64,000 nucleotides of DNA, taken from assembly GCA_021414025.1 (NCBI GenBank), contig JAIOPG010000007.1, positions 118,008 to 182,007 on the forward strand, read 5' to 3'. The notes beneath the pieces were generated by a model. It saw only the letters and a list, made by a program, of their open reading frames with translations, was not told the origin of the DNA and ran no database searches. Every line of letters begins with the position of its first letter. Position 1 is the first letter of the stretch. Shown piece by piece: positions 1 through 64,000 of the stretch. The DNA is from Planctomycetota bacterium (GTDB taxonomy: Bacteria > Planctomycetota > Phycisphaerae > Phycisphaerales > SM1A02). The translations under genes and the position numbers were made by a program.

Positions 1-872
1 TTCGCCATGCGGCTGCGGACGATGCCCCATCCCAGCGCAGCGAGTCCCAGCATCGCCATCGCCGCGGGCGGCGACCACCAGGGAATCCAATCCGTCGAGG
101 CCTTGCGCCCCACCATCGAGTCACGCGGCGAGGTCAACGGCGGAGCGTTCCTCGGTCCGCCGCCCGGAGCGATCGCGGGAAGCGCGCCCGCGGGCGGTTC
201 ATTCGTCGCGCCGCGGACGAGGTCCGCCGTTGACTCCTGCTGCTCGCACGCGGCGGCGATCTCCAGGGCCGTGCGGGCCACCATCCATTCGCTCGCGTCC
301 TGGCTGCGGGCGCGGACTCGCATTCCGTTGCGCTCGTCGATCACTTCGACATCCTCGGCGACCAGGGTCGGCAGTGCCGCAGCCACCAGGGCGCCGGCGG
401 TGTCGGCCAGTTCCAGCGGCAGCGAGCCGCCGCGCGTGCGGATGGAGACAACCGCCGCCGGTTTGCGGGCGTTTTTCGGGTTTTTCTCGGCGCTCTCCTC
501 CGCCAAGATGCGGACCTCCTCCACATCGCTGCGCCCCTTCAAGGCAGCCTCCACCTTCGCCAGCGCCTCCTTGTTGCGGCGATCCTTCGCTTGGGCCGTG
601 GTGAGGAAGGGATTGGCGGCCCCCTCGAACCACGCCTGGATGCCGCCGACGGACGCGGTCGGAGTCGACGCTGCATTGGTTTGATCCGCCGCGCTTGGTG
701 AAATTTTGGGTGCGACTTTTGCCGCGGCTTCCGAATGCGGCGCGGCGGTCGTCGAGGAGCGCCAGGATTTCCACGTCACCGCGCCGATGGGCACCACCGC
801 CGCCAGCAGGGCGCCGAGCCACACCTGCGGCTTCCGCGAAAACGGATTGATGCTGGAACTCCTGGTCACCAT
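1..872 (-). CDS. YscJ/FliF-like ring protein (partial, runs off left edge)
   Basis: An open frame runs leftward from an ATG at 872 to the window edge without a stop (at least 290 residues); GGAGG lies just upstream. The N-terminus has a membrane segment (around residues 14-32). A ring-building-type domain follows, with a stretch LADTAGALVAAALPTLVAED then VEVIDERNG, which resembles the motif of YscJ/FliF proteins in which a hydrophobic helix precedes a V-x-V-x-D strand. A second membrane segment lies near the edge (about residues 262-282), matching the two-membrane-helix topology of FliF. Only one ring-building motif is visible, so it is closer in size to SctJ/YscJ than to full FliF. Role in the flagellar or secretion MS ring is inferred; no neighbouring flagellar gene in the window supports it. 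Confidence 0.5.
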   Translation of the reverse strand, partial: MVTRSSSINPFSRKPQVWLGALLAAVVPIGAVTWKSWRSSTTAAPHSEAAAKVAPKISPSAADQTNAASTPTASVGGIQAWFEGAANPFLTTAQAKDRRNKEALAKVEAALKGRSDVEEVRILAEESAEKNPKNARKPAAVVSIRTRGGSLPLELADTAGALVAAALPTLVAEDVEVIDERNGMRVRARSQDASEWMVARTALEIAAACEQQESTADLVRGATNEPPAGALPAIAPGGGPRNAPPLTSPRDSMVGRKASTDWIPWWSPPAAMAMLGLAALGWGIVRSRMA

Positions 873-1001
873 GGGCCTCCGTGCCCCTTGAGCGCTTCGT
901 GCCGCGAGTCTCCATACGCGCGGCAGCGGCCGGACGCGACTGCACCAGTGCATCGGCTCGATCGCGGCGCAAACCCCACAAATTCCCGGGCCAACGCGCT
1001 C

Positions 1002-2471
1002 TCACTCCGCGTCGCGCTCGCCCTCCGCGACCGCGGTCCGGGAAAGAATCTCCGGAATGCCGATGCCGTGCGGACTGAACAAACTAGGGATTGCGAGAAC
1101 CGGCGCCAGCAGCACCAACCCCTTGAGCAGATTGCGGACCAGATGCTGCCACCAGGCCGCGGGCCCGCCGCCCAGCGCCACCACGCGCCCTCCCACCAGC
1201 CGCTTGCCCATGCTGCACCCGAAGGCGATCTCCTCCATCGTGGAGAAGAGAACCGCGGCCGCGACCATCACCAGGTAGGGCGTGGAGAGCTGGATGTCGG
1301 CGCTCCAGAACTGGGGCACCAGGATGGCGGTGAATTTTGCGTCCAGGATCACCAGCGCGGCAATCGCGCAGGGCAGCAGGTCGATCGCGGTCGCCAGCAG
1401 GCGCCGTCCCTTCTCCAAAGGCGACCACTCGGCAATCTCGGGATTCTCCAGAATGTCCTCGCCGGTCAGGTCCGGCGCGGAGAGCGAGCGCACCATGAAG
1501 GCGGCGATGAGCGCCGCGAAGGAGAGCACGCCGATGATGGGCAGGTAGAACCACCGGCTGGCCGTGGATTCCTGAAGTTGAATCTGGATCGGCATCGAAA
1601 ACAGTGAGGCGCCGGAGGGCAGCAGCTGCAGCTCCGGCGTGATCGGCGACTCGTGGAGCGCGCCTTGGACGAACTCCCCCACCGCGGCGAATCCCTCGCC
1701 CAGTCCCAGGACCTGCCGGTTGAACGCGGGCCCAGGCGCAATCGGCGCGAGCGTTCCAGCCTCGACCCAGAAGAGCGACTCCTCGGAAGGCTTCGCGCTG
1801 GCCACGCAGGCGAAGCGCGCCGAATGATCAACGGCATAGAGAAATCCCGGGGCGTCCAGCGCCGACTCGATCCAGCGATCGCGCTCGCGCTTGAAGCGCA
1901 GGAGGGCGCCGCTGGAATCGCGGCCCAGCACATTCAGGGCGCCACCGGTGGAGGCGAGCCGGCGCTGCGAGCCCGTCTGGAGTGCCCCGGGCAGCTCGAC
2001 CTCGCTCCAGGCGCCGCCGCGCAGGCAGCGGGCGCCGCGCTCGCCCGAGACGATCGCCCACGGCTCGCCGTCGAAGGCGGCCAGGGACTCCAGTGACTCG
2101 CCCGCAATGCTGGGACACAACTGCAGGCTGCCATTGGGAGTGGTGAACCAGAGTTCGCTCGCCGGATTGAAGTGCGTGCCTCCCGAAACAACTTCCATTC
2201 GCCCCGACGTGGATGCGAATGCGACCCACACCTTGTCGCCGTCGGCGGCGATCGCGACGGGACGCTCCACGAAGGCCGCAGCGATCCGGTAGTGATCCGG
2301 CGGTGCCACTCCCGCATGGTGCAGGAGCTCGAATTGCGCGTCGCCCTTGAAGATCCACCAGAGGTGCGTGCCCGAGCTGGCGGCGATGGTGGTGAAATTC
2401 TTTTCCGTCGCTGCGCCCATGGCGATCGCGACGGCCAGAAGGGCGATCCCGCCTCGTGCGATCAGGCTCAT
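1002..2471 (-). CDS. RDD-family membrane protein with large extracytoplasmic N-terminal region
   Basis: 489 residues. A hydrophobic N-terminus (residues 5-22) looks like a signal peptide or anchor. Residues 30-290 form a predicted all-beta extracytoplasmic region, rich in Trp/Gly turns and beta-propeller-like, of unknown ligand. A membrane segment near 300-325 leads into a C-terminal RDD domain: the opening EKGRRLLATAIDLL carries the family's conserved Arg and Asp, and MGKRLVGGRVV matches the usual G-K-R-L-x-G-x-x-V signature, followed by two more membrane helices. Start ATG at 2471 overlaps the upstream stop by 4 bases, so it is co-translated with the lipoprotein gene. RDD proteins are often transporter-like or ion-related, but this one's function is not known. 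Confidence 0.7.
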   Translation of the reverse strand: MSLIARGGIALLAVAIAMGAATEKNFTTIAASSGTHLWWIFKGDAQFELLHHAGVAPPDHYRIAAAFVERPVAIAADGDKVWVAFASTSGRMEVVSGGTHFNPASELWFTTPNGSLQLCPSIAGESLESLAAFDGEPWAIVSGERGARCLRGGAWSEVELPGALQTGSQRRLASTGGALNVLGRDSSGALLRFKRERDRWIESALDAPGFLYAVDHSARFACVASAKPSEESLFWVEAGTLAPIAPGPAFNRQVLGLGEGFAAVGEFVQGALHESPITPELQLLPSGASLFSMPIQIQLQESTASRWFYLPIIGVLSFAALIAAFMVRSLSAPDLTGEDILENPEIAEWSPLEKGRRLLATAIDLLPCAIAALVILDAKFTAILVPQFWSADIQLSTPYLVMVAAAVLFSTMEEIAFGCSMGKRLVGGRVVALGGGPAAWWQHLVRNLLKGLVLLAPVLAIPSLFSPHGIGIPEILSRTAVAEGERDAE

Positions 2472-3391
2472 TGCTTCGCCGGCGCCTTCTCCAGGTCGAT
2501 GGTTTCCGCCGGAAGCATGACGGAGCGGATCACCTCAAGGTCGAAGAGCCGATCCTTCAGGCGGTCCTCGCGGGCGCCGGGCTCATCCCAGAAGATCTGC
2601 CAGGTGCCCACATTGGAAACCGATTTCAAGATGATCTTGCTCGCCACCATGGGTCGGTCCGCCATGGGCAGGTGGTCCATCGCCGCCAGCACGGGCTGCG
2701 ACAATTCGCTCTCGGCCAGCGCCTGGCCCTTGGCGTCAAGCAGCCAGACATGGATCGGAAGGTTGTTCGCCCGGTCCACTTGAATGCGACTCCTCGACCA
2801 TTCGCCCCGCGGCGTCCGGGCAAACTCTGCGGTGAAAGTTCCCGGATCGACATTGGTGCAGGTGATTTGATCGGGCCACGGCAAAGCGGCCAGCAACTCA
2901 AGCAGCGCGTCTGGCCCCGCGAAAGGCAGAAGCGAATCGGGCACGGGGCGATTGCGTGCGCCAAGCCACAGACGGCTGGGTTCCCGCTTGGGTTCAAAAA
3001 GCCACCACTGGGTCGGACTGGCGCCGGCCCAGGCCAGGCGCTCGCCCATCTTGTCGGCGCGAAGTGAAATTTCCTGTCCGCCCTTTCGCCATGCCAGGTC
3101 GACCTGGGCTTGTTCAAAGTGGTCGCCCGCATCGTCGCGCCAGCGCAGCTCCGCGCTGCCGCGTGCGGCGAAGCGCATCAATCCCGCAACGCGGTGATTC
3201 TGCTGAGCGACGATCGACGCGGCGCTGGGAGGCTGCGAGTTATTTGTGGATTCCCCCGCTCCGGTCGATGGTCCATCGGTGGAAGTTTTCGGATTGGTCG
3301 ATGCACTCGACGTCGTGCTGGGTGGCGCAGCGCAAGAAGCAAGCACTCCCATCCCCAGAACGCATGCGAAGCCAAGGACAAAGTCGCGCAT
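2468..3391 (-). CDS. Predicted outer-membrane/periplasmic lipoprotein
   Basis: 307 residues from the ATG at 3391, chosen because it opens with a lipoprotein signal (hydrophobic residues 4-17, lipobox LASC with Cys20). A Ser/Thr/Pro-rich linker (20-60) precedes a mostly beta domain with repeated Trp and amphipathic strands that looks like the lipid-carrier-like fold of LolA/DUF4292 lipoproteins; that likeness is only structural impression. The upstream gene stops 13 bases before this start and the downstream RDD gene overlaps its stop by 4 bases, so the three form an operon. A longer in-frame start at 3502 would place the signal peptide internally and was rejected. Confidence 0.65.
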   Translation of the reverse strand: MRDFVLGFACVLGMGVLASCAAPPSTTSSASTNPKTSTDGPSTGAGESTNNSQPPSAASIVAQQNHRVAGLMRFAARGSAELRWRDDAGDHFEQAQVDLAWRKGGQEISLRADKMGERLAWAGASPTQWWLFEPKREPSRLWLGARNRPVPDSLLPFAGPDALLELLAALPWPDQITCTNVDPGTFTAEFARTPRGEWSRSRIQVDRANNLPIHVWLLDAKGQALAESELSQPVLAAMDHLPMADRPMVASKIILKSVSNVGTWQIFWDEPGAREDRLKDRLFDLEVIRSVMLPAETIDLEKAPAKQ

Positions 3392-3404
3392 GGCCACGCT
3401 CGAC

Positions 3405-3923
3405 TCACCCATCGAAGGAGGCGATTTCGCCCAGCTCGTCGGCCAGGGCCTGCACCGCGGAATCGTCCAGCGTGGGCCGCTGCACCTCGACCGGTGCCGC
3501 ACCCTCCGCCTGGCCGCGCCGCGCGAAGAGCCAGACCTCCAGCTTGTCGCGGTGCTCCACTCGCAGATGCTTGAGCCGGCGCTTGCGCAGCAGGATCATG
3601 GCCAGCAGCCAGCGGATCGCGACGCGGTTGGGCCGGTCATCGCCCGCGAGGCGCTCGAAGATTTCCTCCACCGCCTCGTCGTCGATCACGATGCCGCGCT
3701 TGCGGTCGGGCTCGGGCATGACCGTCTTCCAGAAGCAGACCATGCCCTCGGGACGGGCGCCGGCGAGCCAGGCCGCCATGGAGAAATCGAGTCGCTCGAG
3801 GCGCTGCTCGGCGCCCTCGCGGATGGCAGACATGCAGGTGGTGCCCGCCGCGAGCACCTCGCCACTGGCCGCGCAGAGGTAGGTGGCCTTGCCGATGGAA
3901 AGTGGCGTTGCTTCGCGGTTCAT
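3405..3923 (-). CDS. Hypothetical planctomycete-type protein
   Basis: 172 residues from ATG 3923. The N-terminal part contains two cysteines in a C-x(11)-C arrangement (CAASGEVLAAGTTC); the middle is rich in acidic and basic residues with helices around EAVEEIFERLAG and a Lys/Arg cluster LLRKRRLKHLRVEHR. No family recognised. It leads the leftward run of lipoprotein, RDD protein and YscJ/FliF-like protein and is transcribed divergently from cdaA, whose GTG start is only 49 bases away, so both promoters must share that gap or overlap coding ends. Confidence 0.55.
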   Translation of the reverse strand: MNREATPLSIGKATYLCAASGEVLAAGTTCMSAIREGAEQRLERLDFSMAAWLAGARPEGMVCFWKTVMPEPDRKRGIVIDDEAVEEIFERLAGDDRPNRVAIRWLLAMILLRKRRLKHLRVEHRDKLEVWLFARRGQAEGAAPVEVQRPTLDDSAVQALADELGEIASFDG

Positions 3924-3972
3924 CCCTTGGATCCTATCGCTCCGGCCCGAGGGTGCGTGGTACAGTTCGAGC

Positions 3973-4995
3973 GTGTTCGATCGACTCACCCAGCTCTTTC
4001 ACGGCGGGCAGCCGGTGGCCATCGCCATCGAATTGCTGGTGATTTTCGTTGGCGTTCTGATCATGCTGCGGTTCCTGCAGGGCACGCGCGGCGCGGGCGT
4101 CTTCAAGGGCATCATCGTGCTCATCGCGGTGCTGGTGCTGGGCATCCGCTTCGCCGGCCTCTTCAGCGAATCCTTCTCGCGCCTGCGCTTCCTGAGCGAG
4201 GGACTGATGAGCGCCATCGCCATCTTCATGCTGGTGATCTTCCAGCCCGAGCTGCGCCAGGCGATGGTCCGCATCGGCCAGACCATGTCCCCCTCGGAGC
4301 GGCGGCGCATCGATCCGGTGGTCGACGCCCTGGAGGGCTCGGTGGAGTTCCTCAGCCGCAACCAGTTCGGCGCGCTCATCGTGATTGAGCGCAGCACCTC
4401 GCTCGCGGGGCTGGTGGCCCAGGGCGTGGTGATCGACGCCCGGATCAGCGCCGAGCTGATCGAGAGCATCTTCTGGCCCTCGAGCCCGCTGCACGACCTG
4501 GCCGTGATCATCCGCGGCGAGCGGATCGCGGCTGCCAGCGTGCAGCTACCCATCGCCGATCCGATCGCGGGCATGAAGCTGGGCGCCCGCCACCGCGCCG
4601 CCATGGGCGCCTCGCTGGAGAGCGACTGCGTGGTGGTGATCGTCAGCGAGGAAAGCGGGCACATCCGCTTCTCCGAGCGCGGCGACCTCTCCGAGCCCGT
4701 CGACCAGGAAGACTTCGCCGCGGGGCTGCGGCACCGGCTCTCGCGCGGTCTGCGCCGGCCCAAGCAGCGCTCGCTGCTGGGTCGCTTTGTCAGCAAAGTC
4801 GGCGGCATCGACGCGCCCATCATGGTGCAGCCCGACCACACCATTCACTCCGAGGTGAACGCGCAGGCCACGATGGCCGCCGCCGCGGAGCATGAGGAGG
4901 ACGCGCACGAGCACCACGACAACCGGGGCCATCCCGACGATCACGAGCAGCCCGAGAACGATTCCGACGGCCGCTCCGTGCGGCGGAGCGCGTGA
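3973..4995 (+). CDS. cdaA: Diadenylate cyclase, CdaA/DisA_N type, with altered DGA motif
   Basis: 340 residues. Makes cyclic di-AMP from two ATP at the inner membrane. GTG start at 3973 gives the usual CdaA N-terminus with three membrane helices (about 14-32, 38-56, 70-88). The DAC domain occupies about 105-260: the PLHD segment, then AVIIRG, LPIAD and the GARHRAAMG motif that binds ATP phosphates. The catalytic motif that is normally Asp-Gly-Ala reads Asp-Leu-Ala here (HDLAVII); the metal-binding Asp is kept, the Gly is not. A His/Asp/Glu-rich tail follows residue 295. Overlaps cdaR by one base (TGATG), the classic cdaA-cdaR pairing. Confidence 0.88.
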   Translation: MFDRLTQLFHGGQPVAIAIELLVIFVGVLIMLRFLQGTRGAGVFKGIIVLIAVLVLGIRFAGLFSESFSRLRFLSEGLMSAIAIFMLVIFQPELRQAMVRIGQTMSPSERRRIDPVVDALEGSVEFLSRNQFGALIVIERSTSLAGLVAQGVVIDARISAELIESIFWPSSPLHDLAVIIRGERIAAASVQLPIADPIAGMKLGARHRAAMGASLESDCVVVIVSEESGHIRFSERGDLSEPVDQEDFAAGLRHRLSRGLRRPKQRSLLGRFVSKVGGIDAPIMVQPDHTIHSEVNAQATMAAAAEHEEDAHEHHDNRGHPDDHEQPENDSDGRSVRRSA

Positions 4996-6050
4996 TGGGC
5001 AACTGGACCTCGAGAATCTCGACCATTTTCGTGGCGATGATCGCCACGCTGCTCATCTGGACCTGGGCCGCGGACCGCACCCGCGAGATCCGCGAGCTCA
5101 AGGGAACGGTCGCCTTCCGCTCCTCGGATCCCGCCCAGCACTTCGTCGATCCCACCAAGACCTTTGCCATCACGCTCTCGGTGAAGGCCAGCCCTGCGAG
5201 CATCGAGCGCATCCAGACCTTGCTGGACGAAGGCGTGGCGATCCCCAGCGGCACCGAGAATTTCCCCGGGGTCGACGGCACCTACAACGTCATGCTCGCC
5301 AGCGCCATCAATGACCTGCCCCAGGTGATCGCCACCGACGCCACGGTGCTCGCCTCGCGACCCGAGTCCGCCAAGGTCCTGGTGGGAAGCCTGACCACCA
5401 CGCAATATCCGCTGGTGGTCAAGATTCCGCTGGCGGACTTCGAATCCGCCTCGGTCGATCCTTCGGTGGCCCTGGTCACCTTGCCCGCCTCCGCCGCCGA
5501 AGCCGTCAAGGGCATTCAGGTGGAGGCGGTGGTGGACGCCAAGGACCTGACGCCCGGCATGAACAGGGCCACGGCCAAACTGCGCCTGCCGGAGTCGGTT
5601 CCCGTGAAGCCGGAGCAGGTGACCTTCGTGCCCGACCATGCGGAGGTGACCTTCACACTGCGGCGCAAGACCGAGAGCCTCAATCTGGCGACCGTCGGCG
5701 TGCAGATCGCCGGCTCGCCCACCGATCTCAAGGGCTTCGACGTCGTCATCAACCAGGAGGGCGGCGTGCTGCGCGACGTCACACTGGTCGGCCCGCCCGA
5801 CGCGCTGAAGGAAATCGAGAGCGGCAAGTTCACCGTCACCGCCATCGTGCCGCTCACCAGCGGCGACCTGGGAAGCAAGATCGCCAAGAAGGCGGTGCAG
5901 AGCTGGATCCTGCCGCCTCGGGTCAGCGTGGAGAGCGTAGGCGGCAAGCAGATCCTGAATCCGGAAATCGCGCTGAAGATCGAGCCGAAGCCGACGACGT
6001 CGACCGTGCCGGACGCCGAGCCCGCGCCGGTGACGCCGAAATCTCCCTGA
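4995..6050 (+). CDS. cdaR: YbbR-domain protein, CdaA regulator
   Basis: 351 residues. N-terminal membrane anchor (about residues 8-26, WTSRISTIFVAMIATLLIWTW) followed by extracytoplasmic YbbR-like beta repeats; visible repeat starts include the segments near LVVKIPLADF, VTFTLRRKTE and VTLVGPPDAL, the last matching the conserved V-x-G-P-x-x-x-L of YbbR domains. Known CdaR proteins bind and tune CdaA. The ATG at 4995 overlaps the cdaA stop, so translation is coupled; a GTG one codon earlier is possible. A Pro-rich tail ends the protein. Convergent with tyrS, whose stop abuts at 6051. Confidence 0.82.
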   Translation: MGNWTSRISTIFVAMIATLLIWTWAADRTREIRELKGTVAFRSSDPAQHFVDPTKTFAITLSVKASPASIERIQTLLDEGVAIPSGTENFPGVDGTYNVMLASAINDLPQVIATDATVLASRPESAKVLVGSLTTTQYPLVVKIPLADFESASVDPSVALVTLPASAAEAVKGIQVEAVVDAKDLTPGMNRATAKLRLPESVPVKPEQVTFVPDHAEVTFTLRRKTESLNLATVGVQIAGSPTDLKGFDVVINQEGGVLRDVTLVGPPDALKEIESGKFTVTAIVPLTSGDLGSKIAKKAVQSWILPPRVSVESVGGKQILNPEIALKIEPKPTTSTVPDAEPAPVTPKSP

Positions 6051-7331
6051 TCAGTTGGCGACCTTCACCGCGTGCCACTGCTTCTTGCCGCGGCGCAGCA
6101 GGATCGTCGTGCCGTGCAGCAGATCCTTGCGGGTCAGGCGGGCGTCGGCTGCGGCCTTTTCGCCGTTCACGCTCACCGCGCCGGCGGACAGGAAATCCCG
6201 GGCCTCGCGCTTGCTGGCCGCCAGCGGCGTCGCGGCGAGCAGGTCCAGCAGCACCGTGCCTTCGCCCTCGAGCGAGCCGGCGGCGATGGAGGTGGTGGTG
6301 ACATCCTGGGTGACCTCACCCAGAAGCTGGGCGTCGAGAGCGCGGACATCGCCGGAGAAAAGCGCGGAGGCCGCCGCCTTGGCGCGAGCGAGCTCCTTCG
6401 CTCCATGGATCATCTCGGTCACGGAGTCGGCCAGCGCCTTCTGCGCCGCCCGCTCCGAAGGATTGGCCTTCTGCTGCGCCTCCAGCGCCTCGATGGCGCC
6501 GCGATCCATGAAGGTGAACCAGCGCAGCAATTTGCCGACCTCATCGTCCGCGGCGTTGAGCCAGAACTGGTGGAAGCGATAGGGCGAGGTCCGCGCCGGG
6601 CTCAGCCAGACATTGCCCGACTCGCTCTTGCCGAACTTGGTGCCGTCGGATTTCAGCAGCAGCGGCGCCGTCAGGCCGAAGCCTTCGCCGTGCGAGAGGC
6701 GGCGAATCAGATCGATGCCGCTGAGGATGTTTCCATACTGATCGCTGCCGCCCAGCTGCACCGTGCACTTGTGGGCCTTGTAGAGGTGGGCAAAGTCGTA
6801 GGCCTGCAGAATCATGTAGCTGAACTCGGTGTAACTGAGCCCCTGCTCGCGGCTCTCCAGCCGGTTGGCCACGCTGTCGCGGGTCACCATCTGGTTGATG
6901 CTGAAGTGCTTGCCCACGTCGCGCAGCACCTCGATGTAACCCATCTTCAGCAGCCACTCGGCGTTGTCCACGATGATCGCGGCGTTGGGGCCGGTGAAGT
7001 CCAGGATCTTCTCGAAATCCTTGCGCTGCCCCTGCACGTTCTTGTGCACCTGGACCGGGTCGAGCAGCTGCCGCTCGGTGCTCTTGCCGCTGGGGTCGCC
7101 GATCAGGCCGGTGGCGCCGCCCACCACCACGATGGGCTTGTGGCCGCAGCGCTGCAGCCGCGCCAGCAGAATCGCAGGAACAAGATTGCCGATGGTCAGA
7201 CTGTCGGCGGTCGGGTCGAAGCCCGCGTAGGCAACCCGTCCCGGCGTGGACATGTGCGCAGCCAGACCCTCGGTGGTCTGGTGCAGCATGCCGCGCCAGG
7301 TCAGTTCGCCAACGAAGTCGGAGTTCGCCAT
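6051..7331 (-). CDS. tyrS: Tyrosyl-tRNA synthetase
   Basis: 426 residues, the normal length for bacterial TyrS. Class I catalytic core: FDPTADSL then TIGN in place of the HIGH signature, the GDPSGK segment, and KFGKS as the KMSKS-type loop near residue 235. The C-terminal S4 RNA-binding domain is present (about 355-420, AREARDFLSAGAVSVNGEKA). Both histidines of HIGH are replaced (Thr and Asn); replacements of this kind occur in natural TyrS variants, so the enzyme is probably active. Lies convergent with cdaR and 19 bases upstream of the transaldolase stop on the same strand, suggesting co-transcription from the transaldolase promoter. Confidence 0.93.
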   Translation of the reverse strand: MANSDFVGELTWRGMLHQTTEGLAAHMSTPGRVAYAGFDPTADSLTIGNLVPAILLARLQRCGHKPIVVVGGATGLIGDPSGKSTERQLLDPVQVHKNVQGQRKDFEKILDFTGPNAAIIVDNAEWLLKMGYIEVLRDVGKHFSINQMVTRDSVANRLESREQGLSYTEFSYMILQAYDFAHLYKAHKCTVQLGGSDQYGNILSGIDLIRRLSHGEGFGLTAPLLLKSDGTKFGKSESGNVWLSPARTSPYRFHQFWLNAADDEVGKLLRWFTFMDRGAIEALEAQQKANPSERAAQKALADSVTEMIHGAKELARAKAAASALFSGDVRALDAQLLGEVTQDVTTTSIAAGSLEGEGTVLLDLLAATPLAASKREARDFLSAGAVSVNGEKAAADARLTRKDLLHGTTILLRRGKKQWHAVKVAN

Positions 7332-7350
7332 GGACGGAGTCTAACTATTT

Positions 7351-8430
7351 TCAATGCGCCATCGCCGCGCTCTTGGAGTGGATCTGGGCCAGCAGATCGT
7401 TCCAGCTCTTGTTGAAGGAGTCGGCGCCCTCCACCTGCAGCTCAGCGCCGTTCTTGTCGATGGAGCAGCCCGCCTTTTCAAGGGCCGCCACGGTGGTTGG
7501 GCCGGTTCCGCCATCGGGCCGGAGCAATCCGTCAAGCGTTCCGTGATCAAAGAAATCGTTGAGCGTTCCCTCGGGCATGGTGTTCACGCTGCGCGCCGCG
7601 GCCAGCGCCTTGACGTACATGATGTCGGCGAGCTTGGGATCCTTGGTGCTGGTGCTGGCGAAGAGCAGCCGCTGCGGCCGGGCTCCCGCGGCCTGCAGTT
7701 TGAGGAAGCGCTCGCTGGAGTAGAGCTCGCAATATTCCTTGTAGCTGACCTGGCTCACCGCGATGCCGGCGGTGTTCTTGAGCGCCTCAGGCAAGGCCGG
7801 CGCGGTCTTCTTGTCCCAGCGGCTCACGAAGAGGCTGGCGACGCTTTCGACCGAAAGGGACTTGCCCTCCTTGAGGCGCCGCTCAATCCCCTTCAAGTAC
7901 GCGTTGGCGGCAGCCAGATATTGCTTCGGACTGAAGAGCAGCGTCACGTTGATGGGAACGCCGCGGTAGATCAGTTCCTCGATCGCGACCAATCCCTCCG
8001 TGGTGCCCGGCACCTTGATGTAGAGGTTCGGTCGATTGGCCTTGCCGTGCAGCATGACCGCCTGCTCGATGGTGGTCTTGGCGTCGCGGGCCAGCAGCGG
8101 GCTCACCTCCAGGCTCACCCAGCCGTCGACGCCGCCGGTCCGATCAAAGGTGGGCTTGAACAGATCCGCCGCCTTGGTCAGGTCGGCGATCGCCAACTCG
8201 AAGAAAAGTTTTTCACCATCGATGCCGCGGGCCAGCAGTTCGCGGATCTGCGGGTCGTAGTCCTTGGAACCGGTGATGGCCTTCTCGAAGATGGTGGGAT
8301 TGCTGGTCAGGCCGACCACGCTGTAGGAGTCGATGTACTTCTTCAACTGCCCCGTCTGCAGCATGCTGCGCGTGATGTTGTCGACCCAGATGCTCTGACC
8401 GGCGATTGAAAGAAGTGCGGTGGCTTTCAT
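7351..8430 (-). CDS. tal: Transaldolase
   Basis: 359 residues from the ATG at 8430, preceded by a good ribosome-binding site (AAGGAGAA). Transfers a dihydroxyacetone unit in the non-oxidative pentose phosphate pathway. Motifs: GLTSNPTIFEKAI near the N-terminus and LYIKVPGTTEGL, whose lysine forms the Schiff base. Length fits the longer (about 360 residue) bacterial transaldolases that occur beside or fused to glucose-6-phosphate isomerase; here pgi is the divergent neighbour 126 bases away, and tyrS follows downstream. Confidence 0.92.
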   Translation of the reverse strand: MKATALLSIAGQSIWVDNITRSMLQTGQLKKYIDSYSVVGLTSNPTIFEKAITGSKDYDPQIRELLARGIDGEKLFFELAIADLTKAADLFKPTFDRTGGVDGWVSLEVSPLLARDAKTTIEQAVMLHGKANRPNLYIKVPGTTEGLVAIEELIYRGVPINVTLLFSPKQYLAAANAYLKGIERRLKEGKSLSVESVASLFVSRWDKKTAPALPEALKNTAGIAVSQVSYKEYCELYSSERFLKLQAAGARPQRLLFASTSTKDPKLADIMYVKALAAARSVNTMPEGTLNDFFDHGTLDGLLRPDGGTGPTTVAALEKAGCSIDKNGAELQVEGADSFNKSWNDLLAQIHSKSAAMAH

Positions 8431-8556
8431 GCGATTCTCCTTGGCCCGAATCTTAGCTGATGCGGGGGCCGCGGCGCATCGCGCGGCGGCCATTTCCGCC
8501 CCTCCACGATCGGCGCCCGGTTGGGATACCTTTGGCTTTTTACAAAGGACTCCACC

Positions 8557-10215
8557 ATGACCACCGCCACCGCCCCAGCGATCTCACCCATCACGCCCCT
8601 GGACAGCCGGCCCGAGTGGAAGGCACTGCAGGCCAACGCCGACAAGGTGAAGCCGCTGCATCTGCGCGAGATCTTCAAGCAGGATCCCAAGCGCGGCAGC
8701 GAGCTGGCCATCGACGCGCTGGACATGCACTTTGACTTCAGCAAGCAGCGTGTGACCCGCGAGACCCTGCAACTGCTCCTCGCCCTGGCCCGCGCCTGCG
8801 GACTGGAGGCCCACCGCGACGCCATGTTCCGCGGCGACCGCATCAACAACGCGGAGAATCGCTCGGTGCTTCATGTGGCGCTGCGGGCGCCGCGCAACGC
8901 AGTCATCAAGGCCGACGGCCGCAACGTGGTGCCGGACGTGCACGCCGTGCTCGACCACATGGGCGAATTCTCCGAGGCGATCCGCAGCGGCAAGTGGACC
9001 GGCCACACCGGCAAGCGCATCAAGACGGTGGTCAACATCGGCATCGGCGGCAGCGACCTCGGCCCCGCCATGGCCCACGACGCCCTGCGGAACTTCGCCC
9101 ATCCATTGATCGACTGCCGCTTCGTCTCCAATGTGGACGCCAACGATTTCTACGAGAAGACGCGCGACCTGGACCCGGCCGAGACGCTCTTCATCATCAG
9201 CAGCAAGACCTTCACGACGATGGAGACCATGACCAACGCGCACACGGCGCGGCAATGGTCGATGAAGGGGCTGGGCGGCGACGTGAAGAGTGTGGCGCGG
9301 CACTTTGTGGCGGTGAGCACGGCGGAGAAGGAGGTCGTGGCGTTCGGCATCGACCCCAAGAACATGTTCGGCTTCTGGGATTGGGTCGGCGGGCGCTACT
9401 CGATGGATTCCGCGATCGGCCTCTCCACCATGATCGCGGTCGGCGCCGAGGGCTTCCGCGAGATGCTCGACGGTTTTCACGACATGGATGAGCACTTCAA
9501 GACCACGCCGCTGGAGAAGAATCTGCCGGTGATCATGGGGCTGGTCGGCTTGTGGAACAACCAGTTCCTCGGTGCGGATGTGCTGGCGGTGCTTCCCTAC
9601 TGTCAATATCTGGATCGCTTCAGCGCCTACCTGCAGCAATTGGAGATGGAGTCCAACGGCAAGCATGTCACCCGCGACGGCAAGCATGTGAAGTGGCAGA
9701 CCTGCCCCGTGGTCTGGGGTCAGCCCGGCACAAACGGCCAGCACGCCTTCTATCAAATGATTCATCAGGGAACCAAGCTGGTCCCCTGCGACTTCATCGC
9801 CTTCGCCGAGCCGCTGCACGAGATGGGCGAGCACCAGGACATTCTCACCGCCAATGTGCTGGCCCAATCCGAGGCGCTGGCCTTTGGCAAGACCACCGCG
9901 GAGATCGAGGCCGAGGGAGTTCCGCACTGGCTCGCGATCCACAAGACGATGGAGGGCAATCGTCCTTCGAGCACCATCCTGGCGAGGAAACTTTCGCCGC
10001 GCATGCTCGGCCGGCTGATCGCCTTCTACGAGCACAAGGTCTTCACGCAGGGAACGATCTGGGGAGTCAACAGCTTTGACCAATGGGGCGTGGAGCTTGG
10101 AAAAGTCCTGGCCGTTCGCATCATTCCCGAGTTGTCAGGCGCGGCAAAGAAGCCGGCCCATGATTCCAGCACCAACCAGTTGATCGAGACCTACCGCAAG
10201 TGGCGCGGCCGGTGA
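8557..10215 (+). CDS. pgi: Glucose-6-phosphate isomerase
   Basis: 552 residues, full length for E. coli-type PGI. Interconverts glucose-6-phosphate and fructose-6-phosphate in the cytosol. [12 protein letters not shown] (about residue 155) and the C-terminal signature [14 protein letters not shown] are both intact, as is the [12 protein letters not shown] region. ATG at 8557 follows AAAGGA. Divergent from transaldolase; together they link glycolysis to the pentose phosphate pathway. Stop overlaps a GTG of the SulP gene by 4-base GTGA, so the transporter may be co-translated. Confidence 0.95.
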
Positions 10216-11963
10216 AGCGCATTGCGAAACTGTTTCGCGGCAAAAAGGTCGCATCCACGCCGATCATGTTCACCGCGTGTCGAAGCGCGATCGCCGACGG
10301 CGTTACCGCGCGGGGACTGGGCCGCGACGTGCTCGCCGGATTGCTCGTGGGCGTGGTCGCGCTGCCGCTCTCGATGGCCCTGGCGATCGGCACGGGCATG
10401 CCGCCACAGGCGGGCCTCTACACTGCGATCGTCGGCGGCGTGGTCGCCGCGATCTTCGGCGGCTCGCGCGTGCAGGTGACCGGCCCGACTGCGGCCTTCA
10501 TTGTCATCCTGGTGCCGGTGGTTGCGCAGTTCGGCGTCGCCGGTCTCATGATCGCCTCCATGGCGGCGGGCGTGGCGCTGATGGCCCTGGGCTTTTTCCG
10601 CATGGGGCGCCTGGTGGAATACATCCCCTTTCCGGTCACCGCCGGATTCACGCTGGGCATCGCCGTGTCCATTGCCATTCTTCAATTGAAGGACATGTTC
10701 GGACTCACCATCGAACACAGCGACAGCGCCATTGAAAAACTCATCCAGTCCGTCGAGGCCTTCGCAAGCTTTCAGATGGGGGACGCGATTCTTGGCGTGT
10801 CGACGTTGATGCTGCTGATCGTTTTCGCGAAGTTCTGGCGGAAAATTCCCGCGGCGCTGGTGGTGTTGCCGCTGGTGAGCCTGCTCGCGATCGGACTGGG
10901 ATGGCTCGTGCCCGCGTGGCAACCCGCAACAATCGCCAGCCGCTTCCACACCATGATCGATGGCGTCGAAGTCGCGGGCATTCCGCAGGCGGCGCCGCAC
11001 TTTGCCTGGCCTTGGATCGCCAGCGCACAGTTGCCCGCGATCGACTGGAGCTACGACACGGTGCGCGGATTGCTGCGCGCCGCCGTGGCGATCGCCCTGC
11101 TGGGCGCCATTGAAAGTCTGCTCAGCGCGGTGATCGCCGACGGCGTCACCGGCAAGCGCCACGACCCCGACGGCGAGCTGGTCGGGCAGGGACTGGCCAA
11201 TGTGATTGCCCCGCTCTTCGGCGGTTTCGCGGCCACCGGCGCCCTGGCTCGCACCGCAGCCAACATCCGCGCGGGGGCCACCACGCCGCTGGCCTCGATC
11301 GTGCACGCGGTCTTCCTGCTGGCCGCGGTACTGGCGCTGGCGCCGCTGCTGGGCTACCTGCCCATGGCGAGCCTGGCCGCGCTGCTGGTGATGGTGGCCT
11401 GGGGCATGAGCGATTTGCGCCATTGCGTCTTCGTGGTGCGCACCGCGCCGCTGGGCGACAGCGCCACGCTGCTCATCTGCTTCCTGCTGACGGTGGTCTT
11501 CGACATGGTGGTCGCGGTCGGCGCCGGCTTCGTGCTCGCGTCAATTCTTTTCATGCGGCGCATGTCCGAGCTCTCGGCGGTCGAACTGAATCCCGTCGAG
11601 CATGGAGAGACGGTCCGCGCCTCCCCCGCGGGAATTCTGTATTACCGGATTCGCGGCCCGCTCTTCTTCGGCGCCGCCCAGCGCGCCATGAGCGAAGTGC
11701 AGTTTCGCCAAGGCGAATATGCCGCCGTGGTCGACCTGACCGATGTGCCGATGATCGACGCGACCGGCATCGTGAATCTTGAATCCGCGATCAATCGCCT
11801 CAAGGAGGCGGGCATTCCGGTGGCGCTGACCGGCGTGCAATCCGCGGCGCACGAAGTGCTCGAGCAGGCCGGATTCGCCGAGATCTACGGCGGCGTGCGC
11901 ACCTTCGACACGGCGCAGGAAGCTTTCCGCGTGCTTGAATCCGAGCGCACCCTAGTACAATGA
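10212..11963 (+). CDS. SulP-family anion transporter with STAS domain
   Basis: 583 residues from the GTG at 10212, which overlaps the pgi stop (GTGA); an ATG at 10266 giving 565 residues is a reasonable alternative. About ten to twelve membrane helices follow the family opening [20 protein letters not shown]; the motif [14 protein letters not shown] fits the SulP anion-binding region. Residues 460-570 are a cytoplasmic STAS domain with the switch segment [13 protein letters not shown]. Families of this kind carry sulfate, bicarbonate or other anions; the substrate cannot be told from sequence. Confidence 0.88.
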
Positions 11964-11967
11964 GCCC

Positions 11968-12786
11968 GTGTCTTGGCTCATTAACATCCTGCCGCCGATC
12001 CTGCGCCGCTATGAGCGATGGTTCTACTTGTTCGTGGCTGGCTGTTTCCTGACCTTCAGCTTGTTCGATGCAGCTGAGGCCGTGCTGCCGCATAATCAGA
12101 ACTTTGCTTTAAGCAGTATGGTTCTGTTTGTAACTGTCGTGATTGGGTTGATGGGCGTGCTTCTCTGGTCGATCTGGGGGACCGTTTCGCGGTGCGATGA
12201 CATTCGCAAGAGCGGTCGCTGCCTGTGCGGGCACTGCGGGTTCGACGTCGCCGACATGACTATGCCGGGACCTTGTCCAGAATGCGGTCATCACTGCGAT
12301 CCCGCGAGACTTCGACTGTACTGGGATCGCTTCAAACGGCTTTCTGAGATTGCGGGATCGATTCAGGTGGATAGAAAAGCCTTGCCCCCGTGGATGCGCC
12401 GCGTTGGATGGACTTCGCTCGGGCTGGTTTTTGTGATCATGGCGGCGCTGGCCGGTCTGCTCATCACCCTAGCTCCTGGACTCATGATGGCGAAGTTTGC
12501 GCTTCTTGGCTTTGCATTCCCAATCTGGGTCAAGACCGGATCGGCCCTCGCCTCGTTTCGCGTGTGCCGGCGAGTCACGGAGAAAGATGACCTGGTATGC
12601 CTGCAATGCGGCGGCGACCTGAACGTCGAGGGCACGAACTCCGAATGCGTGAAGTGCCACGACTGGCGCCCGGTAAGCGAAGTGCGGTCGCAATGGCAAG
12701 AATGGAAGCCGGCCTGCTGGAACATTGAGGGAATGGATGAAGACCATTCACTCTCGCAATTTCCGGCTCAGCCTGCCTCTTCGTAA
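11968..12786 (+). CDS. Membrane protein with two zinc-ribbon segments
   Basis: 272 residues, GTG start 4 bases after the SulP stop. Two membrane helices (about 20-38, 50-70) precede a zinc-ribbon region with CGHCGF then CPECGHHC; two further helices (about 152-170, 175-195) precede a second set, CLQCGG and CVKCHDW. CPECG-type membrane proteins of this size are common in planctomycetes and uncharacterised. Codon use is less GC-rich than its neighbours. The 3' end overlaps the convergent MFS gene by 19 bases. Confidence 0.65.
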   Translation: MSWLINILPPILRRYERWFYLFVAGCFLTFSLFDAAEAVLPHNQNFALSSMVLFVTVVIGLMGVLLWSIWGTVSRCDDIRKSGRCLCGHCGFDVADMTMPGPCPECGHHCDPARLRLYWDRFKRLSEIAGSIQVDRKALPPWMRRVGWTSLGLVFVIMAALAGLLITLAPGLMMAKFALLGFAFPIWVKTGSALASFRVCRRVTEKDDLVCLQCGGDLNVEGTNSECVKCHDWRPVSEVRSQWQEWKPACWNIEGMDEDHSLSQFPAQPASS

Positions 12787-14117
12787 TCCAGATTCACGGC
12801 GTAGGTTTCATTCACGCCCAGCAGCGCGACCATCGACACGATCATCACGGCGACGCCAGCCACGACCGCGGCCTTCCAGGCGGAGCCGGGATCGCCCGTG
12901 AACCACTTCTCGCTCCATACCCAGAGCGCCGCGCTGCCGCCGGCGCTCCAACGCACCAGATTCGGTGCCAGCGTCGCCGCGGTGGCGCGGATGTTGGTGC
13001 CGAACTGTTCCGCGGCCGTAGTGGCAAAGACCGCCCAGTATCCGCTGCCGATTCCCAGCACCAGACAGCAGGCGTAGAACCAACTCTGGCTCCGGTTGCC
13101 CACGCAGAAGTAAAGCACCATGCCAGCGATGGTCAGCAGGTGAAAGAGCAAAATGGATTTGCGCCGGCTGTGCATCCACTGGCTCAGCAGACCGCTGAAG
13201 AGATCGCCCGCGGCCAGCCCCACATAGCACCACATGATGGAGCGCCCGGGGTCGGGCTTGGCGTCGGCGGGCAGTCCCAGGCTGGCGCCGATCACGTCGC
13301 CGTACTTCACCAGCGTGCCCACGACGAACCAGATGGGAATCGCGATCAGCACGACGCAGGCGAAGCGCCACGCTCGCCGCGGCGGCCAGAAGAGCACGCG
13401 CAGCGATCCGCGCGGAGCCTTCGTCCGCAGATTGCTCCACATGCCGCTTTCGGCCACGCCCAGTCGCAGGAAGAGCAGCGAAAATCCGAGCAGACCACCG
13501 ACCACGAAAGCCATGCGCCAGGCGACCCACTGGGTGACGAAGTAGGCGACCACCGCCCCCATGATTCCCAGCGTGGCGATCATGGTAGTGGCGAAGCCGC
13601 GCCACTTCGGCTGCGTGAGCTCGCTCACCAGCGTCATGCCCGCGCCGAGCTCGCCCGCCAGTCCCACGCCCGCCACGAATCGCAGCACTTCGTACTGGCG
13701 GATCGCGCTGCCCAGGCCGATGGTGTGCAGGAACGCGAGCGTTCCGTTCGGATCGACATCCGCGATCGCCGCGTTGAGCAGGTTCGCCACCGAATAGACC
13801 AGGATCGATCCGAAGAGCACGGTGAGCCGGCCGAATCGGTCGCCCAGCACGCCCCAAAGGACGCCGCCGACCATCAGTCCGCTCATCTGCAGGATGTTGT
13901 CCAGCCAGACGCCCCAGTCCTTGAGGAGCAAGTCATGCTGATCCGCGGGCAGCGCAGAAAGTTTCGCGGCCAGCACCTCGCGAAGGCTGGCCTTGCGGAT
14001 CAGCGCAAAGAGCAGCAGGTCGAAGATGTCGACGAAATATCCCAGGGCCGCGACGACGACAGCGAGAACCACCACCGACCTCGGCTGCCCCGTGCCGCTT
14101 TCCTTAGGGAGTTCCAT
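12768..14117 (-). CDS. Major facilitator superfamily transporter
   Basis: 449 residues with about twelve membrane helices. The loop after helix 2 reads GVLGDRFGRLTVLFG, the MFS signature G-x-x-x-D-x-x-G-R; a repeat-like segment follows GLAGELGAGMTLVSE, as in the sugar/metabolite:H+ branch. A long hydrophilic loop after helix 1 (residues 42-70) is unusual. Substrate unknown. Start overlaps the stop of the upstream coiled-coil membrane gene by 14 bases. Confidence 0.82.
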   Translation of the reverse strand: MELPKESGTGQPRSVVVLAVVVAALGYFVDIFDLLLFALIRKASLREVLAAKLSALPADQHDLLLKDWGVWLDNILQMSGLMVGGVLWGVLGDRFGRLTVLFGSILVYSVANLLNAAIADVDPNGTLAFLHTIGLGSAIRQYEVLRFVAGVGLAGELGAGMTLVSELTQPKWRGFATTMIATLGIMGAVVAYFVTQWVAWRMAFVVGGLLGFSLLFLRLGVAESGMWSNLRTKAPRGSLRVLFWPPRRAWRFACVVLIAIPIWFVVGTLVKYGDVIGASLGLPADAKPDPGRSIMWCYVGLAAGDLFSGLLSQWMHSRRKSILLFHLLTIAGMVLYFCVGNRSQSWFYACCLVLGIGSGYWAVFATTAAEQFGTNIRATAATLAPNLVRWSAGGSAALWVWSEKWFTGDPGSAWKAAVVAGVAVMIVSMVALLGVNETYAVNLDYEEAG

Positions 14118-15063
14118 TGGCGGGCACAGTCGCGGGCGGTTGCGCCGGCGGCGTCACGGGCGTATTCGATGGCGCCGCCGCGGGCGGCGCGGCCGGAGGC
14201 GCGGAGGGCGGCCCCGACTTCACGGCTAGGTCTGCGCTCATCGCCGTGACCAGTTCCTTGATCAGGGCGTCCAGTTGCGTCGCCGCCGACGCCGAATTCA
14301 CCAGGCTGATCCGCTGCTGACCCCACACCGCCGACTGCCGTGACAAAGGTTCGCCCGGCACCTTCATCGCCCGCACCACCATCAGCATCACGCCCAGGGC
14401 GCGGCGCGGTTGTTCATCGCTCAGTGAGACCAGCAGCATGATCTCCACAGGACTTTGTTCGGAGCAGGTCATGCCCACGCCCGTCAGAGCCTGCGTGAGC
14501 TGGGTCTTGGCCTCGGTGTCGCTCATGCCCGGCGCCGGTGTTGCGATGGAGACCACCGCCGAGCAGCGCACGGCCTTGACGCCGTTGATCGCTCGGGACA
14601 GATCCGCCACCGGCAAGGTCGCCGGGTTGACGTCGAGCGTCCGCTCCTTGTCCATCTCGCCGCGCAGCACCGTGGACTTTGCCCGCTCTTCGTCGCGCTC
14701 GGTGCGCACGCTGGAGGCGTCCTTGCGGGCGTCGGCGAGCTGGCGCGTGGCCTCCTCGGCCTGCCGGCCGGCGTCCGCCGACTTCTTCTGGGCCTCGTCG
14801 AGCAGCTTCTTGGCGTCGCGGGCCGCGCTCTCCGCGGCATCCATCTTGATCGAGAGCGCCGCCAAGTCGGCGACGGCCCCCGCCCGCTCGCGCTCCTTGG
14901 CGCCGATCGCGGCGGAGTTCATCAACCAGGCGGCGCCTCCGCCGATGCCCACGCCCAGCAGCAGCAGGACCACGATCAATCCCATCGACGGCGCAAAGCG
15001 GCCGGAGGACGAACTCGGTTTACGAGTAGGAGCGCCGTCGCTCCATGGGCTGGGGTCGGTCAT
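14104..15063 (-). CDS. Single-pass membrane protein with coiled coil
   Basis: 319 residues. Cytoplasmic Ser/Pro-rich N-terminus, one membrane helix (about 28-48), then a coiled coil of alanine- and charge-rich heptads (about 55-140, for example KLLDEAQKKSADAG), a small folded domain (about 145-275) and a Pro/Ala-rich tail. No family recognised. It is transcribed divergently from the GTPase operon across a 127-base gap, and its layout (membrane helix plus extracytoplasmic coil) is like other parts of that system, so it may belong to it; this is only positional inference. Confidence 0.55.
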   Translation of the reverse strand: MTDPSPWSDGAPTRKPSSSSGRFAPSMGLIVVLLLLGVGIGGGAAWLMNSAAIGAKERERAGAVADLAALSIKMDAAESAARDAKKLLDEAQKKSADAGRQAEEATRQLADARKDASSVRTERDEERAKSTVLRGEMDKERTLDVNPATLPVADLSRAINGVKAVRCSAVVSIATPAPGMSDTEAKTQLTQALTGVGMTCSEQSPVEIMLLVSLSDEQPRRALGVMLMVVRAMKVPGEPLSRQSAVWGQQRISLVNSASAATQLDALIKELVTAMSADLAVKSGPPSAPPAAPPAAAPSNTPVTPPAQPPATVPANGTP

Positions 15064-15190
15064 GGAAACTTTCTCGGGAGCGGGAGTCTCGGCTTCATGG
15101 GGACCTTCGGCGGATCTTGGCGGAGTCTAACCAACTCGCCGACCCGACGGGCTCCCGCAGCGCCGGGCGGAAGTCGATTAGCATTGAGCC

Positions 15191-16270
15191 ATGTCGCTCG
15201 ACGATCCCTCCTCCGCGCCCCGCAAGCCACAGGGTGCCGACGAATTCGAGCTTTCCATCGACGCCACCAACGACCTGGGCATTGACGGCGAGACGCACAT
15301 CGGCAGTTCGGAGAACGCCGCCGCGACGCCCCCGCCCATTCGCGGTTCCGCCGAGGAGCCCGTGCGCGACCGCATCGTGGTGCTGGGCCGCACCCGCGCC
15401 GGCAAGACCATCTACCTCTCGCGCCTCTACGAGCAGTCCTGGCGCGGCAACGGCCCGCTGCACATGGAGACCAGCTCGGGCAAGACCCATCTCGCCCTGC
15501 TCAACGCCGTCGCCGAGATGGGCGAGCAGCGCCATTGGCCGGCGGCGACGGAGGGTTCGACCTATCTCGACTTCGAGATCACCTGGCAATACCACACCTT
15601 CACCATGGTCAGCCTGGACTATCCGGGCGAGGTCTTCCGCCGCGCGTTCGTGGAGCAGGTGGAGGACGCCAACACCGCCGAGCTGATCGACCACGTGCAG
15701 CGCGCCGCGGGCATCGTGCTGCTGATTGACCCCAAGGTGCTGGCCAGCGGCAAGATCGGCGAGTCCACCGACGACGACTACGGCATGGTGCAGGCGCTGC
15801 GCTTCATCCGCGGCCTGCCCGGCGGCACCACCGTGCCGATCTGCCTGGTGCTGACCAAGATCGACGTCAACGCCGACCTGATCCGCCACCACGGCGGCCT
15901 GCGCGGTTTCGCCACCAAGTACTGCAACAACCTGCTGCGCATCGTGCCCACGCTGACGCTCTTCGGCATCTGTGCCGTGCGCTCGCGCCGCGACGCGCTG
16001 GGCAAGGACATCCCCGACCTCACGCGGCCGGCGCGCGGATTGGAGAACCCGATCGTCTTCTGCCTGCGCCGCATCGTCGCCGAGCGGGCTCGCCGTCGCA
16101 CCGAGAGCACCCGGCGGGCGCGGCAGGAATTTGTCCAGCGCGAGATCAAGCAGGACCTGGAGGCGCAGCAGAAGGACACCCACTTCTGGCTCTGGGCAAA
16201 CGTCGTGCTCTTCGCCTGTCTCACCGCGGTGGGCGTGCTGACCTGGCTGGTGGTGAGGCAGTTCCTGTGA
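15191..16270 (+). CDS. Double-GTPase-1-like membrane-tailed GTPase
   Basis: 359 residues. Acidic, probably disordered N-terminus (1-58), then a TRAFAC-like GTPase domain: P-loop GRTRAGKT (66-73), DYPG (143-146) as the D-x-x-G switch II, and TKID (222-225) as the base-recognition motif. A basic helix (about 295-330) leads into a C-terminal membrane helix (335-357), so the enzyme is tail-anchored facing the cytoplasm. The P-loop followed by YLSRLY resembles the Double-GTPase-1 family known from predicted NTP-dependent conflict systems. First gene of the rightward operon; its stop overlaps the next start (GTGA). Substrate and partner are inferred: the adjacent GAP1-N1-like protein is the likely partner. 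Confidence 0.72.
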   Translation: MSLDDPSSAPRKPQGADEFELSIDATNDLGIDGETHIGSSENAAATPPPIRGSAEEPVRDRIVVLGRTRAGKTIYLSRLYEQSWRGNGPLHMETSSGKTHLALLNAVAEMGEQRHWPAATEGSTYLDFEITWQYHTFTMVSLDYPGEVFRRAFVEQVEDANTAELIDHVQRAAGIVLLIDPKVLASGKIGESTDDDYGMVQALRFIRGLPGGTTVPICLVLTKIDVNADLIRHHGGLRGFATKYCNNLLRIVPTLTLFGICAVRSRRDALGKDIPDLTRPARGLENPIVFCLRRIVAERARRRTESTRRARQEFVQREIKQDLEAQQKDTHFWLWANVVLFACLTAVGVLTWLVVRQFL

Positions 16271-18018
16271 TCAAGGTCTCCACCCATCTCTTCGGCTCCA
16301 CCGACGGCTATCAGACGCTCAACAAGAGCGACGATGTCAGCGAGGCCGAGGAGCGGGCCCTTTCCATCTTCGGATTCGGCGCGCCCAAGAGCCAGGAGGA
16401 GATCGACCGGCTCGTGCAGGTGCCTTCGGTCGCGGGGCGATTGCTGCCGGGCGGGCGCTTCGCCCTGACCCGCCTCTTTCCCGGCGAGCCGGATGTCGCG
16501 GGGCGCGACACCGTGGAGCGGCGCAGCATTCTCTTTTCGGCGCTGGATTGGCGCGAGGCGGTGCGCGGCGACTTGGAGTCCCTGCTGAGCGACGAGAACG
16601 CCTTTGAGCGCGGCGCCTTTCTGAAGAAGGAGCCCCACTGGGTCTCGCTGGGCGAGAGCGAAGATCTGCTGCCACAAGCCGGCGAGTTGGAGCGGCGCCT
16701 CTACGACATCCTGCTGGCCACGCCCCATCAGAACGCCTGCGCCCTGGTACCTGACGAGCCCGCCAATCGTCGCGCCTTGCTGCGGCTCTTGAAGCTGCTT
16801 CCACAGCGCGAGGCAAGCCTGCTCTCCTGGGGACTGGGATTGTTTGCCGCGACTCCCGGCGTCCGGCTGGCGACCGCTTCGGAATCCGTCGCCGCGGCGC
16901 CGAATGTGCGCTGGCCCCTGCTCACCGGATCGCTGGGGTTTCCAGAGAAGGTCGCCGCCCTGGGCCTGGATGAGGATGAGCGCGTCGCCGCCCTGAACGT
17001 CATCGCCGAACCGACGGAGGTGCGATGGCACCTCATGCTGGCGGCACGGGTGCTGAAATCCCTGCAATGGATCGTGCTGGCGCTGGTGCTGATCCTGCTG
17101 ACGATCCTCTACCTGATCGTGAGGGCGCGCAACCAGCCCGCGGGCGCGCCGCCTCCGCAAGCACCGGTCCAGGCCGCCGATGCGACGCCCGCGATTGCGG
17201 TTCCACCGGCGGCGGCTCCACCGGCCGCGCCGGAAATTCCGCCGATCGCTCCGATAACGACCGCGAACAATTCTCCCGTGATTGGGCCGAGCGTCGGCGC
17301 GCCACCCGCGGCAGCCGGGAATCCGCCCGCCACGGTGACGCCGGAAAATCCGCCATCGGCCCCTGCGACGACCACGCCTTCGCCGGCGCCGACCACGCCG
17401 GAGCCGGCCAACATCGCGCAGGCGGAGCGCGAGCTCTGGTCCAAGGCGCGAACCGAATTGTCGAGCGTCCAGCTTTCGCCGTTCACGGAGATGTCGAAGC
17501 CGCAGGCCTGGCTCAAGCAATCCATGGATCAGGCGGACCGGCTCGCCGCGATCCAGCAGCAGGTCTCATCGGAGACAAAACATCTGAAGTCCACCTTCAA
17601 GCTGACCAACTGGATCGACTTGAAGAGCAAGCCTTCGCAGCGGCTGGTGGATGTCGCCGCCGCGCACAGGAGCGACACCGAATCCTATTTCCGCGCCAGC
17701 GTCCTGCTGCTGGCGGAGAGCGACCTGCTGGTGGCGCGTCTTTTCATCGAGGCCCAGCTCAACTTGCTCAAGGATCCGAAGCGGAAGCTCTCCGCGGATG
17801 ACACTCGCGCGATCGCGAAGCTGGAGAGCAAACTTCAGGAGCTGAGCCGCCCCGAGGCCATGACCGGCTGGATGCAGACCCTGCCGGTCGGCATCTCCAA
17901 TGAGTCGATCCGCCAATCGCTCTACTCGCAGCTTCTGGAATTGAGCAACGACCAGAAGTACAACATCGAGTTCCCGCCGCCGCCCCTTGGAGTGAATCCC
18001 TCCGCGCGCATTCCATGA
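16267..18018 (+). CDS. GAP1-N1-like GTPase-associated membrane protein
   Basis: 583 residues, GTG start coupled to the GTPase stop. The N-terminal domain (1-255) opens with LFGSTDGYQTLNKS and continues with GGRFALTRLFPG and GDLESLLSD, which matches my memory of the GTPase-associated protein 1 N-terminal type 1 family; this is by eye. One membrane helix (264-286) is followed by an Ala/Pro-rich linker (290-380) and an extracytoplasmic helical region (385-583). Proteins of this class sit beside Double-GTPases and are thought to regulate or sense through them. The topology would let an outside signal reach the cytoplasmic GTPase. Confidence 0.62.
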   Translation: MIKVSTHLFGSTDGYQTLNKSDDVSEAEERALSIFGFGAPKSQEEIDRLVQVPSVAGRLLPGGRFALTRLFPGEPDVAGRDTVERRSILFSALDWREAVRGDLESLLSDENAFERGAFLKKEPHWVSLGESEDLLPQAGELERRLYDILLATPHQNACALVPDEPANRRALLRLLKLLPQREASLLSWGLGLFAATPGVRLATASESVAAAPNVRWPLLTGSLGFPEKVAALGLDEDERVAALNVIAEPTEVRWHLMLAARVLKSLQWIVLALVLILLTILYLIVRARNQPAGAPPPQAPVQAADATPAIAVPPAAAPPAAPEIPPIAPITTANNSPVIGPSVGAPPAAAGNPPATVTPENPPSAPATTTPSPAPTTPEPANIAQAERELWSKARTELSSVQLSPFTEMSKPQAWLKQSMDQADRLAAIQQQVSSETKHLKSTFKLTNWIDLKSKPSQRLVDVAAAHRSDTESYFRASVLLLAESDLLVARLFIEAQLNLLKDPKRKLSADDTRAIAKLESKLQELSRPEAMTGWMQTLPVGISNESIRQSLYSQLLELSNDQKYNIEFPPPPLGVNPSARIP

Positions 18019-19244
18019 CATCGATCGGCCTCAGCACTCTCATGCGGCAGGCGGCGCAGGCCGCCCGCGAAGGCGACCCCGGCACGTTCGCCCAAGTCCG
18101 CGCCTCGATCGAGACGGTGGATCGTCTGGGCGACATCTCGCGGGACGAGCTGGACCTTCTGCAGGTGGTGGCGGCGGCCCGGCTGGGCGACACGGAATTG
18201 GCGCGATCGACTCTCTTGCGATTGGGCTTGCTCTCCGCGCGGCAGCAGCAGGAACTCTTCGGCTGGCTGACGGCCTGCCCCGAGATGGAGCACGCGCGAT
18301 TCCGCGAGTTCGTCACCGAACTCGGCACGCTCGCCAAGAAGCCGAGCGCGGGCGGCGGGCTGATGCGCTCGCGCAAGCTGACGCTGATCCTGGGAGCGAT
18401 CACCATCACGGTGCTGGCCGTGGTCGTGGTGCTGATCGAGTTCGTGCTTCCGAAACCAGCCGCCATCAACGCCCGCAATCTCCTGATCAGCGTGAGTCAC
18501 GGAGACGCTCGCCTGCTCGCCTCTTCACTGCCGCGAACCTGGCGCGACGAGCTGCATGAGGCCGCGATCCGCCTGGCCAATGGTCCAGTCGATCCCGGTT
18601 TTGATGCCGCGCAACTTTCAAAGTCCCTCCGCAACCTGCAGAGCGCGCTGCTGGCCGCCCACGCCTCGAAGCAAGCGAAGGGCATCTGCAAGCAATTGGT
18701 CGGTTCGGAGGATGACATCGATGTGCTCAAGCGACTCGCCGAGGGCATCGCCGACATCGCGGGCAGCGGCTGGATGAACCCCGGAACATGGAAGGAGCGG
18801 ATGCCTTGGGAGAGCGATCTCTCGGCGAATGCCCGGCTGGCATGGCGCACGCTGCTGGCGCACGCGCCGCTGGCTCCATGGTCGGACCGGCTCTTCGACG
18901 GGCAGGAGCGGATCCTTCCCCTCGAGTCGAGCGACTTCTTCGTGACGGAAAATTCATCGCTGCCCCCCAAGACATTTCTGGCGGTCCAGGGTCGCAAAAC
19001 CACCTGGCAGCTCACCTGCGTCCAGGTCGACGGGGTCTGGGTGCCCGTGGATTGGGCGGAGGATTGGGAGCGCTGCCGCCCCTGGATCACGGGTTCAATG
19101 TCCACGGCGCATCCGCTGAGCGATCTTGAGAAACAATTCGTGCAGCGAATCGACGGCGTAGCATCCTGGCTGACCCGATGTGCGAATAGTTCGGGCGCGG
19201 CCGCGCCGACCGATAAGGAAGCTCCATGGTGGATCTCGCAATGA
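18015..19244 (+). CDS. Single-pass membrane protein of the GTPase operon
   Basis: 409 residues, ATGA overlap with the previous gene. Cytoplasmic helical-repeat-like N-terminus (1-110, TPR-like amphipathic helices), a membrane helix (121-145), and an extracytoplasmic helical domain (150-409) with a conserved-looking tryptophan cluster (VPVDWAEDWERCRPW). I do not recognise a family. It repeats the layout of its upstream neighbour and of the 997-residue protein in the facing operon (cytoplasmic helices, one membrane helix, large outside part), suggesting a shared envelope complex. Confidence 0.6.
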   Translation: MTSIGLSTLMRQAAQAAREGDPGTFAQVRASIETVDRLGDISRDELDLLQVVAAARLGDTELARSTLLRLGLLSARQQQELFGWLTACPEMEHARFREFVTELGTLAKKPSAGGGLMRSRKLTLILGAITITVLAVVVVLIEFVLPKPAAINARNLLISVSHGDARLLASSLPRTWRDELHEAAIRLANGPVDPGFDAAQLSKSLRNLQSALLAAHASKQAKGICKQLVGSEDDIDVLKRLAEGIADIAGSGWMNPGTWKERMPWESDLSANARLAWRTLLAHAPLAPWSDRLFDGQERILPLESSDFFVTENSSLPPKTFLAVQGRKTTWQLTCVQVDGVWVPVDWAEDWERCRPWITGSMSTAHPLSDLEKQFVQRIDGVASWLTRCANSSGAAAPTDKEAPWWISQ

Positions 19245-21658
19245 AACCAAGCTGGCTGACTCGCGCGTTGTGCCTTGGCGCACTCTGCGCCGGCGCGGCA
19301 CTTGTCACCAGTTGCGCCAAACAGGTCGCTCCGCAGGCGACCAAACCTGAAGCGGATTCCAAGCTCGCGCCGCTGCCGGTGACGCAGACTTCGACTCCGA
19401 TTCCCGCCGGCAAGAACGCAGTCACGGGTGGCGGTCTCGCAAAGGGTGGGGCCGGAAACGGCTCGGGCAATGGAAATGGCACCGGCAACGGAACGGGATC
19501 TGGAACAGGATCGGGCACTGGAAACGGAGCGGGGTCCGGAAGTGGCAATGGAACCGGCGCCGGCGCAGGAACAGGAACCGGCTCAGGCAGCGCAGGCAGC
19601 GGCGCTGGTAGCTCGGGCGGCGCCGCGGGTGGTGGCGCAGGTGGAGGCGCGGGCGGGACCACGGGCGCTGGCGGAGGCGCAGGCAATGGCGGCGGTGGCG
19701 GTGCCAGTGGTGGTGCGAGTGGCGGCGCCGCTGGAAACCCGGGCGGCAGCACCGGCAGTGGTGCTAGTGGCGGAGCCGCCGGAGGCGCAGGTGGAAGTGC
19801 GGGTGGCGGAGCAAGTGGTGGAGTTGGTGGTGGCGCGGGCGGTGCCGGCGGTGCAGCGGGTGGTGCGGGTGGCGGTGCTGGAGGGGGCGCCAGTGGCGGC
19901 GCTAGTGGTGGTGTTGGCGGAGGCGGCAACGCAGGTGCAGGTTCGGGTGGTGGTGCAGGAGGCGGCGCTGGTACCGGCTCGGGCGGCGGCGCGGGCGGCA
20001 ACTCAAGCGGCAGCGCCGGCGGTGGTGCAAGTGGAGCCAGCGGCGGATCAAGCGGCGCCACCGGCGGCAACAAGGGCGGTGGCGGTGCGGGCGGTGGCGC
20101 CGACTCAGGCGGCTCCCAATCGCAGCTCATCAAGATCGTCGATGCGGTCAACGGAAATCAAAGCGCCTCGAACCAGCCCTTCAAGCCCAAGAAGGTGGCA
20201 GAATCCGCCGACGGCGCCGTTTCCGCCAGCGGCGGATCAATCACGGGCCCGGGCGGCAGCGCGACCACCGCGACCAGCGCCACTTCAGGCGCCAACTCTT
20301 CTACGACGGACACGAGCGCCGGGCGGAGAGATCCCGCTGCGGGCGCAGGAACCATCCGGCGAAGCGGCGCCGGCACGGGCGACTCGGGAATCGCCGACGC
20401 AAACCGCGCGGGCGCCAAGAAGGACGACGCCACCAACGCAGGCACCACTGTCCAGGAGACGCAGCGCCTCAAGGAGTCGCATGCCACCGCGCAGCCCGAG
20501 ACCAAATCCGAAACTCCCGCCACCGAATCCGTCATCCCCCTGCCCGACGTGCCCGATGCCGCCGTTGAGCATGGCGACGCCGCGCCGGAAACCGCGTCGA
20601 CCGTGGCGCAGTCCAAGTACGCGCCGCTGCTGGGCTACTGGAAGCAGGTCGACGCCTCCAAGCACGAGCCGGATTTTGCGCCGGGCGGATTTGATCAGTC
20701 GATCCTGGCGATCCGCCCCACGCAGCGCTCGATGCAGATCTACCGGAGCTGGGGCGCGCCCGCGCAACTGGTGATCGCCGCGGAGCTGCGGGCCACCTTC
20801 GACCTCAACGGCGGCGTGACGATGACGGAAAACCCCGCGACCCCCTGCCGCTTTTCGCCGACCGCGCTGGATTTGCCCGCGACTTCGAGCCAGCCCGCCA
20901 AGCGCGTGGTTCCTCCGGCGCAGCCGCTGCCCTACGACGCCAAGTGGATCGTCGAGAAGGACGACACGCTGCAACTGGACGGCAAGCGCTATCGGCGCAT
21001 GGAACGCGCCGAGTTCGAGGCGGCCACGCAGTCCCAACCAACGATCGCATCGAGCGGCGGCGCCTCCTCGGCCGCGTCGCCCTCCGCCACCACGGCGGCA
21101 TCCGGCCAGGGAACCAAGGAGCCCACCGGCGGCATCGACTTCTTCGGCACGCGGGTGCGCGGAAAATATGTCTGCTTCGTCTGCGACATCAGCGGCTCGA
21201 TGCAGGGGGACAAGCTCATCGCCCTGCGCAACGAGCTGACGCGCACGATCATGGCCCTGCCCTCGGGCAGCCACTTCGAGGTGCTCTTCTTCAGCGACGA
21301 GGCGTTCATGCTTGAGCCCAACTGGGTGCTGGCGGGATCGGCCGGCGCCAACGGATGCCTGAAGAAGATCCAGGAGGTCGGCGCCGGCGGCGGCACCGAT
21401 CCCAGCGGCGCGCTGATCTACGCCTTCACCAAATTGAATCCCGCACCGCATGAGCTCTTCCTGCTGACCGACGGGCACTTCAACGCCGATCCCGCCGAGC
21501 TTTTGAAACAGCTCAACGGCGGCTCTGACCAGACGCGCATCCACACCATCGGGCTCGGGCAGGATGTGGACGTCGCCATGCTCACGGGGATCGCGAACCA
21601 GTACGGCGGCCAGTACCGCGGCATTGCCGCACAGGCCGCGCCGCCGCCCGCGCCGTGA
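19241..21658 (+). CDS. vWA-domain lipoprotein with long Gly-rich linker
   Basis: 805 residues from the ATG at 19241, chosen because it overlaps the upstream stop by 4 bases like the rest of the operon; an ATG 15 bases earlier is possible. Lipoprotein signal with lipobox VTSC (Cys25). Residues 62-290 are almost pure Gly with Ala/Ser/Thr/Asn, then an unstructured Ala/Thr stretch to about 450, a small domain with conserved tryptophans (460-600) and a C-terminal von Willebrand A domain (640-795). Its MIDAS residues are present: DISGS, the threonine of GGGTDPSGAL, and the aspartate of LLTDG. Probably a periplasmic or outer-membrane adhesion/interaction module that ends the rightward operon. Confidence 0.75.
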   Translation: MKPSWLTRALCLGALCAGAALVTSCAKQVAPQATKPEADSKLAPLPVTQTSTPIPAGKNAVTGGGLAKGGAGNGSGNGNGTGNGTGSGTGSGTGNGAGSGSGNGTGAGAGTGTGSGSAGSGAGSSGGAAGGGAGGGAGGTTGAGGGAGNGGGGGASGGASGGAAGNPGGSTGSGASGGAAGGAGGSAGGGASGGVGGGAGGAGGAAGGAGGGAGGGASGGASGGVGGGGNAGAGSGGGAGGGAGTGSGGGAGGNSSGSAGGGASGASGGSSGATGGNKGGGGAGGGADSGGSQSQLIKIVDAVNGNQSASNQPFKPKKVAESADGAVSASGGSITGPGGSATTATSATSGANSSTTDTSAGRRDPAAGAGTIRRSGAGTGDSGIADANRAGAKKDDATNAGTTVQETQRLKESHATAQPETKSETPATESVIPLPDVPDAAVEHGDAAPETASTVAQSKYAPLLGYWKQVDASKHEPDFAPGGFDQSILAIRPTQRSMQIYRSWGAPAQLVIAAELRATFDLNGGVTMTENPATPCRFSPTALDLPATSSQPAKRVVPPAQPLPYDAKWIVEKDDTLQLDGKRYRRMERAEFEAATQSQPTIASSGGASSAASPSATTAASGQGTKEPTGGIDFFGTRVRGKYVCFVCDISGSMQGDKLIALRNELTRTIMALPSGSHFEVLFFSDEAFMLEPNWVLAGSAGANGCLKKIQEVGAGGGTDPSGALIYAFTKLNPAPHELFLLTDGHFNADPAELLKQLNGGSDQTRIHTIGLGQDVDVAMLTGIANQYGGQYRGIAAQAAPPPAP
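19424..20115 (+). repeat. Low-complexity Gly/Ala/Ser-coding repeat
   Basis: About 690 bases of short degenerate GGC/GGT/GGA-rich units inside the vWA lipoprotein gene, encoding roughly 230 residues of GAGG, GASGG and GSGNGNG-like units. Synonymous codons vary between units, so it is an old, selected protein repeat and not a recent DNA tandem expansion. It also creates a long Pro/Ala-rich open frame on the other strand, which I do not consider a gene. Confidence 0.85.
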
Positions 21659-21711
21659 GCCGGCAAGTGCGGCAGGCCGATCTAAACATTTTTCGATGGC
21701 AAGGTGAGCCG

Positions 21712-22656
21712 CTATTGCGCCGTCGCCACGCCGTCGCGGATCTCGTCGCGGTAAACGCCGTCGCCCAATTGAATCGGCGAGACGTCGTAGGCAAAGCCTT
21801 TTTCCGCGATCAGGTTGCGCACCTGGCCGAAGGCGCGGTGCGAATCGGGCGCCACCTTCAAGCTCACCACATGCTTCGTGGTCGCAAGCCGGTCGAGCAG
21901 GTCGCTCAGCGGTTGCTCCCAGGAGGTCTCGCCTTCAAGCCCAACTTCAAGCCCGCCATCCACCCGCAGCGGAACATGCCGCTCGATCCACTGGCCGCCG
22001 CCGCGGAAGCATTCGTGGATCACGCTCTCGGGCCGCGCCGCCAGGTCCACCGCATTGGGATTCCACTCGCTCCATCGCGCGCAGGGTTCGTCGATCGAAC
22101 CGCGCCAGGGATTGATCCAGTAGACGCGGTCGCGCCACAGGATCACCTGCACGGGCAGCAGCCCCTCCACTTCGCGCCGCCGCGGCGTGCGGACTTTCTT
22201 GTCCAGCGAGGAGGCCTCCGACTTGAGCTCGCTCTCGAGCAGGTCGATCTCCTTGCGGAGCTGCGGCAGCTCCACCTTCAGCGCCTCGGTGCGCTCGCCG
22301 CCGACTTTCAGGATGCTGGAAAGCTCCTCCACCTTGCGGGCGCTGCGCTCATTGGATTGTCGCAGCGACGCCAGCTTGCCGCTGGCGACGGCGGTCTCCG
22401 TCTCGGTGGAGGTCTTGCGCTCGGCGTCGGTCACCATGACCCGCAGACGCTTGATCGCGGCGCGCTCGCCGGCCAGCGGATCGGAGGCTTCCGCCTGCTG
22501 CATCAAGCCCTCCACCACGCTCTGCGTGTTGCGCGTGCCCACCAGAATCGCCACGTTGATGCTGATGAAGATGAAGAGTCCGAACGTGTTGCAGACCGTG
22601 TCCAGCAGCAGGTAGAGGCTGTCGAAATTCTCCCCCGCCCGCTTGCGGCGGGTCAC
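21712..22656 (-). CDS. MotB/TolR-like single-pass protein with coiled coil (second copy)
   Basis: 314 residues from a GTG at 22656 that overlaps the upstream stop (GTGA). Short cytoplasmic N-terminus, then one membrane helix (about 14-36) in the context FDSLYLLLDTVCNTFGLFIF, with an aspartate near the start of the helix as in MotB/ExbD/TolR. A coiled coil (about 75-150) leads to a C-terminal alpha/beta domain (160-314) of unknown type. Last gene of the leftward operon; convergent with the vWA lipoprotein. Paired with the next gene and the MotA/TolQ-like protein it suggests a proton-driven envelope motor unit. Confidence 0.6.
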   Translation of the reverse strand: MTRRKRAGENFDSLYLLLDTVCNTFGLFIFISINVAILVGTRNTQSVVEGLMQQAEASDPLAGERAAIKRLRVMVTDAERKTSTETETAVASGKLASLRQSNERSARKVEELSSILKVGGERTEALKVELPQLRKEIDLLESELKSEASSLDKKVRTPRRREVEGLLPVQVILWRDRVYWINPWRGSIDEPCARWSEWNPNAVDLAARPESVIHECFRGGGQWIERHVPLRVDGGLEVGLEGETSWEQPLSDLLDRLATTKHVVSLKVAPDSHRAFGQVRNLIAEKGFAYDVSPIQLGDGVYRDEIRDGVATAQ

Positions 22657-23474
22657 GGTTTGGCCTCCGTGGCGGCGGGCCGGAAGCGCTCGCTGGTGTA
22701 GGAGTCCTCCTCGATCAGGTCCAGGCCGCGCGGCAGCGCGCCCAGTTGAGGATCCTCGGCGAACTTGCGGGTGATGTCGCGCCACATCGCCACGCCGCTG
22801 GGCTTCACCACGAAAAGCAGCGTGCGCTTGGAGGCGTCGGGCAGGCTCTGGATCCACTGCTTCAAGAGCGCCGATGCGGTCTGTGCGTCGTTGAGCGGAA
22901 GGGCCAGCGGCGAGTCGAGCTCGGAGTTGGTGCCCGCGACCAGCTGCGAGCCGGAGACCTCGATGATCACCGGCTTGCGATCATCCTCGGCCAGAAGGTA
23001 GGTCACGCGACGGCGCAATTGTGTGGAGGCGAGGCGCTCCTCCAGTTCGTCGCGCTTGCGGATCAATTCCGCGGCCTCGATGGCGCTGGGGTCGGCGCTG
23101 GAAAGCGCCACGGCCTCGCGCACCTTCTGCTCGGTCTCCTTCTCGACGGCTGCGGCGCGGTCGCGTTTCTCAAGCTCAGAGCGAAGATCCTGACGCAGCG
23201 CGCCCCGGGCCATCGCCTGGTTTGGGGCGTGGCTCTGCGCCGCGCGGTTGAGCCGTTCCTTCAATCCTGCGGCTTCCGTGGCCAGCTCGGCGCGGCTCTT
23301 GCCCAGATCCGCCTTGCTCTCGGCGGCGACCAGCTCCACCGCGGTTGCGGCGGCGCCGACCTGCAGGATCAGCGTCATCGTGATCACGATCGTCACGCCG
23401 ATCGTGCACATCATCACGTCCTGAAATGAGAAGAACGAGACCGGATTGTCGTTGCTTTGACGCGACGGCCTCAT
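22653..23474 (-). CDS. MotB/TolR-like single-pass protein with coiled coil (first copy)
   Basis: 273 residues. N-terminal SFFSFQDVMMCTIGVTIVIT (about 13-32) is a membrane helix with the Phe-Gln-Asp start typical of a TolR/MotB-like transmembrane aspartate. An Ala/Glu/Arg-rich coiled coil follows (about 45-135), then a compact alpha/beta domain (140-255). Separated by one base from the MotA/TolQ-like stop and coupled by GTGA to the second copy. Two B-type subunits of different sequence beside one A-type subunit is unusual and suggests a hetero-oligomeric plug. Confidence 0.6.
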   Translation of the reverse strand: MRPSRQSNDNPVSFFSFQDVMMCTIGVTIVITMTLILQVGAAATAVELVAAESKADLGKSRAELATEAAGLKERLNRAAQSHAPNQAMARGALRQDLRSELEKRDRAAAVEKETEQKVREAVALSSADPSAIEAAELIRKRDELEERLASTQLRRRVTYLLAEDDRKPVIIEVSGSQLVAGTNSELDSPLALPLNDAQTASALLKQWIQSLPDASKRTLLFVVKPSGVAMWRDITRKFAEDPQLGALPRGLDLIEEDSYTSERFRPAATEAKP

Positions 23475-23475
23475 C

Positions 23476-24366
23476 TCAGCGGTCGCCCTCGCTCACGCGG
23501 ACGCGAGCCGTCACGTGGCGGGCGCACTGGTCGCGGCAGTCGTCCATGAAGCGGTCGTCGGCGCGGCGCAGAAAGGTGAGAAAGAGATGGATGGTCAGCG
23601 CCGCCAGCAGACTCTCGCCGGTGGTGACGAAGGCAGTGTCCAGTCCGCCGATCACCTGCGTGAGCTGTCCGGTGATGGCGCGCAGGTCGGAGTCCTTGTT
23701 GCTGAGCACGCCGCCGAACTTGCCGATGGCCTGCGTAAGTCCCGCCACGGTGCCGATGAAGCCGAGCACGGGAATCGCCCAGATGAATCCCTTCACCACC
23801 ACATAGCCGCCGTCGATCTGCAGCTCGTCGTTGTCGGCGCGGCTCTGCAGCATCTCGTCGATGTCGCCCACGCGGCCCACGTTGCGGATGGTGCGCAGCA
23901 CGCCGGTGACGCGGTTGAGGTACATGAAGCTCTCCACCCCCTGCACCTTGGACTCGATCGCCTCCACCACCTGCATGGCGTTGGTCCGCGCGATGCTCCA
24001 CTCCGGATCGTCGGGGGCGAAGTGGATCTGAAAGGCCTTGCGCTGCGCCGCGATCTTCAGCGCCTTGAGCACCAGGATGCTGACGCTCCAGGTGCTCAGG
24101 AACATGATCAGGATCGGCACGCGCTCGAAGGCGGTCAGGTACTTCCACACCAGCGCGCCGGCCTCGGTTCCGCGAAAGAGGAAGGCGGGCGTGTAGACGA
24201 CCAGCATCATGGCGATCGAGCCGAGCAGCGTGCTGCTGAGCGAGGGCGTGGTGTAGGTGCCGCAGGGAAGCGAGAGGCGCGCCTCCGGATCAACGGAGGC
24301 GAAGCGCAGCAGCGGCTTTTGGGTCGATGCGGATGGCGAACGCGGGCGGCCTTGCACTTGCGTCAT
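23476..24366 (-). CDS. MotA/TolQ/ExbB-family proton channel protein
   Basis: 296 residues from ATG 24366 (ATGA overlap with the upstream gene). Four membrane segments (about 46-63, 83-103, 186-208, 240-262) and the family core GFIWAIPVLGFIGTVAGL followed by a GGLDTAFVTTGESLLAALT helix with the small polar residues that line the channel. MotA/TolQ/ExbB subunits combine with MotB/TolR/ExbD to turn proton flow into movement or force. Here two B-type partners follow directly. Position inside a GTPase operon, not a Tol or flagellar locus, indicates a dedicated energiser for the GTPase system. Confidence 0.8.
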   Translation of the reverse strand: MTQVQGRPRSPSASTQKPLLRFASVDPEARLSLPCGTYTTPSLSSTLLGSIAMMLVVYTPAFLFRGTEAGALVWKYLTAFERVPILIMFLSTWSVSILVLKALKIAAQRKAFQIHFAPDDPEWSIARTNAMQVVEAIESKVQGVESFMYLNRVTGVLRTIRNVGRVGDIDEMLQSRADNDELQIDGGYVVVKGFIWAIPVLGFIGTVAGLTQAIGKFGGVLSNKDSDLRAITGQLTQVIGGLDTAFVTTGESLLAALTIHLFLTFLRRADDRFMDDCRDQCARHVTARVRVSEGDR

Positions 24367-27356
24367 TTGACGGCTCCTCGGAGGAAGATCAGTTGCGGCG
24401 ACTGGGGTATCGGATTGGGCGTGTCGCGGACAAAGAGCACTTCGTTGTTCTCGATGCGCACCGGGAAGAAGCGCCACGAGCCCTCGACGCCCTTGCCGAT
24501 GATCAACGCGTCCTTGCCGTTGGCGATGCCGCGCACCGGATAGGCGTTGTCCTGCGGCGCGAGCATGATCGCCACGCTCGCGGCGGGAATCATGCCCTCA
24601 TCCATGACCTGGTCACGCTTCTTGGCGGCCTTGATGAGACCCTGGATGTCCGGCATGAGCGAGAGCGACTGCAGCGCCACCTTGCGCACATCCTCGGAGC
24701 GCGCCGCCTGGTCGCCGGCGGCCACCACAAAGGGATCGCTGGCGGAGATGGCGCGCAGCGACTCGAGCGAGCGCACCCACTTGGCAGCGGCGGCGTCGAC
24801 GGGGTCGCGCTCCTCCGCGAAGTACTCCAGCCACGCATTCCACAAATCCTTCTGCATGTGCCAGGAAAGAATGGGATTGCTCGGCTGCATCGCGGCCTGC
24901 TTGGCGAGCATGTCCAGCCAAAGGTTGCGGGCGTTTCGCCAGGAGGCTTTCGGCAAGTCGGCGGCGACCGCCACCAGCGCCTGCGACGGCGCCCACGGCG
25001 CATTGACGCCCAGCAATTTTCCATTGAGCGGCGCGCGCGCCTTCAGATTTTCAGGCACGACGGCAAGATCGTTCTTCGACTGCACCGCCTGCGCCCAGGG
25101 ATTGCCCATCTGGTCGGTGCGCTTGCGGTAGATCCTGCGTCCATCCTCCAGCGACTGCTCGCCCAGGTTCACCCAGCCCGACTGCGAAAGCCAGGCCGCG
25201 GCCGCGGCGCCGATGCCCTCGGTGTTGGCGGTCTTGCTCAAGGTTCGCTTGCAGATCCCCTGCAGCAACTGAGCAGCTTCCGCGTGCGGCGTGGTCGGAA
25301 AATCCGTCAGATGCTTGGCCAGAATCGGCGAAAGCGATCGCGCCGTGGCCGCGTCGCCGAAGTCCACCTCGGAAAGTCCGCCCATGCTTCCGGTGCGACC
25401 CGAGAGAATCGCCGGCACGATCTGCTGCCGCCACGACTCGACCGCGGCGCCGCCCTCGGCGACTTTCAATCCATGCTCGTAGGCCTTGAGCAACTTGCGG
25501 CGGTTGAGCAAGTCGCCCGCGACCGGCAGCAGGCGCACATAAAGGTCGCGATAGGCGGACTCGCTCGCCGGGATGCGCTCCACGGCCTGCAGCAACTCGG
25601 CAGCTTCGCCGTACATCTTGGCATTTTGTTCTGCCTGCTCGCGCAAGCGCGTGGCATTGAGGGCCAGTGCCTGCAGCGACTCCGCGATCGCCTGGGCGTC
25701 GCGATTGGTGACGGCGGCGCTGGCGGCGATCTTCGCGGCGTCCACGATCGACTGGTACTCGGCGGCCTTGCGGTTCCACGACGCCGGATCGACCTGCTCC
25801 GCCGCGGTCATGGGCAGCGCATTGAGTGCGGCCTCAAGGCGATTGAACTCGGCCTTGGCCTTGTCCAATGAAACCGTGCGGCTGGCCGCGGCTTGACTCG
25901 TCATTTGGTCGGCGGCGGCCAGCAGTTGCGGCTGCATCGACTTGGGCGCCCGCTCGGCCATCTGCCGCAACTCCGACGCGCTCTTGTCGAACTCCACCGG
26001 ATAGGCCGGAGTCTGCGCCAACTGCTTGGCGCGGTCGATCGCGGCCTGGGCCAGGGCGATTTCGGTTTTCTCTTTTTCAAGGGCTGCGGCCACCTTGGCG
26101 CCGACCGCCGAGACTTGCGGCGCGCCGGCGAGCTCTTGGTGCGATTCCTTCCAGGTGGCCAGCGTCTTGGACGCGGTGTCGGGCGCGCCCGCGACAAGCA
26201 GCGTCTCCACCTCCTTGGCAATGGAGTTGACCTGCTCCAGCGACTGCTGCCACTGCACGATCCACCACGCGGCGGCCAGCAGCACCACCGTGGCCATCGC
26301 CACCGCCACGCCGCGTCGCACGAACTTGCGGTGGCCGACGGCTCGCTGCGCATCCTCGACGGCGGCGACTCGCATCACGATCGCCTCCGGCAGCATGGCG
26401 TCGAGATTTCGCGCGGCCTTCACCAGCGACTGGATTTCATCGTGGGACTTCGCCTGGTCCAGGGCCAGTTCGAGCCGCGCGACGGCATCGCGCTGATTTT
26501 TCTGACGCTGCTCGCGATCCTGCTCCGCCTGAAGCAAGCCCAGGCTCGCCGCCGCGGTCTGGCGCAGATCCGCGTCGGGCTCGAACTCGGCGATCGCGGC
26601 CTGCCAGCGCAGGCTGGCGGCGCGAAGCGCGTCCATGTTCATCGCGGTCGCCGCGGTGTGCATGTCGTTGCAGGCGGCCCGCGCGGCCTGCTGGGCGCCG
26701 CGCGACTTGGCGGCAACCGCGTAGACCTGCAATTTCGCCAGCTGCTCCTGGTGCTCGCCAATCGCGCCGCCGCAGGCGTCGACCAGATCGGAGACCGTGA
26801 TCGCCAGCGCGTCGTCCTTGCTCTGCAGCACCTCGCCGGCGAGCCGCACCAGCTCCGCCGCGGCCTCGCGCTGCAGTCGCGTCACGCTGCGCAGCCACTC
26901 GGGATTCCGCGGGTCCAGCTCCACCAACTCGCGCAGAGCCTTCAACCGCTCGATCAGCGGCGCCCGTTGCAGCGAGAGCAGTCGGTGCTTGGCCTCGGCC
27001 GGGGCCAGCGAATGGAAGCGCGACCAGGCGTCGGAGTAGAGCTCGAGCAGGCTTTGGTCGATCGACTCCGGCGGCGGCAGCTTGCTGGCGTGGCAGAGGT
27101 CACGCCACTGGGTGAACATGCCCTCCAGCAGCAGACGCGAGGCGGTCTTGGCCAGGTCGAGCGCCTCGCCGTAGCTCACCGCCTCGGCGAAGAGCCCGGC
27201 GTGGATCCAGCGATGGCATTGGTTCAGTTGTTTGTTGACGCTGCGCACCTGCTGGGCGAATTCCTGCGCCACCTTGGCAACATCCTCGCGATCGGGCTGC
27301 TGGCGCAGCACGAGCTGGCGGATCATCTCCACGATGTCGCGGTCATGCATGCTCAT
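24363..27356 (-). CDS. Large membrane protein of the GTPase operon, helical cytoplasmic part
   Basis: 997 residues from ATG 27356, chosen for its 4-base overlap with the GAP1-N2-like stop. Residues 1-345 are cytoplasmic and strongly helical (repeats such as RLKALRELVELDP and coiled segments), one membrane helix lies at 348-368, and 370-997 is extracytoplasmic: a long helical bundle (to about 690) and a C-terminal mixed domain. I recognise no enzyme motif. It could correspond to the helical GTPase-associated components seen in Double-GTPase systems, but I cannot confirm that. It is the largest protein of the system and probably the envelope scaffold. Confidence 0.6.
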   Translation of the reverse strand: MSMHDRDIVEMIRQLVLRQQPDREDVAKVAQEFAQQVRSVNKQLNQCHRWIHAGLFAEAVSYGEALDLAKTASRLLLEGMFTQWRDLCHASKLPPPESIDQSLLELYSDAWSRFHSLAPAEAKHRLLSLQRAPLIERLKALRELVELDPRNPEWLRSVTRLQREAAAELVRLAGEVLQSKDDALAITVSDLVDACGGAIGEHQEQLAKLQVYAVAAKSRGAQQAARAACNDMHTAATAMNMDALRAASLRWQAAIAEFEPDADLRQTAAASLGLLQAEQDREQRQKNQRDAVARLELALDQAKSHDEIQSLVKAARNLDAMLPEAIVMRVAAVEDAQRAVGHRKFVRRGVAVAMATVVLLAAAWWIVQWQQSLEQVNSIAKEVETLLVAGAPDTASKTLATWKESHQELAGAPQVSAVGAKVAAALEKEKTEIALAQAAIDRAKQLAQTPAYPVEFDKSASELRQMAERAPKSMQPQLLAAADQMTSQAAASRTVSLDKAKAEFNRLEAALNALPMTAAEQVDPASWNRKAAEYQSIVDAAKIAASAAVTNRDAQAIAESLQALALNATRLREQAEQNAKMYGEAAELLQAVERIPASESAYRDLYVRLLPVAGDLLNRRKLLKAYEHGLKVAEGGAAVESWRQQIVPAILSGRTGSMGGLSEVDFGDAATARSLSPILAKHLTDFPTTPHAEAAQLLQGICKRTLSKTANTEGIGAAAAAWLSQSGWVNLGEQSLEDGRRIYRKRTDQMGNPWAQAVQSKNDLAVVPENLKARAPLNGKLLGVNAPWAPSQALVAVAADLPKASWRNARNLWLDMLAKQAAMQPSNPILSWHMQKDLWNAWLEYFAEERDPVDAAAAKWVRSLESLRAISASDPFVVAAGDQAARSEDVRKVALQSLSLMPDIQGLIKAAKKRDQVMDEGMIPAASVAIMLAPQDNAYPVRGIANGKDALIIGKGVEGSWRFFPVRIENNEVLFVRDTPNPIPQSPQLIFLRGAVK

Positions 27357-28468
27357 ATGGTCGCCCCGTATTTGAAGGCGAGCCAGAGCACTGAGGTGAC
27401 TACGATGGCCGCGGCCAGGAACCATTTCCAGGCGCTGTTGGAGGAAGACTTCTCCGCGCTTCGCCAGACTTCAATCGTGGCTTCCGCCGCTTTCGATTGG
27501 CGTGCGTCGGTATCGCGATCAACCTCGCGCACTTTGGCGGCGACCAAGTCCTGCAAGCGCGGCGCGGCCGACTTCCCCGGCGCTGTCAATCTTGCCGGCG
27601 CTTGCCAATCCACTTTTTCGGTTCCGGTCCGCGACGGATCTCCATTGCTTCGCGTTGCCGAGCCTCGCGCTGTCGAAGCTGCCGTGTCGGCGCCATGTCG
27701 CGCCCGCTCGGCCAGAGTGCCCGTCGGCTTGGCCGCAAGTGCCCCACTGCCGACGCGCAGAATCCACCCGCTGTTTGCAGCCTGCGTCGCCAGCTCCGGC
27801 TCGCGCTCATCCACGAAGCAGATCTTCACGCTCGCCTCGCCGCCCAGCGGAATCGGCCGCGTGGCGAATGTCACTTGCCAGCGCTTCTCAAGAGGAAGCA
27901 GCGAAGCCATCTCGGCGGCCAGACGCAACCGCTTGCCATGCGCGGGGACCACCAGCCAGAGGCCGATGCCGCTTTTCTGCACCGCCTCCAGCACGCTCGC
28001 CGCGAAACCCGCGTCACCGAAAACTTTTTCCCAGGTGTGCAGCGGCGCGTCATCGCGCGTGGATGCAGGCTTGATCTCGCCCTTGGACAATTCACGCGCG
28101 GCGCCGACCCACTCCTCCAGCCAGAGGGAGCCATCCTCCAGCAGCGCCGCCGGATCCGATTTCCGCATGGCCTCCGCATCGATCACGCGGTGGTGCGACA
28201 GCCGGTTCTCGCGCCCGGTGTAGTCCATGCCGCTGGGGGCGATGCAGCTCAGAACTGAGATCTCCTGCCCTGCGCAGGAGACACGGCGAAAGGCGTGCAT
28301 GGTTTTCTCGCGCTGCGTGGCCCCGCTCCAGCAGGGCGGCAGACCGGAGAGGCGGCTCAACGCGTCCGACATCGCCATGGGCATGCCGCCGGTGCGCCCC
28401 GCCACGGTGTAGCCGCTGTCGCCATCCAGGCCGCGGGCCAGCGAGGTGTGGATCAGCTCGATGCTCAT
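27353..28468 (-). CDS. GAP1-N2-like GTPase-associated protein, tail-anchored
   Basis: 371 residues from ATG 28468 (ATGA overlap). The opening ELIHTSLARGLDGDSGYTVA and the segment MDYTGRENRLSHH (81-93) match my knowledge of the GTPase-associated protein 1, N-terminal type 2 family, where the pattern is G-x-D-Y-T-G-R-x-N-x-L-x-H-H. A charged linker (260-340) precedes a C-terminal membrane helix (346-368). Direct neighbour of the Double-GTPase-2-like gene, as in known systems. It is the facing-operon counterpart of the GAP1-N1-like protein, so the locus carries both types. Confidence 0.75.
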   Translation of the reverse strand: MSIELIHTSLARGLDGDSGYTVAGRTGGMPMAMSDALSRLSGLPPCWSGATQREKTMHAFRRVSCAGQEISVLSCIAPSGMDYTGRENRLSHHRVIDAEAMRKSDPAALLEDGSLWLEEWVGAARELSKGEIKPASTRDDAPLHTWEKVFGDAGFAASVLEAVQKSGIGLWLVVPAHGKRLRLAAEMASLLPLEKRWQVTFATRPIPLGGEASVKICFVDEREPELATQAANSGWILRVGSGALAAKPTGTLAERARHGADTAASTARGSATRSNGDPSRTGTEKVDWQAPARLTAPGKSAAPRLQDLVAAKVREVDRDTDARQSKAAEATIEVWRSAEKSSSNSAWKWFLAAAIVVTSVLWLAFKYGATI

Positions 28469-29694
28469 GTCCAGAGCGACGCGTTGGCGAGCGCGTCGAC
28501 CTCCAGCGGCAGGCAGGCGAGCAGTGGAACGCTGGCCCATTGCGGGCGAATTTCAGAAGGCCGCACGCCGAGCCGTCCGGCGGTGAGCTCGCTCGAACCC
28601 CACGCCGAACTGGGCACGATCAACGTGCGCGAGCTCGCGGCGCGGACCGCGTTCATGAACTCGGGGCAGGCGCTTTCAAGAATCGGCCGCAGCATCTGAT
28701 CCATCTTCATCAACGCGGCGGCATCAAGTTCGCCCTTGTCCAGGAAGGGTTCCTTGCTCAGATCGAAGCCGGCGCCCTTGCTCCACGCATCGGCCTTGGA
28801 GATCACCACCACCAGCGGCACATCCAGATTGTCGGCGGCGTGGCGGCCGCGATGATGGCGCACCCGCGCGAAAGTCTCCGTGAGCACCAGGTCCTGCCGG
28901 ATCGTCGCGCCCTCCCAGGTGGGCATCTTGGTCGCGGTGCGGAAGCTGGGGTTCTGCGTCGGATCGAAAATGAAGATGATGGCGCGGCTGTGGCTGAGGT
29001 GGCGCGTCACCGGCTGCGCCGCCGCGTCGGCGCCGGGAAGAAAATGCTCGCCCGCGTTGTCGTAGAGCACGACGATCGAGGGATCCTCGTGCCCGCCCTG
29101 GTGCAGACTGAAAACCAGCGGCAGAGGCAGCGTCTCCTCCTTGCCTTTCACGCGAACGGTGCGATAGAGCAGCGCATCGCCTGCGATTTCGGTCTTGGCC
29201 AGGCGCACCGGCTCTTTGGAATCCGGCGAACCAAAGAGCAGATTCTCGTCGCGATGGAGGCGAGCGTTGAGCTTGGGCTCCGTGTCCACGATTGAAACTC
29301 CCAGGCGGCTCCGCTCGCGGCGCAGCCCCCAGGTCATCGCCGTCAGCAGGTTGCTCTTGCCCGAGCCCGGGGCCCCCACCACGCTGATGAAGGTGCTTGG
29401 CAGCTCGATCATTTCCCGGGGAAATTCGATGCGGCAGCGCGGGCAGGCGGTGCGGGTGCAGCGTGCCCCCTCGGGATCGAATGCAGCGCCGCCCAGGTCG
29501 AATCGCGTCGGAAGAAAACGCAATTGCTCCGCCGGACCGGCGACCGGGTCGCCAATTAACCTCCGATCCTCCGCAATGAAAAGTGTTTCGCTGGGGGCAA
29601 AACCCACCCAGCAACTGGGGCAATTCACGCGGCTGATGAGTTGGTGCGGCTCACGGAAGAGAGCATGTTTCTCAAGCGCTGGGTGAACCGCCAT
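28465..29694 (-). CDS. Double-GTPase-2-like protein with zinc ribbon
   Basis: 409 residues from ATG 29694. A zinc ribbon is split by a loop: CPSC (25-28) and CPRC (84-87). The GTPase domain follows: P-loop GAPGSGKS (107-114), DNAG (212-215) as the D-x-x-G motif and SKAD (299-302) as a variant N-K-x-D. The layout (zinc ribbon then P-loop with SNLLTAM) fits the Double-GTPase-2 family. First gene of the leftward operon; no membrane helix, so it is likely a soluble or recruited GTPase acting with the tail-anchored GAP1-N2-like protein downstream. Confidence 0.72.
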   Translation of the reverse strand: MAVHPALEKHALFREPHQLISRVNCPSCWVGFAPSETLFIAEDRRLIGDPVAGPAEQLRFLPTRFDLGGAAFDPEGARCTRTACPRCRIEFPREMIELPSTFISVVGAPGSGKSNLLTAMTWGLRRERSRLGVSIVDTEPKLNARLHRDENLLFGSPDSKEPVRLAKTEIAGDALLYRTVRVKGKEETLPLPLVFSLHQGGHEDPSIVVLYDNAGEHFLPGADAAAQPVTRHLSHSRAIIFIFDPTQNPSFRTATKMPTWEGATIRQDLVLTETFARVRHHRGRHAADNLDVPLVVVISKADAWSKGAGFDLSKEPFLDKGELDAAALMKMDQMLRPILESACPEFMNAVRAASSRTLIVPSSAWGSSELTAGRLGVRPSEIRPQWASVPLLACLPLEVDALANASLWT

Positions 29695-29795
29695 GACCGG
29701 AATCCTACCCAATCCACGCGTTGCACAAGGCTTGCTATCTTCCCGGCGCGCCTTTCCCTTCGTTCCCAAACCCCTCAAGACTTCTGGGCCACCAC

Positions 29796-30947
29796 ATGAA
29801 CTTTCCAATCCTTCGCGCCCTTGCGTTCTTCTGTTTGCTCTCAAGCGTCTGCTTCGGCTTCGCGGTGGGAGAAGATGTCCTGGTCACGTTGAACTCGGGC
29901 GAAGTGCTGCGCGGCGAGGTGATCAGCGACAAGGACGGCGTGGTGATGCTCAAGCACGCGTTGCTGGGCGAACTCAAGATCAATCGCGATGCGATCGTGA
30001 AAATCTCGCCGGCGCCGGCGCTGCCCGCGCCCCCTGTGGCAAAGACGCCGCCCGCTGCCGACGCGGCAGCGAAGGCGCCCGCAACCAAATTCGCTGAGAA
30101 GGCGGCCGAACCTGCGTCCGTGCCTGCGGAAACTTCACGCGCGAACGAGCCCTCCTCCGAGGCAGTCAAGGCGCCCGACACCTTGATCAAGTCCGCCGAC
30201 TACACCGTCGTCGCCACGCCCGCTGAGCTCGCCAAGGCCGCGGCCGATGCCGCCAAAGATCCGCACGAACCCGTCTGGAAGGGTCAGTTCGAGTTCAACG
30301 CCACCTTCGTCGACGCGGTCAACACGCAGTTCGACCTTCGCGCCGCCGCCCAGGTCACCCGCGAAACGATCGACGACAAGCTCAAGGCCTACGCGGAGTA
30401 CTACTTCCGCACGCTCAGCCCGAATACCAGCTCATCCGGCAACGGCAACATCACCGACAACAACCTGCTCACCAACATCACCTACGACCGCTTCCTCAAC
30501 CCGACTCCGTGGCTTTTGTTCGGCAAGGGGCAGTACCAGTACGACATGACGCAAAACTGGGAGAACCGGATCAGCGCGTGGGGTGGAGTCGGCTACCGCT
30601 TCTTCGACGACCCCAAGAAGTTCACGCTCACCGGCAAGCTCGGTTTGGGTGCCACGCATGAGTTCGGCAGCTCCGACATGACCCAGCCCAACGGCTACGC
30701 GGAAATTGCCATGGGCTGGCAGATCTCCGAGCGGCAGAAGCTGAATTTCTCCAGCTACATCTCCCCCGACCTGGCCAACTTCAACAACTACTTCATTCAG
30801 ACGCGGCTGGAGTGGAGCATGAAGATCGACTTGTACACCGGCCTGAGCGTGGTCGCCGGCCTGCGCGACGACTACCAGAGCCAGCCCTCCAATGGATCCA
30901 CGGGCAATGACTTCCGCGGCTATTTCGGCTTGAAACTGGAACTTTGA
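29796..30947 (+). CDS. DUF481-type outer-membrane beta-barrel protein
   Basis: 383 residues from ATG 29796. Signal peptide (residues 1-24, ending near GFAVG), a short N-terminal domain with VTLNSGEVLRGEV as in small SH3-like or salt-induced proteins, an Ala/Pro linker (70-150), then C-terminal beta strands of alternating aromatic/polar residues that end in FGLKLEL, the usual Phe/Leu-terminated barrel end. The barrel part resembles DUF481/YdiY. Divergent from the Double-GTPase-2 gene across about 100 bases. Functional link to the GTPase system is not shown. Confidence 0.7.
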   Translation: MNFPILRALAFFCLLSSVCFGFAVGEDVLVTLNSGEVLRGEVISDKDGVVMLKHALLGELKINRDAIVKISPAPALPAPPVAKTPPAADAAAKAPATKFAEKAAEPASVPAETSRANEPSSEAVKAPDTLIKSADYTVVATPAELAKAAADAAKDPHEPVWKGQFEFNATFVDAVNTQFDLRAAAQVTRETIDDKLKAYAEYYFRTLSPNTSSSGNGNITDNNLLTNITYDRFLNPTPWLLFGKGQYQYDMTQNWENRISAWGGVGYRFFDDPKKFTLTGKLGLGATHEFGSSDMTQPNGYAEIAMGWQISERQKLNFSSYISPDLANFNNYFIQTRLEWSMKIDLYTGLSVVAGLRDDYQSQPSNGSTGNDFRGYFGLKLEL

Positions 30948-31007
30948 TTCACCTTGGCTCGGTTCATGATGGAGCTTTGATTCAATCCCCTCTCAGAAAG
31001 GTTCGCT

Positions 31008-31391
31008 ATGAAGATCATTCAGGAATTCAAGGATTTTGCGCTCAAAGGCAACGCGATGGACTTGGCCGTCGGCGTCATCATCGGAGCCGCGTTCGGCAAA
31101 ATCGTGAACTCCCTCGTTCAGGACATGATCAATCCCGTCATCGGCATGCTGATCGGCGGCGTGGACCTGTCGAACTGGAAGATCGTGCTTAAGAGGGGCG
31201 TCGAGGCGAACCCGGCGGCGAACATTGCCGCTGTTCCGGATGTTGCGATCAAGCTCGGCGCATTCCTGAACATGTGCATCGAGTTCCTCATCGTGGCGGC
31301 AAGCGTGTTCCTGATGGTGAAGGCGCTCAACACGCTCACCAACCTGAGGTTGAAGAAAGCAAAGGCGGAAGCGAAAGCGGAAGCGAAGTGA
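31008..31391 (+). CDS. mscL: Large-conductance mechanosensitive channel MscL
   Basis: 127 residues, typical length. N-terminal amphipathic FKDFALKGNAMDLAVGVIIG leads into TM1; TM2 (about 86-108) and a Lys/Ala/Glu-rich C-terminal helix follow. The GAAFGKIVNSLV stretch is the TM1 gate region with the conserved glycine/alanine packing. Homopentameric inner-membrane channel that opens under membrane tension. AAAGG precedes the ATG. Confidence 0.95.
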   Translation: MKIIQEFKDFALKGNAMDLAVGVIIGAAFGKIVNSLVQDMINPVIGMLIGGVDLSNWKIVLKRGVEANPAANIAAVPDVAIKLGAFLNMCIEFLIVAASVFLMVKALNTLTNLRLKKAKAEAKAEAK

Positions 31392-31420
31392 AACGGCGAC
31401 CGGGTTGGTCGCGAAGTTTC
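31390..31420. terminator. Candidate bidirectional terminator hairpin
   Basis: Between the convergent mscL and DNA methyltransferase genes: GCGACC (31396-31401) pairs with GGTCGC (31407-31412), and outer arms GAAAC (31390-31394) and GTTTC (31416-31420) extend the stem. There is no clear T-run, so termination strength is uncertain. Confidence 0.4.
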
Positions 31421-33083
31421 AGTTGCGTCCCCTGCGGCGTGTGATCAGCGGCCGCCACCAGGCGAGTAGCGCTGCGCGGTCCTTTTGCGGCACCTCTCCT
31501 GCTTCCATGGCGAGCCGGGCGAATTCGTTGATTTGTTTTTCGCGGGCCGCGCCCTTTGATTTGTGCAATGTGCGCAGCACGTTGGCGGCGCGGTCCCATG
31601 CGGCCGTGTTCGTCGGCAGCGGCAGCGCCGCGACTTGCTTGGCGGAGAGTTTCAGCGCGCTCGGAGAAAGCCCGGCACCGGCGTGACGCCACCAGGCCTC
31701 GGCGCTAGTCACCGGCGAGAGCAGAGCCGCCAGAATTCGCCACAGGTCCGCGCTCTTGTGCGGCACCACGCGAATCAACGGAACGCTTGGAGCCAGGCGG
31801 CCGGTCGCGTCGACCACTGCTTCGATCACCTTGGTCTGCACAGCCACGATCACCTTGGGGCGACGGGCGTCGGCGAGCCACTCCTTCATGTAGGGATCTC
31901 GGGCGGCGGCTCGCTCATTGACTTCGGGGTGCTTCCATGCTTTCCCAAGAAGCCGAACCGGTTTCTCGCCCCACATGCAATGCGCCCAGTCGATCAGGCC
32001 GGTGGTGACAATGCGCAGGCCGCTCGAACTCTGGGAATCCTTGATCGCGCCGCGCAGGCCGTAGTACTGATCGCGGAAATCGGCGGCCACGCGAGCGCGA
32101 TCGCCGATGACGCCCGATGCGCGGGACTTCACCCGGGGAACTCCGGCGTGCGCCGCCATGGCCGCACTCCAGCGACCTTTCCATTCCGGCCACGACAGCT
32201 TCAAGCCCGGGCCAGGCAGCACTCGCAGCGATGGCGCGTGCGACCGCCCATTTCCCTTCGCTTTGTGAAAAGCAAGAATCGCAACATGCGTCGAGGCGCT
32301 CACCCACCGCTGCCGATCAAAGTAGATGCACTCCAGTTGGGCCAGAGTGCTCACGCGATCGCGAATCGCTTCTGCGTGGGACGCCGACAGGACGCTGATC
32401 GGCTCGATCATGGCCATGCGGCCGCCCGGCTTCAATGCCTCGGCGCCGAGCACCAGGAATGCGCCGGCCATGTCGGCGTAGCCGCGCACCACGCCATCGA
32501 AGCGGTCGAGCAATTTCTTGGCGCGGCTTCGCTGCACCACCGTCGCGCCGCCCAACTGGCTAAGGAAGGGTGGATTGCCCACAACGATGTCAAAGGAACC
32601 GATGAGGCTCCTCTCAAACAGCGCGTCGCCCACTCGAATTTGTTTCGCGAACTGCTTCGCTGCCGCTGGCGACAACTTGAGAATGTGCGCAATCCGAGTT
32701 CGCGCTATGGAAACCGCGATGGGATCGATGTCGACGCCGTGCAGACTTTTCGCGATCGCCTCCTTGGCGAAACCGGCTTTCACGAGCGAGCGGGCGGCCG
32801 CGATGAGCAGATTTCCGCTGCCGCATGCTGGGTCAAGCACGCTAGGGCAGGGCCGCGTTGACGCAGCGTGTGACCTTTTCAGATGGTCCTTCAACCAGGG
32901 TGTGAGCGAAAGTTGAATGAGCACATCCGCAAGAATTTGCGGCGTGTAGAAGGCGCCGAGCTGCGTGCGTCTCTGACCCGTAGTTTTTGAGGCGCGACCG
33001 AGCGAGGCTTCATAGGAAGCAGAGAGCCACTCCTGATCGATACCTGCGCGAAATGTTGCGGCGCTCGCCGATGTCCGTGGCAT
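31419..33083 (-). CDS. N6-adenine DNA methyltransferase, type II-like
   Basis: 554 residues. SAM-binding motif I DPACGSGNLL (about 86-95) and catalytic motif IV NPPF (about 168-171) identify an amino-methyltransferase; FYTPQILADVLI before motif I is typical of Eco57I/type IIG-type enzymes. The C-terminal half (about 260-540) should hold the target-recognition domain. No fused nuclease motif is seen, and no separate restriction gene lies beside it. Its start lies 36 bases from the tRNA-Gly gene on the other strand. Could be an orphan epigenetic methyltransferase or a remnant of a restriction-modification locus. Confidence 0.8.
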   Translation of the reverse strand: MPRTSASAATFRAGIDQEWLSASYEASLGRASKTTGQRRTQLGAFYTPQILADVLIQLSLTPWLKDHLKRSHAASTRPCPSVLDPACGSGNLLIAAARSLVKAGFAKEAIAKSLHGVDIDPIAVSIARTRIAHILKLSPAAAKQFAKQIRVGDALFERSLIGSFDIVVGNPPFLSQLGGATVVQRSRAKKLLDRFDGVVRGYADMAGAFLVLGAEALKPGGRMAMIEPISVLSASHAEAIRDRVSTLAQLECIYFDRQRWVSASTHVAILAFHKAKGNGRSHAPSLRVLPGPGLKLSWPEWKGRWSAAMAAHAGVPRVKSRASGVIGDRARVAADFRDQYYGLRGAIKDSQSSSGLRIVTTGLIDWAHCMWGEKPVRLLGKAWKHPEVNERAAARDPYMKEWLADARRPKVIVAVQTKVIEAVVDATGRLAPSVPLIRVVPHKSADLWRILAALLSPVTSAEAWWRHAGAGLSPSALKLSAKQVAALPLPTNTAAWDRAANVLRTLHKSKGAAREKQINEFARLAMEAGEVPQKDRAALLAWWRPLITRRRGRN

Positions 33084-33119
33084 GCGGGTGCAATCTATTC
33101 GTTACAATTCACCCTTGCT

Positions 33120-33192
<73 letters not shown>

Positions 33193-33494
33193 TTCGTGTG
33201 ATAGCACTGCGGATCGCGAATTAGCGAACCTGCCCATGTTTGGCAGAGAGGCTCAAACGGTGCTGCAAGGCGGTAACTAACACTTTCGACCTTAGAGTTG
33301 CCTATGAGCTAGGCAACGTCCATTATTTCACCGCGCATGCCCAAGTACCGGTTGCACAACCCGACGGGTCTCGCCATCGTGCGTCTGCGTGGGCGAGATA
33401 TCTAGCGCGGTACGCACGACTGCGTACCGGATTTCGGTAGCGGCGTGGCCAACTACGGCCAAGCAGGAGCCGGTCGACCGCGCTGGCACGCAAT
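33193..33494. other. Gene-free stretch with two inverted repeats after the tRNA
   Basis: About 300 bases between tRNA-Gly and the 3' end of the island operon. Contains a 9-base perfect stem CGGTACGCA (33408-33416) with TGCGTACCG (33421-33429), loop CGAC, and a second stem TCTCGCC (33369-33375) with GGCGAGA (33392-33398). The first could be the transcription end of the leftward operon (stop at 33495), though no T-run follows. No credible gene; a short open frame at 33240-33440 lacks any support. Confidence 0.5.
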
Positions 33495-34508
33495 TCACCC
33501 CTTGATGGACTTGTCGCAGCGGCCCAGCCATCTTCGCCACATGATGGCTAGCGCGTCATCGCGAGATTGGCTCGCTGCTTCGTTGCTCTCGTCACGCAGC
33601 CCGCGCCGTCTTGCATCCTCGGCGACCAGTATCCAGTACATCGGCTCCAGGCATCCTAGGCCACTCGCGCTGCGGATGGACGGAAGTCTCACCAGTTGAG
33701 AGTGGTCGCAAGAAGTCAGTTCGACGGCCAGGCGATACAGCGCTCGCCAGGCAGACTCTGCTTCATTGCGAGGAAGGCGGATGTCGGCCGATTCGAACAA
33801 CGGCGGAGGGTCAGGGTCGATTGTGAATTCCTTTAGCGCATCCGTGTAGGCGTGGAGACTGCTTATAGCGTGCGAGTAGCTGCCGAGTTCGACACCCAAC
33901 CATCCGGCTATGACTTCCTGGATGAACGTGAACTGCACAAGGTTGTAGGGCAGGCCACGGAACAGGTCGTTGCTCCTACAAGTCTGAAGCCAATGAAGTC
34001 GGCCATGGACCAGCCTCAGGCAGCTGAGCACGTTGCAGGGCACGTCTCCAGATCTCGCAATGCCGTCATCGGACGGGAGATCGTCCGGCGGGTTCCAAAT
34101 CGAGAGCACCACTTGGCGTGTCTCTCCGTTCGCACTCAGTACAGCGGCCGCACGGCCGAGTTGGTCAAATCCCCATCGCCCTCGGAGCCGAGCGCCGTAC
34201 GCACCCGCCGCTCGTGCGCCGCCACCCACAAACTTGCCATACACCGGGAACCAATGTTCGAGGAAGGGCACGTCATCTGCCCCCGCAAGAATCTGTACCA
34301 CCTCTGCGATAGCGAAAGCGATGTTCATAGCGGGCAATCGAGACGCCACCCAGCGGGCCCGAGGATTGCTGATCGAGACTGAAGCGTGCAACATCTCAAC
34401 CGTGTTGCCGGCACGCGAGCCCACCTCGTGAGTGCCGACGCGGCCGATGATTGAGGAAGCCGCTTGACGCCAGACAGCGTCCGCAGATTGTGCGTCAAAT
34501 ACCTTCAA
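33495..34508 (-). CDS. Thymidylate synthase family protein with active site intact
   Basis: 337 residues (bacterial ThyA about 264, so about 70 longer). ThyA-family residues: Arg131 and the segment VVLSIWNPPDD; catalytic Cys158 in DVPCN; the dUMP-phosphate motif CRSND (177-181) then GLPYN with Asn189, which in ThyA selects uracil over cytosine; and LHAY with His219 and Tyr221. The first 60 residues and the C-terminal about 110 have no ThyA match that I can see. It may methylate or hydroxymethylate dUMP; the phage dUMP hydroxymethylases are ThyA homologues of this kind. Last gene of the operon; ATGA overlap with the gene before. Confidence 0.8.
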   Translation of the reverse strand: MKVFDAQSADAVWRQAASSIIGRVGTHEVGSRAGNTVEMLHASVSISNPRARWVASRLPAMNIAFAIAEVVQILAGADDVPFLEHWFPVYGKFVGGGARAAGAYGARLRGRWGFDQLGRAAAVLSANGETRQVVLSIWNPPDDLPSDDGIARSGDVPCNVLSCLRLVHGRLHWLQTCRSNDLFRGLPYNLVQFTFIQEVIAGWLGVELGSYSHAISSLHAYTDALKEFTIDPDPPPLFESADIRLPRNEAESAWRALYRLAVELTSCDHSQLVRLPSIRSASGLGCLEPMYWILVAEDARRRGLRDESNEAASQSRDDALAIMWRRWLGRCDKSIKG

Positions 34509-35569
34509 GTGCGGGTCCGTCGCAGTTGTTTGGAAAGCAAATCATTGATTTTCCACTTCGGTGGAAACCAGAGCGCCAACGGCTCGGGCCTAGCTTGGAA
34601 TACTTGTTTGATACGGGTGCGTCCTGTCAGTCCAATCACCTTCGGATGGATCACCCGGGCGTACTTGTCGACCTCGCAGAACAGATTTTGGCAGTCGATT
34701 AACTGGAGACGACGGTCTCCCAATCGCTCGAATTGCAGTCCGCGCTGTTCGAACTCGTGGTCCTGCCGATCGGCCACGAGCTTGATGAGGTCGACCTCGC
34801 TGAGCCCGCCCCGAGAACCAAAGCACTTGGCGATGCCGTCACGCGCTCCCGGCCCGGGCACCACGAACGTCATCTCGTCGAAGTCCATGACCGGTGAATA
34901 GTTGAGATCAATCGCAAGTTGGAAGGCGAGAAATGGTCCGAGGGTGGGGTATGACCGCAGAGCTTCGTACACGGCTCCCAGAGAGGACGCACTCGTGACC
35001 CGGTTCACAATGCCATCCTTCATCATGTAGTTGATCAGAGCAAGGTGATTGCGGTGTTTCTCTGCGGAACCGAACGTTGAGCGTCCAGAGGGCATGATGT
35101 AGGCGCCAGAGTAGATACGGAGTCCAGTTGTCCGTGCGCGCGTCAACACACTCGCATACCGGGTCGGGTTGAATCCCTTCCAAGCCAATTCGCCCAAGTG
35201 ACGCTGGAGCAGATGCCATGTCTCAATCTTGTTGAACAGCTTGAACAGTAGTATGCGGAAGACAACCTCTTCGGCACGATCGGACCCACGGTAGATAACC
35301 TGAGCGATCAGAAACTGACTCACACGGTCAGCCGCTCGGTATGCATTGGTAAACTTGTGACGCAGAAGCACCGGGTCGTTCGTCCAAGGCGACAGGGTGC
35401 CCCGTGCTCGTCTCATCAAGATCGCCTGACGCTCAGCCGCAAACCTCCAGTAGCTCTCATACACCGGGGTCGTGTTAACCGGACTCAGCCGGCTAAACAC
35501 ATACGGCGGAGCAGTGCGCATCGTCGACGCAGGTTTGCGATTTCGGATCTTGGTCGTGGCGCGCGGCAT
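34505..35569 (-). CDS. 5-hmdU DNA kinase helical-domain-like protein (putative thymine hypermodification enzyme)
   Basis: 354 residues, no membrane segment. A mostly helical protein with FAAERQAILMRRARG, SPWTNDPVLL, FTNAYRAADRVSQFL and RILLFKLFNKIETW, which match the helical domain of phage 5-hydroxymethyl-dU DNA kinases and the alpha-glutamyl/putrescinyl thymine pyrophosphorylase group. In phages these proteins act on hydroxymethyluracil or its phosphorylated forms in DNA. I recognise the family from memory; no search was possible. The separate P-loop kinase encoded just upstream (8-base gap) could supply the kinase half that is fused in phage proteins. Confidence 0.68.
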   Translation of the reverse strand: MPRATTKIRNRKPASTMRTAPPYVFSRLSPVNTTPVYESYWRFAAERQAILMRRARGTLSPWTNDPVLLRHKFTNAYRAADRVSQFLIAQVIYRGSDRAEEVVFRILLFKLFNKIETWHLLQRHLGELAWKGFNPTRYASVLTRARTTGLRIYSGAYIMPSGRSTFGSAEKHRNHLALINYMMKDGIVNRVTSASSLGAVYEALRSYPTLGPFLAFQLAIDLNYSPVMDFDEMTFVVPGPGARDGIAKCFGSRGGLSEVDLIKLVADRQDHEFEQRGLQFERLGDRRLQLIDCQNLFCEVDKYARVIHPKVIGLTGRTRIKQVFQARPEPLALWFPPKWKINDLLSKQLRRTRT

Positions 35570-35577
35570 CGAGTTAC

Positions 35578-36198
35578 TCAGGCAGAAGGAGTTGGGCGCT
35601 GGGCAGCCAATCCGCCCAGGATGAGTTCGGAATTGTCTGCGTGGTTGCCATCGTCATGAAGGACATGGACTGGGAACGAGACTCCTAGCGACTCCACGAA
35701 TTCCGAGTACGCGGTGTGGAGACGACTGCAGTCGTCACATGGCGCCGCCGCACCGCTTCTGCGCCCCATGAGCACATAGGCGGCGGTCGGTGCTGCAAAA
35801 CCCCAGTGGTGTTCGGCGAGTTGCCGAAGCAGGGTTAGGGTCGTATCGTCAATACCGGCAACACGGCCGTACACAATCGTGGACCACCAGAAGCGATCCA
35901 TGATGACGGTATCGCCCCGCTCGTATGCGGGTCGAATTCGGGTTCGGATAGCATCTATGTGGGCGGCGGCATGAAGCACCTGAAGTGCTGCCGCATCGAT
36001 GCGAGTAACGCCATATACAGCGGGGTTGTGGTGCAAATCATAAACGAGTTTCCCTAAAGTTCCGGGTTCGTTGCCTGGAAATGCGAAACATGACACAGCC
36101 TTGCCGTCGGCACGCAATCGCTCGGCCAAGAGCCGTGAAGTCGTGCTCTTACCCGCGCCATCAGGTCCCTCCAAAATGATCAAGCGTCCTAGGGTCAT
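35578..36198 (-). CDS. Thymidylate-kinase-like P-loop kinase
   Basis: 206 residues, the normal size for dTMP kinase. Walker A GPDGAGKST (about 10-18), and a DRFWWSTIVYG segment that corresponds to the DRY/H-x-x-S-x-x-x-Y motif that holds the nucleotide monophosphate. The LID region and C-terminus differ from housekeeping Tmk: a CDDC pair (about 151-154) is unusual. ATGA overlap with the upstream thymidylate-synthase-like gene. In this context it could phosphorylate a modified dUMP, or act as a 5-hmdU kinase on DNA. Not expected to be the cell's only Tmk. Confidence 0.75.
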   Translation of the reverse strand: MTLGRLIILEGPDGAGKSTTSRLLAERLRADGKAVSCFAFPGNEPGTLGKLVYDLHHNPAVYGVTRIDAAALQVLHAAAHIDAIRTRIRPAYERGDTVIMDRFWWSTIVYGRVAGIDDTTLTLLRQLAEHHWGFAAPTAAYVLMGRRSGAAAPCDDCSRLHTAYSEFVESLGVSFPVHVLHDDGNHADNSELILGGLAAQRPTPSA

Positions 36199-37040
36199 GC
36201 AGTAGCCTCCTCCGCTACGGGTGCTTCCGACACGATTCCTCGCAGGCAGGTGGCGAGCGCCCGTGTGGCCGACTTGGAAACGCCGCCGCGTTCGGGCAGG
36301 GCAACAAAGATGTTCACGCGGGCGAGGGGCAGGTCCATTTCGTGGGCCATGAACGTCGCGAGCTGGCACAAGCCGAGGTAGTTGCCGTATCCACGGTCAA
36401 AGATGTATTCCGTAGGGTAATACGCCGAAAGAGCGAGCCCTTGATCGGTGTGACTGAAGCTGATTTGCTGCAAGCATGGGAATCCGGCGAGTGCGGCCCC
36501 GGTGTGGTCCTTTGCCGGGTCGTAGAGGCTTACCTGGAGTGCACTGCGTCTGGTCGTGCCCTCATCGCGCTCCCACCACCGAAGGATTTCTCCAAGCTGA
36601 TTGACCCGCTTTGGCTCAAGGGCGACACCGTGAACCCCGGTGGCATCAATCATCCGGAGGAAGTAGGTGCCGCGGCGATTGAGCCCACAGATACGTTTGA
36701 GCCGAGGAAACACTCTCGTTGTGTAGTGCTCAAAAAGCTCCGTAGCGGGGCGCGGAGCACGGGGCGACCAACACATGTGTGGGAAGATGGTGCTCGCGGT
36801 GGCGGATACATTCTGGACTTTGCGTTTGCCGGCAACCCGATTGATGGCGATGATCGTCCGGTCGAGCGCCGCTCGGATTTCGGCGTTTTCAACGGGTTCG
36901 CGGAGACCATTGAACTCGGTGATCGATAGAACAAGCGGATGCGGGAGTTCGCCCCTCGGCGCGTCAAACACACGCACAAAGGCTAGCGCCCACGCCACGG
37001 ACAAGTTTCCCGCGGGCACGACGATGGCGTCATGGCTCAT
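36195..37040 (-). CDS. Divergent thymidylate-synthase-like protein
   Basis: 281 residues from ATG 37040 (GGAGG upstream). The C-terminal two thirds follow the ThyA pattern: TRRSALQVSLYDPAKD aligns with the arginine and W-x-P-x-x-D strand, FPCL keeps a cysteine in the catalytic position (Cys189), and YGNYLGLCQL keeps the asparagine (Asn220). The Arg-Ser of the phosphate-binding motif is replaced by Tyr-Pro (208-209), so normal dUMP binding is doubtful. I place it in the thymidylate synthase superfamily by eye; it may accept another substrate, or be a regulatory or sensing paralogue of the second enzyme. Overlaps the ImmA-like gene by 11 bases. Confidence 0.55.
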   Translation of the reverse strand: MSHDAIVVPAGNLSVAWALAFVRVFDAPRGELPHPLVLSITEFNGLREPVENAEIRAALDRTIIAINRVAGKRKVQNVSATASTIFPHMCWSPRAPRPATELFEHYTTRVFPRLKRICGLNRRGTYFLRMIDATGVHGVALEPKRVNQLGEILRWWERDEGTTRRSALQVSLYDPAKDHTGAALAGFPCLQQISFSHTDQGLALSAYYPTEYIFDRGYGNYLGLCQLATFMAHEMDLPLARVNIFVALPERGGVSKSATRALATCLRGIVSEAPVAEEATA

Positions 37041-37896
37041 CGGGATCCTCCAAGTGCCTGTGCACCGCAGCACCGTCGTAGCACTTTGGCATTACGCGAA
37101 TGAATGAGCTCCACTCCGAACGGGCATCCTCCGCTCGTGCTAGTCCCCGTCGAACCGCGCAGATGGTCACACGGTCGGCCGACTGGTCAACGATCTCCAC
37201 GGCGTTCCCCTCAATACTGGAGCCGGCCGGCAGAAATGCCAAGTCGCCAACGACAAGGTCCACGGGACGGTCCGACCAGTGCTTGTCCACGACAAAGACA
37301 TTCTCGGAAGTTGGGCGACCTGTGATTGTTTGGCGGATTGAATTCGCTTGGAACCCAACCAAGTGATCAAACACGGGACCAGCGATGGAGCGGATCGTCC
37401 AGCGGAGATGATGGACGAGTGTCTGATACCCAACGCCCAAATGCCCCGCGGCGATGAACACCTGCTCGGGCGTTGGCCTCGCCATCGACCATCCGCGTGA
37501 CCCGAATACGCGAGTCACCGCGGCTTGTGGCATCAACAAGTGTCCGCCGAAGAGGTTGGCGAGCATTTCCTCTGGGTCTTGTGCACGACTTCGACCGGCA
37601 CCCTCGATGTATTCATCGACTTTCGTGCCGTGCCCGAACACATGGTGCGCGATCTCGTGCGCACAAGTCGAGGATTGGTAGCCGGCGGGACGATCTGACC
37701 CAAGGACGATTGTCGGGTCGTCCCCTCCTGAGTACATTCCAGCCAAACTGGGAAGCGGCTTGTACCAGACCTCCACGTCCAGCTGTTCGGCGACATCAAC
37801 TGCGCACACAGCGTGGTCGGTGGGGATAGCGAGCCGTTTACGGAGTTCGATCGCGCGGCGGAGTGCGAGCCGGGCAACATCGATGGTGGCAAGCAT
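37030..37896 (-). CDS. ImmA/IrrE-family metallopeptidase
   Basis: 288 residues; start is ATG 37896 or the GTG one codon earlier, both overlapping the XRE stop. Zinc-peptidase motif HEIAHH (81-86) followed by a third ligand in EEMLANLFGGHLLMP, the standard ImmA/IrrE arrangement. The C-terminal 150 residues hold a second mixed domain of unknown role. ImmA/IrrE peptidases paired with an XRE repressor cleave the repressor upon a stress signal; the XRE gene is directly upstream in the same operon, so that role is likely here. Confidence 0.85.
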   Translation of the reverse strand: MLATIDVARLALRRAIELRKRLAIPTDHAVCAVDVAEQLDVEVWYKPLPSLAGMYSGGDDPTIVLGSDRPAGYQSSTCAHEIAHHVFGHGTKVDEYIEGAGRSRAQDPEEMLANLFGGHLLMPQAAVTRVFGSRGWSMARPTPEQVFIAAGHLGVGYQTLVHHLRWTIRSIAGPVFDHLVGFQANSIRQTITGRPTSENVFVVDKHWSDRPVDLVVGDLAFLPAGSSIEGNAVEIVDQSADRVTICAVRRGLARAEDARSEWSSFIRVMPKCYDGAAVHRHLEDPDEP

Positions 37897-38243
37897 CACG
37901 CGCCACCTTTCTTCCCGATCGCTGTGAGCAACTTGATCACGCGCTTGAGGTCGGCGGGCTTGAGCCGCCTGAGCTCTTTCGCCGCAAGCTCAAGCTGGGG
38001 ATCAACCGCTTCTTTGTCCGGGTCCTCTGTCTTCGTCAGCCAGGACACAGAAACGCGGTAATGCTGGGCGAAGAGTGGAAGTTCCTCCGCAGCCACGCGG
38101 CGCTGACCAGCCTCGATCTGGCTCATTGTTGGTCGGTGCCAACCCATTAGTTTGGCCACCTGGCCCTGGCTCAGGCCCGCTTGCTCCCGCGCAATGCGCA
38201 GGCGGTTTGCGATGGAATCACGTTGCATACCTGATGCGGACAT
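37896..38243 (-). CDS. XRE-family transcriptional regulator
   Basis: 115 residues from ATG 38243. Cro/C1-type helix-turn-helix at about 12-66: the recognition segment LSQGQVAKLMGWHRPTMSQI carries the usual Q-x-x-V-A-x-x-x-G-x-x-x-x-x-I-S-x-I spacing. The C-terminal part is helical and basic. Stop overlaps the ImmA-like start. Probable autorepressor acting on the palindrome over the -10 box upstream of the operon, released by the ImmA/IrrE-type peptidase. Confidence 0.85.
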   Translation of the reverse strand: MSASGMQRDSIANRLRIAREQAGLSQGQVAKLMGWHRPTMSQIEAGQRRVAAEELPLFAQHYRVSVSWLTKTEDPDKEAVDPQLELAAKELRRLKPADLKRVIKLLTAIGKKGGA

Positions 38244-38247
38244 CGGG

Positions 38248-38538
38248 TCAGGCCCCTTTCTTTGCCGGGGTCGGCTGTTGTGCACGCGCCCATGCCTTGA
38301 GTTCCCCAAGAGTTCGCATGCGATTCTCCCTCTCGTGCACCAGCGGATTGAAGTCGCCGGGAACGGTGATTCCGAGCCTTGCCTCCAAGTCACAGGCCAA
38401 CTCAACGCCATCCTGACTCGTGAGACCTGCTTGCATCAGGTTCGAGCCGTCACCAATGGAGGTCGGACGACCTCCTCTGTTCAGCAGTTCTCCTACGATC
38501 CTCTCAACTACCCGATCCGACTTAATGCCCTTGTTCAT
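38248..38538 (-). CDS. Acyl/peptidyl-carrier-protein-like small protein
   Basis: 96 residues. Helix 2 region reads MQAGLTSQDGVELACDLEAR, close to the carrier-protein pattern G-x-D-S-L-x-x-x-E-L; Ser41 would carry phosphopantetheine, although Asp and Leu of D-S-L are replaced by Thr and Gln. LGITVPGDF then fits helix 3. First gene of the island operon; AAAGGG precedes the ATG. A carrier protein here suggests that an acyl or amino-acyl group is loaded and transferred. That the group ends on a nucleotide is speculation. Confidence 0.6.
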   Translation of the reverse strand: MNKGIKSDRVVERIVGELLNRGGRPTSIGDGSNLMQAGLTSQDGVELACDLEARLGITVPGDFNPLVHERENRMRTLGELKAWARAQQPTPAKKGA

Positions 38539-38554
38539 AAGTACCCTTTCGTAT

Positions 38555-38571
38555 GGTAATCGAATCTTACC
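38555..38571. promoter_or_regulatory. Candidate XRE operator
   Basis: 17-base imperfect palindrome with 5-base arms GGTAA and TTACC separated by 7 bases, covering the -10 box of the island promoter. Typical in size and position for a Cro/C1-type autorepressor site. The protein that binds it is inferred. Confidence 0.45.
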
Positions 38572-38591
38572 ACACTGTTCGGCAAAGTCAA
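38564..38591 (-). promoter_or_regulatory. Sigma-70-like promoter of the island operon
   Basis: On the minus strand TTGACT (38586-38591) and TAAGAT (38564-38569) are spaced by 16 bases; the expected start lies about 20 bases before the ATG at 38538. The A+T-rich setting stands out from the GC-rich surroundings. Confidence 0.6.
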
Positions 38592-38780
38592 ATCGAGGAC
38601 AATGGCCTGTTTATCCCATCGTACTGCGCCGCGGCTTGACCCTCCTCGAACAGACCGCCCGTCCCTTGGGGAGGTGACGAGGCCGCTTCTAGAGCTTTTT
38701 TTGGAAAACCCCTCTCCCGATCTTCCTAAGTTGAACGTTGAGCATCCGAGCCCTTTTGCTCGCTTGAAGCCAAAGCACAT

Positions 38781-41654
38781 TCACTTTGAAACTTTGCGGG
38801 GCTTCTTTGCCTTGCCGGTTAATCCAAGCAAGGGTTGCTCCAGCTTCTGATACATGCTGAAAAGGAACTCCACCCTCTCACGTTCGCTTGTGAAGGGCTC
38901 CTTGCGGTAGCACTTGTCCACGGCACGGTCGAGCGCGTCGTGCGCCTTCACCAAGGCTGGCGGCATTGCGCTTGGGTCGTACAAATCCGCAAGTGTCTGA
39001 CCTTTGCATTGGAACCGCGTGTCGAGAACGGCTTTCGCGGCATCTTCAATCAACTTTCGTTTCGCATCCGTGAAATCCTGTGGGAATGGATAGTTGTTGT
39101 AGACAAGGGACACCGAATAACGATAGTCCGACTTGATGCGCCCACAGATCTGCTTCACCCACGCCATGTGCATGGTGGAAGTTAGGATTCCGAAATGAAA
39201 GAGTTTTGCATCAGCGATGACTAAGCAACTGTTGCTTGTAAGCGTGTCAGCTGGCAAGTATCCGATCGGAATGAATCGTCGCGTTTCAGATGTATGAAGC
39301 GGAATGAGCAGATACGGAGCTTTCGGAATGAACTCCACATGAAACCGCGTTGGCGTTCGAGCCAGATTCTGGGTCGGAAGACTTTTACTTGCCTCACGAA
39401 ATTTCCGCACCGCCGCGATACGCTCCATAACCAGCGGCATGGAACGCAATTCCGCCGGCTCCGTGTCGCCAAGCCAAAGGCACCAGCGCGGCACATTTGA
39501 AATGAATTCGTCCGCGCCCATGAATCGGCGGAAGTACTTCGCCGACTTCGGCTCCTGGGCAATAAAAGCGTCACGCTCCTTCAAGGTAAAGAGATAGTTG
39601 CTGTCGTCAATTGGCTTGTTGCCAACCCCCGCCTCCGGAACTTTGCAAAGCGGCGTCGACCGGTTCGTGATGACAATGTCTCCACCTTCGACCAAATAGG
39701 GACTGATGTTCTTCGCCTGCACAACCAGGGGATTGGACGTTTCATAGTCCGTGATGCGCCGCTCCGTCGGGACCCCCTGCCCAAACCCAATGATGACGAC
39801 ATGGACATGCGCCGCTCCACGAGCCTCGCTCTCCCAGGGGAATGTGCGGTGGGCAAAGTGAATCTTGATGCCGCGCTTGAAGAGTTCGCCCCACAGCACG
39901 CCCACCTGCTCGCCGTGGCTGATGCTGTTGGTGGAAACGAAGGCACATCGAATCGGCGTGCCCTTGATGTAATCGCTGGATTTGAGATACCAACCCGACA
40001 CATAGTCAAGCAGGCCGCCGCTCTTGATGCCATCGGTCACCCGCTCCATGTCCTTGGATTGATCCGCCGAAAGAAGCTTGGCCCCGACGAATGGCGGATT
40101 GCCCATGATGAAGGAGCAGCGCGACGCCGGAAGGACTTGGTTCCAGTCCAGTTGAAGCGCGTTTCCAAGTTGAATCTTGGCGACATTTCGCAGCGGCAGG
40201 CGCGAGAATGAAATTCCATGCAGAATCTTTTGATCTTCCTGGCGCTCCGCAAGGATCAAGGCGACTTCCGCAATTCGCGCGGGCCACTCGCCGATCTCAA
40301 TGCCATGCATTTGGCTTGGCGAAACCTTGAGCTTTTGTGGGTCCAAATTACGGCCGTGCCTTTTGACATCCCCCTTTTTCTTGCGCTCATACTGCGACAA
40401 TCGCTCAAGGCATTCATGCTCGAGTCGTCGCAAGTTCTTGTAGGCGCACACGAGAAAGTTTCCACAACCACAGGCCGGATCCAGAAACTGAAGCGAGGAA
40501 ATTTTTTCATGGAATTTCACAAGCCGATTCGGTTCGTTTCCGCACCCCTCTAATTCCCGTTCCAATTCGTCCAGAAACAAGGATCGAATGACTTTCATGA
40601 TGTCCGCTTCGGAGGTGTAGTGCGCACCGACCTGCCGCCGCTCGCCCCTCTCCATGACGCATTGAAAAAGGCTTCCGAAGACCGCAGGCGATATCTGCGA
40701 CCAATCAAAGTCACAACAGCGCACCAAGGCGTCACGCATGGCGCTATTGAAATTTGTAAACCCTAAATCTTCCTTGAACAGGTCGCCATTGACATACGGC
40801 AGGTTCTCGAACAGGGGCGGCGGGCTTGGGTTGCGCTTGCCTTCCTGGGTTGGAGTGTCGAGCACGCGAAATGCATGGGCCAGCATGGCACCCAAATCCG
40901 AGCCGTCTTCGCGCGTGGATTTGACGATGTCGTAAAAATCGTTGTCCTGGAAAATATCAGTGTCTTCGGCGAACAAACAGAACAAGCATCGAACCAAGAA
41001 TTGCTGGAGTTGATGTCCTTGGTATCCCCCCGCCTCCAATGCATCATGCAACTTGCCCAGGACTTCAACAGCCTTGATGTTGATGCCAACTTCGTGCTCC
41101 GGCCGCTCGGCTTTCTTGCCGGCGATGAACATCAGAGCATCGATGTTCTTCGGCAAGTCGATGGTCTTGAAATTGGCAAGCGGTTCTTTGAGACCATCGG
41201 ATTCCAGGTCGTAGACCCGAATTCGTTCGAAGTCGCTGATGACCAAGTATCGGGGTGCTTCGTGCGGTCTACCTTCACGTGCGAAGCACTGCACATAGTC
41301 AACTGCTTGTTTCAGAGCCTTGGCAAATTCGCTTTTTGAGCACCCCCTGCTCTTCTGCTCGGCGATCATGACGCCGGGGTAGAAGACATCAATGGCGGAT
41401 GTGTAGCCCTTGAGATTAGGAATCGGCTCCTCAAATGTTGCCACCAACTTTCGGTCGATGCCATACACCTTGAATAGTTCCGCCCACCAAGTCTGCTTAT
41501 GACTTTCTTCTTTGGTTGGTTTGATCCCGTTATTGCCCTCCCATACTTGGGCAAATCGCTTTGCTGCCTCTTTCATCTGAGCCCTAGTCAGAGGCCGCTG
41601 GTCTCCTGAAGAATCGTTGAGGGGCATGGGTGCGGAAAGACTAACATCGGCCAC
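38781..41654 (-). CDS. MmeI-like type IIL restriction-modification enzyme
   Basis: 957 residues, near the 919 of MmeI. An N-terminal nuclease motif Asp89, Glu99 and Lys101 (D-x9-E-Q-K) is present, then a helical spacer, motif I DPACGCGNFL (about 405-414), motif IV NPPFVG (about 525-530) and a long C-terminal target-recognition region (570-900). Cleavage and adenine methylation would be in one chain. Its base composition is lower in GC than its neighbours and resembles the island operon. Reads in the same direction as the seven-gene operon but ends 242 bases before it, with its own promoter region upstream. Confidence 0.82.
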   Translation of the reverse strand: MADVSLSAPMPLNDSSGDQRPLTRAQMKEAAKRFAQVWEGNNGIKPTKEESHKQTWWAELFKVYGIDRKLVATFEEPIPNLKGYTSAIDVFYPGVMIAEQKSRGCSKSEFAKALKQAVDYVQCFAREGRPHEAPRYLVISDFERIRVYDLESDGLKEPLANFKTIDLPKNIDALMFIAGKKAERPEHEVGINIKAVEVLGKLHDALEAGGYQGHQLQQFLVRCLFCLFAEDTDIFQDNDFYDIVKSTREDGSDLGAMLAHAFRVLDTPTQEGKRNPSPPPLFENLPYVNGDLFKEDLGFTNFNSAMRDALVRCCDFDWSQISPAVFGSLFQCVMERGERRQVGAHYTSEADIMKVIRSLFLDELERELEGCGNEPNRLVKFHEKISSLQFLDPACGCGNFLVCAYKNLRRLEHECLERLSQYERKKKGDVKRHGRNLDPQKLKVSPSQMHGIEIGEWPARIAEVALILAERQEDQKILHGISFSRLPLRNVAKIQLGNALQLDWNQVLPASRCSFIMGNPPFVGAKLLSADQSKDMERVTDGIKSGGLLDYVSGWYLKSSDYIKGTPIRCAFVSTNSISHGEQVGVLWGELFKRGIKIHFAHRTFPWESEARGAAHVHVVIIGFGQGVPTERRITDYETSNPLVVQAKNISPYLVEGGDIVITNRSTPLCKVPEAGVGNKPIDDSNYLFTLKERDAFIAQEPKSAKYFRRFMGADEFISNVPRWCLWLGDTEPAELRSMPLVMERIAAVRKFREASKSLPTQNLARTPTRFHVEFIPKAPYLLIPLHTSETRRFIPIGYLPADTLTSNSCLVIADAKLFHFGILTSTMHMAWVKQICGRIKSDYRYSVSLVYNNYPFPQDFTDAKRKLIEDAAKAVLDTRFQCKGQTLADLYDPSAMPPALVKAHDALDRAVDKCYRKEPFTSERERVEFLFSMYQKLEQPLLGLTGKAKKPRKVSK

Positions 41655-41712
41655 CTCTTCATTTTGAATTGCTCGTCATACGATCGTGCAATCGCCGATT
41701 GCTTCAGCCCAC

Positions 41713-42762
41713 TCACGGATACGGAAACTGCTTCAGGATGATCCCGACATTGCCCCCGGTCTGATACTGGGCCGCGCGATAGACCTGGCAGATTTCCTTG
41801 GTCTGCTCGACCAGATTGGCGGCGGGATAGCTTCCCGTGCAACCCGGCTGGTCGCGACTGATGCAATTGTCGCAGCCGAATGGATAGACCCCCACCGTTC
41901 CATGTCCGGCTCCATAGGGCAGCGTCGCGTTGCGATCGCCGCTGAAGGTCGGCGCCGCGCCAGGGTTGTTGGCAATCGACGGCACCGGAATGAGCTGGTT
42001 CGCGCCAAAGGTTCCCCAGTTGGGCACCGTCGTCTGCGCGGGGAACAGATATCCGCTGGTGCTGAAGAAGTACGGGTAGTGTCCGTTCGGCGGCGCCATC
42101 GACAGATTGCCCGCGGGAATCGGCAGCGTCATCTCCCAGAGTGCGTTGACGCCGTTCACTTCGCTGATGTCGACGACCTCGCCGCCCAAGTACCGCGAGT
42201 CCACATTCAGCGTGACCTCCGCGAAGGTGGCCCCGATGCCGACCCCCTGCGTGACATCGGTGATGCACTGGCTGTTGTTGGTGCCGGCCGTGCCGTTGAC
42301 ATAGAAGTTCGCAGAGAAGGTCAGATGCGGCGCGAAGGACGCCGTGTTTCCCGCATTCAGGAAGAAGTGGCCCTGTGTCGCCGTGCCCATCGGGCCGTTG
42401 GTCGGCGTGATCACCCCCTCGCCCGACGCGAAACTTCCCGTGAACGCCACCTGGCCCAAGTTGAAAATCTCTTCCGAGTGCGGGTAGCTGGGATTGGACA
42501 CCGAGACCGGCGTGAGCACGATGTAGAAGTATTGCCGCTGCGCCGTGGCATTCTTCACCGACACGGTCGTGAATTGCGCAGGCAGGCCGCCCAGAATCGA
42601 GGGGCGGAAGATTTCCTCTGCAGGAGCGGGGTCCCCCGCCGGAATGGCCGAACCGCCGCCCACCTGCTGCTTCGGCGGAACGGGCGGTTTGACTGAAGCG
42701 GCTCCCGCCAAGACTGCCATCACCACCACGCCGAACAAACCCAAACTGCGCATTGACTGCAT
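41713..42762 (-). CDS. Secreted protein of unknown function
   Basis: 349 residues from ATG 42762 (AGGAG upstream; a GTG one codon earlier is possible). Signal peptide (1-22), then a beta-rich region with Asn/Gly/Thr-rich strands and a C-terminal Cys cluster (CDNCISRDQPGCTGSYP then C in KEICQVY) that probably forms disulfides. No family recognised. Separated from the island by 58 bases. Confidence 0.6.
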   Translation of the reverse strand: MQSMRSLGLFGVVVMAVLAGAASVKPPVPPKQQVGGGSAIPAGDPAPAEEIFRPSILGGLPAQFTTVSVKNATAQRQYFYIVLTPVSVSNPSYPHSEEIFNLGQVAFTGSFASGEGVITPTNGPMGTATQGHFFLNAGNTASFAPHLTFSANFYVNGTAGTNNSQCITDVTQGVGIGATFAEVTLNVDSRYLGGEVVDISEVNGVNALWEMTLPIPAGNLSMAPPNGHYPYFFSTSGYLFPAQTTVPNWGTFGANQLIPVPSIANNPGAAPTFSGDRNATLPYGAGHGTVGVYPFGCDNCISRDQPGCTGSYPAANLVEQTKEICQVYRAAQYQTGGNVGIILKQFPYP

Positions 42763-42867
42763 CACATCATTCTCCTTGCGGGCGAGCGTATGCGACGGGC
42801 CATGCCGGATTCAAGGGGTCATCATTGAATCCCTTCGTTGGGATTCGCGCACATCGAGCGGCGATTC

Positions 42868-43779
42868 CTACTTGCCCTGCAATTTCCTCAGATAGCTGCC
42901 GCAATAGGTGGAGCCGCTGCGCGCGTCCAGATGCGTGAGGATGTGCAGACACAGATCGGGCGACTTGATGATGTCGGCGCAGAGCACCGCGAACTTGCCG
43001 AGCTTGTCCGGGCTCAGCTCATCCAGTTTCATCCAATCGCGCACATAGGTCGCGTCGGACCAGAGGCATTGATTCAGCCCCTGCATGGGATTCGCGTCGA
43101 CCACCAACGGCTTGAAGCAGCGGCTGCCGAACATCGGAAACGCGTGGAAGGCGAATCCCTGGCTGCGCATAAAGATGTCGACATCGGCGAAGAGCGGCTG
43201 ATTCTCGTACATCGGAACGAACTCCACCTCGACCTGAACCACGGTGGCGTCCTTGAGCACGCGCTGGGCGTTTTGCAAAACGCTCAGCTCGGAGCCCTGG
43301 ATGTCGAGTTTGATGAAGTCGACATCGCCGATGCCCTGCACATCGTCCAGGCGCGTGGTCTGCACAGGATGCTCCGCGACGGGGGTCGTGAGCTCGTGGA
43401 GCATGTTGAATTTCTCCAGCAGCTTGGTGTTGGGCCGGAAGAGCGAGCCGGTTGCGACCCAGTTGGTCTCGTAGTAGGTGGCGGCTTTCCCGTCGCCGAT
43501 GAAGTAGGGGAAGAACTGGTGCGGGGGGCCGAACATCTGGCGGAGCTTTTCGCACGCGGCTTCATTGGGCTCGAAGCCGATGAGCCGTCCCAGACCACTG
43601 GTGAGCAATTCCTTGTAGGGCGGATCCGTCCCGACATGGCTGGCGCCGATGTCAAGAATGCCGATCGGAGTCGTCGGCTTGAAGAGTGGCGAGAACGAAA
43701 TGGGATCCGCGGCTGATGTCACCGGCGCATGGTACTGGTGCACGCAGACGAGCTGCGCCGCGCGACGATGACGGCGCAT
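42868..43779 (-). CDS. FkbM-family SAM methyltransferase
   Basis: 303 residues from ATG 43779; the start is uncertain and a GTG at 43722 would be shorter. SAM-binding motif GILDIGASHVG, then FEPNEAACEKL (acidic residue that binds SAM ribose) and FIKLDIQGSELSVL, the FkbM signature with the conserved Asp-Ile-x-Gly-x-E. Substrates in the family are hydroxyl groups on sugars or polyketides; the target here is unknown. The C-terminal 90 residues hold several Trp and Cys. Confidence 0.82.
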   Translation of the reverse strand: MRRHRRAAQLVCVHQYHAPVTSAADPISFSPLFKPTTPIGILDIGASHVGTDPPYKELLTSGLGRLIGFEPNEAACEKLRQMFGPPHQFFPYFIGDGKAATYYETNWVATGSLFRPNTKLLEKFNMLHELTTPVAEHPVQTTRLDDVQGIGDVDFIKLDIQGSELSVLQNAQRVLKDATVVQVEVEFVPMYENQPLFADVDIFMRSQGFAFHAFPMFGSRCFKPLVVDANPMQGLNQCLWSDATYVRDWMKLDELSPDKLGKFAVLCADIIKSPDLCLHILTHLDARSGSTYCGSYLRKLQGK

Positions 43780-43957
43780 CGAACCTGCGTGAATTCGCTC
43801 AGCCGACAGGCATTTATCGGCTTGCGCCGGGCCCAATTCGGTTTATTCCGTTTTCAATGTGCGGCAAATTCCTTCTGATCGCGGCCCCCACGCGGATGCA
43901 ATGCGATTCTGCACATGCGACCGGCTGATGCCGTCTATGAACACCTGCGATTAATTC

Positions 43958-44548
43958 ATGTCCACCACACCTCTCAAGATCCTTTGCAGTTTCACCGCCG
44001 GCGTCGCCCTGTTCTGCGCGGCCCGAAGCGAGGCGGGCTTCTACATTTCCACCGGCCAGATGGGCGCCCAGGTGCAGTGCGACACGAACCACACGCAATC
44101 ATGGACCTTTCATGTCACCCAGGATGTCTCCGATGTAATGGGCGCGAGCCTGGTCATGAAGCGCGGTTCGCAGACCAGCGCCGGCATCACGTTCCGGATC
44201 AATGAGATCACGCTGAACGACGACGTGGCCAGCGCTACCACACTGCTTTCAGTCACCCTGGGCAGCTCCGCGTTCTCGCAACAGTTCAACAATGTGGTTT
44301 TCCAAGCGGCTCCGATCACGCTGCGGGCCGGGCACACCTACACGGCCGTGCTGTCCTCCACGGCGCCCAATCAACAGAGCAAGGCCTACTTCATCAAGCG
44401 AGCCGATCTTTCGTGGACCGATGCCGGCGGCTCTGCAACGACGACCAGCGGCTTCATCGAACCGGGCGCGGCTCCCGTGCCTGCGCCGGGAGCCGCCCTG
44501 CTACTGGCGTTTGGCGTGATGAACCACCGGCGGCGCGTCATCGCGTAA
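43958..44548 (+). CDS. PEP-CTERM-type secreted protein
   Basis: 196 residues. Signal peptide (1-27), a beta-sandwich-like domain (choice-of-anchor type) to about 165, and a C-terminal sorting signal VPAPGAALLLAFG followed by NHRRRVIA. This planctomycete variant (Val-Pro-Ala-Pro-Gly) is presumed to be processed by an exosortase. No exosortase is in the window. Confidence 0.7.
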   Translation: MSTTPLKILCSFTAGVALFCAARSEAGFYISTGQMGAQVQCDTNHTQSWTFHVTQDVSDVMGASLVMKRGSQTSAGITFRINEITLNDDVASATTLLSVTLGSSAFSQQFNNVVFQAAPITLRAGHTYTAVLSSTAPNQQSKAYFIKRADLSWTDAGGSATTTSGFIEPGAAPVPAPGAALLLAFGVMNHRRRVIA

Positions 44549-44632
44549 GCGTGCTCGCACTCGAGTGCACTGTCGTGCCTCACCGTTTGGCGCCAAGGCC
44601 GTTGAGCCTCCGCGATATAGTGCGTGCGTCCC

Positions 44633-45139
44633 ATGCCCCCGCTTCCCGAACAACTCCTGAGCGAACTGGCGGCCAAGGTCGCGGCGATTGAGTCCGCCGA
44701 CGCCGCCGGCGCCGGCCCGCACTGGGGCGGCGTGCACAAGCTGCTGCTCAAGGCCAAGGTCGACCCCAACGCCATCATGCGCCTGGTCGGCTCGCGCGAC
44801 GTGACCGAACTGAAGCACGTGCTGGCCCGCCTGCGCGGCGAGGAGATCGCCTCCGAGACCATCGCGCCGCCGCCCTCCGCCCCCGTGGTCGACCCGGCGG
44901 TCATGCAAAGCGCGCTCAAGACCTTCCGCCGCCGCGTGAAGTTCGCCCAGCTCGACGCCGAGTCAAAGCTGGGCGTCGGACCCATGAGCGGCGGATCGAA
45001 GCACAAGATCGAGGCGATGATTCCGCCGCGCGAATTCCCGATGGATGTGTGGGAGGCTCTGGTGCACGCGGGCAAGCTGCGCCGCGAAGGCCAGGGCTTC
45101 TACTCGCTGGTCGACGACAACAGCCAAGTGCATTGGTGA
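44633..45139 (+). CDS. Hypothetical soluble protein
   Basis: 168 residues from ATG 44633; an in-frame GTG lies at 44624. Two helical blocks: residues 1-70 (LPEQLLSELAAKVAAIE and VTELKHVLARLRGEE) and 85-168 with KHKIEAMIPPREFPMDVWEAL. No family, membrane segment or signal peptide recognised. Good coding character and strand-specific codon bias favour a real gene. Confidence 0.55.
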   Translation: MPPLPEQLLSELAAKVAAIESADAAGAGPHWGGVHKLLLKAKVDPNAIMRLVGSRDVTELKHVLARLRGEEIASETIAPPPSAPVVDPAVMQSALKTFRRRVKFAQLDAESKLGVGPMSGGSKHKIEAMIPPREFPMDVWEALVHAGKLRREGQGFYSLVDDNSQVHW

Positions 45140-45196
45140 GCCGTCCCTCGCGAGCGCGTCGCGAATGAACGCTGAGACTTCCGAATCCCAGGTCGC

Positions 45197-45685
45197 TCAG
45201 TTGGCGCTGGGCTGAGGCGGCGGCGTCGGCACGCCATCTCGCTTGCGAGGTTGACGCATCGGCTTGTCGCCGTCGGGCCCGCGATTGTTGTCGCGGAATT
45301 GATCGGCACGTGGGCCATCATTGTTGCCGTGACCTTGCGGGTCGCCTTGCATCTGGCCGTCCTGACCATTCTGCATCGGACGGTTCATCGGTCCGCCCTG
45401 CGCCCGCATGCGCTGGTCGAATTGCCCCATCATGTTTCGTGGAGCCATGGTTCGGCGGCCCTGCACTTTTCGACCCACGACGAACGCCAGCATCATGAGC
45501 GCGATGAAAAGCGCCACCCACAGGCAGAAGAGCATCCGCTTGGTGGTCGTCTCCAATTTCTGAAGGCGGCTTCCGCATTGGCAATCCGGCCCGCACCCGG
45601 GTCCGCAGGAAGCGGCTTTGCAGATCGAAGCACGGTGGGCGTCGGTCTCGGCGTGTGCGGCGGCGGATGAGTTCGGGTCGGACAT
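45197..45685 (-). CDS. Small membrane protein with Cys-rich N-terminus
   Basis: 162 residues from ATG 45685, preceded by AAAGGA. CKAASCGPGCGPDCQCG (about 22-38) is a Cys-rich motif likely to bind metal; a membrane helix (about 53-70) follows; the tail is Asn/Gln/Gly/Arg-rich (FDQRMRAQGGPMNRPMQN) and probably disordered. No family recognised. Confidence 0.5.
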   Translation of the reverse strand: MSDPNSSAAAHAETDAHRASICKAASCGPGCGPDCQCGSRLQKLETTTKRMLFCLWVALFIALMMLAFVVGRKVQGRRTMAPRNMMGQFDQRMRAQGGPMNRPMQNGQDGQMQGDPQGHGNNDGPRADQFRDNNRGPDGDKPMRQPRKRDGVPTPPPQPSAN

Positions 45686-45831
45686 TGGTGTTCCTTTCGA
45701 GGAAGTCAGCGGAGCAGCGAAAATCCTAGCATGCCTTGATTCAAATCCCAACGCGCGTCGAGGCGCGAGCGGGACTCTTTTCAACGGGAGCGGGCCGCCT
45801 TCATTGCGGCCACATGGGCAAACGCACGCGA

Positions 45832-48800
45832 TTACTCCTCGCCAAGAGCGACTTGTGACACAGAGGAAGTGGTTTGTGCCTCCAGAAGCACCAGATGCAT
45901 CGAAATATTCGTCATGGAGAGGCCATGTTCCTCGGCGATGACCTGCGCATAGGCGGTCAATTGCGGTGCGTGGTGCGCCGCCCGCTCCTGCTTCCACGCC
46001 TGCTGGTCTTGCGTGTCGCGGTCGAATGCGTCAGTCTTGAAGTCGATGATCCGGGCGCCCGTCCATTGCCCTGGTTTTCCAATCAGCTCCACCCGGTCGA
46101 TGATGCCCTCCTGCACGCCGCCGCTCTGGAAGAGGCGGACGAACTTGCGCTCATTGAAGAGCGCCGCATCGCCCTCGGGTTTGGCGAGCATTGACTTGAT
46201 GTCGCCGCATTGCAACTGTTCGATGGTCCGCTTCACCACCTCCGTGATGTTCGTCGGCGATCGCTGCGGAAAGAGTGCCCGCGCCTTGGCGACAAGTGGC
46301 GCAGCATCGGGCTTCCACTCGCCGCTCCAGCGCACGCTTTCCGCGACCAGGTGGGCGATGGTGCCGCGCTCGGTCGCAAGCAATTTCCCCGGCGTTCGAG
46401 TCGGTTGCGCCGCTCGCGCGGTCCAACTTCCTGACGCGGGTGCAACTGCGGGCGCCGAAGCCGCCTCGAACGAAGGCGAACGAAGGGCGCGAACTTTCGC
46501 CCCGTGCGCCGCCGGCGCCGACACTGCGACCCGAATTTCCTTGGCGCCATCTTGGGCGCCCTCCTTTGTGTCGCCCACCGGCCGAGTCCATTGCTCGTTG
46601 CCCAGCGTGGTGATCTCAAAGCCATTCTTTATTTCCGTCGTGGCGTCCGTCATGGTCAGGATCGCCTCGCACACCATTCCGGCGGGAGTTGGACCGAAAC
46701 TATCCTTCTTTTTTGCCGCGGTGATCCACAGACCCTGCCTGGCCCGCGTCAGCGCGACATAGAGCTGGCTCAGCTGCTCCTGCAGGCGGAAATCCTCCGC
46801 GTGCTCCATGGTGGATTGGTAGCGCTCGGGCACCGGATGCGCAGTGATCCACGGCACGACGCACTTGGGCGGCTCCAGCACCTGCTCGCGATCAACGGCG
46901 AATGTGGGACGCGAAGACTCCTTGGCATCGATGCCCGCGTGGTAGATCACGGCGTCCCATTCCAGACCCTTGGCCTGGTGGATGTTGATCACCTCGATCT
47001 CGTGGCTCGGCGGATCCTGCACGCGCAGCGCGGCCAGCGACTCCACCAAGTCATCGATGGTGCGCGACGAATCCTGCTCCAATTGCGTGGCTTCCTGGAT
47101 GAGTCGCGCCAGTCGCAGCCGGTCGCTCGAGTCGAAGATGGATTCCCCGGCCTTCTCCTGCTGGTCGATGTGATTGAGACGGCGAAGCCACTGCGAGAAT
47201 GTGCCGGCAATTCCCTGCTGGGCCAGCGTCCGGCGGATCGCGGCGGCGGCCTGACCGCGCGCGATGTCCCGCTGCTTGCGGATTTCGGGCGGCGCATCCT
47301 GGCACGCCCACTGCGGATCCAGTCCCAGCGCGCGCCCCAGCGGCGTGGTGGCCGCGCCAAAGAGGCTGATCGTGTCGCCGGGATGGGAGCTGAAGCGCAG
47401 CACGTCCAGGAACGCCACGACCGCGGGCGAAGTCTGCAGGTCGCCCCCCGCGCGGGCCACGCAGGGTGTCTCGGGCGAGATGGCGCGGATGCGCTCGACG
47501 AGGCGGGCCACATCCTTGTTGCGCCGCGCGATAATCGCGACCCTGATCTTGCCGCCGGCTCGTCGAAATTGCTCGATCGCGATCGCGGCGCTGGCCTCAA
47601 TCAGCATCTGCCCGCGATTGCCTTGGATGAAATTCAGCGCCCGGACCTGCACGCACCCGGCAAGATCCTTGTGCTTGGGCGCGGCCTCGTGATTGCAGTA
47701 GCCCTCGGTCCAATTGCGGCAGGCCACCTGGAAATTCTGCGTGCTCGGCTCCTCAGGATCCGCGAACACATTGGCATCGCCCGTTCGCAGGCGATTGAAT
47801 AGGTGGTCGACGAATCCAAGGATCACCGGGGCACTGCGCCAGGAGGTGAAGAGGTCGCGCTTCACGATGCGCCCTTCGGCGTGGCCCTCATGGATCATCG
47901 ATTCAAAGTTGCGCAGCAGCCGCGGCTCGCCGGCGCGCCATCCATAGATGGACTGCTTGGGGTCGCCCACCACCATCAGGCTGCGGAATCGCTCGTCGTC
48001 GTTGGTGGAGGCGATCTCCTGGGCCAGCAGCCGCAGCGCCAGCCACTGCCCCACGCTGGTGTCCTGGAACTCGTCCAGCAGCAGGTGGTCGATGCGGGCG
48101 TCGAGTCGGAAGGCGATGTCGCTCTTGTCGATGTCACGCATGGCGATCGAGAGCGAGCGGGTGACCGATTCAAAGGTCACCTTCTCCTCCTCGGCCATCA
48201 TGCGCCGCCACTCCTGGTCGATGCGCTGCAGGAATTCCGCCCAGCCGCGGGCGGCGCCGCCGATGGCGCGGTCCTCAATCGCGGCGATGTGCCCAAGCAA
48301 CATCCGGATGGCGGCGACGCAATCGCTGGGAATGGGAGTGCGATAGTAGAGAGGTGCATGGGGATCTTCGCAGACACTCGCCTGCGGCCCCCCCTTCTTC
48401 CATTCGCGCCATTCATTCATTGTGCGCGGAAGCGGATTTAAGTCTTCCAGCATCTTGCCATAGCCGCTGCGGGGTTTTGACATGGCATCCACGGCCCGCC
48501 GTAAATCATCAACGGCCTTGGCCAGCTGACTTGCGTCGAGCAGCTTTCCGGAAGTTTTTTCACTTGGCGGCGACCACGCGGGCGGAATCGATTCAGGATC
48601 GGTCCCCGGTGCGATCGAATCCCGGTAGGCGGTCAGGCCATTGTCCACCTTGTCCAGCAGGACACGCTCCACCGAACTCGCCGCGACACCGGAGCGCACA
48701 CTTTGCAATCGCTGGGCGTCCGCCTCCACATTGACGGAGGCGTCCATCACCCGCTGCAGCGCCCGCCGCGACGCCGCGATCGTCTCCGCCTCGCTCAGGA

Positions 48801-49299
48801 ATTGCAGGGGCAGCGGCAGGCCCGCCTCGCGTCCGAAGGACTGGGCCATGCGGGTGAAGACGCTGTCGATGGTGCGGATTTCCAGGCGGTCGAATTCCTG
48901 GGTCAATCGATTGAGGATCTGCGCCGGATCGAAGGCTGTGCGAAGCTCCGGATTGCGCTTGAGGATGTCGCCTTCCAGCGACGCGCGCTCCTTTTTCTGG
49001 GCCGCGGTGGCCTTTGGTGTGGCGCCCAGCACCGCGTCGGCGAGCCGCTTGAGAATGCGGTTGCGGATCTCCCCCGCCGCGGCGCGGGTGAAGGTGGTGG
49101 CGAGCACGGAGGCGGCGTTGAACTTTTCGCCGCCCTGGGCCTCGCGCTGCAGCAGCGCGGCGATGATCTCGATGTAACGCGTCGAGAGCTCGTAGGTCTT
49201 GCCGCTTCCGGCGTTGGCGACGATGCGGACCATGCGACTCATGCCGGATCCCGTATCGGCAGCTTCGATGCGAGCTTGATCGTTGGCGCGGACGCTCAT
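45832..49299 (-). CDS. addA: AddA-like helicase-nuclease
   Basis: 1155 residues. UvrD-type helicase: Walker A NAGSGKT (about 29-35), LLDEFQDT, GDPKQSIYGWR, and late motifs (VINIHQAKGLEWD, LYVALTRARQGL). A C-terminal PD-(D/E)XK nuclease shows DRVELIG then IIDFKTDAF. Unwinds and resects double-strand breaks for recombination. Overlaps the AddB-like gene by 4 bases, the normal AddAB (RexAB) order. Gene name follows this pairing. Confidence 0.85.
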   Translation of the reverse strand: MSVRANDQARIEAADTGSGMSRMVRIVANAGSGKTYELSTRYIEIIAALLQREAQGGEKFNAASVLATTFTRAAAGEIRNRILKRLADAVLGATPKATAAQKKERASLEGDILKRNPELRTAFDPAQILNRLTQEFDRLEIRTIDSVFTRMAQSFGREAGLPLPLQFLSEAETIAASRRALQRVMDASVNVEADAQRLQSVRSGVAASSVERVLLDKVDNGLTAYRDSIAPGTDPESIPPAWSPPSEKTSGKLLDASQLAKAVDDLRRAVDAMSKPRSGYGKMLEDLNPLPRTMNEWREWKKGGPQASVCEDPHAPLYYRTPIPSDCVAAIRMLLGHIAAIEDRAIGGAARGWAEFLQRIDQEWRRMMAEEEKVTFESVTRSLSIAMRDIDKSDIAFRLDARIDHLLLDEFQDTSVGQWLALRLLAQEIASTNDDERFRSLMVVGDPKQSIYGWRAGEPRLLRNFESMIHEGHAEGRIVKRDLFTSWRSAPVILGFVDHLFNRLRTGDANVFADPEEPSTQNFQVACRNWTEGYCNHEAAPKHKDLAGCVQVRALNFIQGNRGQMLIEASAAIAIEQFRRAGGKIRVAIIARRNKDVARLVERIRAISPETPCVARAGGDLQTSPAVVAFLDVLRFSSHPGDTISLFGAATTPLGRALGLDPQWACQDAPPEIRKQRDIARGQAAAAIRRTLAQQGIAGTFSQWLRRLNHIDQQEKAGESIFDSSDRLRLARLIQEATQLEQDSSRTIDDLVESLAALRVQDPPSHEIEVINIHQAKGLEWDAVIYHAGIDAKESSRPTFAVDREQVLEPPKCVVPWITAHPVPERYQSTMEHAEDFRLQEQLSQLYVALTRARQGLWITAAKKKDSFGPTPAGMVCEAILTMTDATTEIKNGFEITTLGNEQWTRPVGDTKEGAQDGAKEIRVAVSAPAAHGAKVRALRSPSFEAASAPAVAPASGSWTARAAQPTRTPGKLLATERGTIAHLVAESVRWSGEWKPDAAPLVAKARALFPQRSPTNITEVVKRTIEQLQCGDIKSMLAKPEGDAALFNERKFVRLFQSGGVQEGIIDRVELIGKPGQWTGARIIDFKTDAFDRDTQDQQAWKQERAAHHAPQLTAYAQVIAEEHGLSMTNISMHLVLLEAQTTSSVSQVALGEE

Positions 49300-52169
49300 T
49301 CGGCCGCTCCCTCGCCGGATTCATCCGACGCATCGGACTCGCCCGTGGGCAGGCAGAGCGCCCGCCGCACGCGGGCAAATTTCTCGCCTTGATCCTCGCC
49401 GGTGTCGGCAAACTTTCCGGCGCGGATGCACCGGATGACTTCGCGTGCCGCTTCCAGTCCGCTCTCCACGGGCGCCGCCAGCGGACACCAGGCGCAGGGC
49501 TCATTGGAAGCGGGCATCGAAAGCACGCCGGCTTCGATCTTGTCCGCTGCGGCTTCCGCCAGGCCCGCGAGAGCAGCTTCGTCCGCCGCACACTGACCGA
49601 CCAATCCCTTGTAGAGGGGCAACTGCAGGTCGATCCACTCTCTGCCGTTGAAGACCTTCTTCTTGAAGTCAAATCCCTTGTCACTGGACTTGTAATCGAT
49701 GATGCGCCAGCCATGATCGGGATGAAAGTCGATGCGGTCAACGCGCATCGAGATCTTCTGTTCCTGACCGTCGACATCGATCGTGACGATGGTCGCCCAC
49801 TCGACCACTTTGACGCTCCAGCCCAGCCGAATCTGCTGATGGTGCCAGTTCACCAGGTGTGCGAGACGCCTTTCGATTTCGCGCACCTGCAGCTGGATCG
49901 AAGGCCGAAGGGACGAGCCATATTTGTGCGCAGCTTTCTCGTGCAGTTTCTTCTTGAGATGCGCCAGACATCGCTCCTCGTAATCCGCTACATCGCCGTC
50001 CAATGACACAACGCTTTCCTCCGCCAGACCCTGGACCGCGTCATGGAGCAGGTTTCCGAAATCGGCGGCGTTCAGTTCCATTTCGTCCGGCTCGGGGGCA
50101 TTCAATTGCAGGATCTTCTCGAGCCAGTAGCGATAGGGATTCTTGATGTAGGCGGAGAAGTCCGTGGCGTTCATCACCTCAGGCGCCTTCGCTTGCGGCA
50201 CGGGCGGAATTGCGAAGGCGCTGCGCTTGCCCGCCTTCCATTGGAATACAGGGCGGTGCCGGATCGGCGCCGCCAGCGGATCGGTGAGCAGCAGAATGCG
50301 CCGCGCGTTCGCCACCGGGTCTTTGGGCAGGAGCAGGCGACTGGGTTTCAGCGGATCTCCATCGGAACCTGATCGCCCCGCGATGATCGCCAGCTGGTCC
50401 GCGCCGCTCCGCGCCGCCAGCGCGCTGAGCAGATAGGCGTCGCGGGCGAAGCGAGTGGCGCGGCTGGGCAGGCCGATGCGTTGGCGAATGGCCTCGTTGA
50501 ACCATCCATCGGCTTGGGGCGAGGAGGGCAGGCTGCCCTCGCAGACGCCGGCCAGCACGAATTTCCGCGCTGGCTCGAACAAGGTTTCGAGCCAGCCGAC
50601 GGTGTCCACGCTGGTCGCGTCGCTCGAGTCGGGCACGGAAATATCCGCGCAGAGCATCAGCGCCAGCGAGAGCGCGTCCGCCGCCGTGCCCACTTCGCCG
50701 GCCGCCGCGCTTTCCTGCGCCCGCCGCATGGTCTTGACGAATTCCTCCAGCGCACGGGCGGTGACGGCGGAATCGCTTTGGGCGAACATCGCGGGCATCC
50801 ACTGCACCAACTGCCCCCAGCGCTCGCCCAGCGGCCTCGTTGTCCCAGCCTCGGGAGACAAGTCCGCGAGGCACCAGCTCAACTTCGACTCGATTGCCTC
50901 GGCCACTTTCTTGCGCTCCTCGCCCGAGGTGAACTTGAACCGCGTCCACAACGCCGCGGTGGAGCCCGGCTTCATCCGCTCGCGAAGTTTGTCCAGCTCC
51001 TGCACAAGGTCGATGGCATTGTCCTCCGGCGCGCCGGTGATCGCGGCAATGCGGATCAACTCGACGAATGAAGCGGGTTCGCCGCTCTGCGCGGCCCGCT
51101 CCAGACGTTCCAGGCACTTGCCGATTTCGGTCTGGGAAAACCGCAGCCCGCTTCCGGCATGCACCGTCCGACCATGCTCGGCGAACGCCCGCGACATGGT
51201 GGGCAGCATCGACTCATCCGCCAGCACCAGGGCCGTGTCCCCCGTGTCGCTCGCACCGGCCAGCATCGAATAGCGGGCCAGCGCCGCCGCGGCCTGATCA
51301 GCGGGATCCTCCGCCACCTCGATCATGGAGTCCGCAAGTTCCGGACCGCTGGTGAAGCCGCTTTCCACGACGACGCCCAGATCATCGAAGCCGCTCTCAT
51401 GACTCTGCGGCGCCAGCACAAGCGCGTGCACCTGCACCGGCGCGCCATTGCACTGCATGCCCGCCAGCTCTCGCGAGAGAAATGCGACATTGCGAGCCAG
51501 ATCGGGAAGTCCCGCCAGGATCAACGCGCCGCACCGGGGCTTCCAGCCCCTGGCCGCGAGGTCGATCACGTCGCTGCGTTCGAGCAATTCCATGCCGTTG
51601 GCGCGGCCCATCTGGGACAGCTCGCCCTTCATCGCGACGCGAAGTTGCGCCAACTGCTCCCACGCCTCGCGCATGGTGGGGCTCGCCTGCAGCAGATCGA
51701 GCCTGGCGATCGCCTCGACGCTCCAGTGCGCGTCGTCAGCGCGGTCGATGACATCGAGCAGACGCCGAGCCGGCCGGGCCAGCGCCGCCAGCGACGTTCC
51801 GCGCGCCGCCGGAATCAACGTGCTGCGCAGGGATTCCTCCTTGGCCAGCGCCCGCGAGAGGGCGGCCAGACGATCGAGCGGCCCCGCCACGCATGCGCCC
51901 GCCGGCGTCTGGAAGGCGCTGAGGACGAACTTCCCCGGCGTGGCCATCTCCGGAGGAATCATCGCTCCCTTGATCGCATTGCGCAGCGCCGCCAGCACCT
52001 GCCGCCGCGCTCCGGCGCCGGGCACCACCACCAGCACCGAGCTGAAATCCAGGACGCCGTCGACCATGGCCGCCAGCGCTTCGCTCCGCTCGCTCAGCCA
52101 CCGCGCCACGCTCTGCGCCGCGCTCTCGGTCCAGCCAAGGAAATGGCGTTCGGGTCTGGGCGTGCTCAT
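49296..52169 (-). CDS. addB: AddB-like PD-(D/E)XK nuclease
   Basis: 957 residues from ATG 52169 (AAGGAAAC before it). Helicase-like N-terminal part with degenerate motifs, and a C-terminal nuclease: FSAYIKNPYRYWLE, MRVDRIDF and IIDYKSSDKG carry the Asp and Lys of the active site; CAWC and later C (near REVIRC) are the likely Fe-S ligands typical of AddB. No Walker A is seen, as in AddB proteins that lost ATPase activity. Partner of AddA in break processing. Confidence 0.75.
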   Translation of the reverse strand: MSTPRPERHFLGWTESAAQSVARWLSERSEALAAMVDGVLDFSSVLVVVPGAGARRQVLAALRNAIKGAMIPPEMATPGKFVLSAFQTPAGACVAGPLDRLAALSRALAKEESLRSTLIPAARGTSLAALARPARRLLDVIDRADDAHWSVEAIARLDLLQASPTMREAWEQLAQLRVAMKGELSQMGRANGMELLERSDVIDLAARGWKPRCGALILAGLPDLARNVAFLSRELAGMQCNGAPVQVHALVLAPQSHESGFDDLGVVVESGFTSGPELADSMIEVAEDPADQAAAALARYSMLAGASDTGDTALVLADESMLPTMSRAFAEHGRTVHAGSGLRFSQTEIGKCLERLERAAQSGEPASFVELIRIAAITGAPEDNAIDLVQELDKLRERMKPGSTAALWTRFKFTSGEERKKVAEAIESKLSWCLADLSPEAGTTRPLGERWGQLVQWMPAMFAQSDSAVTARALEEFVKTMRRAQESAAAGEVGTAADALSLALMLCADISVPDSSDATSVDTVGWLETLFEPARKFVLAGVCEGSLPSSPQADGWFNEAIRQRIGLPSRATRFARDAYLLSALAARSGADQLAIIAGRSGSDGDPLKPSRLLLPKDPVANARRILLLTDPLAAPIRHRPVFQWKAGKRSAFAIPPVPQAKAPEVMNATDFSAYIKNPYRYWLEKILQLNAPEPDEMELNAADFGNLLHDAVQGLAEESVVSLDGDVADYEERCLAHLKKKLHEKAAHKYGSSLRPSIQLQVREIERRLAHLVNWHHQQIRLGWSVKVVEWATIVTIDVDGQEQKISMRVDRIDFHPDHGWRIIDYKSSDKGFDFKKKVFNGREWIDLQLPLYKGLVGQCAADEAALAGLAEAAADKIEAGVLSMPASNEPCAWCPLAAPVESGLEAAREVIRCIRAGKFADTGEDQGEKFARVRRALCLPTGESDASDESGEGAAE

Positions 52170-52330
52170 GTTTCCTTCAAACGATTGTTCTCGTTGATCG
52201 TGACAACCTCGGAAATCAAAGAGTACCCCCACCTCCTGCCCCGGTTTCCGCGGCGGGTTTGAACCTGCGTCTTCCAGGGCCGCGCGTTCGCCGCGGAGGT
52301 CACCGCGGTAGCATCCATGCGAGATCTTCA

Positions 52331-53095
52331 ATGAGAATGCATCCCACGACCCCGAGATCCACTGAACGTGAATCGATGGATGCACCACGGCCGAACACCC
52401 GCTTGCTGCAAGCGGAGTTCCGAGTGCTGCGCCGCCTCAATTCCTTCACCCGCGCAGCGCGGCACCTCATCCACGCCATCGAGTCGCGCATCCAGCCCGC
52501 CGCCGGCGACAGCGTTTCGATGATCGACTTCGGCGCGGGGATCGGCGACATCGCGCGCAGCGCCATCGAATCCGCCCGCGGGAAAGGCTGGGGGCTTCGC
52601 GTCCACGCCACCGACCGCAATCCCGATGTCGTGGAGATGTGCCGCGCGGCGGGGTCAGGCGAGGGCATGACTTTCCAGCAGGTCGACATCCTCGGCGCCG
52701 GCACGACCTTCGCCCCCGGAAGTTTCGATGTGGCGCACGCCTCGCTGATGCTGCACCACCTGCTCGACGCGGACGTAGTCGAGGCGCTGCGCGGCATGGC
52801 CCACACCGCGACGAAACTTGTGGTCTGGAACGATCTGCTGCGGTCGCGCATCGGATTGCTGGGGGCAAGGCTCGCCACGCTGGGCTCCTCCCGGATCGTG
52901 CGCGACGACGCGATGCTGAGCGTGCGGCGAAGTTTCACGCTGGAGGAGGCGCTCTCCTTCGCCCAGGCGGCCGGACTCGAGGAGATCGAACTGCAGCGCC
53001 GCAAGGGCGCCCGCTTCGTCCTCTGCGCCCGCCCTCCCGCGAAGAGCGCGCCGGACGCCCAACCCAAACCTCGCCTTGAAGCCATCATCCCATGA
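52331..53095 (+). CDS. Class I SAM methyltransferase of the pigment cluster
   Basis: 254 residues from ATG 52331; a shorter start at 52376 is possible. SAM-binding motif VSMIDFGAGIGDIA, acidic ATDRNPDVVEM, and the post-II segment FDVAHASLMLHHLLD. The family includes O- and C-methyltransferases found next to type III PKS or aryl-polyene genes. First gene of the cluster; its stop overlaps the lipoprotein start (ATGA). Confidence 0.75.
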   Translation: MRMHPTTPRSTERESMDAPRPNTRLLQAEFRVLRRLNSFTRAARHLIHAIESRIQPAAGDSVSMIDFGAGIGDIARSAIESARGKGWGLRVHATDRNPDVVEMCRAAGSGEGMTFQQVDILGAGTTFAPGSFDVAHASLMLHHLLDADVVEALRGMAHTATKLVVWNDLLRSRIGLLGARLATLGSSRIVRDDAMLSVRRSFTLEEALSFAQAAGLEEIELQRRKGARFVLCARPPAKSAPDAQPKPRLEAIIP

Positions 53096-53604
53096 GCGCC
53101 GCCACCACTGCTTTCCGGCTTGGCGCGGCGCTGCTGCTGATTGCCCTCGGCGCCTTCGGCTGCGCGGCGAAGAAAACCAGCAGCCTCTCCACCAGCAATC
53201 CCCTGCGTAAGATGGGCACATCGAAGATCGTCATCCTGATGAGCGGCCTGCCGGAGGATGTCACGGAGGGATCGATCTATGTCGCGCTGTGGGGAAGCGA
53301 GGAAAGCTTCATGCATGGCCAGCAGTGGGTGCGCTCCGCCATCGTGCCCATCGCCCGCGCCGGCGAACCCTGCGTCATGGCCAAGCTTCCCGTCGGAACC
53401 TATTCCGTGTCGGCCTTTTTCGACGCCACCAACTCCGGCGAGTTCCGCCGCAATGGCCTGGGCATTCCGATCGACCCGTGGGCGATCTCCCGCGGCAGCC
53501 CCCTGATGGTTCCTCCCAGCTGGGAGCACTCCAAGTTCGAGATCGAGGAGGGAACCACGGAGGTCGAGCTGGATTTCAACCACCAGGCGAGGCCGCAGCC
53601 GTGA
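53092..53604 (+). CDS. DUF2141-type lipoprotein
   Basis: 170 residues. Signal peptide with lipobox GAFGC (Cys24). Beta-sandwich part with VILMSGL, LPVGTYSVSAFFD and NGLGIPIDPWAISR, the last being the typical DUF2141 region. Located inside the biosynthetic operon with 4-base overlaps on both sides; function of the family is unknown. Confidence 0.72.
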   Translation: MSAATTAFRLGAALLLIALGAFGCAAKKTSSLSTSNPLRKMGTSKIVILMSGLPEDVTEGSIYVALWGSEESFMHGQQWVRSAIVPIARAGEPCVMAKLPVGTYSVSAFFDATNSGEFRRNGLGIPIDPWAISRGSPLMVPPSWEHSKFEIEEGTTEVELDFNHQARPQP

Positions 53605-54281
53605 CGGGCTGGTGTCTTTTCGAATCGCTGCTGAACAAATCGCTGCGCCACGGGACCCTCATGCGAGTCGAGGTGGTCGACGAGGGCGGACTGCGCGATC
53701 TCGCCGGCGAGGAGCCTGTGCTCCTGGCCGCGAACCACCAAAGCCACATCGACACCTCCATCATCTTTCATGCGGTGCCGGCGCCGCGCCGCAGCAAGCT
53801 GCGCATCGTCGCCAGCGACACCCGCTTCAACCACGCCCCCGCGAAGGCCCCGTGGAGGGAGCGGCTGGAGCGTTGGTTCCTTCATGGGCTCGCCGCCCAC
53901 GCCTACCGCGCGATCTTCGTCGGGGGCGACATCGACCCGCACCGCTCGGTCGATGTCATCACCGACGCGATCAAGACCGGCGCCAGCGTGGTGCTCTTTC
54001 CGGAGGGCACTCGCACGCGCGACGGCGCCCTGGGCAAGCTGCGCCCGGGTGTGGCCCTGACCGCGATCGCGACCCGCTGCCGGGTGATACCGGTGCGCAT
54101 CGACGGGACCCGCGAGGCGCTGCCGAGATCCCGGCGCATGCTGAGCCTGCGCAGCCGCGTCACCGTCCGCTTCCGCTCCTCGATCGTCGCCCAGCAGCAT
54201 GAGGCTTCCGACGCCTTTCTGGAAAAGCTGGCGGCACGGCTTGCCCCCGTGGCGTCGCACTCCACGACCGGGGTCACATGA
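53601..54281 (+). CDS. PlsC-type 1-acyl-glycerol-3-phosphate acyltransferase
   Basis: 226 residues from a GTG at 53601 that overlaps the previous stop. Acyltransferase motifs NHQSHID (N-H-x4-D) and FPEGTRTRDG, both intact. In aryl-polyene clusters an acyltransferase of this type attaches acyl chains to glycerol or the polyene product. The start was chosen for the GTGA overlap; a longer frame to the left lies in the neighbour. Confidence 0.85.
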   Translation: MTGWCLFESLLNKSLRHGTLMRVEVVDEGGLRDLAGEEPVLLAANHQSHIDTSIIFHAVPAPRRSKLRIVASDTRFNHAPAKAPWRERLERWFLHGLAAHAYRAIFVGGDIDPHRSVDVITDAIKTGASVVLFPEGTRTRDGALGKLRPGVALTAIATRCRVIPVRIDGTREALPRSRRMLSLRSRVTVRFRSSIVAQQHEASDAFLEKLAARLAPVASHSTTGVT

Positions 54282-55198
54282 CGGCCGCCCGCGTCGACCT
54301 GGCCCGCATCGTCACCGACGACATCTATCACCGGCTCCTGGAGTCCCTTCCCTCCTGCGCTCCGCTGGCCGGATTCGTGGCCCAATCCACCTCCTTCCTT
54401 TTTGTGCGCGCCTGGCGGGCGCGCCTGGTGGCCAACGCCGCGCGGGCGCTGGGGCCGGGCTCCACCCGCGGCCAGCAAGTGCGCTGCGCCTACCGAATGC
54501 TCGGCGCGATGCAGCGCTCGATCGCCGACATCTTCGCGTCGAAGGACCTCACCAGCGACCAGCTCTGCTCCAAGGTGGCGGATCTCGACGGGTCGGCGGA
54601 CTATCTCGCCGCGCGGGAGCTGGGTCGCGGAGCAGTCATTGCGGGTGTCCACATGGGGGCCTTCGAGCCGGCACTGGCGATGCTCTGCCGCCACGAGCGG
54701 CGCGTGCATGTCCTTTTCCAGCCCGATCCCATGCCGCGCTTCGAGCGGGCGCGACAGGGTCTGAGGCGGCGCCTGGGTGTGATCGAGCACCGCATTTCCG
54801 ACGGGGTCGCCGCGTGGAGCGAGCTGCTGGACGCGCTGCACGCGGACGAGGCAGTGGTGCTGCACGCCGATTGCGTCATGCCGGGGCAGCACGGGGCGAA
54901 GATGCCCTTCCTGGGCGACCCGGAGGCGCATCTTCCGACGGGGCCGGTTCGACTTGCGGCGGCCGCCGGCGCTCCGATCATTCCAACGTTTTGCGCCCGC
55001 ACCAACCGCGGCTTCCGCGTCTGGAGCGACGGGGTCATTCCCGCGCCGACGGCGCCGATCACCTCGCGCGAGTCTGCGGCGCATCCCGCCCAGCGCGCCT
55101 TGGTGGCGGCGATGGAGCGAGCCATCCGCGCCCACCCCGACCAGTGGATGGCGTTCATGGATCTGCGCGAGGCGCCCGCCCCGCAGGGCCGCCCATGA
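54278..55198 (+). CDS. LpxL/HtrB-like acyltransferase
   Basis: 306 residues. Lauroyl-acyltransferase fold: GVHMGAFEPA (H-x4-E catalytic pair) and a downstream acidic HADCVMPG region. In aryl-polyene clusters a LpxL homologue is the usual partner of PlsC. ATGA overlap with the previous gene. Unlikely to be the lipid A housekeeping enzyme in this setting. Confidence 0.75.
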   Translation: MTAARVDLARIVTDDIYHRLLESLPSCAPLAGFVAQSTSFLFVRAWRARLVANAARALGPGSTRGQQVRCAYRMLGAMQRSIADIFASKDLTSDQLCSKVADLDGSADYLAARELGRGAVIAGVHMGAFEPALAMLCRHERRVHVLFQPDPMPRFERARQGLRRRLGVIEHRISDGVAAWSELLDALHADEAVVLHADCVMPGQHGAKMPFLGDPEAHLPTGPVRLAAAAGAPIIPTFCARTNRGFRVWSDGVIPAPTAPITSRESAAHPAQRALVAAMERAIRAHPDQWMAFMDLREAPAPQGRP

Positions 55199-55211
55199 AT
55201 GGAGCGACCTC

Positions 55212-57389
55212 ATGAAGCCGGTCGCCATCATGAGGATCGCGGCGCAAGGCGCGCTGGGAACCACCGTGGCGGAGATGGTCGCGGCGCTGCGTGCCGGCGA
55301 GTGCGGCATCCGCGTGCCGTTGCACCTGGAGCAGACTCCGAAATTCGCCGCCGGCGCCGGCGAGATTCCCAACTCGACGTCGTGCATGGGATCCTGGCGC
55401 GCCGAGCTGCTGCTGCGCCGGACGCTGGCGGAACTGCTCTCGCCGAAGGAGCATGATGCGATCGCGAAGGCGCCCGACCGCTGGGGCATGGTGCTGGGCA
55501 CCACCCTCGCCGGCATGCGCCATGGCGGCGAAGGCCTGCGCCTGGAGCACGCCGGGCGCGCCGCCGAGTCGGATGAGCACTACGGGCACACCACCGCGTC
55601 GTCGGTCCTGGGCCACGCCATCCAGGATCTCGGCCTGACCGGCCCCACCATCACCGTCTCCTGCGCCTGCGCTTCGGGTCTTTCGGCGATCTCGCATGCC
55701 TGCGCATTGCTGGAGGCGGGCGAGATCGACTGGGCGATCGCCGGCGGCTACGACCCGATCTCGGAGTTCCCCTACGGCGGATTCGCGGCGTTGCAGCTGG
55801 TCGCGGCGGACGCGCTGAGTCCCTTCAGCCCCGACCGCGCCGGGATGAAAGTTGGCGAGGGCGTCGCGCTGATGGTGCTTCGACGCGGCGAGGATGCGTT
55901 GCGGGATCGCTCCGACACGATCATCGGATTCATTGCCGCCGCAGCCGAGAGCAGCGACGCCCACCATCTCACGCATCCCCATCCCCAGGGCATCGGCGCC
56001 GCCGCGGCTTTGGCGCGGGTCGCGGACTCAAACCCGCCGCCACAACTTCTCGTCGCCCACGGCACCGGCACCATGGCCAACGACGCCACCGAGTACGAGG
56101 CCTATCGCGCAGCCTTCGGATCGAGCCTGCCGCGCATCCCCGTGGTCGCGCTCAAGAGCCGGCTGGGGCATCCGCTGGGCGCGGCGGGCGCGCTGGAGCT
56201 GGTCGCGGCTCTGGGCTGCGCGGAGGCGGGTTTCACTCCGACCACGGCGGGTCGCGGGCGCGACGCGACTGCATTTCCGGATCTCCAGTTGCTTCAGGGA
56301 GCCGTTCGTGCCGGCGCTCCCGCCGACCTGATCGCTCTTTCGGCTGGATTTGGCGGGGCGAACGCGGCCTTGCGCGTCGTTCGGGGAGCCAACCCTCCGC
56401 AAGTCCGCGTGAATGCAGTGCGAGAATCGGAAGCGCGCGGCCGTCCGGAGATCTGCATCACCGCGGTCGGCGCCGTTTCACCCGCGGGCCGGGGCATTGA
56501 TGCGTTGGTGGCTCATGCGCGCGAAGGATGTCCGTGGGGTCACCTCTCCGAGGAGGTGCTGACTCCGCTGCTGGACCGGGCCAAGACCCGCCGATTCGCT
56601 TCGATGCCGCGAATCATGATCGCCGCGCTGCGCGACTTGGTGGAAAGCGGCGGCATCACGCCAGAGGAGCTTCGCGACACGCCGCTCATCGCGGCCAACT
56701 GGACCGGCACTCCGGCATTCCTGAACGAGTACTACCGCGACCTGGTCCGATCGGGGATCGACCTCGCCAACCCGATGCTCTTCGCCGAGAGCGTTCCCAA
56801 CGTCGGCAGCGCCCATTGCTCGATCGCCATGGGAATCCGCGCCGCCAGCCTGAGCGTGATCGGACGGCGAACGGCGGCGGTCGAGGCGGTCGCGCTGGCC
56901 TCGGCCAAGATCCGAACCCGCGCCTGGCCGCGGGCGATCGTGGTCGCCGCCGAGGAGGCGCATCCCCTGACCGAGCGGTTGATGTCCCTGTGCGCCGGCG
57001 AGCCCGTTCCGCTGCGCTCTTCCGGCATCGCCATCTTGATTGAGCCCGCATCCGCCGTTGCGACCCCGAGAGGCCGCAAGACGATTGCCCTGCATCGATG
57101 CGTCGGCCGAACCTCGGCGCTGAACATTGCCAAGGCGGAATCCTCGATGCGGGAGGCACTCGATCCGCGGCATAGATGCGGCGCGTGGTTCACCAGTCAA
57201 TCCCCGCTGGATCGCGGCATCGCATCCAGCGATCGCGCCGCGACACGACTTTCGATCGCCGAGTTCGGCGCCGCATCCGCCCTGGCGTCGCTGTATGTCG
57301 GCAACGCACTGCGATCGACTCGCGACGAACCCTACTCCATCCTTGTATCCGACCCGCATGGCGCCTGCTGGAGCATGACCGCGCAGTAG
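55212..57389 (+). CDS. Fused ketosynthase and chain-length-factor-like protein
   Basis: 725 residues from ATG 55212, 13 bases after the previous stop. First half (1-400) is a complete ketosynthase: VSCACASG with catalytic Cys153, VAHGTGTM and ALKSRLGHPLGAAG supply the two histidines. The second half (about 420-725) begins CITAVGAVSPAGRG, a KS-like start, but the Cys position reads NVGSAHCSIAMG with no clear catalytic cysteine, as in chain-length factors. Two separate proteins (KS and CLF) in typical clusters appear fused here. Confidence 0.75.
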   Translation: MKPVAIMRIAAQGALGTTVAEMVAALRAGECGIRVPLHLEQTPKFAAGAGEIPNSTSCMGSWRAELLLRRTLAELLSPKEHDAIAKAPDRWGMVLGTTLAGMRHGGEGLRLEHAGRAAESDEHYGHTTASSVLGHAIQDLGLTGPTITVSCACASGLSAISHACALLEAGEIDWAIAGGYDPISEFPYGGFAALQLVAADALSPFSPDRAGMKVGEGVALMVLRRGEDALRDRSDTIIGFIAAAAESSDAHHLTHPHPQGIGAAAALARVADSNPPPQLLVAHGTGTMANDATEYEAYRAAFGSSLPRIPVVALKSRLGHPLGAAGALELVAALGCAEAGFTPTTAGRGRDATAFPDLQLLQGAVRAGAPADLIALSAGFGGANAALRVVRGANPPQVRVNAVRESEARGRPEICITAVGAVSPAGRGIDALVAHAREGCPWGHLSEEVLTPLLDRAKTRRFASMPRIMIAALRDLVESGGITPEELRDTPLIAANWTGTPAFLNEYYRDLVRSGIDLANPMLFAESVPNVGSAHCSIAMGIRAASLSVIGRRTAAVEAVALASAKIRTRAWPRAIVVAAEEAHPLTERLMSLCAGEPVPLRSSGIAILIEPASAVATPRGRKTIALHRCVGRTSALNIAKAESSMREALDPRHRCGAWFTSQSPLDRGIASSDRAATRLSIAEFGAASALASLYVGNALRSTRDEPYSILVSDPHGACWSMTAQ

Positions 57390-57436
57390 CATGCACCATC
57401 GACGATTCCGCCGCTGATCCCTTCACGAGCACCTGC

Positions 57437-58273
57437 ATGGGGCCCACGACCGACACCAACTCCACCGACGCCCAGCCGCGCCTGATCAAGGCATGGGTGG
57501 CCAGCGGCGATCCGCGGCGCGACCTTCCCTCATGGACGCGCGCTTTCGACGATGGAGAGGCCACGCTTGCGTCGCGAAGCGTTCCGGCGCAGGAGCTTTT
57601 CGGCGAACGACTGGCCGAAGCCGCGCGGGACGCAATCCTCGCCGCGCTCTCGGAACTTCCCGTCGGCCCCTGCCGCATCTGGGCCTTCCTGCCGCGACCG
57701 ACCGAGCGCGACGACGATTTTCTCGAGCGCTACATGCGCTTCAACGAGGGACGGACCAACGCATACCGCTCGCTCAGCGATCAATTGACTGCCGTGCCCG
57801 CGGGCACCTGCGTCGGACATGCCGGCGCACTGCTGGTGATTCACGCTCTTGCCCTGCGAACTCCCTTCGTGACGGTGGAGAATCCGCGGCAGCGCCCGGC
57901 CTGGCTCTACTCGCGAAAATTCGGCCCGGTCCCGCCCGCCTTCGTGCGCGGCACGACCACCCACCGGATCCTGATGGCCTCGGGAACCGCGGCCGTCGTC
58001 GGGGAAGACACCGTTCACGACGCCTCGATTGACCTTCAATTCCAGGAGGCCATTCACAATCTGCAGTCGCTGGCGGAAGCGGCCGGCGCCGCGGGCGCCT
58101 GGCGGTCGCTCCAGATCTATGTGCGCGAGGCCGCCGATCTCGACCGCGTCCGGGAGCTGGCCGCGGCGCGTTTCGGCGGCGGCGTCGAGCGCATCCTGCA
58201 GGCGCCGCTCTGCCGCGGCGAGCTGCTGGTGGAAATCGAGGGAATCTGCGATGTCCTCGCCGCGCACCCATGA
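57437..58273 (+). CDS. Chorismatase of the Hyg5/XanB2 type
   Basis: 278 residues from ATG 57437. RIWAFLPRPTERDDDFLERY and MRFNEGRTNAY are close to the chorismatase core ERYxxFNxGR; the C-terminal part (LIKAWV is at the start, VREAADLDRVREL near the end) has the RidA/YjgF-like fold. Hyg5/XanB2 enzymes convert chorismate to 3-hydroxybenzoate (or 4-hydroxybenzoate), the starter of xanthomonadin-type pigments. Its place after the ketosynthase strongly fits that role. Exact product cannot be read from sequence. Confidence 0.72.
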   Translation: MGPTTDTNSTDAQPRLIKAWVASGDPRRDLPSWTRAFDDGEATLASRSVPAQELFGERLAEAARDAILAALSELPVGPCRIWAFLPRPTERDDDFLERYMRFNEGRTNAYRSLSDQLTAVPAGTCVGHAGALLVIHALALRTPFVTVENPRQRPAWLYSRKFGPVPPAFVRGTTTHRILMASGTAAVVGEDTVHDASIDLQFQEAIHNLQSLAEAAGAAGAWRSLQIYVREAADLDRVRELAAARFGGGVERILQAPLCRGELLVEIEGICDVLAAHP

Positions 58274-59537
58274 TTGCTTGGTGATCGGCGCCGGCCCGGC
58301 GGGCAGCGCCGCGGCGATCGAAATGGCGCGGGCCGGACTCGATGTGCTGGTGCTTGACCGCGGCGAGTTTCCGCGCTTCCGAATCGGCGAAAGTTTCCTG
58401 CCCCGAACCAAGCGTGCCCTGCGCCGCCTCGGCGTGCTCGACAAGTGCCTGGCCCTGCCTCACGCGCGCAAGGTCGGCGTGGAGATCTCGCTGGGCGACG
58501 GGCGGCATGGGCCGCAGTACTTCTACTTCCGCGATGTCTTTGGAAGCGGCGACCGGGAGACCTTCAACATGGCGCGCATCCATCTGGACGCGATGATGAT
58601 GGAGACCGCGCGTGAGTCCGGCGCCGAGGTCCGCACCTCCTGCGCCGTGAAGGCGATCGCGCGGCTCGAAGATGGCGATGTCCAGGTCGACACCGAGCAG
58701 GGTCCCGTCAATGCCAAATGGATGATCGACGCCAGCGGACAGGCGACCGCCGTCGGGCGAGAGCGGTCGACGCGACGCTTTCATTCCTTCCTGCGCAACG
58801 TGGCCTACTTCGAGCACTTCGAGAAGGTGGTGCGGCCCAGCGGCAAGGGCGACCATTGCTTCGGCCTGGTCATCGCGGACGAGGGATGGTTCTGGATGAT
58901 TCCGCTGGATGCCACGCGGACCAGCGTGGGGTTCGTGGCGCGCGAGCAGCTGCACGCCTCGCTGGATGTTCCTGCCGACCAGCGCCTCCGCTGGGCGATC
59001 GAGCGCACGCCGATCCTGCGCGAGCGCATGGCCAATGCGGTCGGACCGGACCGCAACCGCACCATCTCCGATTTCACCTATCGCTGCGATCCCTTCGCGG
59101 GGCCGGGGCACTTCCTGATCGGCGACGCAGCGGCCTTTCTCGATCCGGTCTGGTCGACGGGCCTCACGCTGGGACTGCTCGGCGCCGAGCAAGCGGCGGC
59201 GGGCGTGGTCCGGATCATCAAGGGCGCAAGCCCGGCCGCCGAGCGTGCCCGACACAACGCCTGGACCACGCGAATCACCAACCGCGCCTTCAAGCTGGTG
59301 GAGGGCTTCTACGATCCGGGATTCCGCGACCTGCTCTTCTCGCCCAGGCGAACCCGCGGACTCGAGCGCGCCTTCATCACCCTGCTCGCCGGCGAGATCG
59401 ACGACATTCCCTTCGGCGTGGCCGCCCGCTGCCTCCTGCTGCGGACGATGTGTTCCATCCAGCGGCGCCGACCGATCGCGCCGCGAGTGCGGCCCTTCAA
59501 GCTGCGCCTGGCGGCGCCCATGGAGAGCATGGCCTGA
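58251..59537 (+). CDS. Flavin halogenase-like FAD-dependent oxidoreductase
   Basis: 428 residues, overlapping the chorismatase by 23 bases. FAD-binding GAGPAGSAAA (11-20), FRIGESFLP and the halogenase motif EGWFWMIP (W-x-W-x-I-P). The LPHARKVGVEIS segment could hold the catalytic lysine. The second FAD motif GHFLIGDAAAFLDP is present. Likely halogenates the aromatic head or oxidises the polyene; xanthomonadins carry bromine. Alternative: a non-halogenating monooxygenase/reductase of the same family. Confidence 0.72.
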   Translation: MSSPRTHDCLVIGAGPAGSAAAIEMARAGLDVLVLDRGEFPRFRIGESFLPRTKRALRRLGVLDKCLALPHARKVGVEISLGDGRHGPQYFYFRDVFGSGDRETFNMARIHLDAMMMETARESGAEVRTSCAVKAIARLEDGDVQVDTEQGPVNAKWMIDASGQATAVGRERSTRRFHSFLRNVAYFEHFEKVVRPSGKGDHCFGLVIADEGWFWMIPLDATRTSVGFVAREQLHASLDVPADQRLRWAIERTPILRERMANAVGPDRNRTISDFTYRCDPFAGPGHFLIGDAAAFLDPVWSTGLTLGLLGAEQAAAGVVRIIKGASPAAERARHNAWTTRITNRAFKLVEGFYDPGFRDLLFSPRRTRGLERAFITLLAGEIDDIPFGVAARCLLLRTMCSIQRRRPIAPRVRPFKLRLAAPMESMA

Positions 59538-61648
59538 TGCGGCTGATTCTGGAGGCGCTTGCAAGGCATGCCGCGGATCGGCCGAAGCAGATCGCGGTGG
59601 TCGATCCGGATGGAAGCGCACATTCGTGGGAGTCCATCGCCGATCGCGCACGCCGCGTCCAAACTTTTTTGGATGGACGGATGGCGCCGGGCGCGTTCGT
59701 CGCGATCTCAATCGCGTCGGGAAGCCATTTCTGGTGCGCACTCCTGGGGATCGCGGGCGCGGGGCGAGTGCCGGTGCTGGTTCCCTGCCCCCTGCCGCGC
59801 ACGATCGCCGATCGGATCGCTTCCGATCTCGGTGCGGTCGTGGTGATGGACGAAGCTCGCTGCGCATCGGCTCAATCCGAATCGGCATGTACGAAGGATT
59901 CCGCCGACCCGGCGGGCGTGGTTCTGCTTTCGTCGGGAACGACTGGACACTCCCGCTTCATCTTCCGCCCCAGCGAGGCAATCGACCGTGTCGCCACCAC
60001 CATCCTTCAGGAGGGACTCACCCGACCGGGCGATGCGTCGCCCTGCTTCATGCCCATGGCCCACGCCTATGGCTTCGAGCATGCGTGCCTCGCGCCGATC
60101 CTGGCAGGAGCGCGGATTCACGCCCACCGTGCCTTCTCCGTCAACGCAGCCTCACAGAGCCTCGCCGATGGCGCGACCACGCTGTGCCTGGTGCCGGCGA
60201 CCGCGGAGGCTCTCGCGGAGCATGCGCCGCCCGCCACCGCGCTGCGCTGCATCGTCGTCGCCGGCGCCGCTCTCACTCCCAATGTGCGCAAGAGGCTGCT
60301 GCGCGCCTTTCCCGTTGACATCGTCGATCTTTATGGAGCAAGCGAGACGGGAACCATCTGGCTTGATCGCGGCAAGGGCGGACGCATGGTGCCCGGCGTC
60401 TCGGTGCGGATCGTGGACGCAACCAACACTTCAAGGCTCGTGGACATTGCCGATGGACGCGAGGGAGAGATCGCCGTCCGCAGCGATGCGATGGGCGACG
60501 CGATCCTGGCCGAGAAGGGAAGGCGAATGCCCCTGCTTTCGGAGGGGTTTTTCCGCACCGGGGACCTGGGTCTGCGCGGTGTTGATGGAACCTTTCGCAT
60601 CACGGGTCGCGCCAAGCTCGTCTTTGATGTCGGCGGACTGAAGGTGAACCCGATCGAGGTCGAGCAGGCCGTGGAGTCCCATCCCGCCATTGCACGGGCG
60701 ATGATCCACCCGATCCGCGCCGGCGAATCGCTCAACCGCGTCGGGCTCAAGGTGGAACTGCGTCCCGGCGCCGCCGCCCCCGCGATCGAGGAGCTGCGCA
60801 GCTTCCTCGCGCCGCTCATCGCCTCGCACGCCATGCCACGATCGCTCGACATTCGGAATGAACTTCCCAAGACGGCCAGCGGCAAGGTGATGCGACTCGC
60901 GGGCACGGATCGCATCGAGCCGGTCCTGCAGCGCTTGCCGGGGCTCGAGGCGCAGGAAGACCGCGAGGCCTTCACCAAAAAACTTTTCGACGAAACCGCG
61001 TGCCGCTACGACGCCTCGAGCGCAACGCCATTCCTGGGCAGCGGACGCTGGCACCGCCGGCGCATGCTCCTGCAGTGCGGGCTTCGCGCCGGCTCCTCGC
61101 TGCTGGACGTGGGCTGCGGCACCGGGCTCTGCGCCTCAATTGCGCAAGACATTGTCGGACCCGCCGGCCGCGTGGCCGCGATCGATCCCAGCACGGGCAT
61201 GCTCGAAATGGCCCGCCGCCGCGGCGTGCGCGAAACCGTGGTCGGCCGCGCCGAGAGCCTCCCTTTCGATCGAGCCTCGTTCGATTTCATCTCGATGAGC
61301 TACATGCTGCGCCACATCGAGGACCTGCGCGTCGCCTTCGCTGAGGCGCGGCGCGTGCTGAAACCGGGAGGACGGATCCTGATCCTCGAGGTGACCCGCC
61401 CCGAGGGCCGCGCGTCGAGGGGACTCTTCGACTTCGCCATGAAGTGGTGCGCCCCCACGATCGGCGTGGTCACCAGCGGCCGCCCCTCCACGTTCCCGAT
61501 GATGCGCTACTGGGCCCAGACGATTGAGCAGGCGGTGCGCCCGCCGCGCATCATCGAAGCGCTTGAATCCTGCGGATTCATCGGCACCCGGCACATCCTG
61601 GAATTGGGCATCTTCAGCTCCTATCGAGGAGTCGCGCCGCCTGCGTGA
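59537..61648 (+). CDS. Acyl-adenylate ligase fused to a UbiE-like methyltransferase
   Basis: 703 residues; ATG 59537 overlaps the previous stop (TGATG). Residues 1-470: ANL adenylation domain, with LLSSGTTGHSRF (the P-loop-like A3), LYGASETGT (A5), GFFRTGDLG (A7) and LPKTASGKV (A10 lysine). Residues 480-703: class I methyltransferase with LLDVGCGTGLCA and a UbiE-like FDFISMSYMLRHIED. Adenylation of hydroxybenzoate and later methylation in one chain; such a fusion is unusual. The 3' end overlaps the convergent glycosyltransferase by 35 bases. Confidence 0.8.
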   Translation: MRLILEALARHAADRPKQIAVVDPDGSAHSWESIADRARRVQTFLDGRMAPGAFVAISIASGSHFWCALLGIAGAGRVPVLVPCPLPRTIADRIASDLGAVVVMDEARCASAQSESACTKDSADPAGVVLLSSGTTGHSRFIFRPSEAIDRVATTILQEGLTRPGDASPCFMPMAHAYGFEHACLAPILAGARIHAHRAFSVNAASQSLADGATTLCLVPATAEALAEHAPPATALRCIVVAGAALTPNVRKRLLRAFPVDIVDLYGASETGTIWLDRGKGGRMVPGVSVRIVDATNTSRLVDIADGREGEIAVRSDAMGDAILAEKGRRMPLLSEGFFRTGDLGLRGVDGTFRITGRAKLVFDVGGLKVNPIEVEQAVESHPAIARAMIHPIRAGESLNRVGLKVELRPGAAAPAIEELRSFLAPLIASHAMPRSLDIRNELPKTASGKVMRLAGTDRIEPVLQRLPGLEAQEDREAFTKKLFDETACRYDASSATPFLGSGRWHRRRMLLQCGLRAGSSLLDVGCGTGLCASIAQDIVGPAGRVAAIDPSTGMLEMARRRGVRETVVGRAESLPFDRASFDFISMSYMLRHIEDLRVAFAEARRVLKPGGRILILEVTRPEGRASRGLFDFAMKWCAPTIGVVTSGRPSTFPMMRYWAQTIEQAVRPPRIIEALESCGFIGTRHILELGIFSSYRGVAPPA

Positions 61649-62603
61649 GGGCGAAGGCCACCATCACGACCGAGCCGGTCAGCAGCCATGTCGGCAGCGA
61701 GCCAAAGAGCAGCGCGAAGGCGATGGCGCATCCCGCCGCCGCAGGCCAGCAGGCATGCAGCTTCCACGCGATCCACGCCGCCAGCGGCACCGCGAACCAC
61801 ATGGGAAACCAAAGCCCGCACATACCGCCAACAAAGGCCGCGCATCCAACAATCCTGCGGAAGGACATGTCGCGGCGGCGCAGCGGCTGATCCTTGCCTC
61901 GCAGCGGCATCGCCAGCACGAGGCACTCGATCATCAGCCCCGCGAAGACCGCGAGGGATTCCCCCCAATCGCGCGTCAGGCTGTAGTGCGAGACCCGGCT
62001 CTGCTTGGGCAGGTAGACCGTTGCGATGGGGCGCTCGTCGATCAGGACACCCAGCCGCGCGGCGCGAACCAGAAATTCCTCCTCCCAGGCGAAGTGACCG
62101 CTGAAGCACTCGATCTTCGCGCTGCGCGGCAGCGGATAGACGCGCATGCCGCAAACGGGATCGGACATTCCCAGTCCTGTCAGCGCGCGAATGCCCAGCG
62201 ACCAGAGGCGCCGGCCGAAGAGGCTCGTGGCGGGATAGCCGGCCATGGTCTCGTCCCGCGCGCCAAGCATCACTTGGCCGGGCTTGCATTCGGAGAGAAG
62301 CCGCACCGCGTCCGCCACCTTGTGCTGCCCATCCGCGTCGAGGGTCAGCGCGGCCTCGAAGTCGCGCCGCGCGGCCTCCTTCAGACCCTCCGCCAGCGCG
62401 GCGCCCTTTCCGCCATTGGCTTCCAGTGAAATCATCCAGCGATTCTCCCCCTTGCGGCACCATTGACCGACCCACTGGGCGCTGCCATCGGTCGAACCGT
62501 CGTCCACCACCAGGATGGGCAGCCCTGCATGTGCCAATTCGTCGAGAATTCCCGGAAGCGTCGCCAGATTCTGATAGGCCGGCACGAGGGCGACGCAACG
62601 CAT
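61614..62603 (-). CDS. Family 2 glycosyltransferase with membrane tail
   Basis: 329 residues. GT-A fold: VALVPAYQN, VVDDGSTDGSAQW and LTLDADGQH (the D-x-D metal site). Residues 240-320 hold several membrane helices. Resembles dolichyl-phosphate-mannose-synthase-type enzymes and the GT2 genes of aryl-polyene clusters. Convergent with the ligase-methyltransferase and divergent from the aminotransferase (17 bases). Confidence 0.82.
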   Translation of the reverse strand: MRCVALVPAYQNLATLPGILDELAHAGLPILVVDDGSTDGSAQWVGQWCRKGENRWMISLEANGGKGAALAEGLKEAARRDFEAALTLDADGQHKVADAVRLLSECKPGQVMLGARDETMAGYPATSLFGRRLWSLGIRALTGLGMSDPVCGMRVYPLPRSAKIECFSGHFAWEEEFLVRAARLGVLIDERPIATVYLPKQSRVSHYSLTRDWGESLAVFAGLMIECLVLAMPLRGKDQPLRRRDMSFRRIVGCAAFVGGMCGLWFPMWFAVPLAAWIAWKLHACWPAAAGCAIAFALLFGSLPTWLLTGSVVMVAFALTQAARLLDRS

Positions 62604-62620
62604 TGGACTATCTTAGAGAG

Positions 62621-64000
62621 ATGTCCGATGTGTGCAATCTGTTCCAGTCCTTGTTCGACGAAGCGCGGCGCGACGGCGACCATGCGTACGCCGAGCATGT
62701 GAACCCCCACTTCGCCAAGCTGCTGCGGACCACCGGATTCGATCGCGTCTATGTGCGCGGCGCCGGCCCGTTTCTCTATGACGAAGTTGGACACGAGTAC
62801 ATCGACTGCATCGCCGGCTTCGCGGTGCACGCGCTGGGCCGCTCGCACCCCGACGTCGTCGCGGCGCTGCAGTCGGCGCTGGCGAGCGGGCATCCGGGCT
62901 GGGTGCAATTCGAGCTGAACCCGCTGGCGGCGCTGCTGGCCAAGCGCCTCTCGGCGCGCATGCCGGGCGACCTGCGCCACGCGCTCTTCACCAGCTCCGG
63001 CACCGAGGCCGTCGAATGCGCCATCAAGCTCGCCCGGCGATTCACGGGTCGCGACGCCCTGCTCCACTGCGACAAGGCCTTCCATGGACTCACCCTGGGC
63101 GCCCTGGCCGCCAATGGAAATCCCCAGCTGCGCGAGGGCTTCGGCACGCTGGGGGAATCACAGAGCATTCCCTTTAACGATCTCGCCGCGCTGGAGCGCG
63201 CCCTGGCCTCGCGCCGCTTCGCCGCCTTCCTGATCGAGCCCGTGCAGGGCAAGACCTGCCTCACAGTGGACGATGGATACCTGGCGGAGGCGTCGCGCCT
63301 CTGCCGCGCGCATGGCACGCTGCTGGTGGTCGACGAAATCCAGACCGGCATCGGACGCACGGGAAAATTCCTCGCCATGGAGCACGATCCCGGGTGCATT
63401 CCGGACATCGTCGTGCTTTCTAAGGCGCTCTCGGGCGGATTTGTTCCCGTCGGTGCGGCACTGGTGCGCGGCGACGTCTGGCGGAGCACCTTCGACTCCA
63501 TGTCGAACTCCTTCATCCACACCTCCACCTTTCAGGGGGGCACGCTGGCGATGGTCGCCGCGCTCACCACGCTCCAGGTCCACGACCGCGAGCGCCTCTC
63601 CGAAAACGCTGACCGAATGGGGGCGAGGCTTCACGCCGGCTTCGAGGAGATCGCGCTGCGCCGCACCGCCATCTCAAGCGTGCGCGGCCGCGGCCTCATG
63701 ATCGGCGTCGGCTTGGACAAGGGATCCGTGGAGCGCGCGATCGCGGCGATCCCCGGACTCGGATCCCTGGAGAGATCGCTCTTCGGGCAGGCCTTCGCCA
63801 TGGAAATCCTCGCTCGGCATCGCGTGCTCAGCCAGGTCACCGATCATGAATCGAATGTCCTGAAGTTCACGCCGCCGCTGGTCATCGGCCCCGGCGAATG
63901 CGACCGGGTGATTTTGGCGCTGGACGAAACCCTGGCGCGGCTCTCGGGCACATCTACGCCATTTCTGCGCGGCATCACCCGGGTCCTGGGCAACCTGGTC
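62621..64000 (+). CDS. Class III aminotransferase (partial, runs off right edge)
   Basis: ATG at 62621; 460 codons remain open at the edge. PLP-dependent class III fold: LFTSSGTEAVECAIKLAR, FHGLTLGALA, LVVDEIQTGIGRTG and VVLSKALSGG, whose lysine binds PLP. Family covers acetylornithine, 4-aminobutyrate and other omega-aminotransferases. The chain already reaches typical length, and the end at LRGITRVLGNLV hints at an extension or a fusion beyond the edge. Substrate unknown. Confidence 0.85.
   Translation, partial: MSDVCNLFQSLFDEARRDGDHAYAEHVNPHFAKLLRTTGFDRVYVRGAGPFLYDEVGHEYIDCIAGFAVHALGRSHPDVVAALQSALASGHPGWVQFELNPLAALLAKRLSARMPGDLRHALFTSSGTEAVECAIKLARRFTGRDALLHCDKAFHGLTLGALAANGNPQLREGFGTLGESQSIPFNDLAALERALASRRFAAFLIEPVQGKTCLTVDDGYLAEASRLCRAHGTLLVVDEIQTGIGRTGKFLAMEHDPGCIPDIVVLSKALSGGFVPVGAALVRGDVWRSTFDSMSNSFIHTSTFQGGTLAMVAALTTLQVHDRERLSENADRMGARLHAGFEEIALRRTAISSVRGRGLMIGVGLDKGSVERAIAAIPGLGSLERSLFGQAFAMEILARHRVLSQVTDHESNVLKFTPPLVIGPGECDRVILALDETLARLSGTSTPFLRGITRVLGNLV

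Follow-up and report, generated by a model that had tools for sequence, protein, structure and literature searches.

What are enzymes of the kind that phages use to hypermodify thymine doing in a bacterial genome, packed behind a repressor and a peptidase? The locus lies in the window, the whole 64,000-nucleotide stretch of contig JAIOPG010000007.1 of a Planctomycetota bacterium that was analysed here. The first-pass annotation had read it as a seven-gene operon on a genomic island that makes or senses a modified dU/T nucleotide, as defence or self-marking, and is switched on by peptidase cleavage of the repressor.

A conserved five-gene core

An ORF check gave seven complete genes with intact frames, all on the minus strand within 33495-38538 (Table 1). 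From ACP to TSb the spacings are +4, -4, -11, -4, +8 and -4 bases, which bears out the tight packing first described, and the start codon of XRE was slightly corrected to the ATG at 38243. All of the original family calls hold. The annotation had exposed itself to two possible findings, unrelated families at 34505-35569 or 36195-37040 and scattered genes. The former stretch instead encodes HMUDK_hel and the latter a thymidylate-synthase fold, while the neighbourhood turned out to be strongly conserved.

Table 1. Genes and regulatory elements of the operon, in order of transcription
Feature	Position	Strand	Basis
Sigma-70-like promoter TTGACT-16-TAAGAT	38564..38591	-	motif search; position; TTGAC boxes at orthologues
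Operator palindrome TGGTAA-N7-TTACCA (candidate)	38554..38572	.	sequence; overlaps -10 box
ACP: carrier protein (ACP/PCP-like), invariant Ser41	38248..38538	-	PF00550 (PP-binding) E 2e-5
XRE: CapH-like repressor, 115 aa	37896..38243	-	HTH_31 6e-14; capH 4e-8 over near-entire length
M78: metallopeptidase (ImmA/IrrE, CapP-like)	37030..37899	-	PF06114 (Peptidase_M78) 9e-11; capP 3e-10; HExxH invariant
TSa: divergent thymidylate-synthase-fold enzyme	36195..37040	-	TIGR03283; AF2/Foldseek fold; invariant Cys189 + Asn220
TMK: thymidylate-kinase-like P-loop kinase	35578..36198	-	PF02223 (Thymidylate_kin) 3e-17
HMUDK_hel: 5-hmdU DNA kinase helical-domain protein, own P-loop absent	34505..35569	-	PF18723 3.6e-108
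TSb: predicted uracil-nucleotide 5-hydroxymethylase, TS superfamily, TTG start	33495..34508	-	PF00303 (Thymidylat_synt) 2.7e-15

The carrier protein, XRE, M78, TSa and HMUDK_hel form a core whose gene order is kept in about 60 of 80 homologous loci, and the homologue tree spans 13 phyla. The operon is thus confirmed as real, and such recurrence of its core across many phyla is far beyond chance. Distances between the core genes co-vary (Spearman 0.66-0.84, 0/500 permutations), and when TSa served as a separate, independent bait across 392 genomes from the phylum, HMUDK_hel adjoined it in 4/4 cases, against a base rate of 7/392. All seven genes of the proposed unit are present, but only these five belong to the core; TMK and TSb form an optional module, which across loci is largely interchangeable with MazG-MazG_C. 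The alternative modules also consist of nucleotide enzymes, either MazG-MazG_C and dCTP deaminase-like genes or a radical SAM gene, the last of which follows HMUDK_hel in three bacterial loci.

A candidate operator and a repressor-peptidase pair

The promoter expected before the operon was recovered, overlapping a palindrome at its -10 box. The motif itself, found once against 1.9 expected, is weak taken alone, and the call is supported because of its position and the TTGAC boxes upstream of many orthologues. For the palindrome the chance expectation is none. It is a copy, with 2 mismatches, of the family operator GTAAGANNNTCTTAC, which stands upstream of the ACP gene in 61/63 loci, so that a candidate operator appears to cover the promoter of its own operon, as for a CapH/CapP-type pair. 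Elsewhere, a scan of 1.38 Mb gave 18 other sites, compared to 25 in shuffled sequence, and accessory genes under GTAAGANNNTCTTAC were sought in that scan and not found.

XRE and M78 are adjacent, with an invariant HExxH in the peptidase, as in CapH/CapP-type pairs, and both match CapH/CapP among defence-system profiles; M78 has a conserved C-terminal domain besides its peptidase domain. A small XRE repressor beside an M78 peptidase is common to the CapH/CapP module of CBASS and to PprI/DdrO. In CBASS, however, the pair runs a cyclic-oligonucleotide system, whereas here it accompanies a nucleotide-modification operon with its own operator. The match to CapH/CapP supports the peptidase/repressor switch proposed at first, in which cleavage is predicted. 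At rest, XRE bound to the palindrome over the -10 box would silence the operon. The M78 peptidase would then cut XRE in response to a signal linked to phage, which, going by CapP/CapH and PprI/DdrO, is probably ssDNA or DNA damage; this peptidase class is activated by ssDNA (PMC10904395).

Enzymes of a putative hmdU pathway

TSb matched MilA, a CMP 5-hydroxymethylase, at 2.3e-47 and thymidylate synthase at about 1e-23. It has the full catalytic set and no Trp80 equivalent in an alignment to B. subtilis TS, and we predict that it is a nucleotide 5-hydroxymethylase. TSa gave no match in Pfam and matched TIGR03283 at 9e-6; its AF2 model (pLDDT 90) has a thymidylate-synthase fold (Foldseek E 2.6e-9). 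The catalytic Cys and the uracil-binding Asn are retained (Cys189 and Asn220, both invariant), and equivalents of E58, R166, S167, H207 and Y209 (E. coli numbering) are absent according to column counts and a profile alignment with TSb. TSa has lost residues that thymidylate synthases need for dUMP binding and may use a substrate other than dUMP. The earlier description of two thymidylate synthase homologues is thus right as to family and fold and unfit as a name of function for either, since TSa is without the needed dUMP residues and TSb is nearer to a nucleotide hydroxymethylase.

The nearest relatives of HMUDK_hel are phage 5-hmdU DNA kinases, and Foldseek matched it to the 5-hmdU DNA kinase of SP10 at 2.6e-15. 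Searching solved structures with the HMUDK_hel sequence returned chance matches only, and DNA glycosylases appeared in the fold search at E 0.3, a weak likeness that is a hint only. Whereas the phage-type kinase has its P-loop in the same chain, in the window the P-loop belongs to the separate adjacent gene, TMK, which is fused to HMUDK_hel in several other phyla. In the carrier protein the phosphopantetheine Ser is the only fully invariant column (33-63 sequences aligned), and holo-ACP synthase (AcpS) genes are linked to 44/67 TSa loci compared to 0/14 others.

We hold with about even confidence that this operon is an inducible defence against phages based on 5-hydroxymethyl-dU (hmdU) enzymology, whose substrates and switch we infer from the protein families. 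TSb, or other enzymes in other loci, would convert dUMP to 5-hmdUMP, which the TMK-like kinase would phosphorylate, unless it and HMUDK_hel together make up a split 5-hmdU DNA kinase. The target of HMUDK_hel would be hmdU in DNA, a further modification would be completed by TSa with the phosphopantetheine carrier, and the modified nucleotide or base would halt phage replication; this final product and the way of stopping the phage are conjecture on our part. Several observations count against this explanation: TSa may use a substrate other than dUMP, HMUDK_hel stands without a TMK-type P-loop kinase in most orthologous loci, no enzyme to load the carrier was identified, and the window operon has no obvious effector (nuclease, TIR or membrane protein). 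More tentatively, the ACP arm, activated by a dedicated AcpS, might present a group or thiol to a TSa-held pyrimidine, giving a hypermodified thymidine, as nucleotide or DNA base, of a kind not known from phages and induced by repressor clearance.

It is also possible, though doubtful, that the modified nucleotide remains in the pool, where it terminates chains, poisons polymerases or serves as a signal, with no enzymatic modification of DNA. Pool enzymes of the dCTP deaminase-like and MazG types accompany many cassettes, and a sister architecture in which HMUDK_hel is joined to TIR, SLOG and Nmad2 proteins fits a nucleotide signal; HMUDK_hel lineages have swapped between the TSa and TIR types of architecture, with 5 changes on the tree. 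However, the HMUDK_hel relatives whose role is known, those of phages, have as their substrate hmdU that is already part of DNA (PMC6449724), and the likeness to DNA glycosylases, weak as it is, also points to DNA.

Genomic setting and known systems

The operon is patchily distributed (6/151 genomes of the order, 0/2 of the genus), which supports the proposed genomic island. A same-genus genome has the genes in common as far as MscL and the N6-methylase and lacks the operon, a partial proof of an empty site, but the right-hand border of the island was not found, and the claim stands in part. Since the host carries its own ThyX, tmk and acpS, the operon is dispensable for dTMP. PADLOC assigned the operon's enzymes to no named system.

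According to the accessible part of the DefensePredictor report (PMC13092281), thymidylate synthase and 5-hmdU kinase domains have been newly validated in E. coli anti-phage systems; the figure that presents them also has a dNMP kinase. Those systems use the same enzyme families as our operon to protect E. coli from phages, but that part of the text leaves out their gene order, and it mentions neither an acyl carrier nor an ImmA-type gene. Two HMUDK_hel genes had no DNA-level match in E. coli genomes, and the validated system could for this reason not be aligned with the cassette. The defence reading is supported by these validated domains, as far as that source goes, together with the CapH/CapP match of XRE/M78 and the patchy distribution.

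A selfish or metabolic island element, for salvage or repair of damaged pyrimidines and with no defence role, appears improbable. All of the enzymes are indeed nucleotide-related, but the regulator pair is of defence type, the patchy spread covers 13 phyla, the loci sit among restriction and abortive-infection genes, and there are the related domains validated against phages in the part of PMC13092281 just described. A role in detection rather than synthesis, in which HMUDK_hel and its partners sense hmdU DNA of invading phages and trigger cell arrest, is in our view quite improbable; the family does act on hmdU in phage DNA (PMC6449724) and the sister architecture has TIR effectors. The full catalytic set of TSb and the linked kinases point instead to synthesis. 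Moreover, phages carrying hmdU are a minority. Self-marking of host DNA, with a restriction enzyme as its counterpart, for instance the MmeI-like type IIG protein encoded 242 bases upstream, is very improbable. The repressor/peptidase switch suggests induced rather than constant expression, type IIG enzymes have their own methylase, and restriction genes do not recur as partners across the gene strings of 80 loci, for which reason self-marking with the MmeI-like enzyme was set low.

The inducible hmdU operon that we favour shares a TS-superfamily enzyme, a nucleotide kinase and HMUDK_hel with the thymidine hypermodification pathways of phages M6, ViI, phiW-14 and SP10, and these common families, together with the kinship of HMUDK_hel, support the link to phages drawn at the outset. 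In Shigella phage Ag3 a MazG-like gene adjoins HMUDK_hel, as in the MazG-bearing cassettes. Bacterial and phage HMUDK_hel are merely about 25-37% identical, however, TSa relatives occur in 3 of 2.9 million viral contigs, and the bacterial cassette is regulated and chromosomal or plasmid-borne, unlike the phage pathways. The latter are not known to include a carrier protein, an XRE/M78 pair or TSa. In 2015 Burroughs reportedly described nucleotide-centric conflict systems that contain TIR, SLOG, Nmad and MazG_C; HMUDK_hel and MazG_C are common to them and to our family, and three loci are hybrids. The TIR-type systems nevertheless are without the carrier, XRE/M78 and TSa, while the window operon is without TIR or SLOG. 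No description of the carrier/XRE/peptidase/TSa type and its operator was found in the searchable literature. The first-pass statement that the set is undescribed nevertheless goes too far, since RefSeq names orthologous genes and related domains are among those validated in the accessible part of PMC13092281.

The setting within bacteria gives these enzymes their interest. Thymine hypermodification is a phage weapon against restriction. Here, bacteria of many phyla organise the same enzyme families as a self-regulated cassette with an operator, a carrier and an activating enzyme. This opens the question of how modified thymidine nucleotides defend cells and why that defence requires a carrier protein, and the cassette is a testable system for it, with a clear catalytic residue to remove in each gene.

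The operon and its enzyme families

All seven genes of the tightly packed operon proposed in the first-pass annotation are present on the minus strand, from 38538 to 33495, with every frame intact and a spacing of -11 to +8 bases. Pfam agreed with that annotation for six of them (PP-binding, 2e-5; HTH_31, 6e-14; Peptidase_M78, 9e-11; Thymidylate_kin, 3e-17; HMUDK_hel, 3.6e-108; Thymidylat_synt, 2.7e-15). TSa had no Pfam match; its assignment to the thymidylate synthases, rather than to an unrelated family, was borne out by TIGR03283 (9e-6) and by a fold search with its AlphaFold2 model (pLDDT 90), which retrieved thymidylate synthases (E 2.6e-9) and MilA (5e-8). Since the host genome encodes ThyX for dTMP and a separate tmk, the operon is accessory and not needed for dTMP.

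TSb matched the CMP 5-hydroxymethylase MilA at 2.3e-47, compared to about 1e-23 for the best thymidylate synthases, and keeps all catalytic and dUMP-binding residues examined, including the uracil-favouring Asn. It has PCN where PCH is expected and lacks the Trp80 equivalent, a pattern which we take to fit a hydroxymethylase. TSa keeps Cys, Asn, Tyr94 and one Arg; because equivalents of E58, R166, S167, H207 and Y209 are missing, its substrate may be something other than free dUMP.

The fold of HMUDK_hel was nearest to the SP10 5-hmdU DNA kinase (2.6e-15) and the phiW-14 and RSL1 proteins, followed by amino acid:DNA transferases. The adjoining TMK-like gene is fused to HMUDK_hel in Acidobacteriota, Cyanobacteriota, Myxococcota and others, and the two may therefore form a split 5-hmdU DNA kinase; alternatively, TMK may act as a nucleotide kinase. 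Of 67 TSa loci, 48 have a MazG gene with MazG_C, and the presence of MazG is negatively associated with that of TMK/TSb (Fisher p 7e-6). At three loci, by sequence reading, a radical SAM gene directly after HMUDK_hel replaces either module, and a Parabacteroides plasmid likewise has a radical SAM gene beside its HMUDK_hel. The HMUDK_hel gene of Shigella phage Ag3 is directly preceded by one that carries a MazG-like annotation but has no Pfam match, resembling the way MazG adjoins HMUDK_hel in bacterial cassettes. TSa relatives (28-41% identity) were found on three contigs assigned as viral.

The ACP-like protein is highly divergent, with Ser41 as its sole invariant residue. A holo-ACP synthase gene (PF01648) accompanies 44 of 67 loci with TSa, whereas none of 14 HMUDK_hel loci without TSa has one; the window contains none near the operon, and the host genome has one acpS. 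The carrier is thus very probably phosphopantetheinylated.

Features in and around the operon and at homologous loci
Feature	Position	Remark
ACP	38248-38538
XRE	37896-38243
M78	37030-37899
TSa	36195-37040
TMK	35578-36198
HMUDK_hel	34505-35569
TSb	33495-34508
Complete MmeI-family type IIG restriction-modification enzyme	38781-41654	Same strand, just upstream; G+C lower, about 0.54
N6-adenine methylase	31419-33083	Common to a genome of same genus
tRNA-Gly(ccc)	33120-33192	After the methylase; edge of variable region
AddA-like helicase-nuclease (UvrD + PD-(D/E)XK)	45832-49299
Radical SAM gene	L022 11065-12063; L053 10987-12075; L076 11014-12075	After HMUDK_hel
Rhizobium plasmid cassette	L086 680-9993
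Phage Ag3 MazG-like gene and HMUDK_hel	L100 4906-7065
TIR-SLOG, ThsB-type TIR, Nmad2, MazG or TMK/TSb, HMUDK_hel	L035, L039, L047, L048, L030, L077, L009, L017, L032, L051	Second architecture

Conservation and predicted control

Scanning one genome per species gave 184 HMUDK_hel relatives. About 60 of the best 80 loci carry ACP-XRE-M78-TSa-HMUDK_hel in this order on a single strand, so the neighbourhood is conserved rather than scattered, and the HMUDK_hel tree includes 13 named phyla. Pairwise distances of the five core proteins co-vary (rho 0.66-0.84; 0 of 500 permutations), a correlation to which host kinship adds. With TSa as a second bait, chosen to avoid HMUDK_hel bait bias, 4 of 392 genomes of the phylum carried TSa, all four with HMUDK_hel adjoining; HMUDK_hel occurred in seven of the 392. 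The operon has a patchy distribution: HMUDK_hel is present in 6 of 151 genomes from the order and in neither of two others of the genus. The operon adjoins an MmeI-type restriction enzyme. Long relatives of the AddA-like protein at 45832-49299 occur in the family outside this genus, but two same-genus genomes give distant partial matches only.

The predicted promoter TTGACT-16-TAAGAT is overlapped by a perfect palindrome, TGGTAA-N7-TTACCA. GTAAGANNNTCTTAC (at most two mismatches) lies at the matching place in 61 of 63 loci with the ACP gene; elsewhere its frequency roughly equals that in shuffled sequence (18 versus 25 sites in 1.38 Mb). A repressor moving together with the cassette best accounts for the conservation of this putative operator across Planctomycetota, Pseudomonadota, Bacteroidota and Cyanobacteriota. 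XRE and M78, whose HExxH is invariant, match CapH and CapP, respectively. M78-type peptidases (PprI, CapP) cut their own repressors when ssDNA is present (PMC10904395), and by analogy M78 would cleave XRE in an ssDNA-dependent manner.

A sister architecture and the likely role

HMUDK_hel occurs with ThsB-type TIR, TIR-SLOG and Nmad2 proteins, without TSa, at ten loci, in what looks like a nucleotide-signal defence system; three loci combine both gene sets. Five changes between architectures are needed on the HMUDK_hel tree, which argues that HMUDK_hel is common to TIR-type and carrier-type systems. The Rhizobium plasmid cassette is an effector-bearing variant: caspase-family and pYEATS proteins lie upstream of AcpS, followed by an unnamed small ORF where the carrier gene would sit, and then by HTH, M78, C1 peptidase and HMUDK_hel genes.

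The first-pass annotation knew of no description of the set in a bacterial chromosome. For the carrier-type set, no account of the carrier protein, activating enzyme and cross-phylum operator together was found in the literature searched, weak evidence given its partial coverage. For the enzymes the statement is too strong: the DefensePredictor study (PMC13092281) reported that domains of the thymidylate synthase and 5-hydroxymethyluracil kinase families had been newly validated in anti-phage systems of E. coli, and thymidine-modification-type enzymes in a predicted inducible bacterial cassette are a known kind of system. What sets the present type apart is their joining to a carrier protein with its own dedicated activating enzyme and to a predicted operator shared across phyla. 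The operon likely acts in defence, with chemistry that is likely of hmdU type.
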